From assembly GCA_026874595.1 (NCBI GenBank), contig CM049308.1, forward strand, positions 17,730,001 to 17,794,000: DNA of 64,000 bases, read 5' to 3'. Shown piece by piece: positions 1 through 64,000 of the stretch. This stretch comes from Sipunculus nudus (Eukaryota > Annelida > Sipuncula > Golfingiida > Sipunculidae). Numbering within the stretch: the first letter of the stretch is position 1; every line of letters begins with the position of its first letter. Position numbers and translations under genes: made by a program. The notes below the pieces were generated by a model that was given only the letters and a program-made list of their open reading frames with translations, was not told where the DNA came from and searched no databases.

Positions 1-443
1 GGACGCTCGCATCTATGAAGGTCTAAAAAATATTTTTAAAATGCTTAAAAGTTAAAAAAAACTCCAGTCTGCAGGAACTGATGAAAGAACACTCCAAGAT
101 AAATAAACATGCAAAGAATCATGGCGATCAATACATTAATTATTCAGATACTCGAGCTTTTGTTTCAAATTTTTAATTATTCTGGGGGGGGGGGGGGGTT
201 GTATTTACGAGCCCCATAGCTCAAAGAATATGGGTAACAGAAGCCTAATTTCAGGTTTCCAAGGAGATTTTTCATGGACCTTACTGGATGTCAAGTCAGA
301 AGATTCTAGGTCCAGTGGTTACGATTTGTGCCCTGTTTACAGACGGTGAGACAGACGCAGACAGGCGGACAGCTAGAAAGACAGACGGACGACGGACAAA
401 GAGTGATCGCTAAAGCTCAGATGACTTTCAGTCAGCTGAGCTA
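1..443 (-). mobile_element. Hairpin-ended element, 5' part (truncated by window edge)
   Basis: The right end carries a hairpin: AGCTCAGATGAC (427-ish) pairs through a TTT loop with GTCAGCTGAGCT, followed by AAAAT. Inside it is a run of GACGGAC/GACAGAC motifs (about 330-400), typical of the hairpin-proximal zone of mollusc tandem-core elements. The organisation matches the 5' ends of the elements at 24179 and 25902, on the opposite strand. A 15-G tract lies at 184-198. The other end is beyond the window. Confidence 0.5.
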
Positions 444-522
444 AAATCAATTAACCTGATCTATTTGTTTTACAAATAAGAGACCCCTACAGTAGGATAA
501 TGTTTGCAAAGAATTAAACCAT

Positions 523-1470
523 TCAGTTGACAGTTTCATCATAAAACATTTCTAATGCAGTGGCTGAAAGAGGGTAATAATACAAGGCCTTTGCCCCAGC
601 CCTGATGTAGGTGGCGCACATAGACCTCAGTTTCAAAAGTGAGTCTAAACTTGGTGATTCTAGCTCCCGTCGTATCTGAGACTGTAATGTTAGTATGCTT
701 ACTTGGCCAAATGACATAGTGCAAACTATCTGTAACTCGGCTGAAATTCATTGAAATAAAACCAAAAGTTGGGAGCCCAGCTCTGGGATCATTTCTGTGA
801 AATACTGAACAATTTGGCTGAATGATTTCAGAGAAGAAGATTTTCGAAGGTTTTCTAGCTTTTCCACTGGGAAATGAAAGTTGATGCAGGTGGTGCAACA
901 AAAGCTCAATCCCACAACATTTGACATGTGCGTATTTTTTTGCATAAAGTTTGGTGATGCTCGCTATTGCTGTTCCTGACGAATTACGGGTTAATGTACT
1001 GATCACTAATGACTCCCCGTACAACAAAGGTCGATGAAGGTGGCGCAACCAATACTTCAATTTCAAATATGACTCATGAGCTAGCTCCAGCCGTTTCTGA
1101 GATTGTAATTTTAGTATGCTTTTTTGGCCAAATGACAAAGTTCAGCTTCCTGTAATTCGGCCAAAAATCACCGAACTGGTACCATTCGAACAAACTTGAG
1201 AGAATTTGTTCCTAGGATCATATCTGTGAACGATTGGACAATTCGGCTGTACAGCTTCGGAGAAGAAGATTTTTAAAGTTATTTAGCCTTTTCTCTATAA
1301 AATCTAAGTCAATGCAACCCGTTAAAGTTTGACATGTGACGGATTCTCTCACAAAATTTGGCGCTGCGAGCTCTTACAGTTTTTGAGATGTATAGGTTAA
1401 CGTACGGTGGACGAAGGACAGCGGACGCTGGACGGACCAAGCCGCGCCATCGCATAACCTCACAGTGATA
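523..1470 (-). repeat. Tandem-core repeat element, two units of about 429 bp
   Basis: The segment from about 600 is repeated from about 1030 (AGGTGGCGCA at 605 and again at 1035), with matching blocks such as GTAATTTTAGTATGCTT, TTGGCCAAATGACA and GAGAAGAAGATTTT. A GACGGACC-rich zone and a degenerate terminus lie near 1400-1460. The long open frame on the minus strand (539-1138) runs through both units and resembles no protein I know. Confidence 0.7.
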
Positions 1471-2195
1471 TATTATACGTATAGAATTTCTAATGGATGG
1501 TATTCCTTTCGGAGAGCACAAGGGAGGAAAATATAAAAGTACAAGAAGCAGCAAACTTCAGGTTTATATCCAGTGCAAGTTTAGCTAACTTTAAGATTCA
1601 GATTATGATAAACTATTTTGGATATTTTTATTGCATCTAATGGATTATTGGCTGCTTGTGTGCTGGATATACATTATTAGCTGGAATTTTTAACTAAAAA
1701 GCCTTACCACATGCAGGACCTGGATGCTACAGGGCTGGTCAGATTTGGAAAAATTCCAAGTTTTCAAATACAAAAGTCTCGGAATTTAGAACATTCTTAT
1801 TTTACAGAATATATAAACTGGTCTGAGAGCAGTGGTTTGGTTAATAATTATTAAGGCAAAACTGAAACAATATTTAAAATAACAATATTTAAATATTAAT
1901 ATCTGAAAAGGTAAAATGAATTCCGATTAGACTTAATGACCACCACCAATTAAAGTATTCAGGATGACCCATCTATGTACATGTATTTTCAAGAAAAACA
2001 CAATTATCATACTACAATAAAAGGAATATTAAAGCACAATCCTGGAAAAAGCTATAATGAATGGTACCGGTATGTACATATTCAAGATTTTGTCATCACT
2101 AAACATATTCTTGTTTACAAAAATTGGATAGTAATTTTTTTTCCATCAAAAGTAAAACAGAGTGATATCAACAAACTGATTAGACATAACTGATG
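1471..2195. other. AT-rich non-coding DNA
   Basis: No gene or clear repeat recognised. Confidence 0.5.
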
Positions 2196-2508
2196 CTCTG
2201 TTGTATATACAGAACCACAGGCCTCTGCCGATATTTATCTACGGTCTGTGCAGCACTTTTTGTGACCCAATGTGTTGGGTGCAGGTCCTAGTGATCGGAC
2301 CACTGGTTACACACGTTTTTGTTTCAGCCTACTTTCCGGGGTGGCATGTATTATGGACCAGGAGGTTAGCAGTGGTGTAACACATGCACACCGCTGACTG
2401 AAACAATCACGGCGGTTCACTGGTACAGGAATCCAACACACGGGGTCACAAGTGCTGCGCAGAAGGTAAATGTACGCAGAGGCCTGTGGCTCTGTGTATA
2501 TTACAGAG
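2196..2508. mobile_element. Long-TIR hairpin MITE, 313 bp
   Basis: Nearly the whole element is one inverted repeat. The left arm (from CTCTGTTGTATATACAGAAC, 2196) matches the reverse complement of the right arm (ending near 2508) over about 80 bp, sharing CCACAGGCCTCTGC, GCAGCACTT and GTGTTGG. Weaker pairing continues inward (TTGTTTCAG against CTGAAACAA). The loop near 2330-2395 is unpaired. There is no coding capacity. Confidence 0.85.
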
Positions 2509-2636
2509 CCACGCCTATACTGGGGCTACACACTGGTACGTACTGGTCCGATCAAACCAAAAACCACGTGTGAAATACTGAGGAAAAAATCAACTGGTTA
2601 CACAATTGGGCAGCTGTTTGGTGATAATAAATATTT

Positions 2637-2640
<4 letters not shown>

Positions 2641-2677
<37 letters not shown>
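2641..2677. repeat. (TA)n microsatellite
   Basis: Uninterrupted TA dinucleotides. Confidence 0.98.
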
Positions 2678-2679
<2 letters not shown>

Positions 2680-3599
2680 GACTGAAGGAAACAATATTTA
2701 TGCATACTCAAAACGTCCTGAGACCTTAACAGATATAACGAGTAGAGAAATCAGTAGTTGGATCAGGACAAATTAATAAACATTAACCGGACTGAGGAGA
2801 AGGCAACAACTTGATGACCAGCAAACAATGACCCAAAGGGGATACAAAAAAATGCAGGTAATTGGCCAGATGAGGTGATAACCCCTTCCAATAACCAGAG
2901 TTGTCAGTGATAATTTTAATTAAAGAACTTGGTCATCCAATTTTGCCCCAATGTTGCATACAGAGAAGGAATATATCTGGGGCGGATGGACGTACATTAT
3001 TATACTCAAATCAAATATTTAAAGATGTCTTTAAAAAGGGCTTTAACACGCTTTAATGACTTTATTTAAAGTGCTGTAAACTGGTCAAAAACCTCCTAAA
3101 ATTGTCAGAAACGGAGATAAGCGACACCATTCTTTCACCAAGATCAATATATATGCAAAATTAAGTGAGAATTCTTACAGCCTTTAGTGAAATGAATTAT
3201 CCATTGTGTCTGATTTCAATGAAAATGGGCACGATAAAAATATTGTTTAAAAGGCCATAACACTCAGAAGAGTTCAGTTACTTATTGGCCCACACAAAAC
3301 GCACATAAAATTATCCAAATGTAGATGAAGCTGCCAATTTCTTTTGTCGCGTTCTTGGCCCATTTTACATCTAAATACGAAATTTTTGGAGTATTGTCCA
3401 GCCATTCTTGAGATAAGCTGCTAATGTCAACAGACAGACGACAGGTCATCTGAGACAAGCTACTATTCTCGACATTAAACATTTAATTCAAAAGGTGTAT
3501 GGCTTTTACGTGCATTTTACATACAAATCTATATGATGACTGTGTACTCGAATATAGTAACAAATGCGCACGCCGTGAAGATTGACTTGGTTGACTCTC
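2680..3599. other. Non-coding DNA without recognised features
   Basis: AT-rich. Short open frames here resemble nothing known. Confidence 0.5.
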
Positions 3600-3970
3600 T
3601 TGTATAATAATTGTCGGGAGCACAGTACGCTCTTTACACAGCGTTTTACCTAAAGCCTACTACCTATATCGTAAGCGCTGTTTGTTTTGACCTCGTATCC
3701 TGAATCGCTACACCAGAGGGGAGCACTGTATCTTGGTCCAATCAGATGAGACCCTGTGCTGGAAGACAAAACGGTTTACCAGCCAAGCGAGGAATAGGGA
3801 ACTGCATTACGGAGCCGATGTTGTTCATTTCGTTTTGAGTGACAGCTCATCGCTCCTGCAACCCTTTGAACAGGCCACAGACTCAGAGAGAATGGCCCTA
3901 CACGTGGTTTCTGGGCGGAGCCTGATGCCTGCCGAGTGTTTGTTGACTGGCATTTGATTGGCGGCTAGTC
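3600..3970. promoter_or_regulatory. Promoter-like stretch with CCAAT and GC boxes
   Basis: GC- and CpG-richer than its surroundings. It holds CCAATCAG near 3738, an inverted CCAAT (GATTGGCGG) near 3955 and a GC box (GGGCGGAGC) near 3914. It could be an upstream YIF1 promoter spliced to the acceptor at 5980, or the start of a divergent gene beyond the left edge. No donor or coding exon confirms either. Confidence 0.3.
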
Positions 3971-4069
3971 ATATCAGCAGTTTTTTTAGCAGACAGACCC
4001 ACCATCTGGTGTTTAAGTGCATCATAAACGGTCTAAGCAGGCAGCGGGAAAATCAGTTGCTTCTTTAGA

Positions 4070-4161
4070 AGTTATAAAAGAACGTAAACACATTGAGTAT
4101 GGGCACGAGTTATACTGGTATATATGGCCCATAATCAAAGTGTTTACGTTCTTTTATAACT
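4070..4161. mobile_element. Small perfect-stem hairpin element
   Basis: AGTTATAAAAGAACGTAAAC plus AC (4070-4091) is the exact reverse complement of 4140-4161, a 22-bp perfect stem. Partial pairing continues inside (TATGGGCA against TGGCCCATA). The 92-bp size and structure suggest a tiny MITE or foldback remnant. Confidence 0.75.
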
Positions 4162-5980
4162 GGTACATCGCCTATAATTAATGTGTTTAAGGTTTCTAAG
4201 CCATTTTAGTGATAGGAACGAGGGCCTATGGACTGTGGTCGGGAGGAGGTGACAAAATTGCCGATATCTCGTGTAACAGCTTGTACATAAATTAACAATA
4301 TATAACTTCTTATTACAAGTTTTAATTTAATTAAAATTTGCTTAACTTCTGATAACATCTGTTTAAGCGTTTAAATGTTAAACTTTAAACATACCAAATT
4401 TAGTCATTTTTTTAAATTTATTGAATTTTTTATTCCAGACTTTGATATCAGAATATAATATTTTATCTATTTTTATGACAAAATATTTTATAATGAGAAA
4501 AATCAGGGGTTTTTTTCTCGGCACTCAAACACAGGCTTCATTTCTTGCAAATTGAAGACCTGAAGCACAGTTTGGAGATGGAGCACACAAGGCGAAAGGG
4601 TGAACATTTTTTTGTACATGAACATTGAATCACATAACACCAGTTCTATTCATCCGAACAAATTACTCAAGTTGACCGAACTATAGTGAATTAAACAAGT
4701 CCAGACACGTCAAAACCAAAACTGCAAATCAGCACCCGGGAAGAACAGATACCGGGACAAGGTCAATAAAAGACCTTTTCAGTTGATGACTCACAAACTA
4801 AGACTACCAAATGTGATAGATCTTTGATATCATTACATCAATATCTCGTGAACGGGAAAAGGCTAAAGTTGTTTCAAAGGGTTGGTACCGCATGGGCAGG
4901 ATTAAGGCATAGGGGGGACGGGGGGGGGGGTGCTCTCCCACACTGTGTAAACTTTGAAAAATATATATCATTTGTAGACAAATATTATGCACTTGAATAA
5001 GATTGCATTAATTTAAGCAAATTTGTGCTTCCGAAATATTTAATGGCAACCTCTATAAATTTACTAATTGTATATAAACCAAAAAACATAAAAGAAGAAG
5101 AAAAAAAAGACATGACTTAAGTGCATGATCATCGATAAGTCTTAATTATCTCCTGTTTTCTTGCTGTTTTGAATGAAAAAGAATGTTAAAAATACTTCAC
5201 AAATATTTAACTTTTGGGTATATTTTGCAAAATTTTGACACGTATGCCCTGTCAATTTACGAAATTTCAGCACCCTAGACAATTGTGAAACAGATTTATT
5301 GGGGCGCACCTGTTGCGCTATCTAAAGAAAATCATGATTATACTTCACAAGACATCTTTTGTTGTTGTTCTTCATCATCATCATCATCATATTTTTATGG
5401 AACATAAATACAATTAAGGAAATATTTCAACAGAAAAAAGTAATTATGTAGACATGATAAACAATTTATTAATTGGCTACATTTCTTATATAATTTCGAT
5501 CATAAGTTGTGATGGAATTAGTCTCGATATATTATCTGCTAGCTCGAATTAGAAAACCGCTACAGATGACACACTCAGTTTGTCTATTTTACATGGATTC
5601 TGTAAAACTTAAATGTTATAAAATTATGAAAACTATTTTATATGATATATAAAAATATATTATCCATATGTGTAAAAATTATTATGTGTAAAATAGTATT
5701 GTTTCTGATGATTATTTAATTTTTTGTTTAGAAGAATGTATGGAAAAACAACTTATTTTTTTTACTTGTATACTTATATCGAAAACCTTTGTATATATTG
5801 CATTAATATATTATAGTTACCTTATTATACCTTACATTTATTCACTTGATAAAAAGTTTTTTCTGTCAATATTTTGTAATTAATAGGCCTAACTATTAGA
5901 AACGCGACTTTCCAACAATACTAATTAAAATAACAAATAATAATTCGCTTTCCATATGCGTTTTGTATTTTCTGTTACAG
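4162..5980. other. AT-rich non-coding DNA upstream of YIF1
   Basis: Strongly AT-rich with short A/T runs and a G tract near 4920-4930. No gene or repeat boundary recognised. Confidence 0.5.
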
Positions 5981-6110
5981 CAAGTCGTGGCAGTCGGCCG
6001 AGTACTTCCGGTTCAGCTCGACGCTGTCAGGTCCGATGCAACACGTCAAAAGTCTGTGAAACCCAACCCTCTTTCACTGATAAATCCCTGGTGACTGGTC
6101 CTGCCAAAAG
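5981..6110 (+). promoter_or_regulatory. YIF1 5' UTR and probable TATA-less promoter region
   Basis: This is a short GC- and CpG-richer stretch just before the YIF1 start, in otherwise AT-rich DNA. It holds an ETS-type site ACTTCCGG at 6004-6011, common in housekeeping promoters that lack a TATA box. Position 5980 also ends in a good 3' splice site (TTTTCTGTTACAG), so the exon could instead be spliced to an upstream non-coding exon. The sequence alone does not decide between a start site here and a spliced 5' UTR. Confidence 0.5.
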
Positions 6111-6138
6111 ATGGACCCGTCGGGTGCCGTTCGTCAGC
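6111..6138 (+). CDS. YIF1: YIF1 coding exon 1
   Basis: Encodes MDPSGAVRQ plus the first base of the next codon (phase 1). The donor is gtaagtg at 6139. An in-frame stop lies at 6081. The exon is assigned by exact phase fit with exon 2 and a consensus donor; the first residues themselves are not conserved in the family, so this start is slightly less certain than the rest. Confidence 0.82.
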
Positions 6139-6621
6139 GTAAGTGTAGGTTATATTTCGTAAAATTTAGATGTTGTAGTGAACTGCCTGTGTTTAGCTGT
6201 TCTGAAATGTCATCCTTTTTAATTTGAGCTTGTGCCTGGCTGTTTGATCTCTCTGCAGTGTCTGGCTTGCCTTACAGCAACTGTTGAAGCCACATGCGGC
6301 CAGCAAGGGTCCCACAAAACAGTCCACGTCACCTGGGCACTTATAAGTATAGAAAAAGAAAACGAATAACATTTTAAGGCATTTTCTAAAAAAAAGTTTT
6401 TTTTCGACCTTATCATTAATGGCATCCTTGACATTAGCAGTTTGATATTTTGCTTATTTAAAATGGAAGTGCTTATTTCCACTCCCCCAGGGAGTGGAAA
6501 TAATGGATGCTAATTTCCACTCCCCCTAGGAGGTACCAATCCCCATGATGTTAGATGAAACAGATACGGGTTTGTTAGAATATATATTCATTTACAGCGC
6601 ATCTCCATAGGAGAACACTGA

Positions 6622-6663
<42 letters not shown>

Positions 6664-9600
6664 ACATGAATGTTATTAGGCTTACCTTTGAGATGCATGT
6701 CTATCTAATCAGTATAGTGCCAATTGTCTTAAAGCACCGTATTAGTAATTTAATTTTTCTTTTAATCAAAGTTCTAGTAACTTTTGCCTATTTTGACACC
6801 ACATTAGTCTCACTGAAAATGTTTAAGATGAAATCAGTGGTATGGTAATTACTGAAACAACCTACCAGGGTACAGGTGCCAGTCCAGTTTAACTGTCTGG
6901 GCTTTAACTTGTATTCTGAGCCAAGAGCTGATTGCACCAGTCTGAGCTCTGAGCGGTGTCTGGACATTTCGGTCCCATGCCATTTCGGTCCTGGGGCCGA
7001 TTGAGGTTTGCCAATTGCCCTTTCAGTCCCGCGTGGTTGCCGTTTCGGTCTCGCCCATATATCACGTCTGCCAAATCGGTCCCGCTTCGTTTTTCATTAT
7101 TATACAGATAAATTCACTCCTGTCCCACCCCTTTGATCTACTTCTAAACACAGTGATAGTACACATATTTTATAATAATAAATCAAAAGCACTTTGATCA
7201 AATGAGGTGAACCAGTCTCAAAGTTGTTTATTCTCAAAGATATAAGGTCACGATCCTAGAGAAAAAGATTTTCTGTCAAATGCATAAAAGTTTTCAATGA
7301 AATGGAAAAATCAACGTCATCAGCTGTGAAAACGAATAATTCTCTAACAAAAACTTAAAAAGGTAGCTATTATTTCAAGTGAATAATTAAACATTAAAAT
7401 AATTAATCCAGTTAGCATGTTGATAAAAAAATAGAATTTCTTAGGTATATTTGTGCTGGCTATAACTTGTGCATGTAACATCTCTTTCGGGACCGATTTG
7501 GCAGATGCGATATCTGGCGGGACCGAAACGGCAACCACACGGGACTGAAACGGTAATTGGCAAACCTCAATCGGCCCCGGGACGGAAATGGCATGGGACC
7601 GAAATGTCTTGTATTCTTCTGAGCATATTGGCACAAAACCAGAGCTCACTGATGAGGTGCCAAGAGTCTACTGATAAGGACTCTCAGCCAGTTTATCAAG
7701 TAATGTTGAAATCTCTTACTCTTCATGTGCTACTTTAAATTAGTTCTCATGATCCAAATATATAAATTTTCAAAATGATTAAACAACTAGAAAAATGGCA
7801 ATGCAAAAATACAAATCTATATTTCTTTTAAATTTTTTTTCACACAATTGTAATATAATTGTCAGGGGTAACTCTGCAACTCATTGTTTTAAACTTTGAT
7901 GTTAAATGCATTGAAATTAAAATCAATGTCAGTATAAAAACTGAAAAACTTAATTGTTTAAAGAACTTTGTTCTAGAAATAGTTAACTGTCTAATGTCCC
8001 AGCTGTCCCTGTCAGCGGTTGTATCGATAGAAGTACTTGAGAGAGGATTTTGTAAACAATAGCAATTATTAAACTATGTTTATCACTTGAAAGAATAAAT
8101 ACCCAAGTTTTGGTCACTTAAACTGCCAAAATACTCGATACTTTACCAGCTTTTATCACAAGGGGGAGTGGAAATAAGATTTCCTTATTTCCACTCCCGG
8201 GGAGTGGAAATAAGGCCTGCCATTTTTAAATTATAAAAAAAAAATAAAATGTATAATTATATCCAGTGTCCAGATACCTTTATAAATAAGCAATCAAATC
8301 AAGGGATTTGTCAAATACCAAGTGCACATATTGCAGGCTTTTATATCTACTTTTCAATCAATGCTCAAAGAATATATTGGTGAAACAAATAGAAAAGTGA
8401 TTTGAAGTGATAACGTAGAGAATATGTTACTGGTCAGTATAGTCTGAGGAGCCAGGGGTAAGGAAAGCCTATTGTGAATACAAAGCTAAAGATACCTTAA
8501 TTAGGATTATTAATTAAAGATTCTTGAACATTTCATACTTATACAGACACTGGAAGGTCCTGCGCCTTTGCCGGCAATAAGCAATCTTAAATCCCAGTAC
8601 TGGAGGTTACATTGCTTGAATTAAATAACAGATCAAATTTTGCTCCCTCTGCGTTCCTCCTTCATAGACTTGCTATGACATAAAACTATTTTATTGTAGA
8701 CGTATCTGTTGCCAGCAAAACGGATACCAGCTCTGTGCACTGGGGTTGCTGGGCCGGTGAGCTGACAGTCAATTCAAAATGTAACAACATTGACTCTGGA
8801 CACTCCTCACTGGGCTAGTATCCAATTTGCTGGTAACAGATACATGCCTATGATAAAGAAGTCTTAATGTATTAATAGGTCTATGAAGCGTGGAATGCAG
8901 ATAGAGCAAAATTTGACCTATGATTTAGTAAGAGTAAGGTTACATCTCAGTCCACTTTTCATTATAACCCTGAGGTTAATGACAGGTGTCCACAATACTG
9001 AGGTCAGAGGTGCCCGTTAGGACTTCAGGAGACTGTTTACTTGGCTATATATTACCTTATCTGACTGTTTAGCCTTGCAGTTTAAGAGAACATTTTTGTT
9101 TTCATTCCTTTACTGAACAGGAGTCTTCTATTGCTGTTTTGCTATTCATGTTTTGCTAGAATGCTGCATGAACTTTCATTTTCTGTTTATCTGATGGTAG
9201 GCAAGCTGTTGTTGTGTTGTACATTGTGAAACATGCAGTAGTCCTGAATTTTGTTGTGTTCCTGTAGCAGTGGATTGTCATGTTTTTGACACAAGCCTTG
9301 AGTTTTTTTTTTAAGCAGTAGGGTTTGCGTTTGAGCTGGGTAAAACCTAGTTTATCCAACCCAGTGAGTAAAACCTGGGTTAAACCTGTTTTCTCAGGAT
9401 TTACCCAAGGTTTTGCCCAGTTTATTACTCAAGCTTTTCCCCCATGTTTATTTACTTTTATCAAGCAGGACTGAAGCCTAGTTTCTGATTGGTCAGAAGA
9501 AGTTGTATACACATTTTTAAATATTGGGAGCAAGCCAAGTGGCTCTGACACATCACCCCTGTCTAAAAGAAAGCATTGACTGCAGACACTCTAACTCCTG

Positions 9601-12600
9601 AACTCTAATGAATACAAATTAGGGGTAAAACCCAGGTATTCTTGGTAATTCTAGGGTAAAACCTATTTTACCTAGCTAAGGGGTTACCCAGGCGCTCCGT
9701 GAAACTTGTGAACCCTGTTTAGCCGAGTCCTAAATCCATCAATGGCCTGAAGCAGTATCTTTTTAATAAGGAGTTTTGACAAAGTTAGCTACCAGTGGGT
9801 GCTACAATAAATAAAGAGTCTGTTTCAGTTTCAGGTTGACTTTTTATAAGGCCTTGGAACATAACACAGCATTTTCTGCAATAGGCATTTGTATTTCCAA
9901 GGCATATTAGGGTAAATCATAAATGTGGTACAGTTTCAATATATGCAGCATTAATTAGTAATTTGAGCTTAAACTGATTAACTCAGGCTCTGCTCATCGT
10001 TTGAGCAGTTGAGTAAATTATGGCAAATAGAATTTCACTGTCCATATTGTTGATTGATGGAGTTGAACTTGAAATGCCAAGCTCTGATATATATTGCTCT
10101 TTGGAGGCACCATGGTGACTTACCAAAAATCTTTTCATGAAACGCAAAAAACATATTTACCAATAGAGTTTCTCACCAGCATTACCTCTCATCAAAATTC
10201 ACCCATATTTAATGAGGTCGTCGGTCCTCGGGTGCACGACGTTTGCAGTGCTTTTGTTTATGATTGGGCACCTTTAATTTTAGGATGCTCACTCTCCTAT
10301 TAGGACATATTTTTACTGTGAATATGATCTAGATCTTAATTGTTTAATATTTGAAAGAACACTGCTCCAGAAAGTTAGTTTTTTTTGGGGGGGGGGGTTT
10401 TAATAAAATATTTTTTTGAGGGGAATGAAGTGACAATTTTACAATCCAGACTTTCTCAGTTGTTTGAATGACATTGGTAAACAAAATACTCTGGATCAGC
10501 AGATAAATTTAAACACTTCATTGTACATTTATGGTTAATAAGTTCATTGAGAATTTGATACATGCAGTTCACTACTCATCTGAATTTTACATGCTGATGG
10601 TTTGCACTTCGCTGTAATTCTAAGATATATATTTTATGGTGTAACAGAAATACCCATCTTAAAAAACTAATAGGTAGAGAATGCAAAGTGCTGCAATATA
10701 TTGTTCACATTGTCAGAGTAACGACAGTGAATAATGAGTTGACAAGCATAATTTTGTTTGAAATACTGAAGTAATTGTATAAATTAATTGCATATATGCT
10801 CAAATAATTTGGACAGTGCATATTGTTATATATTTTAATATAGCTTGGGAATTATGTTCATTTTGATATCAAGGGTTTAAATATTTTAATTTTGATTTAT
10901 TTATCTAACTGTAACCTGGTCCATAATGATACTATTTCAATTTGATTCTGTCAAAGAACTGCTGTCTCACAGTTTGTATATAATAACTTTCCTCAACAGC
11001 CGGGAGTCAGAAACGTGGTCGCAGCCGGGGTCAAAGGCCACCACAAGCAAATCCTCAACTTTTTGAAGACACAAGTTCTCATCAAGGTATGGTAATTGAA
11101 AAATGAAACACCCACACAACATACACAGCCAGGAACAATTGAACTGATTTTGATAATTTTAGGTCAGTAAAAATGTTTTAAACATGGACCAGACCCTTTT
11201 CAGATTTGAAAGAGTTTTATAAAAACTCATGTATCTTCCTTTCTTTACCTATTTTGTTTCATAAGATAAAATCATATTGAAGTTGGGTTTTACTTAATCT
11301 GCAAAGTAGAATGGCAGGTCAATTTGAATTATATATACATAGTTAAATATACAATTGTGTCAACATTTTGGACCAAGTAAATTGTATTTGATTATTTTTT
11401 ATAGAAACATCAGTGAGGTGGTAAGGAATGTCCCACATATGAAATTGACAGGGAATTTTTTATGGTAAAGATGATATGGAAATGCTTAGAATTGAGAGAA
11501 TTTCAAAATATGGAGATTGTCATGACATGAAAGTGTTACTGAGATTGATCACCTTGCCCGTGAGTTTCCTCATAGATAACATTTGGTCCAGGTCTAAGAT
11601 ATAATGTTATAGAGATTGATCTTCAGACATTAACCAGGGTTGGCAAGTTTTTCTACACTGGTGTTATTTAAACCTTTATTTTACATTAATTAACATCTCG
11701 TGACAAGCAGCTTTTTTACACCCATGTGTAAAAAAATGTTAAAAACCTAGATGCATGTGGGATTTCTGTTAGGTGATACCAATGAGTTCTACAGATATGT
11801 CAAAAACATAGTACATCACTGCTTGAACTGCACCACATATCACCATATAATTGTTTTAATGATGCTGTTGACATTGTTGACATACAAATCAATATAACAG
11901 GGAAGACTTGCAAAGCGCCGGTGTTTGTGGGTACCACATATTGTACTGTTGTGTTTATATTCAGAGTATACATATATACAAAGCTGAGGCCATACTTTAT
12001 ATGGTTATTGGTTGGTACATGGGTTGTTTGTATGCTGGACTGTATGTTGATATTATCTTGATGTTTACTCTTTTTGTTGTAGACCAGTTAAATCAGATGG
12101 AGAGTGGCATTATGTCACATGGTAAATTGTTTTTAGTTTTGCTCACCAGGGGACTCTGCTGTCAAATAGGGGATGGATTGGCTGTGAAATGTCGTAATAC
12201 ATTAAAATAAGCTAATATATATGTGGTTAATGCTGGCCTAAATCCTGAATGTTGAATGTGAACTAATTACAGATCTATTGATGGTCGTATACAAGGAAAC
12301 CTAGATACTTAGCAACAGAAACTGAAAAATCCTTTGTTTCTAAACTCTTTTGAATATATTTTTGTAATCAACCTTAGGGCAGGAAACTTGAAACATTTTA
12401 ATTTATTTAAATCAGGATTTGGTAGCCCAGGGTGGCACCAGGGATATTAACTGACAAGAAATGTGAAAGGAACTCACTCCTGAAGGAATCACACAATGTC
12501 TCTTTACTAAAATGAAGTTGAAATATCCAGCTTAACATCTTTCTCTAACTGTAATGGGTTCCAATCCAGCCCCTTGTATTCAGGTCATATTTCCACACCC

Positions 12601-15600
12601 AGAATAATAGTGGTATCAGTAGTCAGAAATCCTGTGCGTTGGTGCTTGAACCTTGTGAAACTGGAGTCCTGGTCATTTAAAAGGCAACTAATTTAAACTG
12701 TGCCTGTAACAACTTAATGGGTTATGTAAAGTTAGTGGTTTTCTTGTGGTCTAACATCCTTTGTCACAATCCATGTTTAGAATGATTTCAGCACTACAGA
12801 ATACTATGACTTGCACTGTTTGACAGTGATATGTATGTGTCTGTATCTTGATGTCCAGAGTCCATTGGTAACTTGGGACTGGACATAGTGTCCATAGACA
12901 ACATGCTACATAACATACTGTGGTTTGCTTGATATTAATGATGCTTACCAATTCTTGTTATGCATTATTCAATGATGGTTGTGAAACTGAAACTACAAAA
13001 AAAAACTCACATTGCTGTACATATGAGATTTTTTACATGTTATAACTACATTAGCAGGTGTTTAAAGTCTTTATTAAAATAGCCTTCTTTATACAGCATT
13101 GACAATATTTATAAACCTTTGTGTCCCTTTTTACATCAGAACAAGTTAGCAAAGTTTTGGCAAATAATTTTGTTTCACTTTTATTATGAAAGATTTTATT
13201 GAAAAGAGTTATGCCAAACAAACTGGAAACTGGTGGAGATGTTCCTTGTAAACTCTTTTGTGATATCAGTTGGACTTTGAATGGATTTACTTTTTGATTA
13301 TGCCATGTTTGCTTTCAAAGTTTCATAAGTTTGCCTGGTGGTCATTGACAAATCCACTCTTAAAGCTAAATGCTCCATGCACTTAATAAGTTATTTGTAG
13401 CAGATAGACTATAGCAAGTACATGTACTTGTTTTCAGGTGAACCATTAGATGTTTATAGCAGGTTATAAAAGATTGCAGGGAACTGCATGTTTGATTCTA
13501 CTGATCCATACTGTAAGGCTCAAGCCTCGACAGAAGAGCTTGCCATTTCCTTTCATTTGGACCAGAAAGTCGATTCATCTGCCCCTATATGAGTATTATA
13601 TCTATAAAAACTAGAAATCTGCATCTAAGGAATCCCAATACTGTGTTTGCAACTTTGCATTCACTTACTGTGGTATGCTTTGTTAGTAATCACAGGAAAA
13701 CTGGTCCTGTCTTGTTTAAACAAGCTCCCTATGTTGAGGGTATTTTTACTTGGAATGAGTACAAATTGATGCTCATGTTTTTCTCAAATTACAACAATCG
13801 TCACTGCTGGGACCTGGTGATGCCGCTTCAAAGGGGCACTGGTTTCATAGCTTCGCCATTACATATCAATATAAATAGGGCCCTACACGTACATTACCTT
13901 GATCATATCAAGTTCGGGTTACGTTAATGAAACATCGTTCTATGGATATTACATGTTGGTTACGGAAGGGGCCATCCCTGAAGCGGCCCCGCACGGAAGG
14001 TCTGCCTGATCCCCATGAGTGTGAATGTGAAGAAAGAGCAGAGTTGTTCCAAGTGGCGAATGATCAGGTTGACCGACAGGCGACAAAGCGTTACAAGCAG
14101 GGAGAATACAAGCAGCTCGTTGAAGACAAATGGCTTGTGATCGCAAAGTCTGTCCCATACATTTTAGTTGCATGATAATTAATAATAAATAAATACTTTT
14201 CATTTAAAGCTAGAACGTGGTCACGTCGCATGCTGCGATCAACATGATCGTCATTTGGATTATATTTATTTTCCACTTATGCCCTCGATCGTCATCTGGT
14301 GGCAACTACAGAAACTATCTTCCCATGACAACAAGGGTTTAAATCTACATGGTTTAAATTTCATAGTATTGCCCCGACTGCGAATATACCAAATTTTAAA
14401 CCAACGCGAATATTAAGCCAACCACAGTATTCGGCCCACATTCCAAGGTTCATTCATGCATAACTGACTGTACATTTGTGAAAATTCCTTGATGACTTTT
14501 CTGGTCCACACCAGGATCTAGTAAATTCTTTATCGGCCTATTCCCGAAATGCCATGGAAATTTCAGAGATTCTGTTCATGATTGCATTAATTACTTTGTG
14601 AACAAACACACACACATGAACAGGGATGAACGCTTACCCTCCTGGCGGAGGCAAAAATACCCAAATACTGATGGCAAGGTGTAGAGACAATCTGATAAAT
14701 ATAAGGCTTTTGAATTTAGATATGTGATTCAGCCATTCTGTCTGGTGATTTACTTGGGGTCTTCATCTGCCCATACAACTGCGGAAATTGTTTTCACATG
14801 GGTGTTTCAACAGCAAGTTATTTGATGACAGTTAAGTCATTAACACTCTTTTAAATATGCTCGTTATCCTTTAGAGGGCAAAAATAAATCTTAGCAAAAT
14901 GACCCAAAATGAAAAATATATTGTAAAATTCATCCTCATAAATCCAACCAAATCATCGTCATGGTTTAAACTCCCATTGAATTCAAGGAGATTCATTTTA
15001 GCCATGGATTTATTTCCTTTGATTTTTTCTAAGCATATTATGTAATATGGCATATCCTCTGTATTTTTAGACAGCTGCAATTCTTATCTGATGTGTGGTT
15101 TACTATTCAACTTGTCTTGATTAATGCAGTAAATGATACTGAAATTAAATTGTGTGGTTTATACACTAATCATTGACACTTTTTGAGTTACATCTTAAAG
15201 CATAAAATGCTTATCATAAATTATAAAATCACACAAAACACTACAAGTTTTTTATTTTTTTTTTTTGCTTGATATAGTAAACATACTACATAATTCCACA
15301 ATTTTTAATATTGGGTGATGATTTTGAAAAATCTTAAAATTAAAAATGGCTAATGAATATAATGTAGGTTTACATTTTATTTTTTAGTACATTTTCATAT
15401 ATGCTGCAGAGATCTCAATACATGTGTCTGTGTTATAAAGGGATGCAGTATGACCCAAACCTCTCGCAGCCAGCACCCAATAACCAGATGTACGAAGGCC
15501 AGCCAGGGATGACGCAATACGCCGGACAGCAGTACCTCCAAGACCCGATGGCTAACATGGCAATGCAGTATGGGCAGACCCTGGCAGGCCAGGGGCAGGA

Positions 15601-18600
15601 GTATGTCCAGAAAAATGTAAGAATCAACAAATAGAATTGGAGATTTTGTGTTAACATGGAATTTTATCATTAATGTAGCTAACTCTCTATATTTGGTTGG
15701 AGCTCTTGTATAACATCAGACCGCTGATTCATTTGTGAACCAAAGTTAGATATCAGTTTCAGACTGAATCTGTACACTGTTATTTCACTGGACACTGATG
15801 TCAGATATTTTATAATGTTCTCTCGGCAACATGAAGGCATGGAAGTTGAAAACATATTAACCAGTTGAATACCAGTTTATGGTTTGTGATACTGATGAGA
15901 TGTTTGATTAGTTTTCTTTTAACAAGAAAGAACATTGGCTTGAAATCTAAAGAAAATATACTTCGATGTGTCCCATGATAAATCATAATTTTATTGTCAT
16001 TGTTATATTCTTTCAAATTTTGAAATTATTTTATGGAATATTTTTATGTATAGTGAGTGACTTTTCTCTGCAGATCGACAAATATGTGTCAGCCTCCAAG
16101 TTAAAAACTTATTTCTTTGTGGATACAACATATGTGGGCAAAAAGCTTGGACTCCTGCTGTTTCCATATGCACACAAGGTAGGACATCAGTTGTAGCCAT
16201 CAGTGTGTGAATATGTATATTGTATTTGTTTATTGTATATGTATACTGCATGCTGGGTAGGAGATACCATATAGAAAGTGACTGAACAACAGTGGGAAAA
16301 GCCATAGTTTCAGATGGTCAGACCTCACCAGAGCTGTCACAGAAAATGTTGAAATTTCAGCAGATACCAGAGAGCTGAGAAATTAGCCATGAGTATACAC
16401 CCCGGTTTTTGCCCTCATCATCAGATGGTCAAACTGTTTCTACTCTCAGATCAGGAATACTGTGGTCGGCAGTTTGTTTGTGAGGCTCATTAATTTGCGA
16501 TATTAATTATAGAGAAATTATCACAAAAATAAAACCATTGTGAATATGATGCCTTTACTGCACAGGTGAACATTTTTTTATACCGTAGCCTGATTGGCAT
16601 CTCATAGACAATTTTTGTGTTGGTAATGTTACAAAGCAACATTTTGATATAATTAGTATTTGACATCTAGGATGCTCAGAATATCTTTTCGCACAAATTT
16701 CTAGGCTGTAGGACTGAGAGGAGCAAGATTTGGTCTTGTAGGAGTCCCTGACCATTGTCGGCTGCCTCAAAGAAACCAGTCACTTGTAAACACTGTGCTG
16801 ATAACTCACCCTCACATTTCACTATGATCACATAATGACACGATTTCTAATCATATTATGATACGACAGTGACACAATATGCAAAAAATATTAATTGTAC
16901 ATATTTTACATAAACATTCAAACTTTGCCACTTATCATCTCCCCTTAGGATGATTCAGTCTCAGATGGGACTGTCCATCATTTTAGCCTGAGCGTCCCGG
17001 ACTCTTAGAATTTTCTTACATATGAAGGCTTTGTTACCCTGTTACTTTTTCAAGCTAAAATGTGCTGTTAATATTTGCTTTAACAGGATAACAAGGTAAC
17101 CTTAATGGCTTATATTAATGCTTTCCTGTTCATTTAAGCCTAGTAATAATATGAAGCAGTGAACATTGGTTTTAACTATTCAGGCATATCTAATTAGAGT
17201 AATTATTTGTATTCCTCAGGATTGGTCTATTCAGTACAACCAAGATGAGCCAGTAGCTCCCAGATTTGAAGTCAATGCACCAGACCTGTACATACCAGGT
17301 AGGTCATCAGTCTCAGTTAAAAAAAATAAAGATATATAAACATCCGCACAGACGCAAAACCTGATGATGTTGCCATGGATTATTATATCTAGGCACATCT
17401 GCCATTCATAGAGCTTTGCTACATATTATCACCATCACATTTCGCTTGGTTTGTCATTATACTGTGTGCCACATTCCTGCCAAGTTTGAGGCTTCTGGTT
17501 ATGAATAACATAGTGCTATTTAGTAGGCAAGTAGCAAGCATTTCAGACATAATAGAGTTAAATTCATTCATGTTAAACACTGAATAAAGAATAAATTTTA
17601 TACCTTGCATTCCTTACTGCAGGATCTGGAGTGGAGAAGTTTGCCTCCACTTCAGCTGTGCTTTTGCTTGTGATGACATAATGTCAGGTGTCTGTAATAT
17701 ATGTATATTTGTATTTGATTGCTAAGGCAGGATATATTAATATAAAGCTGCTTTTCCATGAGCACAATTTCTGCGGTGCGATGGGTTTGTGTTTGCATTG
17801 TCCAAAAAATGGTATCCCTAGTGGGAGTTGAACATGTTCCCCTGAATTTGCTACATGGGAAATGTTTCACTGCACGTTGCATAACCTGCATCAATGGGAA
17901 GGCTACATGGAAGCATCACTACAGCAATTCTGACTGTCGACATAGAACCATCAGACCACAGAAAAATTGCATCAGTGGAAATGCTGAAATCTGTGGTGAA
18001 TGCCTTGCATCAATGGATGATTGTCCACTTTATTGTTGTTGTTTTAAATATATAAAATTTGGTATTAAACAATAAATATTTTTCTGACATTACCTTGTAA
18101 TTACAGCTGTGGATGACTTAACATTACCTATTTGATGATAATATATGTATTCATTCCTGTTTCAGTCATGGCCTTTGTAACATACATTCTAGTAGCTGGT
18201 GTAATCCTAGGGACACAAGACAGGTAAGTGAACATAGAAAAATATAAAAACCAATAAAATTATAAAAAATATATAACAGATATCAAATTTTACAACATGA
18301 TTGGCAACATACTTTTCATGGATCATTTTAACTTAATTTTTAGATTGCCCCAAGAGCTTCAGTTAACTAGATGCCATTTCTACAAAACAAAACTCGAAAA
18401 GGTTAGAAATTAATGCAATAACAGTGGATACATTTTTTTAAAGGTCTTGTGCTTACCTTGTACAATAGGTAGGGTGTCACCTGGAAATTGACTCTTTGAA
18501 AACCTGCATGATATTGATTTGTTATACCTCAAATTAAGGGAACTGCATGTGTTGTGTTTGTGTCAGTACTGCTGTTAAATACATGAGTCATGATCAGTCG

Positions 18601-20054
18601 AATTACCAGTGTATTTACACTTGATATTTCAGATTTACACCTGAAAAGCTTGAGGATCACTTTCAGCTCAGCTTTAGTGTGGTTTATTACTGAGATTGTT
18701 ATAATTCTTCTTTATTTGTAAATTTATGTTTGATATTTCAGATTTACACCTGAACAGCTCGGGATCACTTCTAGCTCAGCTTTAGTCTGGTTGATAATTG
18801 AGATTATTATAATTCTCCTGTCTCTGTATGTGATGAATGTCTCCACGGACCTCAAGTACATGGACCTGATTGCCTACTGCGGATATAAATATGTTGGGTA
18901 AATATACGTTTGAAAAACCACTTTTAAACTTTGTCGATATGATATGATTGGGAAAAGAACAGTTAACACTGTTCAGGTTTGGCTGCTTACCTGGACTCCC
19001 TGTATTAACCATACATTTCTATTTTAATTTGGTGTATAATTCATGCGTTGACTTATCAGTTTAATATGTGGGGCTATTACTTATATTTGGGTAATATAAA
19101 CATCTTAATATGATTGACACTCTCCACCTAAGTTAATGAGCATTCAATAGTTTCAAAGTGTTGATCTGTGCAAGACTAGGGAATCCCCAGTAGAAAAATG
19201 CAACAGTTCTTACTTTTCATATTATTTTTAAGTGATTATGTATGCCAGAAAGTTTGAGGTTTGAATTCATTTGATTCAGTGTAGTGTAAGCCATCATGTA
19301 TAACACCCAGCTGACATAAGGCTTTTCATGAACCCTATTCTCTGGAATGCCAGTTATTCATTTAAACCAGTTTTAATGACATTTTGTATATAGAATCTTT
19401 AGATATATGTTAAATTAACCCTGTTCTGTGTTTCAGGATGATCTTGTGTCTTCTGGCTGGCCTGATTTTCCACTCAATGGGTTATTATATAACTCTGCTC
19501 TGGACAAGTATTTCATTAGCATTCTTTCTGGTGAGTTTATTTGTACTTGCTACACCCAGCTAATGATGATGATGTAATGTGGACATAAAATAATGTTTCA
19601 ATGCAGGCCCAGGATCCAAGAATATCAACTTTTGAGCCTTTAGAGTTTAAACAAACAATAGAATGAGACAAGATAGCAAATTATGTTATCTAGAACTTTA
19701 TATCTTGAGTACTTTTTGTCTGCACAGTGATTACAGGATTTTTTTCCTGCATTTATCAATAAATATTCCCCCTCTGAAGGTGATTAGAAACTTAAACATG
19801 GGTGATTGCTTAATTGTTTTAATGTATTTTTGAAATTTCATATTTTACAAAATATGAAAGCTGAGTTATTCTGATTGTAATATTTTTATGTTTCTTATCA
19901 GATCCGCTCACTTAAGATGGCCATCGTTCCTCACGAGGAGCAGGACGCGTTTGCTCGTGGCAGTAAGCGGCGTCTGTACATGTTGTTGTTCATTGCGTGC
20001 ACCCAGCCAGTCTTCATGTGGTGGTTAACTAGTCATCTGATGCCTGCCAAGTAG
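6111..20054 (+). CDS. YIF1: YIF1 (Yip1-interacting factor, YIF1A/B orthologue), full gene, nine coding exons
   Basis: Joined coding exons: 6111-6138, 11000-11086, 15441-15616, 16074-16178, 17220-17298, 18166-18223, 18742-18897, 19437-19530, 19902-20054; 936 nt, 311 residues plus TAG. All introns are GT-AG and the phases agree. Seen: a polar, Pro/Gln/Gly-rich cytosolic N-terminus (residues 1-97) with PQLFEDTSS at about 29-37 and a MANMAMQYG motif near 78; the family core [12 protein letters not shown] (about 118-129) and [16 protein letters not shown] (about 143-158); then five hydrophobic segments near 159-175, 191-209, 219-241, 245-265 and 287-307. Family knowledge: YIF1 partners YIPF5/YIP1 in ER-Golgi membranes, works in vesicle transport and Golgi organisation, and has five membrane spans with a cytosolic N-terminus. 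The length (311) matches vertebrate YIF1B (about 314). The start at 6111 has a good context (AAAAG before ATGG) and an in-frame TAA at 6081. Whether it is closer to YIF1A or YIF1B was not tested. Confidence 0.95.
6624..6657. repeat. (AT)n microsatellite
   Basis: Pure AT repeat inside the 6472-8214 element. Confidence 0.97.
6963..7608. mobile_element. Foldback MITE with 120-bp TIRs of repeated TTTCGGTCCC motifs
   Basis: The left arm (6963-7085) begins GACATTTCGGTCCC and includes GGCCGATTGAGGTTTGCCAA. The right arm (about 7486-7608) is its reverse complement, ending GGGACCGAAATGTC. Inside each arm the motif TTTCGGTCCCG and variants recur four or five times, like reiterated binding sites. The middle (about 400 bp) is AT-rich and non-coding. 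The element is nested in the 6472-8214 element. Confidence 0.82.
8215..8630. other. YIF1 intron 1, unremarkable
   Basis: AT-rich intronic DNA; nothing recognised. Confidence 0.5.
8631..8918. mobile_element. Long-TIR hairpin MITE, 288 bp, in YIF1 intron 1
   Basis: Arms of about 100 bp are inverted copies. The left begins GATCAAATTTTGCTC and includes CTTCATAGAC and TATCTGTTGCCAGCAAA; the right contains their reverse complements and ends GAGCAAAATTTGACC. The centre is short and non-coding. Confidence 0.8.
9320..9716. mobile_element. MITE-like element with GGGTAAAACC motifs
   Basis: The left end AGGGTTTGCG...CTGGGTAAAACC and the right end GGGGTTACCCAGGCGC...GAACCCT are imperfect inverted repeats. 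GGGTAAAACC-type motifs recur near both ends (around 9338, 9368, 9623, 9653). No coding capacity. Confidence 0.55.
9717..10999. other. YIF1 intron 1, 3' part
   Basis: AT-rich, with a G tract at 10387-10397. Open frames here (for example 10094-10303) show no family resemblance. Confidence 0.5.
11000..11086 (+). CDS. YIF1: YIF1 coding exon 2
   Basis: The acceptor is cctcaacag at 10991-10999 and the donor gtatgg at 11087. It encodes a basic stretch ([17 protein letters not shown]) followed by the family motif [11 protein letters not shown]. Phase 1 in and phase 1 out. It is preceded by an approximately 4.9-kb intron rich in transposable elements. Confidence 0.92.
11087..13560. other. YIF1 intron 2, first part
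   Basis: AT-rich intronic DNA without clear repeats or exons. Confidence 0.5.
13927..14175 (+). other. Unrecognised 82-codon open frame in YIF1 intron 2, possible transposon-derived exon
   Basis: GC-richer than the surrounding intron. It translates as MDITCWLRK followed by a basic/proline patch ([11 protein letters not shown]), an acidic Cys stretch ([10 protein letters not shown]) and [15 protein letters not shown], ending at TGA. A short basic start followed by a GEYKQL...IAK stretch recalls the region just before a psq-type helix-turn-helix in transposon-related proteins of marine invertebrates, but the similarity stops early. I treat it as a broken remnant, not a gene. Confidence 0.25.
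14205..15440. other. YIF1 intron 2, 3' part
   Basis: AT-rich; nothing recognised. Confidence 0.5.
15441..15616 (+). CDS. YIF1: YIF1 coding exon 3
   Basis: Encodes the Gln/Pro/Met-rich N-terminal linker, including [18 protein letters not shown] and ending QEYVQKN, the segment just before the conserved core. Only the acceptor after ttataaag (15440) gives the correct phase with exon 2; the other AGs at 15387, 15409 and 15448 do not. The donor is gtaaga at 15617, phase 0. Confidence 0.9.
15617..16073. other. YIF1 intron 3
   Basis: No feature seen inside. Confidence 0.8.
16074..16178 (+). CDS. YIF1: YIF1 coding exon 4
   Basis: Thirty-five whole codons, beginning [14 protein letters not shown] and containing [15 protein letters not shown], one of the best conserved YIF1 blocks. 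The acceptor is ttttctctgcag and the donor gtagga at 16179. Confidence 0.96.
16179..17219. other. YIF1 intron 4
   Basis: No feature recognised. Confidence 0.8.
17220..17298 (+). CDS. YIF1: YIF1 coding exon 5
   Basis: Encodes [20 protein letters not shown] followed by PDLYIP, the conserved block before the first membrane segment. The acceptor is tgtattcctcag, the donor gtaggt at 17299, phase 1 out. Confidence 0.96.
17299..18165. other. YIF1 intron 5
   Basis: A 105-codon open frame (17758-18075) is present but has no recognisable domain. Confidence 0.75.
18166..18223 (+). CDS. YIF1: YIF1 coding exon 6 (first membrane segment)
   Basis: Encodes [19 protein letters not shown] and the start of the next Arg codon, that is, the first predicted membrane helix. 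The acceptor is tcctgtttcag, the donor gtaagt at 18224, phase 2 out. Confidence 0.95.
18633..18720 (+). pseudogene. Decayed tandem duplicate of YIF1 exon 7
   Basis: Lies 109 bp upstream of the functional exon 7 and repeats it, including the acceptor: both follow TGATATTTCAG and begin ATTTACACCTGAA. The copy matches most of the first 88 bases of exon 7. One extra base (CTTGAGGATC against CTCGGGATC in the real exon) shifts the frame and gives a stop (TGA) after about 20 codons. Read past that indel the copy stays open to 18715, giving a hydrophobic peptide similar to [13 protein letters not shown]. The region matching the exon 7 donor is missing. It is most likely a dead exon duplication, formerly perhaps an alternative exon. 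Confidence 0.85.
18742..18897 (+). CDS. YIF1: YIF1 coding exon 7 (membrane segments 2-3)
   Basis: Encodes [18 protein letters not shown], continuing through the very hydrophobic second membrane segment and into [12 protein letters not shown]. The acceptor is tgatatttcag and the donor gtaaat at 18898, phase 2 in and out. Confidence 0.95.
18898..19436. other. YIF1 intron 7
   Basis: No feature recognised. Confidence 0.8.
19437..19530 (+). CDS. YIF1: YIF1 coding exon 8 (membrane segments 3-4)
   Basis: Encodes [20 protein letters not shown] and the following [11 protein letters not shown]. The acceptor is gttctgtgtttcag, the donor gtgagt at 19531; phase 2 in, phase 0 out. Confidence 0.95.
19531..19901. 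other. YIF1 intron 8
   Basis: No feature recognised. Confidence 0.8.
19902..20054 (+). CDS. YIF1: YIF1 coding exon 9 (C-terminus and stop)
   Basis: Encodes [15 protein letters not shown], a basic loop (RGSKRRLYM) and the last membrane segment ending [11 protein letters not shown], then TAG at 20052-20054. A consensus donor (gtaagt) follows only 8 nt after the stop, at 20063, which suggests an intron in the 3' UTR. Confidence 0.95.
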   Translation: MRSLKMAIVPHEEQDAFARGSKRRLYMLLFIACTQPVFMWWLTSHLMPAK

Positions 20055-21288
20055 ATCTGCTGGTAAGTATTATTGACCCACAGGTCACACTTTGGAACAC
20101 AATATAATTGATTTGGCCCTACCTGTTTGTTCCTTTGTGTATCCATCCAACACAATTTGTTTGTGTAAGATAACTTGCCTGAATATCATTTAAGGCCTTT
20201 CAAACATAGCTGTGTGTGCCCATAGGAGTAATTTGAATGAGATAGCTTTCTGATTGGCTGTCTTTCCATCCATTTTACAGTCTTGTCAACTGATATTTTC
20301 TAATTGTATAGATATGTGACCCATGGTTTGTAATACAGTCTTTTTTCTTTTTCCTATATTTACAATATATTTTTTATCTTCAAAATGAATGTTATTGCTT
20401 GTACAGTGAAATGTCCATTTTGATTTTCCTTCACCCAAACGATCATGTATCCTAATTAATATTTCTTTAGCTCTTTAGATAGCCTGTGACTTTCATTTCT
20501 TTTTAATGGAAACATTAGGTCTATGGCCATAATTCCTGGGTTACAGGAATATTTGACCTGACCTTTATTCCTGTGTTACAGGAACATTGGACAGTGACTT
20601 TTATTCCTGTGTTACAGGATAAGACTGTGAACTTTACTCCTATGTTACAGGAAAAACATACTGTGGCCTTTATTACATTACACTGTGACCTTTATTCCTG
20701 TGTAACAGGATCATTATACTGTGACCTTTATTTCTGTGTTACAGGAACATTAGGCTGTGACCTTTACTCTTGTGTTACAGGAACATTAGACAGTGACCTT
20801 TATTCCTGTGTTACAGGAATATTAGACTGACCTTTACTCCTGTGTTACAGGAACATAAAACCATGACCTTTACTCCTGTGTTACAGGAACATTAAACCAT
20901 GACCTTTATTCCTGTGTAACAGGATCATGAGACTGTGACCTTTATTTCTATTACAGGAATACCAGACTGCGACCTTTATTCCTGTGTAATAGGAACATGG
21001 ACAGTGACCTTTACTCTTGTGTTACAGGAACATTAGACCGTGACCTTTACTCCTGTGTAACAGGATCATAAGACTGAAACCTTTATTTCTATAAGAGGAA
21101 TACCAGACTGTGACCTTTATTCCTGTGTAATAGGAACATAGACAGTGACCTTTACTCTTGTGTTACAGGAACATTAGACCATGACCTTTATTCCTGTATT
21201 ACAGGAATATTAGAATGTGACCTTTATTCCTCTGGTGAAGATTAGGCCAGTGATTTTTATTCCTGATTAAAAAAATTTCATTCTACAG
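20055..21288 (+). other. Probable 3' UTR intron of YIF1 (20063-21288)
   Basis: GTAAGT at 20063 and ttcattctacag ending at 21288 bracket this stretch. The stop codon is 8 nt from the junction, well inside the roughly 50-nt limit, so splicing here should not trigger nonsense-mediated decay. More than half of the intron is a 36-bp minisatellite (see separate entry). The intron is a prediction; the transcript could also read straight through. Confidence 0.6.
20529..21238 (+). repeat. 36-bp minisatellite with splice-acceptor-like units
   Basis: About 19 imperfect tandem copies of a 36-bp unit built on GTGACCTTTATTCC, TGTGTTACAG and GAACATTAGA. Adjacent copies are spaced 36 bp (for example at 20761 and 20797). 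Each unit contains a pyrimidine-rich run followed by TTACAG|G, which reads like a 3' splice site. The array sits in the predicted 3' UTR intron of YIF1. The open frame at 20573-20830 is just the repeat, since 36 is a multiple of three. Confidence 0.9.
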
Positions 21289-23855
21289 GACATCCAGGAA
21301 CCCAGAGCCAGATCCATGATGTTGCCTCCAGTGGGTCAGGCTTGTCACGTCACCCGTTTTCATGGTGATCAACCTGTGTGATGGTGAAACCAGCAGCCAT
21401 GATAGATTTCAAGGGTGACAGATCCTGGTGATGGACCCCATGAAAATCAAATGTAACAGAGAATTACTGTGGATTCGGGAACATTTATAGGCTTTGTATT
21501 TCTTGGGTTTGTGATGAGATACTTTCATGGACCTGATCATAAGTTAGTGATAAGACACACAAACTGAATATGCAGTCGTAAAGACTGTATTAAAAGTTTT
21601 CTGAAAAGGTGATAAAGCTGAGAAATGTTGATTTTACTGTTATTGCTGCTCTATTTAAGAACACTTAGTTTAATTTATTGGGTGTAGGGTACATATGCAG
21701 GCATTTCTTGGATTCTTAATGAAACCACATTGAATTAAGTTATATTTATTGACATGCTTTTAGGATCATTATATCCTTGATGGCAGCTGTTTCAACTTTG
21801 TCTACTTTTTGTCAAAAGATCAATCCCAGTAGTTACAGTTTAATGGCGTAAAGTTATCCACAAAACCCATAAAAAAAATCCACAAATGATCCTGAATCCT
21901 CAGTGTAAGGTCTGATTCAACAGGGAATTCAGGAAGTCAAGCAGACAGATTTAATATGGCGGAGTACCAATGTGATTCTTTCAAGAGAAGTTCTGTAGAA
22001 TATGAAACTGCATGCAAGTTAGAAAGTTTATGTTGATCAGGTAATGACATTACAGACATGCCAAGCTCATCCAGACACTGTATCAGGGTTTGGGTCTTCA
22101 AACAGATGTATTATTGGGGGACAGTCATTAGTTTTCCATATCATATACAATGTAAATGCAAAGTTTATTTTTGCGTCAGTCAGCAACTGAACATCATATG
22201 TACAACTATTTAACTGCAGGCTGCTTTTTGTGTAGTATCATTCTTCATTTTTTGTTATCATGCCATGACATATTTTCCATTCCAAGCATACATAAATGTT
22301 TACGAAGGCTTTAATGATGCATTTTCTCATTGTACAATACATAGTTCGATACATCACCCACAATCTGATACATTAAGGATTTCAAACAAATAATAAGATG
22401 CAGCTTTTAAACTCAGTCTAACCAGTGATGTGTCCTTTTTAGATGTCTTAAATGACACTAAAAAGCTGTTATTGAATGTCAGATAACCAGTTTTTCTTTC
22501 CATCTGATGGTTTGCCCTCGTCCATGTATAGATGCAGGGACAAAGATATTAATCTGATATTTTGTTTTGTGGTGTATCAATGTGCTGGAGTGCTGATATA
22601 GATGGAATGTTTACATTGTATGCCATGCTCAAGTTTAAGATTGTTAAACAGGAAAGAAAAGTGTAATTGGCAACTTTACCAGATTTCACTTTACATCAAA
22701 CACTACATACTTGTCACTCACTTGTATTGTCCATTCACTGGATTTTGTGACTCAACATTCTCAGTGTTTAGCATATGACTAAAAAACTGTGTTTCTTATC
22801 CATTTCCATTGGTGATGATTATACCAGAAATAGTCATGGGTCATTCCTCAGATCTTTAATGATCCTGGTAAATATAATAAAACAGTCCTTGGCAAAGATT
22901 CAGACTGTCAATTTAGTATGTTTGCATTCATGACTATAGGTACATGTGAGGCAGGCATTGCATGGTTAACTGGAGCATAATCAGTCAGTCACAAATACAT
23001 GTACATAACCTGATCATGCGATGCAGCAACAGCTGTGTATCCATGCACATTGCCACTTTTGGATGCCACTCACCACATACAATGCTGTTTATGATACCTG
23101 AACCTGCAGTACAATATTAACCCTGTGCCATAGCTGTATCTTTATCATGTTTGAATATGTTCAGTGGAATCCCACCTTGTGACCACCCTACAAATACAGC
23201 CACCCCATAAATATGACCACTTTGGTCAGTCCTGGGGGCGATCGTAATTGTGAGGTTTCACTGTATGTGAACTCATTTCAGAATCATTATATGAAACAGA
23301 CCATGGTTGCCACAAAGTGTTTCTGTGCCCTTGCCATATCTTTGTTACTGTATTAGTATAGCTTAAAGCCATAGCCAAATTGCCAAAGTGTAGGGCAGTG
23401 TTTAAAATGAACCCTTATATATACATTATAAGGGAAATAAGTTGGCTGGTCATTCAGGTAAATGCATCAATGATGAAGAAATTCTGTTGGTGTCAACATG
23501 AAGCATGAAATTATATTTGGATCATGATTTTTAGGATACAGGCACAACAGTATGCCATAAAAATGTTTTCTACAATATTCAGTTTGTAATTGAATAGAAT
23601 TGAAGGTTTTAGGATTAAGCTAGATTTTCTGAAAGATGATATATGATTTGATATAACTTGGATACCTGCATAAAATGTCATACCTGACCACTTGATAGTT
23701 TATTTCGAAAAAGATCTTTCATGTTTATTTCAGAATAGATCCTTTTTGAGATTTCAGACCTGTTCTATGTATTTTCTGCAAAAGTGAAATGTCAGTTTGT
23801 CAAAATGCTTGACTTGTATATTTATAGCAAATAAAGCATGCTTTGAGAGAGCTTT
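21289..23855 (+). other. YIF1 3' UTR with poly(A) signal
   Basis: Non-coding DNA downstream of the predicted acceptor at 21288 and in the same orientation as YIF1. A canonical AATAAA lies at 23830-23835, with ATTAAA as a weaker option near 23983. No protein-like frame is seen. A TACAGTGG-type MITE is embedded at 23160-23265. The length of about 2.5 kb is inferred from the first good poly(A) signal after the acceptor; an earlier cleavage site is possible. Confidence 0.55.
23160..23265. mobile_element. Short MITE, CAGTGGAA...TTTCACTG ends (family 1, copy 1)
   Basis: Ends are near-inverted: TTCAGTGGAATCCC at the left and GAGGTTTCACTGTA at the right. The inside (GACCACC..., ATATGACCACTTTGGTCAG) closely matches the larger copy at 59914-60094, including the GACCACTTTGGTCAGTCC block. 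The ends and TA flanks fit a Tc1/mariner-pogo type MITE. It lies within the predicted YIF1 3' UTR. Confidence 0.75.
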
Positions 23856-24178
23856 GAATGTACCGTTTTATACATGAGTATTGTTTATGGATGTAGTTTG
23901 TTGCTAGACTCGAAGGAAGGCATAGAGGTAGAGCTTAATTTTGTTCATATATATATAGTACCATGCCCACTTTTGGTATTGAAATTAAAGAAGAAAAATT
24001 AATTCCATTGGATATCCCCATGTACGTGCTGTTTTTGTCAGGTTAATGTATGAACAAGAGAAAGACTAAAAAAACTGTAATGATCCCTTGAAATACCATA
24101 TATTGTGTTGAAAGAATGTTAGCAATATTTTATTTTTATACAAATTATAGCCACAGGCTGATCACAAATCCTTTTGTT

Positions 24179-25785
24179 GCTTGCCGGAAATCTTCGATTT
24201 CCGCAAGCATGTTGGTCAGTTCCTTATGTCCATTTGTCTTTTTGTCTTTTTTTATTTGTCTGTGCTCTCCTGGCTACAATTTTGCAGCAATCGACATGAA
24301 ACTTACAGAGATGATTGACAACCCAAAGTCCTGGAACCCTATTGTTTTTGGTCAACATCGCATCATGGTGAAGGTCAAGGTCATGGAAAGTATACAATAC
24401 AGTTTTTGCTTCATAACTTTGTAACAAATGGTCGTAGCCACTTAAACCATAGCTTGTTTTATTCGTCATTCCATGGCCTTTTATGTGATGGGTACCTGAC
24501 TCAAATCTGCCATTACCATGGTTACACATTTTTGGGTTAAAACTTGATAATTTGAAAATAGTCATGCTACATTTTCTATCTTTGTCAAATTTTAAGCTAC
24601 ACACGTCTGGTTTTGGTCATTATGTAGCTTATAGGCAGCTTGGCATGATGAAACTGAAAGTCTCGCCAAATCTCGCACATGATCTGGTCAAACGTGAAAA
24701 AACGAGATTTCACGGAAATGCTTATAACTCAGCAACTTTTTAAGCTAGACCAGACTGGTTTTCGGCATTTCGTAACATTTGCCAGCCTGGCATGATAAAA
24801 CTGCAAGACTGGCCAAATCTCGCACCATATCTCGTTTAACGAGAAAAAACGAGATTTCGCGGAAATACTTATAACTCAGCGACTTTTACAGCTACACAGG
24901 TCCAGTTTTCGGTATTTCGTAACATTTTGCCAGCTTGACATGATAAAACTACAAGTCTCGTGAAATCTCGCACCTTATGTTGTCAAACGTGAAAAAACGA
25001 GATTTCACTTAAATACTTATAACTCGGCGACTTTTACAGCTACACAGGTCTAGTTTTCAGTATTTCGTAACATTTTGCCAGCTTGACTTAATAAAACTAC
25101 AAGTCTCGTGAAATCTCGCACTATATGTTGTCAAACGAGAAAAAACGAGATTTCACGGAAATGCTTATAACTCGGCGACTTTTACAGCTACACAGGTCTA
25201 GTTTTCGGCATTTCATAAAATATGACCAGCTTGACAAGCCAGAAAAGAAATCAGGCCAAATCTTGCACCATCTCTCATCAAGCGAGGAAAAACGAGAAAT
25301 CACGGAAATGCTTATAACTAGGCGACTTTTACAGCTAGACAGGTCTAGTTTTCGGCATTTCATAACATTTGGCCAGCTTGACATGACAAACCTGCAAGAC
25401 TAGCCAAATCTCGCACCATATGTTGTCAAACTAGAAAAAAACGACATTTCACAGAAATGCTGATAACTCAGCGACTTTTTAAGCTAGACAGGTCTAGTTT
25501 TCGGCATTTCATAACATTTGGCCAGCTTGACATGACAAATCTGAAAACTTCTCACTGCTTCTTGTCAAACGAGATTAACGGGATTTCATGGAAATGTTTG
25601 AACTTTTACACTAGGAAGGTATGCAGCTATTCAAGGTCAGCATGCATACATAAACGTATTATTCGTTTCTGCTGCCCCCACAGTGTTGCTCATTCATATG
25701 ACTGTTTCTACATGCACTCTCTGTCTATCTGTCTGTATTATTTTCATTTCCGGCAAGCACGTGACCTCTGGTCATCTTGTTTCTA
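24179..25785 (+). mobile_element. Hairpin-ended element with 148-bp tandem core (pearl / DINE-TR-like)
   Basis: The 5' end (24179-24208) is a hairpin: GCTTGCCGGAAATC, loop TTC, GATTTCCGCAAGC. The 5' arm is repeated in inverted orientation near the 3' end (ATTTCCGGCAAGC, 25746-25758). Next come a second hairpin (GTGACC, TCT, GGTCAT; 25761-25775) and CTTGTTTCTA. The core is about seven tandem copies of a 148-bp unit. This layout (subterminal inverted repeats, tandem core, 3' hairpin a few bases from the end) is the one described for Helentron-derived DINE-TR elements and bivalve pearl elements. No protein is encoded. Confidence 0.72.
24660..25600 (+). repeat. 148-bp tandem array
   Basis: About seven copies, anchored by ATTTCACGGAAATGCTT-type motifs at about 24706, 24854, 25000, 25149, 25297, 25446 and 25583. 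Other conserved parts are GTCAAACGAGAAAAAACGAG, TAACTCGGCGACTTTT and CAGGTCTAGTTTTCGGCATT. Open frames here on both strands are repeat translations. Confidence 0.92.
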
Positions 25786-25901
25786 CTTTGCCATAACAAT
25801 ATCAAAAGGCTGATGAAGTGTAGTGAATATGTCTCAGAATTTCTAAAATGCTGAGAGTGAGAGGCATGTATATGGTAAACAATAATATTTGGTTTCTTAT
25901 T

Positions 25902-26706
25902 GTATCCGCCAAAACGAAGTTTTGCGGATACTATGTTTTTGACCGGGTTCTGCAGCTGCCGCGGCGTTCCTTTCTGGAGAACTCCTCTGAGACTACTGGA
26001 CAGATTTTTCCGAAACTTACACAAATTATCGGGTCACATGTGAACTGGTGCCTAACCAAGTGACCTTGACATCTGACCTTTCGTCTCTGCCCAGCGTCCG
26101 TTTGTGCGTCTGTTTCCACACATAAACCCATATACCTCGGGAACTGTTTGACCGATCGAGAAAAAAAATTTTACACAAATGTAGCCCTGGGATAGCTTTA
26201 TAACATACACAACAAAAGGTGGCGCCACCTGCAACCATGTTTGCACAGTGTCCATCTGTTCATCTGCCTGGGGTTAAAATCACTCATATCTCTGCAGTGG
26301 TTTGACTAATTCACCTAAAATTCGGCATGCATATACATCCTAGATAGCTTTCTAGATTTTATGACAGGTGGCGCCACCTACATTCACGTTAACACTCCAC
26401 ACATAAACCCATATATCTCGGGAACCGTTTGACCGATCCGGAAAAATTTTTTACACAAATGTAGGCCTGTGATAGCTTTATAACATACACAACAAAAGGT
26501 GGCGCCACCTGCAACCATGTTTGCACAGTGTCCATTTGTTCATCTGCCTGGGGTTAAAATCACTCATATCTCTGCAGTGGTTGACTAATTCACCTAAAAA
26601 TCGGCATGCATATACATCCTAGATAGCTTTCTTGATTTTATGACAGGTGGCGCCACCTACATTCACGTTAACACTCCACAACGCTTGTCGACTACCCGTA
26701 TTCTAG
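25902..26706 (+). mobile_element. Hairpin-ended element with 282-bp tandem core
   Basis: Starts with a hairpin (GTATCCGCCAAAAC, loop GAA, GTTTTGCGGATAC; 25902-25931), built like the 5' end of the element at 24179. The core has two units of about 282 bp (from about 26118 and 26400), each with two GGTGGCGCCACC palindromes (26218, 26367, 26498, 26646). The 3' end is read as CTAG at 26703-26706; the expected 3' hairpin is not clear. No coding capacity. Confidence 0.65.
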
Positions 26707-27087
26707 TTTATAATGAGTATGACTGAATACAATAAAAATCACACCAAAAAAATACAAAATGTAAAAGAATTGTATAAGGACCTGTTCAGCAGAGATGCCA
26801 AGCTGGCATCACTATAGGGTATAGTATAGACTTCTGTTGACATCTGACAATTTGGGGACCCGGACAGACCCAAGTGCAGACAAGACCCAAGGCCAGGGAT
26901 TTTAGACAGACCTCGAATACCTTGTTTACTAATGGTTTGCTACTCCCGGTGACAGAGTTTGTTTCCAAAGTCCAATCTTTGGATGAGACCAGAAAATAAA
27001 ACCAATATTATTAACATTATTGCAATTTTAAATATAGAAGGAAGCAGTGAATAAAAGCCAAAAATACTGATAAGGGTTGATTATATC
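26707..27087. other. Intergenic DNA
   Basis: No feature recognised. Confidence 0.5.
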
Positions 27088-27516
27088 TTAAGAGGCCCAA
27101 TCACCTATCTGACCTTTATATACTAAAGGTAATCCCTTGGAGCTTTTATAAAAAAGAAAATAGGCCAGAAAACGAGGATGTCACTGCAGACAGGCTGCTC
27201 GTTATGTTAATATCAATGCGTTTATAATATGTGGGGGCCCGCCAAAATAAAACAAATTCAACAAGGGCATCTGGCAGCAAGTCAGATAAGCTACAAGCTT
27301 TGCAAATGGCATTTTGCAACAAGTGACCTTTCTACCTCTGCATACATGCAACCTACCACAAAAGGTTACACGTTTTTCCTATCTGTCAACCTTGCTGTGT
27401 TTACAAACATTTTGATAAAAAAGTTCTGAATAAAAAAAAATTCACAACAAAAATTACCTTAGATCATTAATATATACTCGAGGAAGCCAGAAATCACCTA
27501 AATGGGCACCTTTAAA
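27088..27516 (+). repeat. Dispersed repeat, + copy
   Basis: Matches 36337-36780 in reverse orientation over about 400 bp: shared blocks include GCAAATGGCATTTTGCAACA, GGTAATCCCTTGGAGCTTTT and AGATCATTAATA. The ends carry TTAA(A)GG..GCCCA motifs in inverted orientation, suggesting a TTAA-targeting MITE, but they are imperfect. Unclassified. Confidence 0.7.
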
Positions 27517-28040
27517 TATAGGGACCTCCTGAACTCCTCAATTGCTTTTTTTCAGTGACAGACGCATTGTGGAGTCCATAAATTGCACCTGCAGTTAAAT
27601 GTGATTATAACACTCCACACACAACTGTGATATTTAACGTATATCCATTGATTAATGTTCAGTAAATCTATGTGTATTGTATATTTGACCACTAGAAAAC
27701 ATTACTGTTCTGTTCTCAGCACTATTTTGCACCAAGGAAGTGAAAATATGAACATAATAGTACACGGGCCTAAACCATTATACAGGACTGCCACCAAATG
27801 CAAGATGTCTACCGGGGCTGTTAATGCTTCAGTTCTCTCTGGACAAATACTATCAGTTGTTGATGTTACAGGTGCTTCATGCTTTCCAGAATGGTTATTT
27901 TTTTATTACAATACAGGCCTTTCGACATATAAAATTGTGTACATTGGTTTGCTAAAACCATAGGAAATATTTTTAATTAATTTCCTTTCTAAGAGTAACA
28001 GATCGTATCGTGCTATAATTATAAAGTTAGCCCTTTGGTG
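27517..28040. other. Intergenic DNA
   Basis: A 102-codon open frame (27655-27963) resembles nothing known. Confidence 0.5.
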
Positions 28041-28044
28041 GGCC

Positions 28045-28081
28045 GGCGACGCAACAGAAACTTGAAATCTGTTGCGTCGCC
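28045..28081. repeat. Perfect 14-bp-stem hairpin
   Basis: GGCGACGCAACAGA, 9-nt loop, TCTGTTGCGTCGCC. The short, GC-rich, isolated stem resembles the 5' hairpins at 24179 and 25902, but no tandem core or 3' end is found nearby. It may be a solo end of such an element. Confidence 0.7.
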
Positions 28082-29430
28082 GTCTAATTGCCATGGCAAC
28101 ACAAGTCAGAAAATATTTTGGTCTTTAAACCAATAGCAAAATCTGGATGTGCTATATGTACAGTTGTTGCAGAATCCACAAACAGTGATACTCCGTTGAT
28201 ATAGAGCATCTGAGCGAATCGGAATAAAGCGTCTTGGGGCAATATATGTACAGTCCGTGGAATGTGCCGGCAGCGTCTTGTCTTAGAAAACATCACCGAG
28301 TGATTTCTCCAATCTCCACCAGGTGTCTGGGTATGCAAGACGGTTTTAAGATTGTCTGGTACCCTGCTTATTAAAGTAAAAGCACTATAACTATTGAAGA
28401 GACCGATACCAGTCTAATTATAAAGAAAATAGAAGTACTTCCGGGTCAAGAATCATTTACATGCAAATCAGAGATGGAACAAGTCTATATAACTTTTAAA
28501 TCTTATTTCCGGTTCCGTTACTAAGAGAATATACAAATCCAATTTTGCACATGGACTTTAAACATTTTTACTTCCTTTTCATTTGGTTCCTAAAAATTTC
28601 ACCAGGTGGCAATGTGCTAGGCACGTTGCTTGTGGCCAGAGGCGTCTTTTTGCACTGATCATCAAAATATTTTACTCTGTTTGATAATTATTCCGGTGTC
28701 ACTTCTTTCTTGTAATCAGTTCATAATTATACCGTATGATAGTAAATATTATCATCCACAGGCACGCGTTATCAGCATGCACTCGCGTAGTCAAATAAAC
28801 GTGAGCGTACGGTGAGTAAAACGGCTAAAACCTCGATGCTCTCTGGTTGAGGAGGGCCACCTGGGTTGGAGGCACTTTTTCTCATGATTTGATCTTTAGG
28901 CCTATGCCCTGTAGGCCCCAAGGCTTATACGGTTTGAACAGATAAATATCATATATGATTCAATTTATTTTACAGAATGCCTTTACAATGACAAGAAAAA
29001 AAAACAGATTAGGCTTATAGAATTAATATGTGCCATATCAAGATTCCGAATATTTGAGGGGGGGGGGGGCTATGGTGTTTCCAAATCAAACTCAGATTAC
29101 CCCCTTTTCTACCTTTTTTATATTCTTGTTTGCAACTCCCTGTGGAATTTGATTTATTTTTTTCACATGCTTTTTATGTTAAAATAAAAAAATGAGTAAT
29201 ATCAATGATGTGTTTACAAACAAAGAAACAAAACCGCCTGTGAGTGACCAGATAGGCCATCACATTAGTCTAGAGGACATACGTACGTATGTTCGTCCAG
29301 CAGGAGTTTAATGGGACATTAAGATCCATGTATGTACTATCTAGGTTCCTCCCTTACCTTTTTAACCTCGGCAATATATTTAAGGGTTTTAAACCAATTT
29401 TTGAGGTTATCTCATAATTTTTCCTGGCTT
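28082..29430. other. Intergenic DNA
   Basis: Slightly CpG-richer around 28740-28860, with a consensus-like donor GTGAGT at about 28812. A G tract lies at 29058-29069. No exon could be assigned. Confidence 0.4.
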
Positions 29431-29435
29431 GTACA

Positions 29436-29493
29436 AATACCCCCCCCCCCCCCCCCCACTCCACCCCTGTCAAAAATCCTGGATCCGCCCCTG
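29436..29493 (+). repeat. Right-end relic of GGATCCGCCCCTG element
   Basis: A C tract (29440-29457) followed by AATCCTGGATCCGCCCCTG, the same terminus as at 31600 and 37628. Confidence 0.7.
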
Positions 29494-31460
29494 ATACATA
29501 ATACTTACAAAATGAAATACACTCTAATTTTGTTTAACTGTGTGCATGATACGAATACGTTATCACTTTGTTTTTCACGATTAAATATATTTTTAAATAA
29601 ACTATACGCCTAACATATTTTAACTTAAAGATTGTGATAATGAGTAATTGGTTACAGATGTAGGACATGGCAATCATTATAAGGTTTGGGTATCAGCTCA
29701 GTTGATACTCAGTCAAGCTTTGAATCAACTTTGAGAGGTTCTTCAAGAAACCTTTGCATGTGGAGTTTCTATATGTAGTACATATATATATATATATATA
29801 TATATTCATCATTAAAGAAAGTGATAATTGCGCTCGATGCTTAATGCGTGACACTTGACATGTGTGCAGCTTTGCATATGGCCATTTTTTGCTCAATCAA
29901 ATGCGCACAAATACAAATTTATAAATGACGAGAAAAACTACTAATAGACAACAGAACAAACGTAAACTATATCGATATACTGTGGATAGAATGAATATAT
30001 GAATAAAGAACTGTGTCAGTTTAGGGGGGGGGGGGGGATTTAAAGTTTCGAATATTTTAATATCAAAATTCAGTACCGGTACTTAAAAAGTAATAGTTTT
30101 CGGGAATTTTCAAAAAATCCTGAATGAGTCATGAATTTTAATCTGCGGGCTGTCTCAAAACGTCTCATCCATGCTTTATCTTTGTCGATAAAGTAGTAAC
30201 GGTTCAATAATTTTCTTAAAGATATATTAATTATATTGTCATCACAGTCAATAAACCAGCGCCACCCTATGACTAAAGGAAAGAGACCACCTTCTAAAAT
30301 AGGGGATCGGTCCAAATTAATCCAATGAACTTACTAAATTTGAAAAAATCTAATAAATTACTTTATTTTACACAATTAAGATATGCATGATGCTCCATAA
30401 ATGCGACGCTTTAAAGCATACGAACGTATGAAAATGAAAGAAAAAACGTTCAGGAGGATCAGTTATGTATATTGATTTCTAACAATCAGTATAGGATATA
30501 TGTTACGTGAATTTTAAAGCACAGTTGTGATTGTGTTGAGAAATAAAAAAAAACGGTTGGACGTACGATGCTTGCCACAGTAGAGAAACCACTGGAATAG
30601 TTAGGGGAACGCACTCCAGGGTGCAGCACGTGATGGGCCCAGATTCAGGCTGCAATGCCTTTTCGTCAGTTCGCCTAGACTACCTGGATTTCAAAAGAAA
30701 AAAGATTATACTTCATGAGAGAAAGTGCGGGGTTAGTGCAAATAACTCTTGGATCATTCAAATTCATGCTCATATACACACACATTATTTTTTTATATTA
30801 TTGGTTGAATAACAAGCATTCATTCACGTATTCATTTATATATATTGACCCTGCGTAACTCGGGGTTTGGCTTTCAATATAGTGACATCAGTTTCGGTGT
30901 ATTGTGGGCATGGATCTCCGTATCCAGTGTTCAGATATTGTGGAAAATACGGACATATTATATTCTTCATACATGAACTTATGCTCTCTGGAATTTCGAT
31001 AAAATATTTCAGCAGTGATCTGGTTGATGATCATAAAATTTTGAATGGCACTGTATCTAATACTACATTTACATTTTTTAATTGGCGTGTACTTAAATTA
31101 AATAATGATTTACACCCAAGAAGTTTCCGCCAGTCCTTACGGAGCGACTTACATTGCGGGATAATGTTAATATATAGTTGGATAACGCCTGAGGTAGCGG
31201 ATTGCATGATTTTTATTTCTTATTTTCCAGCAGTGAAAAAACTGTATAGGTGCATCAGACTTAATTCAATTCATTTTTATATAATAACTCTACTTTGTAA
31301 ATGTCCACACACACATTTAAATTAGTGTTTAGTATCTGCACTTTGTTTTTTTTTTTTTTTTTATTCGTGGCAAATAAAACTTGCCTACAGTTTCATGATT
31401 AACCCTCTAAAAGTAGCGTTTAACATTTCGATAGTAGACAGAAGCCGTCTCTACCTTTTT
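29494..31460. other. Intergenic DNA
   Basis: Includes a short (TA)n near 29780-29805 and a G tract at 30024-30037. A 152-codon frame (30867-31325) is AT-rich and unrecognised. Confidence 0.45.
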
Positions 31461-31474
31461 AAGAAGTTAAAACA

Positions 31475-31602
31475 CAATTTTGCGGCCTGGGCCCCCCCTT
31501 TTGCGGACCAAGGGATCTTTTTTAGGGCTTTCATTAGTCCTCCTGGGTCGAACCCTCTCCCCCCCCCCCCTTCTTTTTTCTTTAATCCTAGATCCGCCCC
31601 TG
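31475..31602 (+). repeat. Relic of GGATCCGCCCCTG-type element
   Basis: Shares AATTTTGCGGCCTGG, TTTCATTAGTCCTCCTGGGT and AGATCCGCCCCTGG with the fuller copy at 37434-37628, in the same orientation. The left end is missing. Confidence 0.8.
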
Positions 31603-32505
31603 GTAGATGATGTTCATAAAACTAAAATAAATAAACTTTCTTTGATGCAGTGTCACACACCTTAATGTACACAAATCTATAGTAGTCTAATTATAATTGA
31701 GAGTGGTGCCATCTACAGATTACAAAGCAAACTATATTAAAACCTGACAGAGAAAGGGGGGAGTGGAATGCGGAAGTGGGGAGTCGCACCAAAATAACCT
31801 CAATAAATCCCGCTGTTTTGGTTGGAGACTTCCTTTATATTCTGGCCTGGTGCCACAGCACGTTTCTTATCAGCCGCGTCATAGACCGGTCTTATTGTTT
31901 CGGTCTTTATAGCCGTGACTCGTGCCAACTACCGCACAGGTTTCTAAATTTCCCCTCCTGTAATATCACGGTCCATGCAACTTGCTCTTTATAAATCCGA
32001 CCGAGCACGGAATGATTAACGTATGCGTACACCACCCCACACGAATTTCAGTGAGTTTCACATTTATACAAAGGGTTTCACATTTATACAAAGGGAATAT
32101 ACTTCATTTCTACTTATTTTATTACATTATGATGTTCCATTTATCAAATATATTATATAAACCTTGTGGTACAGACCTATGACCAGGGGTAGCCTATCAG
32201 CTTTGGATAACAATGCATGTGAAATAGCCATTACACAACCACAGACCTATGACCCACAAGTAACTGTTTAATAAGTATTTAAATAAAATAACCAACGCAT
32301 AAAAAAGTGGTTACGTTTTGTTCCCCTTTAAGGTGGTCTCAGTAGACATATATATAGCAAGTGTCCGGCGCTCAGGAACAACAAAAATATGGTTGACGTT
32401 GTTTACTTCTACTAATACTGCCGTTACTATACTAACAATAAATAATTTTACTGTTATACTAATATTACTACTACTATTCTTGATATTCCTAGTAACACAA
32501 CTAGC
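31603..32505. other. Intergenic DNA, CpG-richer near 31740-32040
   Basis: The CpG-richer stretch might be regulatory for PACS, but no element is decisive. A 22-bp unit (GTTTCACATTTATACAAAGG) is repeated twice in tandem near 32052-32093. Confidence 0.35.
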
Positions 32506-32514
32506 TATATATAT

Positions 32515-32590
<76 letters not shown>
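32506..32590. repeat. (TA)n microsatellite
   Basis: About 85 bp of TA, interrupted once by AAAT. Confidence 0.98.
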
Positions 32591-32592
<2 letters not shown>

Positions 32593-33202
32593 CTCTGGAG
32601 AAAAACAACACGGTTAATTCACAACAGTCTGTTTCACGGGATGCGACCCGATCATCAGGTGAATGTGGTTATTAATTTTATTCCGATGATTATGATGATG
32701 AGTGTTGTTATTATTAGTACTCATGATAATTATATACATATATGATTTGGATGATTATATGATAATTATGAATGTTATCTTTATTATTTTTATTATTCAT
32801 GTGATCATTTCACAGCTTCACGTGACTAAAACACACGTGTCGCTGGATCCGTGTTAATGAATATATAATAAGTGAGCCACTGTACAGGATGTTTCATGGT
32901 GCCATGCAGGTCAGTTTAATTCTTGACCATGTGCTGGTGTATTGTACAGTAGAAAGCGTATAGGGAGATTACCTGGTGGAACAGTTAATATATAACGGTG
33001 CATGGCGTCTGACCCATCATATCCAAAGTAGGATAGCAGTTACAGTGTTTACTAAAAAATGAGAACAGTATAATAAATATTCGCCTGAGTAATAACAAAT
33101 GCTAGTAATCCTTCCTCAGAACTGAAATCATACCAGCCCAAATTCTGGACTTCCTTGAAACCTGACGTTGACCTTTTATGTAAAACTGATAAACTCAGCC
33201 AG

Positions 33203-33330
<128 letters not shown>

Positions 33331-33666
33331 GGCCGGATTAAATTGGTGACGGTTGAATTGTTAGCTTATGTTAACAAGGTGTCTGATTTTTCAGTACATA
33401 AGCAAGTTGTTTTTACATAGTAGTCTTATACTCTTTATAAATTCGCTGTACAGCCAGATAATGTGGAAATATCTGACATTTTTGTTATAGTACAACTTAC
33501 ATTTATTTGTCAATTTGAAAAGTGATATGAAACAAATTACACATTAATTGATCATGATTCTAGAAATTTGTTTATAAATAAGAAGTTGTAATTTTAAATT
33601 CTCATTTAAATGACATTGGTCAGCTTGAGTTAACTCACGTTATCTGCAATTATTAATAATATGCAA

Positions 33667-33668
<2 letters not shown>

Positions 33669-33710
<42 letters not shown>
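33669..33710. repeat. (TTA)n microsatellite
   Basis: Fourteen uninterrupted TTA units about 490 bp upstream of the PACS start. Confidence 0.98.
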
Positions 33711-33899
33711 TCTGTTCGGTTAAGCGGCTTAAGATCACAGAGAGAGACAGACAGACAGAGAGAGAGAATACAGTATGTTATGACTTTATAGAAGTATATG
33801 TTTACAAGGTCATATCTTTGATATGCCTTTTTGAAGTGAGGGCGCCAGTCTAGACTCAACATTTTGCAATAAACGTTGCGGCTCATTTGCTTAATATTA

Positions 33900-34196
33900 T
33901 TCATGGATAAATCCAATTAATATAGGTTTCCGTTCTGAAATTAAATCCACCTCTTTCCACATGGGGTCTAGATTAACATATCTCCCCGGGTGATTACTGT
34001 TTGAATACGTCACCGTCTCAGCTGATCCGCTAAGCGAACAATAACTATGATATTTCTTTCGCAACACAAAGCGCATTCGACACGGCAAGCGTGCTGGCCG
34101 TCTGTGGGAGGGCCACGTGCTAATGTTTTCGCTGCATATATTAACGAGGTCGCGTAAGGTCAAGGGCGGTCACGTCGCATCAGTAAATAAGGTGTT
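33900..34196 (+). promoter_or_regulatory. PACS promoter / 5' UTR region
   Basis: Directly upstream of the PACS start the DNA becomes CpG-richer than its AT-rich surroundings. It holds an E-box CACGTG at 34114-34119, a CRE-like TCACGTCGC near 34170, and a weak TATA-like ATATATTA near 34137. No exact start site can be placed from sequence. Confidence 0.45.
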
Positions 34197-34303
34197 ATGG
34201 CGGATAAGGGAGGCAGGGGCTCAGGGGTGGGAGTAAATCCCATGCCCATGAAGCTCTTTGCTACCTGGGAGGTGGAAAAATCTACACCTAACTGCATTCC
34301 AAG
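34197..34303 (+). CDS. PACS: PACS-family sorting protein, first coding exon (gene continues beyond the window)
   Basis: Encodes MADKGGRGSGVGVNPMP, then MKLFATWEVEKSTPNCIPR with the final Arg codon split (phase 2), and ends at a consensus donor gtaagtt (34304). LFATWEV...S.P.C.PR is the hallmark start of the furin(cargo)-binding region of PACS1/PACS2, which in vertebrates also begins after a short Gly/Ala-rich leader. PACS proteins are cytosolic adaptors that bind acidic-cluster cargo and route it between endosomes, Golgi, ER and mitochondria. An in-frame TAA at 34188 fixes the start. No later exon (expected next: LCSLTLKKLVV) was seen up to 64000, so only about 36 of some 900 residues are here. 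Whether the animal has one or two PACS genes cannot be told. Confidence 0.87.
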
Positions 34304-34499
34304 GTAAGTTAACCTTTGTTGCTTGTATTTCATTCACTCAAAAGACGCGCTTGTTTTCAGATAGATACGAAACAGCATCAGTCGGGCCGGCGTATACCAG
34401 TCACATCTTCAGACTGAACACCCGCATCAGTTGTATTTATCATCATATGTTTCTGTTTACATTTAGATTATTTAATCAAGCTCCCCCTATCTGATAACA

Positions 34500-36336
34500 T
34501 TAATTAAAATCCACAATACGTAGGATGATATAAAGAACGGTATACGCCGATCTTGAATTCCATACCTGTGAGTAGAACAGGCCAGTTTTCATATCACATA
34601 TAAGCCTTTGTTGAATGTGACAACATTACTAATACTATTTTGTTCGTTTTGTGAGTCATCCAGGTTATTTCTGCGACTACCTGGAAAAATATTCACTCAC
34701 TACATATTTGCATGACAACCTTTGTGTCCAGCCTGTCAGCGATGCGGTTTATTGTGTGAAAATATGATTTCAATAGAATACTTCAGAGACATAGAAAATA
34801 TAGATTTTTAATTGTTACCGTACTATATCTTTGATTACATCTATCACTTATAATTAATAAACCATAACTTTCTTTTTTATTTCTTAATCCATCATTTAGA
34901 TATACCTAAAAATAAAATTTTTAATTATTTAGTTGTTTAATTATTTAAATTATGGCAAATAAAATATACTTAGTGAAGTTTAATGCCAGATGTCAGGTCA
35001 AGCTTGGGAAATATCTGTCAAATCCATCATAATTGTTAGACATCCAGAAAATTCTATAATAATATCAGATTATTATTAATAGTAGTATTTCTTTATATGA
35101 AAAATCAGATGCTAGTTACATTCACTAAATATGTGATGCTATCCCTACACTTGAGACTTTGTATTATATATATTATATACATACAAACTTATATGTATTT
35201 TCAACATGATTATTGATGCTTGGATTGATTTTTATTTTTGATGAATTCTAGTCCATTACTTTTTCTGTTTTTGTGTCATATTAAGCTTCCTAAGAAGTTC
35301 ATTCATTTTTCTATAATTACAAAAAAATGTAATCAATATCTGGATAGTTGTGTCCTAGCCAGACTACGCCAGTCAAGATCAACTTTTAAAAACTTGAACA
35401 TTGTGCAACATTTTCAATTTGCAATAGGCTTAAAAATAGCTTTTCACAGTTGACATCCCAGTAAAATACTCATCCTTTGATAAACGGTGGTTAGCTTTGG
35501 TTTCTAAGGTTTTTAAATTTGTGATATTCCCAAAGGGAAATTTATTGCAAAATGAATTCATAGAGAATTAAACATCAATTTGTACAGGTGGACAATCAGT
35601 TATAATACAGTAGTCTCACTGGTTCCCCATGTACATTATCCATGGCTGGTGTGTCAAAGGTTGAAAATGAAATGCAAAAGATTGATTTTATATATAGTAA
35701 GAGATAGATCCTTTTTATTAACCATAAACCAAAGACCTGTGTTATATATAATACATTATACATCAGATCTTTTATGTTATCTACAAAAAATGAACAAGAA
35801 TTTCCAACATTTGGTGTTTTCTTGGACCCACTAAAAATTGTTTAGATTTTGGGTACACATTAGATAAAGTTCTCATGTAATAATGCATGTACGCTTTGTG
35901 TTAGTTACTTTTTGATGAAACTGTGAGGACAGAACCCTCACAAATCACTTAAAAAGTGAAAATTATTTCATGAATATGGCACCATCTCACACATGAGAAC
36001 TAGGAACTGTCTCACAGATGACATGTAACTTCCAAGTGACATGTCTTATGTTTCTCTATATGCCGATATCACAGGCTATATATACTGAAGTGTCCCATTT
36101 GGATATGATTATAATTCTTTGACTAGTTATCGATAAAGGGTTCACATTTTCAAGAGAGTGATACATAACTTGACCAATACATTTAAATGTGTTCACATTT
36201 AGTTATGTGTGTCAGATAGTTCACTGAAACAATATCCAAGGTTGTTTATTATAAAGACACGGTGAGACTCAAGTTTCGACAGTGCAGGTGTCAAGCAATT
36301 TTTGACATTATACTTGCCTCACCAACATCCATTGAA
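34500..36336. other. PACS intron 1, AT-rich
   Basis: Nothing recognised. Confidence 0.5.
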
Positions 36337-36780
36337 TTAAAGGTGCCCATTAACCTGCATTTTGAAAAAAAAAAAATTATGTGACTTTTGGGTTCTGGCT
36401 TCCTCTGTGTATTAATGATCTAAGGTTAATTCTGGTTATGAAAAGTTCTTATAACGCCTCAGTGAAGGATGGATGAACTTGTATATCAACATGTTTGTAA
36501 ACACACCAATGTTGACAAACGGGGGAAAATATATAACCTAAGGACTTAGGTGGTAGGTTGCATATATATTCTGAGGTAGAAAAGTCACTTGTTGCAAAAC
36601 ACCATTTGCAAAGCTCTGGCTTATCTGAATTGCCACCAGATGCCCTTGGTGAACTGTTTTGATTATTTTTGCAAGGCCCCCACATATTACAAACATGTTG
36701 ATTTAAACAAAACAAGCGGCCTGTGTGATATCCAAGTTTTCTGGCCAGTTTTTATTAAAGCTCCAAGGGATTACCTTTAA
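36337..36780 (-). repeat. Dispersed repeat, - copy
   Basis: Inverse copy of the repeat at 27088-27516, beginning TTAAAGGTGCCCATT and carrying the same TGTTGCAAAACACCATTTGC block. The two copies lie on either side of the PACS start in opposite orientation. Confidence 0.7.
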
Positions 36781-37433
36781 AAGCTACAAGAATGAACAGG
36801 CCTGAAAGACCATGAAGGTAAAGTGTAAAATCAGATGAGAGTGACATCGTCGGTGATATCAGACTATGAAAACACCTTACCTTTACCTTCAATTAAAACA
36901 GATAAAAATTAACACTTCAGTCCCCAGGCATATTAGACAGTATCTCCTAGTTCTGCCTGGCAGAACACCAACTCTGCATCAGTTAATGAAGTTATAATTA
37001 TAGTCATTTATGTTTGTGATATATATTTTTCATGTCTTGTAATAAATTAAAATTTGTCCAGTAAACATTGGGGCTGCAAAATGTGTATTTTTTGCTCAAG
37101 ATTAGCTACTGCTATAATAATCCTATATGGCCCAGCCACGTATATAAACATAAGAGCTAGTATACATACTGTAATACGTGTGGTGCTATCCTTATTCAGG
37201 GCCACTCCTTAAGCTTTAATTACACACGATTAAGCACTTGTGAGTCCACATGTTTACTTGGCATTTAATCAGGCATGGATGGATAAAGCTAGGAAAGGGT
37301 TGCTCTATAGTCCTTGCTGAAACCTCTCCGGCTTCTTATAATGTATCAGACTGGTTAGTGGTGTTACTGCTAATGAGATCAGGTAAAACTGTGGAGAGGA
37401 GGCAAATCCTTGAGGTTAAGGGTTGGTTTCCAG

Positions 37434-37628
37434 AAGCGGATCCAGGGGGGGGTCCAGGGGGTCCGGACCCCCCCTTTTTCACCCGAAGCAACCTTTTTTA
37501 AGGGGTTTTGGACGTAATTTTGCGGCCTGGACCCCCCTTTTCCAGACCTGATGACCTTTTTTTTAGGAATTTCATTAGTCCTCCTGGGTTGGACCCCCCC
37601 TTTTCCTAAATCCTGGATCCGCCCCTGG
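37434..37628 (+). mobile_element. hAT-like MITE, CAG(A/G)(A/G)GCGGATCCAGG termini
   Basis: The left end is CAGAAGCGGATCCAGG and the right end CCTGGATCCGCCCCTG, inverted with two mismatches. The interior has GGACCCCCC tracts and CATTAGTCCTCCTGGGTTGG. GTTTC flanks both ends and may be (part of) a target duplication. Relics sit at 29436 and 31475. The TIR style is typical of hAT-derived MITEs. Confidence 0.75.
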
Positions 37629-37856
37629 TTTCATAGCAGTGCAAATGGACTTCTTCAAGTTTTTATCATTTCTGCAGTCACATCACATGTTGTTACACTG
37701 GTAGAAAAGTTTACTTGGGTGAACATATTTTTAGGCAATGCTTGATTCATTATAACTGTCATACACAGTTTGTCTCTGGATTAATCTTTCCAGTTTACAG
37801 TAGGTTACACTTCATTTCTAAGGGGGTCTTTTTAATTTCCCCAAAGTGCCAGCATG

Positions 37857-38047
37857 TACAGGAGAACCTGTCTTAAAGACCACCTATCTAATAAGACTTC
37901 CTGTCTATTTAGGCCACCCTTGAGTCCACCAAAAACATTCACAATGGTTATAACTGACCCATCTAATAAAACCACATATCAAATGAATAAAATAAGACCA
38001 CTTTTAGCCAGCCCCACAGATGGTCTTATTACATAGGGTCCTCTGTA
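37857..38047. mobile_element. Tc1/mariner-type MITE (family 2)
   Basis: The ends TACAGGAGAACC and GGGTCCTCTGTA are inverted. The inside has TCTTAAAGACCACCT and an opposing GATGGTCTTATTACA. The plan (TACAG..GAACC ends, GACCACC subterminal blocks) is shared with the copies at 23160 and 59914. Confidence 0.75.
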
Positions 38048-40480
38048 TACCCAAATGATGCTACCAATATACTCAGTACCTACCACCCAAACTACTGGTA
38101 CCTGAAACATACATATAACCTCTGCCAATATGGGATGCACTTTAATGAGCCTGTGAACAGTAAACGCCTGTATATCTCTTTGAGCCTCTATTTCAGTGTG
38201 GCTCCTTGTTGTATAGTGAAGAGAGGATATTGATAATCAGTGATTAACAGGGTAAATTGCCATGATTTGCATGCATCTGAAGACACAAGTCTCTGCCTCA
38301 GTGGTAAACATCTAATCAGATCTACAGTATAAGGAATAATTATTCTACCTATGTATTAAGCGAGCTATTTTTCATTTAACTAATCCTGTTAACAATGTTA
38401 CATGAAAAAAAGTAATAAAACGAACACAAGAAAAAACAGAACCTCCATGCTTTTTGGAGAGGTCGCAATTATTTTCTAACACCCAACACCATTCCTGTTT
38501 ATTCTACACTTGTCAGCCATGTCAAGTGCATGTTAATGGTTATTGACTAATGAAATCCGGTAAAGAGTGACTAACAGCACCTCATCAGTCTCATGACCAG
38601 CCAGTTGGCTGCCAGTCAGCTTATCACAGCGGTTGAGTCCTGTCAGCTGTACATAGTTCAGTGTCCTCTTTTATGAACTAGGCCAGTCAGCCAGCTATAA
38701 TATAGGTGATGTTACTCATACAATAATCAGATTAATCATTCATTTAATTATCATCGAGTTTCCTCATTATGAACTGAGGTAGTTGACCATTTATAATTTA
38801 GGCTGCATCACCTTTACAGAATTACAGATTAACATACATGCCACTCTAAGTAGATTTTCTCTTTTATGCCCTTTGCCAGTCGACCAAAATTAACTCAGTC
38901 TGGTTTATTGATCAACAAAGATAATAATTAATACCAATGTCTCTTTTGTGTGGTAAAATAAAGGAGGAAATATATTGTATATTTTGTGCACTTTATAGAT
39001 TGAATGAATGATGATAAGTTTTGTGACCTGCATCAGAAATTGAGATAGAAATGTGATCTCATTATTTCACAGCTGATTATAGAATGAATAGAAAGTTTGT
39101 TCCACATTACTAAAACAGATGGGAGAATCAATTTTTATGCTGTTATCATTATATTACAAAGGAGACTGATTCAGAACTTAATGAGAGAAAGAATGTTAAA
39201 TTTTATTTTATTTTTATTTAAGAACTGAGGGGGGGAATAATTTTCCTTTGCTGGGTATTTTAGAACACATCAGAGAATTAATTTTAATTTGTTTGGTCAC
39301 TTTGGTGTGTTAGGTCTAATTGAGGAATTGCTTTTTTGTTGTCACCAGATCTCAGTACTGATGGGAAATAATAAGGATTTTGTGAGAATGGATTGTTTAT
39401 TTGCAAGCTCTGTATTTCAGAATGATGATAGAATAGCTCTGGGAGTCCCCATATCTTGTAACTGTTATATATATATGTCCCCAGTATTAATCATCCTGTG
39501 AAATGAGGTCAGATTATAAAGATAGCTATATCATTAATAATGTGTTTCTGTTTTATGACTACTTAATATGACTAGCATATTGAGTAAAACCTAGGTTAAA
39601 AATATGTTGCAACAATAATCGCTAAATCAGTGTCAAGGCTTGACTTTTACTATTATTTAATTACTAATAGTTCACTTTTATTTGGATCAACTCACAGCAG
39701 GTGTAGTTCATTCCCCCAAGAGTGTCACTGAACTGCTCTAGTTTCTCTTGTTTTATAAATCACCAGGCAAAAATGTAAAGGTGACATCAGATATATTTAT
39801 TTTCTGAGTTCTTCCTGTTTTGATCCAGGGACTGTGAGGATCTTAACAGATGTTACACAAGAGGTGGATCAGGAAACTAGCCAGGAAGTTTTATGGGTTA
39901 CAGATATCTCTCTGATGGTTTGTGTTCTTGTTATCGGACATATTTTCCTTGGTGTAGGTTCTATTTCTGTTTGTTTCCGGGAGCATGTGTGGCATATCTG
40001 CACCTGTGAAGACTTTCATTACCTCAGCCAAGTATTTATGATGGAATGTGATGTTTTACCTGTCTTGCATTTTCCTGTCTGTTGTTTATTTTCCTTGCCA
40101 TAGTTGAAGATATTTAATTTTTATAACAGTTTTGGATGGATGTCTATAAAATTTATTATTGAGTGAACTATTTGGGCAATGAAGAGTTCAGTTTATTTAA
40201 GAGTCAATCTGCATAATATATTCTAGTGTTTGGGCAATATGCCTTGTCCTTTCAAGACTGCTCTTCTGTTTTGGTGTTTGGGGATGTACATTCTCTGTCT
40301 TGTGTACTTCTGGTATGGGTGGAGATATATATATATTTCTTTTGTACACTTTAGTTCTATTGTTGGAGGCATAGGTTCTCTTCACTGCTCTCTGGTTTGG
40401 GGTTTTTGGTAGAGAAGTGGGCTGTTATGAGAACTTTATAGTTTTATATTGCTTGAGGTGTGTACTCTTCTATGTGCTCT
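38048..40480. other. PACS intron 1
   Basis: No feature recognised. Confidence 0.5.
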
Positions 40481-40765
40481 CTAGTTGTGTTGTTGGTTGA
40501 GGTGTGAGATCTATTCACTGCTCTATACTTCTAGTATTTGTGGAGGTATGAGCTCTCTTTATAGCTCTTTACTATAAGTATTTGTGGAGGTATGAGCTCA
40601 CTTCACAGCTCTCTACTTCTAGTATTTGTGGAGGTATGAGCTCACTTCACAGCTCTCTACTTCTAGTATTTGTGGATAATGAGGTCTCTTCACAGCTCTC
40701 TACATCTAGCATTTGTGGAGGTATGAGCTCTCTTCACACCTCTAGAGCTACTTCTTGTGTTGGTG
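40481..40765 (+). repeat. 44-bp tandem repeat
   Basis: About six copies of a unit containing GAGGTATGAGCTCACTTCA, CAGCTCTCTACTTC and TAGTATTTGTG. The best copies are exactly 44 bp apart (40587 and 40631); outer copies are degenerate. Unrelated in sequence to the 44-bp satellite at 55147. Confidence 0.88.
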
Positions 40766-40829
40766 AAGGTATCCAGTGCTTGCTGGCTGTGGTTTTTACT
40801 GAGATGTTCACTTACTCTCCTCAGTAGCC

Positions 40830-43800
40830 TCCAGTTCTAATATTGGAGGAGATGTATGCTTTGTTAAGTGTTCTTTAGATTCCTTTGATGTCGATAGAAA
40901 TATTTCTGTAATTACCAGCCACTTGCATCTGTTTTGACCATCAAGTATTTGCTGAAAATGATTTTTTCCCCAACCAATAGTATCTTCTCATTTAAATAAT
41001 ATAAACATCCATTGGTTTTAATATGTGGCTTAAGTGGCGATATTACACTGGGTAAAGCCCAGTATGAATGACACATACAGGGGAGACTACCCTGTTAAGT
41101 ATGGATATTTTTCATCCTGTCACAGAGGGCCCTTACAATGCATCCTTTGACAAAAAAAAGTCAGTAGAAAGGACTGTCACTGAGGCAGGGATTTGAAAAT
41201 TATGGAGATCTCCCTGACCAGGTGTCACATGATGTTTCTGGCCATGTTGGACTGCGGGTGCATGCAAAAACAATTTCTTAGTTGACACATACATGTAGTC
41301 ATATTCTTTTATCACCTCATGGAAACACTTGCAACAAACTACCTCTTTCTGAAGCAAAATGGTCACAAACTGAAAGGTCAGTCAAAGCCCTGTGGTCACC
41401 AGAGTGAGCAATCTGCCATGGCAACCACTGGACCAGATTTCATGTGGAAAAAAGCCTGCTGTATTTAATAGCTAGAATGCCCTCAGGACAGCAAGTAAAA
41501 CAAACTTATCTATGGGAGAGCACTACACAGTCCCTGAAAGCAAGTCTGTCATGGCCTTCCTGACCTGGTTCACCCAAATTGAACAATTACCTTTAGGTAT
41601 ATAATTATATATGTCATGTTGTACTTGCTGTTTTTTGTATTTGTGATTTTTTACTTGATATAGTGACCAATTCTTAGGAGGTTATTTTTCAACTTGGTCT
41701 GTTTGTTTATATGTTGACACAATTGTGCAAAGTTGGATGAACCAATTTCCACAAACCAAGCACTTTGGACATTTGTGGAGGTATCGGGCATTGGCCAGGA
41801 AAAAACATTAAAATTTGGGACATGTCCAGATAAAGGAGCATAACCAGTAAGGTTGTATTTCTTTGGTGGAGGCATGCACACTTCTGAAGTGTGTTCCTGT
41901 AGTTATCTATATATATTTATATGACATAAGCGTACCAAAGGAGACTTCCTTTTTACCTCAACATACAAGATAGATCTGTTAGTAGGTGTCTGTGTGTTTG
42001 TTTGTGAGGTATGGTACTCAGTAGTGCAGTAGGCTCTCAATAAGTTTATTCAGAGAATGTCTGACAGTTACTTGTTACATATTGAAGCTTTGAAGCTTCA
42101 TTGCCAGTCCTTGGTGTGAACTCAAGCTTGTGAGAGGTTACAGCCTACACTGGGATAACATTTTACGTTAATTCATATTTGAAGTACTAGTATGTACCAC
42201 TTATATTATAACACACTGTTACAGATATTTTAATTCAACAATGAACTTAAAGATATTACCACATGATTATAATGGTAACTGTTATGTTTATGCATTATAT
42301 ACAGTCAGTAGCTAGAACTCTCTAAGATTTACAGATGTAAAGCTGAGATTGCTCAAGTTATTTCAGATTGAAAAAGTGATTTGAGTTGTTTGAATCTTCT
42401 TTAGATTGTATAAAATATTAGGATATTTAAGTGATTTGAAAATGAAATCAATTAACTAATCTAAAGTTGTTTTGGAAGTGGTTTTGGATGATTAGAAGCC
42501 TTTGTGGTTGCTGATGTTGTGTGAGATTATTTAAGAGATTTGAGATTATTCCAGAGCTGGGTTATTTAACTGAATTGAGATTATAAAAGAATTATGAGAT
42601 TATTTAGAAGATAGGAGATTACTACAATTGTTTAGTTTATCCTAAAGGTTTTGAAATTAATTGAGATAGTGATGAAAGCTGTGATTTGATCTTGAGTTAT
42701 TTTAGGTTATATATATATACTGGATAGAGGGAAGTTCTTGTAGTGATGATGGCTTAGGACTTCAGGTGTATAATTGTAGTCTACCATTGATAGGCTGCAC
42801 ACATTTCATGGTTGACTCACCCAGACATGACTCATAGAAATAAGGCTCTACTGCTTTTGATTTGTGTGCGTTTTACCTGACTACAATGTGTGTGGCAACT
42901 TCCATTGTGGTAATACAATAATATGCACATCATTTATCACTTCCATATTGCACTTATTGTATATCAGTTCTGAGCCTGCAAAAAAGTTTACAGGAGAAAC
43001 ATTTTGCTGTTATTTTTATTAAATTTGTTCATCAAGTCTATCTATTATGCAGTTGCTCTGTTGAGTCTTTTTTTAAATTTAATTTTTTTATATAAAGGTT
43101 CTAGGTCCATAGCCTGTTGGTGGCACTGTCTTTTGAATGAGAGTAAAGGTACCTGTAGTCATAATATAAGGGTGATAGTCTGATATTTTATTATTAAGCC
43201 CTCTAAGATTTGAGGTTTTAGGGGTTGCATGGTTTTAGCCACCCAGTGATGAAACGGATTAAAAACATGGTTAAAACCATCCTGCTTTAGCCACACTCTT
43301 GAGTTTGGAATGATTTGAGACCTCAGGTTTTATATGTGGCGGGCTGGGAATAATCCAGAAGTCATAAAAACTGTTCATTAGACACAAGTATGACTTTCTG
43401 AGGTTCCATAGAGGTTTTACCTTCTTGCTTTTCTGCACCATGGTCCAATGCCAAAGGCTACGTCCTACCCCTCTATATAGACTCACTGAAGTAAAGGTTT
43501 ATTTGTAAGCAGGATTTACAGTTTGTCTAAACATGTTCACACTACACTGGCACTGTGAATACTGTATCACATACTATGTTATTGCTTCTCAATGAATATA
43601 ATGATCACACTCCACCCGTATCTACTTGTGTTTTGTTCAGCTTTTGTCAAACCATGCTGGGAGGATGTTTTAGTGCTAAATTCATAAATACAGTATTCAT
43701 GCCTGTGCAGTATGAACATGTGTTACTTGCTTTGCATGTCAAATAACTTTTCAACAATGCTTACAAAGCAAGAAGAATATTTAGAAACGCGTGCTTCTGT

Positions 43801-43972
43801 TACCAATTGAAACAGTCTACAATAGGTTTTTGAATATTTTATGACATACACATAAAGTATCAAACTTGCACAAAATATGTATTGATTAGGGTAGCAGAAA
43901 ATAACTAGTGAATGAAGGGAGCATGACAAATATTTTATGCCCAGTATATTATGTTCTGTTTATTAATTTGTT
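40830..43972. other. PACS intron 1
   Basis: AT-rich; no gene or clear repeat recognised. Confidence 0.5.
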
Positions 43973-44041
43973 CAGTGGCGTCAATTTTTCTTCCAGGGTG
44001 GGGGGGGGGGGTGACTTTGTATATATATATATATATATATA

Positions 44042-46025
44042 TGTCAAGGCCCAGATCGCGATCTGGACGGATCTTAGATCTGTCCAGCCCAAATTGCGAT
44101 CGCAGTTCAGGCCGGCCCAAACTGCGATCGCAATCCAGGCTGGCCAGAACTTAGATCTGTCCAGCCTAGATTGCGATCGCAGTTTAGTCCGGCCAAAACT
44201 GCGATCCTTCTTTCTTGCTTCAGGATTGCAATCTGGTCTGGACAGATCTAAGATCAGTCCAGCCGAGATTGCGATCCTAAACTTGACCAGCCCATATTGC
44301 GATCCATGCTTTTACGATCACAGGAGTGAAACATTGGTTGTTTTACCAACTCATTTGGTATTGCATTGTACCATTTTCCCATAATAAATACAATTATAAT
44401 ACAGAAAGGCAATTTTCACTCCTTCATATCACAGGAGTGAAACATGGGATGTTTCACCAACTCATTTAGTATTGCATGGTTGTTGAAAAAAGGTAACAAG
44501 GAAACCATGGGTTTTATATGCTCACAAAATATGATTTGAAAGAGGAGGTAGCAAGTGCAGGTTTTGTGTGGTAATATAAGCTGCATTATGAGCTGATGGT
44601 GTTTAACTCAAGTTATGTAAGACTATGATAATATCCTTGGAGACAGGGAAGAGGATTGATGTCATTTATATTATTTACAGTTGGAATGGTGTGCTGTTTT
44701 CACATAGGTTTTGACTTGGCCATATAACTTTATCTACATTGCAGTAGAATTATTTGAAAAAAACCTGTCCATTATCAGTCATGGTAATTCTGATTTTTAC
44801 AAATGAGAACTTTAATTTAATAATTACTGGTTATTCCTACCCAAGAATAAAACTTAAATAATATAACTGTTTATTATAAATTAATAAATATTGTGTCAAA
44901 TATAATTTAAATTAAAAATAATAACAGCATCATATGAAAAGATCTTTTAATAATATAATTGAAATAAATGATTATTAAAATAATATTATAGAATATATTC
45001 ATGAATACATTCATGATTACATTTTGAAAGTATTTGCATTTGTATACAAATACTTTCATTTATACCTGTATTCCTATTTTTATGCATGAAATTATGGAGT
45101 ACATATATTCATATTCGCATTCAAATGTTTTTGCAAAGTATTCTTATCATGTCTGGTATTTATTCAGTTTCAGCAAAACAAAGTTCTTGAGAATCCAGAA
45201 TTTACAAATTTCACAAATTGATCATAAGTATGATCATAAACCTGGTTTTATGGCTTTAATTTATATTTAAACATGAAACTATTATATTCACTTTGGACTA
45301 CTTTCACAGCAATCTAAGCACTAGACATAGCAAAGGTCTTATGACAATTATCAACATTACAGAAATCTTAACAAGAACTTGTCTAAGATCTGATTTTTTA
45401 TCATATTTAAAAATTTTTATTTAGAAAAATGTAAAAAATTTAAAAGAAATCTCAGCTATGAAACCATTTTAAGAATAAAAAATAACTCAAGCATAAGAAC
45501 ACCCTATAAATTGTACAAGGAGAAAACTAGAGATGGGCAAGTTTAATTTTATTAACATAAATTGAGGAACCAGCAATACAGATTTTGATTATTTACATAG
45601 TCTTGTGACAGCTGATACAGCCACGAGTCTTAATATTATTAGTGAAACATATTGACATATTTAATCAGTACTTGTCTGAGTAAAATTTTAAAATTTTGAC
45701 ATATTTTACTTTTTTAAATTTTAAAATAACTATAAATTAACAAGCTGAAACACTTGGATCGCATTGATCGCAATATGGGCTGGTCAAGTTTAGGATCGCA
45801 ATCTTGACTGGACAGATCTTAGATCTGTCCAGTCCAGATTGTGATCCTGAAGCAAGAAAGACAAGATCGCAATCCTGGCCAGACTAAACTGCGATCGCAA
45901 TATAGGCTGGACAGATCTAAGATCTGGCCAGCCTGGATTGCGATCGCAGTTTGGGCCGGCCTGAACTGCGATCGCAATTTGGGCTGGACAGATCTAAGAT
46001 CCGTCCAGATCGCAATCTGGGCCTT

Positions 46026-46029
<4 letters not shown>
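44042..46029. mobile_element. Palindrome-chain element A, 264-bp inverted arms
   Basis: Begins TGTCAAGGCCCAGATCGCGA and ends with the inverse GGGCCTTGACA. The left arm 44042-44305 and right arm 45766-46029 are inverted copies of equal length. Each arm is a chain of short palindromes centred on GATC (CAGATCGCGATCTG, GCGATCGC, AGATCTAAGATC), separated by CCAGCC/GGCTGG/GGCCGG linkers. The 1.46-kb middle is AT-rich and non-coding. (TA)n tracts flank both ends. Open frames through the arms are artefacts. Confidence 0.85.
44322..44475 (+). repeat. Local direct repeat inside element A
   Basis: CACAGGAGTGAAACAT and CCAACTCATTT(G/A)GTATTGCAT occur twice, about 101 bp apart. Confidence 0.8.
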
Positions 46030-46085
<56 letters not shown>

Positions 46086-46112
46086 TATATATATACACAT
46101 ATATATATATAT
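46030..46112. repeat. (TA)n microsatellite
   Basis: TA tract with two CACA interruptions, directly abutting the right end of element A; a matching tract (44019-44041) abuts its left end. Confidence 0.95.
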
Positions 46113-46413
46113 ACCTTTTTCAGCGTCACCAATTTATATATTCAACTATATACATATAATATATAATTATTATTATATATATACTTAATCATTTTTCAAA
46201 TAATTATGTTTTAGAAAATAAGTTATTTTGTGAATTCTAAGCAAGGTTTAGATATAACATTGTTTAATTGTTTAGTAAATGGATCAAAAGTCTTTAATTC
46301 TTTTTATTAATATATTTCATTTGCAATATTATAATATTATTCTCTGAAAAGTTGGGGGGGGGTGATAAAATTGGGTATATATACCCCCATCCCCCCCTAT
46401 ATTGACACCCCTG

Positions 46414-47995
46414 ACTTTGATCATTGCCTTGATGAGAAAACATGAGCAAATCTATAAACTATATGAATAATTCCTGCCCGTTTTGGCTTATCCAGCGGTG
46501 TGCCCTATGAGCTAATACCTTGGCATTGTGGTGTCTATCAACTGACATTACACGTCACACTAACAGAATTTTCAAAATTGTTCTTCTCCTTATTCTCTTG
46601 ACAGATTTTAATTTCTTAAGTATTTTGAAAATAGTAAAGAGTATTTCAGAAGAAATCATGTTGTCATAAAAATAATGAGCTGAATAAAAGTCATTTGTTG
46701 TCAAAAGCATTTGTTGGTGTTATATGACAGAAATCTAGATCAAATATATAAGATACCCAAGTGAAAGTCACACATCTGCCATTTATACTGTTGTAATCAT
46801 TTAGTTTATGAATAATACAGTAATTTTTGACTATTTCTTTTATGCTTACATCATCACCTTAAGAACATTTTGAAATTTAAATGATTTATTAAGTGTCTGT
46901 ATGTATCCTTTTTATTATGTCGGCACTTTCAGTATATATAAGTTTTATTGCTTTGTTTTGACGTGCCAGTCATTAAAGTATATAGCAGTACCATGATGTG
47001 AAATATCATTCTTGCGTCTCATTGATCTGTACAGATGGTAAATCTCTCATTTAAGTAGGTACAAGGTACCGTGATTGTAACAGTAGACCTAGTAAATAAA
47101 CGTCCCAGAACTTACAGGGAAGTAAATGTGCAGGTAAATACAGGTGATGTGTATGTACATATCATGTAAAATAAATCACAGGTGCAATACCAGGTAGCTA
47201 CATCACCCTAACGAGCTTCACAGTTTATGTAAACAGTAATGTTTATTGTACTTGGAAGAGGAAACCATGCACAACACTCGCTCACATCTACAGTGACAGG
47301 CACACATATACACACATAGACACATTTACATGTAAAGACATAAAAAATGCAAATGGGATGCATGAAATTATTTCAAGGTACACAAATACATTAATGTCAT
47401 AACACTTTCAAATTAAGTACCTATACATGGCATCTATAGAACTATGAATCATAACCTTCCAAAGAAAAGCACTGACTGCTGGATATTTAATGTTTGGTGT
47501 GACATCATGTTGAGAATGTACACCCCTGTCTAATCATGTACACTGACACTGACAGGTAGGCATGTGTCTAATCCCTGTATGCTTTTCTGTGTGATTTTCA
47601 ATGAGTAGGAAAGTCAAGCAAGAAGACACAAGTTGAGATTTTCCATTTATGCTTGCATTCAGCGCACTTCCATTTGTACTTGGAAGAATCTGAAATCTCA
47701 TTTGACCTGGAACAGATTACAGTTACTAAAAACCAAGCTAAATATATTTGTTGTAAGGTGTTACCTCAGATGGCTCAGAATGATATACATGCACATCTTC
47801 AGAACAGGGGAATAACTTCTTTGTCTTTAGAAGAATCATGATTATTTCAGGATTATCTTATCTTATTTTAGAATTCCATGTAGTCCTGGAATGAATATAA
47901 TCAATATCATGTACTGGTAGTCCTTGCAGGTTCTTAATTTTCTCAAATTTAATTAATTTTCTTGGATAAGATATATTATTTATTTGTATTTTATT
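46414..47995. other. PACS intron 1
   Basis: No feature recognised. Confidence 0.5.
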
Positions 47996-49270
47996 TGTCC
48001 CCCGCCATAAGGAGGGAGGACTACTAAAATAGTCCGTCCATCTGCCTGTCCTTCCGTTGGCCCTCCCCTTCACTGATGCCACACTTTTCTAGATAAACAT
48101 ATGGGTAGGGGGATTTTTGTGTGCCTAGGCCTTTGTTTAGTCTGGTGGTACTATATATGAAAGGCATTTGGAGACAAAAACCATGCCATTTTGAGTGCCA
48201 GATTTAAAGCTTGATGATCTTAACAATGAAGACGAAGAGAGTTCCAACATTAACTGCAAGAGGCTTCATGTTGTTTGAGTAGGTTCTGTGACTGAGGCTA
48301 TGGAGACTTTTGGGGTATATGACTGGAATTTACAAGGATACAGGTGTACCAGCCAGCAGTTACTGTCTCCTAGGTCTGATTGGATCACAGCCTGAATCAC
48401 CCAGACTGTCCTCTAATATCTTCCTGGAGTAGCTTTGCTTGGGAAAGAACAACCTTAACAAAAATGGCTGGGAGCTAATTTTGATGTGTATAGGTACAAG
48501 GTGGGAACCTCATATACATTGACTATTTGTAAGGGATTAAAATTCAGAATATTGAACATCTACCTGGCATAGCATGAGGGGGCTTTGCTCTGATGAGTGT
48601 TGATTTTATGATGTTGTTATTGTATGCTAAGATATCCATGGGATAATGGGCACTGTAAAGTAAGTTTTAATTACATTTTATATTCATTTTAATGTAGGCT
48701 TATGATAATATCCTGTGCATATTGATAATGGTTATAGTATGATTGTATATTAATGCAGAGTAAGACAAAAGAAAATTCCTTTATACCAAAGTAATTCTGT
48801 CGTATAATGATTAATAATTAACATAAGAATGGGATGATTCCAGTAAATTGAATGCTTCTTTATGAATGTCCTTTATGTAGAATTGATTTTGATATTTCAT
48901 GCTTAATATTTAATATAAAAAAGGGATATTGCCTTTAATATTGAGTACATTGTATCAGATATGAATAATATATTAAAACAGGCAGGACAAAAAAATTAAA
49001 AATATAAATTAGTAAAATATTAATTAACTTAATAATACCTTATGTGGATTAGTGTATCGTTGTTACAAGTACTTGTGATCTAACAACAGCAAAAAAATAG
49101 GTTTGAACAGTGATAATTATCAAGATATGAGATATCTATCACTTGATTTATCAATGTTGTTAAGCAACATCAGTAGTCTATAGACTTTACTTATCACAAG
49201 ATCATACTTGTACTGAGCTTGCAATATGAGAAGGCCGATTTGGACTTCCTAGTTACAAATATTGTACAAT
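47996..49270 (+). repeat. 1.27-kb dispersed repeat, copy 1 (uninterrupted)
   Basis: Matches 49925-50990 and then 52936-53143 along its length, for example AGGAGGGAGGACTACTA at the start, ATGGCTGGGAGCTAATTTTG in the middle and GACTTCCTAGTTACA at the end. The start forms an imperfect hairpin (GTCCCCCGCC / GGAGGGAGGAC), like the ends of the tandem-core elements. It has no coding capacity and may itself be a non-autonomous transposon. Confidence 0.88.
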
Positions 49271-49924
49271 ATTTGAGTCAATGTACAATTGAGACAATTT
49301 CAGTCTTGCCTGAATTGAACTCCATGCTAGCCTATTATTGCTGTATGTTTGATCTTAACTTTTGATAATCAAAAACTTTCTGGTACAAAGCTTTGATTAT
49401 GGGCATCGGTGTGGGACATGAACTGTGACAGGCCACAAGTTGGTGGCCTGCTATTGGGGAACAGAGATATTCTGATGAGACCGGCGCAGTGAAGCACCTT
49501 ATTTGTGACATTCATCATACCACTTATGCCATTTGACAACTAAAACATTTGTACCAACTGTAAATCTTTACATTGTGTATTACTGCTCTAAGTTAACCCT
49601 GGTTCCCCCTGCAGAATCATTTCTTCTTTACTAAATTGGTATATTTGTTTTATTTGTGTCATAATCCTTGACCTTGTGTCATTCTAAATCATTAACTTTA
49701 GTATTTCCTAGCACAATGTACAATAAACAAGCTTGTATAACAATAAAAACATTTTTTTAAATTATTCTATTTTGGTTTAATAGGTTTGGGCATTTTTTAT
49801 ACAATTGAGGAGTGTTAGCCAGTTATAGCCAGTATTGGCCACTTTTGAGATATTGACCTGGCAGGATCCAGCCGGCTTTAGCCAGCGGTTAAAGCTGGGG
49901 GTGGCTCTTACTGGCCAACCCTGA
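49271..49924. other. Spacer between the two 1.27-kb repeats
   Basis: No feature apart from several GCCAG/GGCC-type short motifs near 49810-49920. Confidence 0.5.
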
Positions 49925-51029
49925 TTAGTCCCCTGCCGGAAGGAGGGAGGACTACTACAATAGTCTGTCCATCTCTCTGTCCTTCCATCGCCAAGCCCCA
50001 TCACTGATGCCAGACACTCCTAGATAAACATATGGGGGGGGGGGGGGGGTTATTTGTGTGTCCAGGCCCTTGTTTAGTCTGGTGGTACTATATATGAAAG
50101 GCATTTGGAGATGAAAACAGTTCCATTTTGAGGGGGGTCAGCAATGCCAAATTTATATCTTGACAGAGAGAGCTCCAACATTAACTGTAAGAGGCTTCAT
50201 ATTGTTTGAGTAGGTGCTGTGACAGGGGCTGTGGAGACTTTTTGGGGTATATGACTGTAAGGCAGTCTGAGTTTACAAGGACACAGGTGTACCAGCCAGG
50301 GATTACAGTATCCTAGGTCTGATTGGATCACAGCCTGAAGTGTTCATGACTGTCCTTTAATATCCATTATCCTGGAGTAGTTTGCTTGGGAAAGAACAAC
50401 CTTAACAAAAATGGCTGGGAGCTAATTTTGATGTGTATAGGTACAAGGTGGGAATCTCATATACATTGACCATTTGTATGGGATTAAAATTCAGAATATT
50501 GAACATCTACCTGGCATGGCATGAGGGGGCTTTGCTCTGATGAGTGTTGATTTTATGATGTTGTTATTGTATGCTAAAATATCCATGGGATAATGGGCAC
50601 TGTAAAGTAAGTTTTCATTACATTTTATATTCATTTTAATGTAGGCTTATGATAATATCCTGTGCATATTGATATGGGTTATAGTATGATTGTGTATTAA
50701 GGTAGAGTAAGACAAAAGAAAATTCCTTTATACCAAAGTAATTCTGTCGTATAATGATTAATAATTAACATAAGAATTGGATAATTCCAGTAAATTGAAT
50801 GCTTCTTTATGAATCTCCATTATGTGGAATTGATTTTGATGTTTTATGCTTGATACTTAATATAAACAAGAGATATTGCCTCTTATAATGAGTACATTGT
50901 ATCAGATATGAATTATATATTAAAACAGGCAGGCCAAAAAAAATTAAAATATAAATTAATACGATATTATGTAGATAAGTGTATCATTGTATTGCCAGAC
51001 ATAGTCTGGAGATACTATGGTTTAGGCAC

Positions 51030-51051
51030 GGTCGCGCCGCCGCCGCCGCCG
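51030..51051. repeat. (CCG)n tract
   Basis: Short GCCGCC run near the 5' end of the Helentron-like element. Confidence 0.9.
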
Positions 51052-51179
51052 CAGAGATTTCTTTTGGACACAATAACTCAAAAAATATTTCACGGATCTT
51101 TACCAAACTTGGTATATGTATAGATATGGGTGAGAGGACGACGCCTATTTAAAATGAGGTCATGACCTCAACTAGGAGA

Positions 51180-52700
51180 GTGACCTTGACCTTGAACAGG
51201 GTCAATTTTAGGGAAAATCACACAAATTCTTAAATATCTCAAGAAAACTTGCATGGATTGATCCCAAAATCAAGTTGATCAAAGATCATGGATAGGGTTG
51301 TCATGTTCCAGAAACTGGTGGCGCCACCTATTATTCTTTACTTGTTTTCATGCCGTTTAATATCCCCAAAATTGCTACTTGACAGTACTGTGAGCATTAT
51401 AAGTCAAAAACTAATGGACAGATTTCTTTCATATTATGCAGATACATAGATATGGGTTATGGGATGATGTTTATTTAAATTGGGGTCATGACCTTTCCTA
51501 TGAGAGTGGCCTTGACCTTGAATATTGCCATATATGGTGAAAATCACACAAAATCATTAATATCTCAATAAGGGATGCATTGATTGGTCCAAAAATCAAC
51601 TTGACCGAAGATCTTGGATAGTAATGTCATGTACCGGAAACAGGTGGCGCCACCTGTTATTCTTTTACTTGTTTTTGTGCCGTTTAATACCCCATCATTG
51701 CCCTTAACAGTACATTTATAACCTGTGAGCATTATAAGTCAAAAACTAATGGACAGATTTCTTTCATATTATGCATATACATAGACATGGGTTATGGGAT
51801 GATGTATATATAAATTGGGGTCATGACCTTTCCGATTAGAGTGGCCTTGACCTTGAATATTGCCATATATGGTGAAAATTACACAAAATCATTAATATCT
51901 CAATAAGGGATGCATGCATTGGTCCAAAAATCAACATGTTCTAAGATCTTGGAAAGTATTGTCATGTACCGGAAACAGGTGGCGCCACCTGTTATTCTTT
52001 TACTTGTTTTGTGCCGTTTAATACCCCATCATTGCCATTTATCAGTACTGTGAGCATTATTAGTCAAAAACTAATGGACAGATTTCTTTCATATTATGCA
52101 GATACATAGATATGGGTTATGGGATGATGTTTATTTAAATTGGGGTCATGACCTTTCCTATGAGAGTGGCCTTGACCTTGAAGATTGCCATATATGGTGA
52201 AAATCACACAAACTCATTAATTTCTCAATAAGGGATGCATGCATTGGTCCAAAAATCAACTTGACCGAAGATCTTGGATAGTAATGTCATGTACCGGAAA
52301 CAGGTGGCGCCACCTGTTATTCTTTTACTTGTTTTCGTGCCGTTTAATACCCCATCATTGCCACTTAACAGTACATTTATAACCTGTGAGCATTATAAGT
52401 CAAAAACTAATGGACAAATTTCTTTCATATTATGCATATGCATGGATATGGGTTATAGGATAATGTTTATTTGAATAGGGGTCATGACCTTTCCAATGAG
52501 TGGCCTTGACCTTGAATATTGCCATATATGGTGAAAATCACACAAAATCATTAATTTCTCAATAAGGGATGCATTGATTGGTCCAAAAATCAACTTGAAT
52601 GAAGATCTTGGATAGTGTTGTCATGTACGGGAAACAGGTGGTGCCACCTGTTATTCTTTTACTTGTTTTCGTGCCGTTTAATACCCCATCATTGCCACTT
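51180..52700 (+). repeat. 330-bp tandem array with 20-bp palindromes
   Basis: Five units, anchored by AACAGGTGGCGCCACCTGTT at 51639, 51974 and 52299 (perfect) and variants at 51312 and 52633. Spacings are 327, 335, 325 and 334. Each unit also has GGTCATGACCTTTCC and a GCCTTGACCTTGA block. Confidence 0.92.
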
Positions 52701-53143
52701 AACAGTACTGTGAGCATTATAAGTCAAAAACTAATGGACAGATTTCTTGCATATACATAAACATGGGTTAGGGGATGATGTATATTGAAATTTGGATCAT
52801 GACCTTTTCTATGAGAATGACCTTTTCTATGAGTGTGGTCTGATTGTGGCTGAAGATGGGGGGCCTATTCTTAAAGGGGGGGGGGATTAATTCTCTGGCG
52901 ATACTATGGCACCTGCGGTGCCAAGAAATATCTAGTTGTTACAAGTACTTTTGATCTAACATAAGCAAAAAGATAGGTTTGAACAGTGATAATTATCAAG
53001 ATATGAGATATATATCACTTGATTAAACAATGACGTAAGCAGTATCAGTAATCTATATACCTACACTTAATCTCAAGATCACACTTGTACTGAGCTTTTA
53101 ATATGAGAAGGCAGAATTTGACTTCCTAGTTACAGATATTGTA

Positions 53144-53693
53144 CATACACATATTGGGTGAATGTTTATTTGTTGGTGTAAAAACAGAATAATATAAAAC
53201 ATAGTAATAATTACAAAGCCTTGCTGGTGCTGTGTACATACATATATTGTACATATCTCTTGTGATACCCATATGATTGAATGACAGATGAGTAATACAT
53301 CTATTTTTTTGTAGCTATCAGTCTTGTTGCTATAAATAAATTCTGTCCTGTCAATCAAACTAATGGCTTACATCATGTCTGACATAGCATTTTTGCTTTA
53401 TCACAATGATCCTGGAGCATGTAACATAATTAAGGTCTTGTTTTTCCATAAATCTTTTGCCGGAAGTCAGCAACATCTTTTATAAGGAGGATATCAAAAT
53501 GTTTTCTTGTTATAGCTTGTAAAGACTTGTAAAGACTCATGTATTCAACTATTGGATGATATCTTAATATGGAGCTGGTAAAATATAGCAAATGCTGCAC
53601 CAGTTACAGTGTTCACAAAAAAAACTTTCTGGGTTACTTGTGGGTGTGGATATTGCAACAGCTTGTAAAAGTACTGCAGTTTTAGATATTCCT
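53144..53693. other. PACS intron 1
   Basis: No feature recognised. Confidence 0.5.
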
Positions 53694-54643
53694 GTCAAGG
53701 CCCTGACCCCGATCTGGACCAGATTGGTCCAGAAAGAATCCCGATCGGGATTGAGTCCTGCTTAAACCCTGATCGGGATTTGGGCTAAACCATTGCTGGA
53801 CCAGATCCCGATCAGGGTTTCGGCCAGACTGAATCCTGATCGGGATTAGGCCTGAACCAGTCATTGATTGGCCTGGACCAATTCCCGATTGGTCCAAACC
53901 AAATTCCAAGCAAGATTCTGACCAGTCCAAACCCTGATCAGGATCTGGTTCAGCCCAAATCCTGATTCAGACTGTGAGTTGACATATTACTAAATAAAGG
54001 CTCTAGCACATACTTCTGCATAAATTAAGGACCTTTCACCTTAGTTCTGCTACTCTTGACAAAGTTTTATACATACTAAACTTCAAATGCACAGTTAGTT
54101 TAACAAGTGAATATTAGCAGGACTTGTACCTGACATGAATTAATTAATGGAATAAAAGAATACTAAGTACTGACTTTTGTGGCACATGTTTACCTTTGGA
54201 AAAAATCAAAATATGTTAAATGTGATAAATAAGAATTTTTCTGGCTTGTATAACCTGTTTGCATCATGTATGTATGAATCAAAATAATTAATTTCTGTAT
54301 CTCAAATAAATAAAATCATAAATATAAATAATTTTAAATTAATTTGATAATTAAAAAGAGCCTTGTGGACAAAAAGTTATTGCAAGTAGATTATGTATCT
54401 AAAATAAACAAAAATAAAAATAATTTTAAATTGATTTACTGTAACTGTATCTCATTACTAAGCAAGTAGATACAGTTATGAGCTGGATCAGGGGTATGGG
54501 TTGCCATAACCTTTAACTGATTACACAGGAAATCATTCTCTTTGTTATTAGTTGAAGATTGGGAATAAGGCAGCACTGAATCCCGATCGGGATTTGTTCC
54601 TGACCAATCGCTGATTTGTCCAGATTGGAATCTGGGAGTTGAC
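53694..54643. mobile_element. Palindrome-chain element B, copy 1
   Basis: Starts TGTCAAGGCCCTGA, nearly the same terminus as element A, and ends ...GAGTTGACA. The left zone (53694-53982) is a chain of ATCCCGATCGGGATT-type palindromes with TTTGGGC/GGACCAG linkers; a shorter right zone (about 54573-54643) carries the same motif. The 590-bp AT-rich middle matches the copy at 62923. No coding capacity; the long open frame at 53682-53930 is the palindrome chain. Confidence 0.78.
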
Positions 54644-54892
54644 ATTCCCATACATTAAAAAATAGACCCTGACTTCACGTGTAGAAATCTATTAATGTTC
54701 TCCTATTTATTCAATCTACATAGTAAATTTGGCCTGATCAGTGCTATTGTAAATATATTGTATAAATTACCAGTCAATTATATAGTACAGTGAACCTGTT
54801 TATACTGAAGTTAAACATTTTTTCTGTGGCAGTAACTGGTAATCCCACCTTGAAACTGCAATGCTTATGCCAGGACATTTATACAGTAATTC

Positions 54893-54926
54893 AAGCTGAG
54901 TGCTGTGACCCATGGGTCTCTTATAA
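54893..54926 (+). repeat. Solo 3' end of a hairpin-ended element
   Basis: CAAGCTGAGTGCTGTGACCC then ATGGGTCTCTTATA matches the 3' terminus at 58995-59029 (CAGCTGAGCGTCATGACCC, ATGGGTCACTTGTTTCTA). Confidence 0.6.
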
Positions 54927-55146
54927 GTAGAGTGAACCGGTTCTTATAGCAGGGGTAAAGTTTAAATTTCTCACCAGTACCAAAGTGTATTTCATACAAC
55001 AGGAGACATTGTATCTCAAAGGAGTACTTGGCTTTGAAGTACTCTTGATACTAAGAATAACTTACTTTAATCTGTAGGTCTTAAATAAGTCTGCTTTGTT
55101 TTTATTGATTTTCCTGCAAGGTATGGAGAAGTGAAGATTTAGAAGC

Positions 55147-57428
55147 TGTGTACTGTTACTGTATGTCATTAGCCACTCATCATGAAACCTGTACACCATA
55201 ACTGTATCTCATTAGCCACTCTGTCATGGAAACTGTTTCCTGTTACTGTATCTTATTAGCCACTTGGTCATGGAAACTGTTTACTGTTACCGTATTTCAT
55301 TAGCCATTCAGTCATTGAAACTGTTCACTGTTACCATATTTTATTAGCCCCTTAGTCATGGAAACTGTTAACTGTTACCGTATTTCATTAGCCACACAGT
55401 CATGGAAACTGTTTACTGTTACTGTATCTCATTAGCCACTTGGTCATGGAAACTGTTTACTGTTACCGTATTTCATTAGCCATTCAGTCATTGAAACTGT
55501 TCACTGTTACCATATTTTATTAGCCCCTTAGTCATGGAAACTGTTAACTGTTACCGTATTTCATTAGCCACACAGTCATGGAAACTGTTTACTGTTACTG
55601 TATCTCATTATCCACTCATTCATGAAACCTGTTTACTGTTACTGTATCTCATTATCCACTCATTCATGAAACCTGTTTACTGTTACTGTATCTCATTAGC
55701 CACTTGGTCATGGAAACTGTTTACTGTTACTGTATCTCATTAGCCACTTGGTCATGGAAACTGTTTACTGTTACCGTGTTTCATTAGCCACTCAGTCATT
55801 GAAACTGTTCACTTTTACCATATTTTATTAGCCCCTTAGTCATGGAAACTGTTAACTGTTACCGAATATCATTAGCCCCTTAGTCATGAAAACTGTTTCC
55901 TGTTACTGTATCTCATTATCCACTCATTCATGAAACCTGTTTACTGTTACTGTATCTCATTATCCACTCATTCATGAAACCTGTTTACTGTTACTGTATC
56001 TCATTATCCACTCATTCATGAAACCTTTATGAAGTTACTGTATCTCATTAGCCACTTGGTCATGGAAACAGTTTACTGTTACTGTATCTCATTAGCCACT
56101 TGGTCATGGAAACTGTTTACTGTTACTGTATTTCATTAGACACTCAGTCATGAAACCTGTTTACTGTTACTGTATCTCATTAGACACTCAGTCATGAAAC
56201 CTGTTTACTGTTACTGTATCTCATTAGACACTTGGTCATGGAAACTGTTTACTGTTACTGTATCTCATTAGGCACTTGGTCATGGAAACTGTTTACTGTT
56301 ACTGTATTTCATTAGACACTCAGTCATGAAACCTGTTTACTGTTACTGTATCTCATTAGACACTCAGTCATGAAACCTGTTTACTGTTACTGTATCTCAT
56401 TAGACACTTGGTCATGGAAACTGTTTACTGTTACTGTATCTCATTAGCCACTTGGTCATGGAAACTGTTTACTGTTACCGTGTTTCATTAGCCACTCAGT
56501 CATTGAAACTGTTCACTTTTACCATATTTTATTAGCCCCTTAGTCATGGAAACTGTTAACTGTTACCGTATATCATTAGCCCCTTAGTCATGGAAACTGT
56601 TTACTGTTACTGTATCTCATTATCCACTCATTCATGAAACTTGTTTACTGTTACTGTATCTCATTATCCACTCATTCATGAAACCTGTTTACTGTTACTG
56701 TATCTCATTATCCACTCATTCATGAAACCTTTATGAAGTTACTGTATCTCATTAGCCACTTGGTAATGGAAACAGTTTACTGTTACTGTATCTCATTAGC
56801 CACTTGGTCATGGAAACTGTTTACTGTTACTGTATTTCATTAGACACTCAGTCATGAAACCTGTTTACTGTTACTGTATCTCATTAGACACTCAGTCATG
56901 AAACCTGTTTACTGTTACTATATCTCATTAGCCACTTGGTCATGGAAACTGTTTACTGTTACTGTATTTCACTAGCAACTCAGTCATAAAACCTGTTTGC
57001 TGTTACTGTATTTCACTAGCCACTCAGTCATGAAACCTGCTTGCTGTTACTGTATTTCACTAGCCACTTGGTCATGGAAACTGTTTACTGTTACTGTATC
57101 TCATTAGACACTCAGTCATGAAACCTGTTTACTGTTACTGTATCTCATTAGCCACTTGGTCATGGAAACTGTTTACTGTTACTGTATTTCACTAGCCACT
57201 CAGTCTTGAAACCTGTTTACTGTTACTGTATTTCACTAGCCACTCAGTCATGAAACCTGTTTGCTGTTACTGTATTTTACTAGCCACTCAGTCATGAAAC
57301 CTGTTTGCTGTTACTGTATTTCACTAGCCACTAAGTCATGAAACCTGTTTGCTGTTACTGTATTTCACTAGCCACTCAGTCATGGAAACTGTTTACTGTT
57401 ACTGTATCTCATTAGCCACTTGGTCATG
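55147..57428 (+). repeat. 44-bp satellite array, about 52 copies, with higher-order repeats
   Basis: The unit reads CATGGAAACTGTTTACTGTT, ACTGTATCTCATTAGCCA, CTTGGT. Copies lie in blocks: four units from about 55223 recur 176 bp later (4 x 44), and a larger block recurs at 704 bp (16 x 44; CCGTG at 55774 and 56478). The unit is not a multiple of three, and frames through it are not genes. There are no unique spacers, so it is not a CRISPR. Confidence 0.97.
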
Positions 57429-58366
57429 AAATTATACTCTTTTAACTTAATTATTCACTGATTTCAGAAAATGACTTACTAACATTGAATGAAACAACAA
57501 GTGATACTGAATATAATAATTGTAAATGTTGACAATAGTTAAATGTTTTAAGATGAGCATTTCCTTAGTTCATTATTCATACAGCACTAACAGCTCTTCC
57601 AGGGTCTTACATCTCATGATCTGACTTTCTGCTGGTGATAAGACCTTCCTGAGGGGACTACCAGACTGTTGCTTTTAATCCTGTATGTTGAGAGCATGTC
57701 CCAGGGCTTAGATTACAGTGTAAACACCACTCTTCAGGTTTTGAAGGACCTTGGCAGACTGTCTTTGTCCCTCTCAGTGTCAGTTGTAAATTTTAACTCA
57801 CAGCTGTAATCCCATGAGTTATGTCAGTAACAAAATGTATGTATGTGATACGGTATAAACATTTAACATATCTCTTTTAAGTCTTTAATTCCTACAGTTT
57901 GCCACCTACAGTGTGCCACTAATCCACTTGTAAACAGTTTTAACTGGAGTGCAGGATTTGGCCTGGTGGTTAAAAGTCAGGTGTAAAATTAATACTACAT
58001 TTGTAACATGTCTGCTCTGCTATCACATCTGCAGGCACAATTCAGGTATAGCATTATGTGTGCAAGATATAAATGCTAAGCACACATTGTGTGAGCAACC
58101 CCCATGCAATTCCTAGCCTCATGCAGAGAAAACCATGTAAATCTTAAATCAATAACTCTATACAAATAAAGATTTTTTCACATGGTCACATTTTTTTCAC
58201 CAGTATTTTGTAGACTCAAACAGGCCATATACCCATCCTTTTTAACATTAAAATGGACATATGTTAAACTGAAATATATTGTCATGTTTATATTCACAAG
58301 TTCAGTATGTGTCTTTGTTAACATTTTTGAATGTTTCTGCAGATAAAATTAATATAATCTTCTGTG
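57429..58366. other. PACS intron 1
   Basis: No feature recognised. Confidence 0.5.
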
Positions 58367-59315
58367 TACTGTAGAACATGTTATTTTTGCAAAACTCAAA
58401 TTACACTTATTCGCAAGGTCCAGCCTTTCGCAAGCATGTAATTTTTGCATTTTGATGGTGTTGTTTTCACACCCATGCACAAAATAAATAAATAAATAAA
58501 TTGAGGTTGCAAAATTTGTTGACAGAAGAATGGATTTTCATCAAATGTTGTGTGCTGATGGGTCTTAATGAACCTTAGCTACTCGGTATGAATAGTGGCG
58601 CCACCTGCATTATCTTCATTTTTAAGTATTTTTACCTGTATTTTTGAAAATGCTAGGTCTGTTAAACAAAGGCACAAATCCTACCCGTAAAGGCTAGAAT
58701 CATAAACCTCTGCATCCTGAGAGTTCTTCAAAAGTTCTCCTCACAAACCTGAAATTAAGTCACTGTGACCTATATTCATCAAGTTACAGGGGATGTATGA
58801 GCAGTTTGAGCACCCCAGAAATAATGTAAAATACACATAAATTGCCAGATTCCTCAGGAACGGCTACATAAATTTTCATCAAAATTGGTGTGCTTCTGGG
58901 TCTTAATGAACCTTAGCTACTGGGCATGAATGGTGGTGCCACCTACATTATTTTAATTAGTTGTCTGTGCAAGGACATGTCAACATGTCAGTCAGCTGAG
59001 CGTCATGACCCATGGGTCACTTGTTTCTATGTTGAAAGCATTCAGTTCCTGTTGACACTATACCTTGGTGCAGATGTGAAAATAAGTTTGTGTTTTTTTG
59101 TTAACGTGTTTTTCACTGAACTAATATACAAAGATTTAATTTTACAAAGGTCTAGGTAAATTGAACCTCATAATCTTGCACTGGACATGCTTACTTCTGC
59201 GAGTATTACTGAGTATGGAATGTTATTTTTGCAAGCATTTAATTTTTGCAAATCAAGGTGACCTTGCATAATTTGCAAAAATAACATGCTCGTGAAAAAT
59301 TCCAGTTCTACAGTA
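58367..59315. mobile_element. TIR element TACTGTAGAA...TTCTACAGTA
   Basis: The ends TACTGTAGAACATGTTATTT and (inverted) CTACAGTA are joined by inverted blocks GTTATTTTTGCAAA / TTTGCAAAAATAAC and CGCAAGGTC / GACCTTGC. TA at each end fits a Tc1/mariner-like target duplication. A tandem-core element with a Helentron-like 3' end is nested inside (to 59029). Confidence 0.72.
58480..59029 (+). mobile_element. Nested tandem-core element, 3' end intact
   Basis: Two units of about 340 bp (GGGTCTTAATGAACCTTAGC at about 58560 and 58898; GTGGCGCCACCT at 58595 and a variant at 58932). The 3' end has GCTGAGCG, the perfect palindrome TGACCCATGGGTCA (59006-59019) and CTTGTTTCTA, the same last ten bases as the element ending at 25785. 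The 5' end is not clear. Confidence 0.68.
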
Positions 59316-59913
59316 CTTTATTTAACAAAATTTAATTTGAACTATACCTATTCAAAAATTGTTATCCTCTGTCACACCCTATAAAGTAAAAAAGAGGTGC
59401 CTGGATTTTACCTGACCATAGATCTATAACAAGCTCAGAGTGTATAACATCTTGCTATTGCAACACCAAGAAGAATGGCTTAATATCATATATCCTCATG
59501 AAAAATCATCATGTATGTGCCAAAAGGCCAGTCATTATCCACAGATAACGAGTACTTTTTTTTTTTTATCAAATTAGCTTCTGACTGCTATGTTTGATGG
59601 CATTTAACAGAATTAATATTGCAGATTGAATTTTGTATTACTTTGTAAAGGTCATTGCTGTAATAATTGTATGTGGTTATGGCAGAATATATCTCACAAA
59701 AACAACAAAATATTTGTATAATATATACTTATGATTCTCCGTTCCCACTAGCTTATGTTAATTTTGAGGATGTACTTTTTCTTAACAATGGCTAAAAAAT
59801 TATTGCCTTCAGCACCACCAGATCTGGTTATATCAGTACAGTGGTCATAATGATATTTAAACAGGCAGGGATGGGCATCATATCATTTTGAATTTAAATG
59901 CAAAATGCCAATA
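59316..59913. other. PACS intron 1
   Basis: No feature recognised. Confidence 0.5.
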
Positions 59914-60094
59914 TACAGTGGAACCCCACAACTATGACCACCCTGCAGTTGCAACCACCCCCACATTTTCAACCATTTTCTTGGTCCTGAATATACCATC
60001 CAGGTAATTTAGAGTTTCACAAATATGACCACCCCGAAATTACGACCACTTTGGTCAGTCCCCAAGGTGGTCTTAATTGTGGGGTTCCACTGTA
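59914..60094. mobile_element. Tc1/mariner-pogo-like MITE, 181 bp (family 1, copy 2)
   Basis: TACAGTGGAACCCCACA at the left is the inverse of TGTGGGGTTCCACTGTA at the right, apart from one or two bases. TATGACCACC blocks recur inside. It matches the copy in the YIF1 3' UTR at 23160. Confidence 0.88.
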
Positions 60095-61440
60095 CCCATA
60101 TACAGTGTTGTAAAGACAGTGATGAAAGACTCGAGTTAGTACTTGGAATCCAGTCCGGACTCACCTTCAACTTTTTAGGGACCTGGACTCTTGACTGAGG
60201 GTCTTTGACTCAGACTCAGAGATATGGGGATAGGGTCCATCTCAAGTCCAGTAGAAGGAGGGTTCTGTCATTTGCTATAAAGTCATTTGTGTACATGTTT
60301 AAACATTTAACAAAATAAGACTAAGTTTATATAAAAAAAAACTTAACATACCAAGGTCCAAGCTTTAGCTCTGTTTCAGGAGGTAAATTCATGTAATTAA
60401 ACATTCAAGTAAAAAGCATGTGTAAAGTAACATAATAAATCTTATGGTAATCTCAATATTCATTTTAAATTTCTTTTAACTTATATATGATAATTCCCAA
60501 TGTGAACTTGTACATTACAATATACCCATCTCAACTTGTGAGTTCCGAACTCAACTGGATTCACATCTACACTGTGACATATACAACAAAGCCCTTCAGA
60601 TGACAGTCTTATGCACAAATCATCTCTGTTTGTAAACCAAGACCAGGAGGTGGCCTCCTCATTATTCTTCTTCATCACCTATTACTTATTACCTTTGGGG
60701 GGGGGGGGGATTTGAAGATGTTTATGTTTTCACCCTTGTTTGTGTAATTTTTGTTGAAGATGTGGTATGCAAAAGTAGTGAGCTGATTTTCATGAATTTT
60801 AGTGTGAAGGCTCTAATGATTCTTTCAATAATTACATGAGACCTGATGCCATCTTGAAAAAAAAATACATTTCATTCATTTTTTCTCAAAATACTCAATG
60901 TTATATCACATTCTGATTTCAGTTGAAATACGAGTTTGTGAACATAATATCACTCATTGAAAACTAAAACCAAAATTGTTAGTGAAAACAAAATTGATTT
61001 TCAGATTTTGCTTATTCTTTATTAAAATTAATGGGAGCTGAGAAGAAAGGATACCGTTTTTAAGGCTTTACTAGTTTTAGTGTCTTGACTGCAAAAGTTA
61101 TATATCCAATCTTTGTTTCTTGTCTTAAAGATTTCTTTGCTGGAAATATTGTTAGGTCATATAATTACACAACAGGACTGAGCACCATGGTCAGAGGGTC
61201 ATTTGATAGAAGAGGATAATGTTTATACCTTGCTAATTGAATATTACTGGCAAAAAATGTTTATGTGCTTTGGTTCCAGGAAGCAAATGTGAAAGTAATG
61301 GATAAACAAACACTGAAAATTAAGAAGATCAACTTGTGTGATAGTATCAGTAAAATTGATATTTATAGCTGTGGTTTTATATTTGTAGTTGTGAATACTG
61401 ATAGCAGCACTGTTACTTATTATATAGTAGTTATAAAGGA
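60095..61440. other. PACS intron 1
   Basis: A GACTC/GAGTC-rich stretch at 60125-60250 may be a degraded repeat; a G tract lies at 60697-60709. Confidence 0.45.
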
Positions 61441-61444
61441 AAAT

Positions 61445-61620
61445 AATTAGAAATGGACACCAGCCCATTAACTGTAGATATAGTAATTATCAATGGAAAT
61501 TATAAAATATAGACACTAGTCCAGTAACTGTAGATATAGTAATTATCAAAGGAAATAATAAAATATTGACACAAGCCCAGTAACTATATATTTAATAATT
61601 TAAAAGAAAAATAATCAGAT
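61445..61620 (+). repeat. Short tandem repeat, about 56-bp unit, three copies
   Basis: GACACCAGCCC, GACACTAGTCC and GACACAAGCCC recur about 56 bp apart with GTAACTGTAGATATAGTAAT between them. Confidence 0.85.
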
Positions 61621-62128
61621 TTGGATAAAAGCCCCATCCAGTGATTAAAAAGTCAAATTAACATAATACTTTCATAGTGACATTAAATGACTCCATAATA
61701 ATTGATTATCAAAAACTGATACAGCATATTCATCCAATTGTCAATAATTTAAATAAACTGAAGATATACTATAAAAGCATTACTGGTAGTGTTCCATATA
61801 CACATAATGAAACATTTTTTATTGACTTGTGTGGAAAAAATTGGAAATTGTTCTGGTGAGCACTTTGAAAGAATTTTAGATTGCATAAACCTTGTGAATC
61901 AGCATGGAAATCAGTTGAATTTTCTTCCAGCAATATGCATGAACATTTGCTTTTTATTTATTTTTTACATACTCATGTCTATTTTTATGTAACTTATTAG
62001 ATACAATTTGAACTCATTTTCACGGAGGACCAGATGATGCCCATCTTCAAACTGTTAAGAAATATGAAGGTTGTGAGCTAACCAGTTCATCCCATGCTTG
62101 AAATACAGGTGTATTGATAGTTATTACT
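61621..62128. other. PACS intron 1
   Basis: No feature recognised. Confidence 0.5.
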
Positions 62129-62550
62129 AGTGGTAGGAATTCGTTTTAAAATCATCATAATCAGTGATCGAAAAATAAAAACGACCCATGATCAATTTTT
62201 AATCGATTATTTTATGCACTTTCTATGTTACCTTGAAATCTGCTGTACATATACTTGTGCCTAAAATATTGACTTAAGTAAACAGTCTGACATGAACATA
62301 GGTATTCATGCTGAAACCATCAATCCACCAACATCCTAGGTTGACTTGCCGTCAGACAATGGTTGCCTGCGCGAGGTTCCATTTTAATGCTGTTCATTAA
62401 TCTGTGTTTGTATATCTCTGATATAGATTAGATTCTTTGAATGTGCATACATAATCGTTTTTAATGGATTATGCAAAAATGCAATCGATTTAATTGATTT
62501 TGAAAGAAAACGACCAATCATCAACATATTTGATTATTCGGCACACCACT
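62129..62550. mobile_element. hAT-like MITE, AGTGGT...ACCACT ends
   Basis: The left AGTGGTAGGAATTCG and the right CGGCACACCACT are inverted and degenerate. The subterminal ATCGATTATT-type motifs occur in both orientations. It resembles hAT MITEs ending CAGTGGTGTGCCGAAT. Confidence 0.6.
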
Positions 62551-62922
62551 TGTAATTACAAAAGAATTTTTTTTCTATCTTGGTTCTTACAACAAAATAA
62601 AACAAAATAAAAATAACACATTGTACGTCATATTATTGTGTTAAAAATGAAATCAATAACAAATATATTTTGATTTAGAGAGAAAAGCATGAGTTTGTGA
62701 GTGATCATATAAAATATTATATGATATATAATATAGCAAGCAAAGCCTGCAGGGTTAAAAATGTGATTTGAAAGTTACATGCCAGCTTGGCCTGTTGCTT
62801 AGAGTTTTCACAGACCCGCCAGGAAAATTTATCAAAAGGATACAAAACTTAGAGTATGATCTGGTTTATTTACACAAAGAACTTCAAAATAAAGCTTGAT
62901 AGCTTTTTTTCATAATTTTATG
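62551..62922. other. PACS intron 1
   Basis: No feature recognised. Confidence 0.5.
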
Positions 62923-63520
62923 TCCAGATCCAAATTGGGGTTTAGGCCAAACTGAATCTTGATCAGGATTTGGTCTGTACCATTCACTGATTTGTCTGGA
63001 CCAATTTCTGATTGGTCCACAAAAAAATTCCTGATTGGGATTCTGACCCTTCCAAACCCCTATCAGGATCTGATCCAGCCCATATCCTGATTCAGACTGA
63101 GCTGACATAATACTTAATAATGCCTTCATCACATACTTCTGATTAAATTCTAAAAAAATTACCTTTGTTCAGCCCACTCATAAACTTAAATCTAATTTCG
63201 CCGTGATAAAATTTGATTAATGCCATGCTAAACTTCAAATACATATTGGTAGTTGAACAAGTGAATTTTATTACAACTGATACGTGACATAAATTTATAA
63301 GGAATAAAAGAATACAGATTATTGTGGCACAACTTAACCTGATTAAAAAATTGTAATATGTTGTACTTTATGAATAATATTTTATACTGTCTTGTATTAC
63401 CTACATGCATCATGAATGTATAAATAAAAAAATAAGCAATAAAGTTTTTATAAATATAAACAATTTTTCATTGATTTGATTATTAAAAGAGCCTTGTGGA
63501 CATGAAGCGAGCATGTAGAT
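62923..63520. mobile_element. Palindrome-chain element B, copy 2 (degraded)
   Basis: The palindrome zone (62923-63110; for example CTGAATCTTGATCAGGATTT, CCTGATTCAGACTGAGCTGA) and the following AT-rich body (to GTAGATACAGTTATGAGCT near 63530) match 53800-54480. The palindromes have decayed (CCCGATCGGG to CTTGATCAGG), and the start is truncated. Confidence 0.75.
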
Positions 63521-63530
63521 ACAGTTATGA

Positions 63531-64000
63531 GCTCTGAAAACTCACTAAAAATTCTCTTGTTATTTTCCAGTGTTTTGAAGTTAACATTGGCAGACAACAG
63601 AACCACAGTGTAATTTGATAAACTCAAGAGAGAGACCCCTATTTGTGGAACACTTAGTAATTAATGGTACTTACCTGTAAAGTGATTCAAGCTGATTTGA
63701 AAATTTAGCATCACCTTGTGTTTTGGCCAGAATGGTACACTAGGGATGGATTTTCACATGTAATGATCACTTATAAATACTTACACTAATTTTTTTTCTT
63801 ATTTATCTATATTAATCGGCTACAGTGTTCAATTAAAGGGACATAATCAGGAGCTATATTATGCCTATTCTTTCACAGTATCAGTTAATTTATGCTTCAT
63901 AGTCATACAAAAATTTCCTAGCAACCCCCCCCCCCCCCCAGCACACAGTACCTCCCATGCAGTACCTCCCATAACACTTTTTTATGGTTCTGTGTGTGAG
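63531..64000. other. PACS intron 1, window end
   Basis: A 15-C tract lies at 63925-63939, followed by two copies of CAGTACCTCCCAT. Otherwise nothing. Confidence 0.5.

Follow-up and report, generated by a model that had tools for sequence, protein, structure and literature searches.

Several DNA transposons carry long ends filled with repeats. In En/Spm (CACTA), about 200 bp of subterminal TnpA-site motifs in both orientations are bound by an element-encoded protein, but the ends are CACTA, the duplications are 3 bp long, and the motifs are 12-bp units rather than dyads with swapped cores. The repeats of the MITEs of Donax clams reportedly form internal arrays. In the Foldback-like elements Tetris, Galileo and FB4, non-autonomous copies consist mostly of long inverted arms with repeated modules, as in the family described here, but their arm repeats are about 220 and 140 bp long and their target duplications measure 8-10 bp (Tetris) or 7-8 bp (Galileo), whereas our arms hold 14-16-bp dyads with a 28-bp lag (PMC4079207, PMC4168063, PMC2955051). 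The first-pass annotation of our locus stated that no known family has arms built entirely of palindromes. In the broad sense this is not supported, since the arm repeats of Galileo contain additional transposase sites (PMC4079207) and the hAT element Hermes has quasi-palindromic subterminal repeats, two of which form a quasi-palindrome that two BED domains bind cooperatively with strict spacing (PMC10368747). Unlike in our family, the Hermes motif is AAGT, and the outermost 55 bp of either end contain five copies of the repeat (PMC10368747). Tandem-repeat-containing MITEs of Donax (cited in PMC10294476) are also small elements with tandem repeats, but in our family the dyad arms are separate from the internal minisatellites that three long copies carry.

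The Ginger2/TDD group is of interest for its ends and target. Ginger2 is marked by TGTNR termini, a 4-bp target duplication and an RTATAY target, the duplication being 5 bp in TDD-4 and TDD-5. Terminal inverted repeats in this group are about 50-180 bp long in animals and 260 and 297 bp long in TDD-4 and TDD-5, and the transposase joins an H2C2 zinc finger to an integrase-like DDE domain (PMC2836005). The families described there are coding, unlike ours, and the words "palindrom" and "subterminal" are absent from the main text of that paper, so that arms of arrayed dyads are not reported there under such terms (PMC2836005). Among the matches listed in a search of the open-access literature, with Repbase and Dfam outside its scope, no title or abstract opening described arms built as dyad arrays.

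The window, a stretch of 64,000 nucleotides of the Sipunculus nudus genome, contains a complete non-autonomous DNA transposon of 1,988 bp, element A, at 44042-46029 on the forward strand, recognized by its matching arms and by paired copies elsewhere in the genome. The coordinates and ends given in the first-pass annotation are exact: 44042 on the forward strand and 46029 on the reverse strand both begin TGTCAAGGCCC, with a (TA)n tract on each side. The annotation had also proposed two equal inverted arms of 264 bp. The arms are indeed inverted, but they measure 268 bp on the left (44042-44309, forward) and 269 bp on the right (45761-46029, reverse). The left arm comprises the terminus TGTCAAGGCCCAGAT and an array of dyad sites, as judged from dyad centres, direct lags and folding; the right arm is its inverted copy, as judged from arm alignment and dyad centres. 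Aligned to each other, the arms show 15 mismatches and one 1-bp gap (94% identity), with 4 of the 15 mismatches in the first 150 bp. Element A has a probable 4-bp target duplication, TATA, at 44038-44041 and 46030-46033, which is uninformative inside (TA)n. Between the arms, at 44310-45760 (forward), lies an AT-rich part with no coding seen, which recurs in other A copies. It carries direct repeats at 44317-44369 and 44428-44480 that are 91% identical, and palindromes of at least 10 bp make up 7.9% of it against 2.5% in shuffles, none of 500 reaching the observed value. No open frame of at least 150 aa starting with ATG, GTG or TTG lies inside element A; the frame at 43908-44384 enters from outside. 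Searches of the window with Rfam at the gathering threshold and with a tRNA scan gave no matches.

In the left arm, dyad site 1, CCAGATCGCGATCTGG (44051-44066, found by an exact-palindrome scan), is followed by site 2 (44063-44087, centre 44075), which is GATCTTAGATC with CTGGAC/GTCCAG wings, site 3 (44092-44107, centre 44099.5), which is AATTGCGATCGCAGTT, and the linker palindrome GGCCGGCC (44110-44117, from the same scan). The A arms as a whole contain GCGATCGC-type sites, GATCTTAGATC-type doublets and GGCCGGCC/CTGGCCAG linkers. Dyad centres of the left arm lie at 44058.5, 44075, 44099.5, 44127.5, 44152, 44176.5 and 44250. The first six of the right arm fall at the same arm coordinates, and the seventh lies at 210 rather than 209. 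Each A arm thus has seven centres with at least 6 of 7 pairs, against a mean of 0.6 and a maximum of 4 in 300 base shuffles. Direct self-repeat lags of the left arm are 28, 49 and 77 bp.

Exact palindromes of at least 8 bp cover 26.9% of the left arm and 20.1% of the right, compared with 4.2% and 4.4% after shuffling, and none of 500 dinucleotide shuffles per arm reached the observed value. With the cut-off set at 6 or 10 bp, the value of the right arm was reached by 1 of 500 shuffles and that of the left arm by none. Near-palindromes with at least 7 of 8 pairs cover 24.6% (left) and 30.9% (right) against about 2% in shuffles (0 of 200). Palindromes are thus well above expectation in the arms, but the arms are not made of them entirely, as the annotation had it; the exact ones cover 27% and 20%. 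The annotation had also proposed that each arm can fold into several small cruciforms, which is not supported as the main fold. As a single strand the left arm forms mainly one long hairpin, at -89.3 kcal/mol against -34.8 +/- 3.6 kcal/mol in shuffles (z -15.2).

Element A belongs to an abundant family of small DNA elements. The 15-bp terminus TGTCRAGGCCCAGAT has 1,529 exact copies in the 1.43-Gb assembly (153 contigs) and the reversed pattern none. A matching right end was present at 17 of the 20 A-type places fetched, at lengths from 233 to 6,259 bp, which supports a transposable unit with the ends that the first-pass annotation had named. That annotation had also allowed that, if other full-length copies were lacking, the locus would be a one-off local rearrangement. 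Such copies are present, nothing was found in favour of a rearrangement, and we regard its probability as negligible. Allowing up to two mismatches, the A pattern occurs 1,589 times against 36 for the control, a number that overlaps all subfamilies and is not an A-only count. B-type termini (up to two mismatches) number 114 and D-type termini (up to one mismatch) 559, with none in either control. Seven of the 17 paired A places are 1.5-2.0 kb long, and typical MITEs are smaller than this. The family is otherwise MITE-like in its inverted ends, target duplication, many copies and lack of coding capacity in the copies examined. The A interior, whole or in pieces (main pieces 93-97% identical), is present in 12 of 15 A copies compared; matches are limited to pieces beside the arms in L069 and L081 and to about 60 bp in L079.

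The family falls into at least three subfamilies, A, B and D, which have the terminus, linkers and first dyad positions in common and differ in the palindrome cores. Their termini read TGTC(A/G)AGGCCCAGAT. The dyad cores are GCGATCGC in A, CCCGATCGGG and AATCGSCGATT in B, and CAAAATTTTG and TTTAAA in D. Dam-type GATC methylation was rejected as an explanation, as the D sites are not GATC-centred. Some short forms are nearly all arm, namely L076 (A, 233 bp, with a TATA duplication) and L129 (D, 336 bp), which is consistent with the arms being sufficient for mobility. Both fold into hairpins far better than shuffles (z -15.0 and -20.6). At the other extreme, the long A copies L069, L073 and L081 hold minisatellites with units of 166-336 bp; that of L069 has a 288-bp unit repeated about 12 times. 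Two 4,298-bp loci, L067 and L068, start 4.8 kb apart and have identical end positions. L067 holds two A elements in opposite orientation and L068 two elements, judged from end positions, so that the pair is probably a local duplication of a double insertion. A D-type copy (L132 and L133, G000:C1:32932778-32934922) sits at the centre of a host palindrome, with gtccacgatgTATA on its left flank and TATAcatcgtggac on its right.

Target-site duplications, a check proposed along with the original claim, were sought in 36 paired copies (18 A, 8 B and 10 D, including window elements A and B). A 4-bp duplication was found in 28 of them: 14 of 18 A, 5 of 8 B and 9 of 10 D. By letters, 26 were TATA, one CATA and one TTCC. 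Eleven were unambiguous, and with one flanking base on each side these read GTATAT (3), GTATAC (3), ATATAC (2), ATTCCC (1), GCATAT (1) and TTATAT (1). RTATAY fits 8 of these 11 and 25 of the 36 overall, the other 17 of the 25 lying within ATATAT; the background of RTATAY in the window is 5.7 per kb. The eight pairs without a 4-bp duplication are L066, L077, L079, L081, L115, L118, L123 and L128. L115/L116 show instead a 10-bp match, TACATATATA, in TA-rich flanks.

These duplications speak against several superfamilies. Both piggyBac and Kolobok duplicate TTAA, which is not among the 28. A TA duplication of the Tc1/mariner-like kind is excluded by CATA in L075 and TTCC in element B, which require 4 bp. 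The hAT group was dropped as well, since its elements make 8-bp duplications and those of our unambiguous copies are 4 bp long. Foldback (Mutator-type) and Galileo/P elements duplicate 7-10 bp, a length that none of the 11 unambiguous pairs reaches.

The family agrees with Ginger2/TDD in its TGTNR ends (in 48 of 48 aligned arm starts, always TGTCA in A and B and either TGTCA or TGTCG in D), and also in its 4-bp duplications and RTATAY target (PMC2836005). The A arms, at 268 and 269 bp, fall within the range of TDD-4 and TDD-5 and above that of animal Ginger2 (PMC2836005). The TTCC duplication of window element B, in place of TATA, goes against the Ginger2 marks. Filing the family as Ginger2-type rests on ends and target because no transposase was found in the copies and loci examined. 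In a search for an autonomous copy, no stop-to-stop frame in 11 paired copies exceeded 123 aa, and the longest in L127 had 96 aa. A search with PF17921 (integrase zinc finger) listed 150 of 6,033 candidates, and the three loci read among these were all LTR retrotransposons; no terminus-like 27-mer with more than 18 matches occurred in 30 fetched PF17921 loci. Two of the LTR elements, L097 and L104, are Gypsy-like with the integrase upstream of the reverse transcriptase, an order known from Gmr1-like elements, while L085 has the usual order. The A-array pattern had no match in the bacterial or the viral contig collection, and the B pattern none in the viral contigs. The 56 viral matches to the short terminus seem to be due to chance: when the four window arms were compared with these 56 loci by blastn, the lowest E-value was 0.029 and no alignment exceeded 32 bp.

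Because the sites change on both sides across subfamilies, it is their symmetry and not their sequence that persists. We aligned the first 78 columns of 39 colinear arms (12 A, 9 B and 18 D) with no gap. This left out 27 of 39 A arms, 7 of 16 B arms (L117 left, L119, L120 right, L121, L123 and both window B arms) and 2 of 20 D arms (L130, L131). In a second alignment of 48 rows, the nine omitted B and D arms were restored; four fit gap-free and five need gaps (L119, L120 right, L121, window B left, L130), in keeping with the rearrangement of B arms from copy to copy. In the 39-arm alignment the terminus, CTGG..C and the CCAG/GGCC linkers are near-constant, and the cores differ.

The dyad structure was tested at arm coordinates 17.5, 34 and 58.5, with slides by 1-3 columns and column shuffles as controls. 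Cells were paired in 90.2% of cases in the 39 rows, against at most 50.4% when slid, and in 88.4% against at most 53.9% in the 48 rows. Cells changed on both sides numbered 120 (at most 32 slid, 50.4 shuffled) in the smaller alignment and 144 (at most 35 slid, 58.4 shuffled) in the larger one. Covariation scores were 0.401 (at most 0.145 slid, 0.184 shuffled) and 0.373 (at most 0.167 slid, 0.183 shuffled), and none of 500 column shuffles reached any of the three observed measures in either alignment, although related sequences can exceed shuffles without structure. Two other counts did not exceed the shuffles: pairs changed on both sides (10 against 10.0 in 39 rows, 11 against 10.5 in 48) and further pair types (25 against 26.9 and 30 against 32.1). 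The covariation amounts to a handful of events because the rows represent only three lineages. Pairing is lacking in two places: at the central pair of site 1, in both B and D, and at pair 30/38 of site 2, in D.

Position is kept along with symmetry. When 132 centres were scanned in the three typed subfamily sequences, four covarying pairs occurred only at 34.0 and 58.5, and all other centres gave 0 or 1. In the left arm of A and in L128 left, a D arm, dyad axes correspond at 17.5, 34.0, 58.5, 86.5/86.0, 111/110 and 135.5/134.5; of these, L117 left, a B arm, has those at 34.0 and 58.5. In eight arms, a direct lag of 28 bp was among the five strongest in all eight, 49 bp in six and 77 bp in five. 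Across the same number of arms, neighbouring dyad centres stand a multiple of 3.5 bp (a third of a helical turn) apart in 35 of 60 cases: 21 of 27 for two A and two B arms together, 3 of 6 for the window B arm and 11 of 27 for D. One in seven would be expected, and the spacings are not independent. The suggestion that the palindromes are arrayed sites for a dimeric protein gains indirect support, as the dyads hold position and symmetry while their letters vary between subfamilies.

Taken from sequence patterns, our preferred reading is that the family is probably a non-autonomous Ginger2/TDD-type transposon whose arms are putative arrays of dyad sites bound by a dimeric transposase or a partner protein. 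An autonomous relative would supply the transposase in trans. This enzyme would recognize the constant terminus and cut at TGTC in the manner of a retroviral-integrase-like enzyme, and dimers of the same or a partner protein would bind the dyad sites of the arms, coating and pairing both ends. Subfamilies would have arisen through shifts in the specificity of this protein, with every change in one half-site answered by a change in its partner. The chief rival is that the dyads are a mutational by-product, which we find rather unlikely as a full account. Here the arms fold back during replication or repair and half-sites template each other, arrays grow and turn by unequal exchange, and conversion instead of a binding protein keeps the symmetry. 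The hairpins that arms and short forms form far better than shuffles would fit this, as would the varying unit order of B arms between copies and the fact that the left and right A arms remain about 94% alike. Conversion alone, however, leaves unexplained why A and D have axes at the same arm coordinates and why terminus and linkers are constant while cores change. These fixed axes and constant linkers argue against hairpin-driven mutation as the whole story.

The enzyme could also belong to another integrase-like or unknown superfamily that makes 4-bp TATA duplications, such as IS3EU/GingerRoot or an undescribed group, with the architecture unchanged; we judge this unlikely. It is in keeping with the lack of a transposase in any copy examined, and in IS481EU, where duplications are about 4, 15 or 25 bp, one species has TGT...ACA ends and some families have duplications of about 4 bp, both of which would agree with our family (PMC10045372). 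IS481EU repeats are mostly shorter than 50 bp, however, against our 268-bp arms, and the group is reported from parabasalids (PMC10045372), so IS481EU itself was rejected. Ginger1 targets CCGG or CCGT (PMC2836005), and such duplications occur in 0 of the 36 pairs. TGTNR ends, 4 bp and RTATAY together are marks of Ginger2 (PMC2836005). A role of the arms mainly through RNA or chromatin, with double-stranded RNA or host proteins on the dyads and mobility unrelated, seems very unlikely to us: a duplex of about 268 bp could form from the arms, but nothing in the data calls for such a role, and the target duplications show that the elements moved by transposition.

Within the transposon reading, it is tempting to speculate, though we hold the idea only tentatively, that the arms are an exchangeable address code. 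The fixed scaffold would consist of the constant terminus, the GGCC linkers and dyad axes at fixed arm coordinates, and the cores on it would have changed their letters symmetrically on at least two occasions (GCGATCGC, CCCGATCGGG, AAAATTTT). If so, a subfamily would be mobilised only by a transposase whose DNA-binding domain matches it; cleavage and target choice would stay common, and families would split through their dyad arrays. This touches on why DNA transposons carry long repeat-filled ends and on how their families split in enzyme use. Within one genome, three subfamilies here agree in ends and target and carry symmetrically altered cores at the same positions. Were these transposase docking sites, they would offer a natural series for following how site recognition changes together with the specificity of the transposase, and an example of compensatory evolution at the level of DNA instead of RNA.

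The window holds further relatives of element A. Element B, a 952-bp copy of the second subfamily with the palindrome core CCCGATCGGG, lies at 53693-54644 (forward) and was found by its terminus match. Its left terminus is the same 11 bp as that of A, and its termini are identical to those of A at 24 of 27 (left) and 22 of 27 (right) positions, against at most 19 when the window was base-shuffled 100 times. It is flanked by TTCC at 53689-53692 and 54645-54648. The left arm (53693-53984, forward) contains AATCCCGATCGGGATT-type sites. The short right arm (54570-54644, reverse) is a 74.7% inverted match to the left. The palindrome excess is weaker outside subfamily A: for exact palindromes of at least 8 bp in the B left arm, 22 of 500 shuffles reach the observed value, and for near-palindromes 0 of 200, while in other B left arms the near-palindrome excess is reached by 19 of 200 shuffles (L120 left) and 1 of 200 (L117 left). 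The inner end of the B left arm is a second terminus-like GAGTTGACA (53976-53984), which also stands at the right end of B. The left arm may originally have been a separate short element, although it has no flanking duplication. A decayed fragment of a B-like element, fragment C, lies at 62924-63533 (forward). It is 70.9% identical to B over 628 aligned columns (62924-63520), with an additional 24-bp match at 63510-63533, and its arm part has no palindrome excess over shuffles.

Other repeats in the window stand apart from these elements. An inverted-repeat element with 93-bp arms (6963-7055 and 7516-7608), 94% complementary and with repeated TTTCGGTCC-like motifs seen by eye, is a different family with repeat-filled arms. 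A 335-bp minisatellite at 51120-52824 contains the palindrome AACAGGTGGCGCCACCTGTT. Within the long A copy L081, a 336-bp unit at element coordinates 2379-3939 begins AGGTGGCGCCACC, and minisatellites may travel inside A-type elements. A 44-bp minisatellite of 52 copies occupies 55142-57428.
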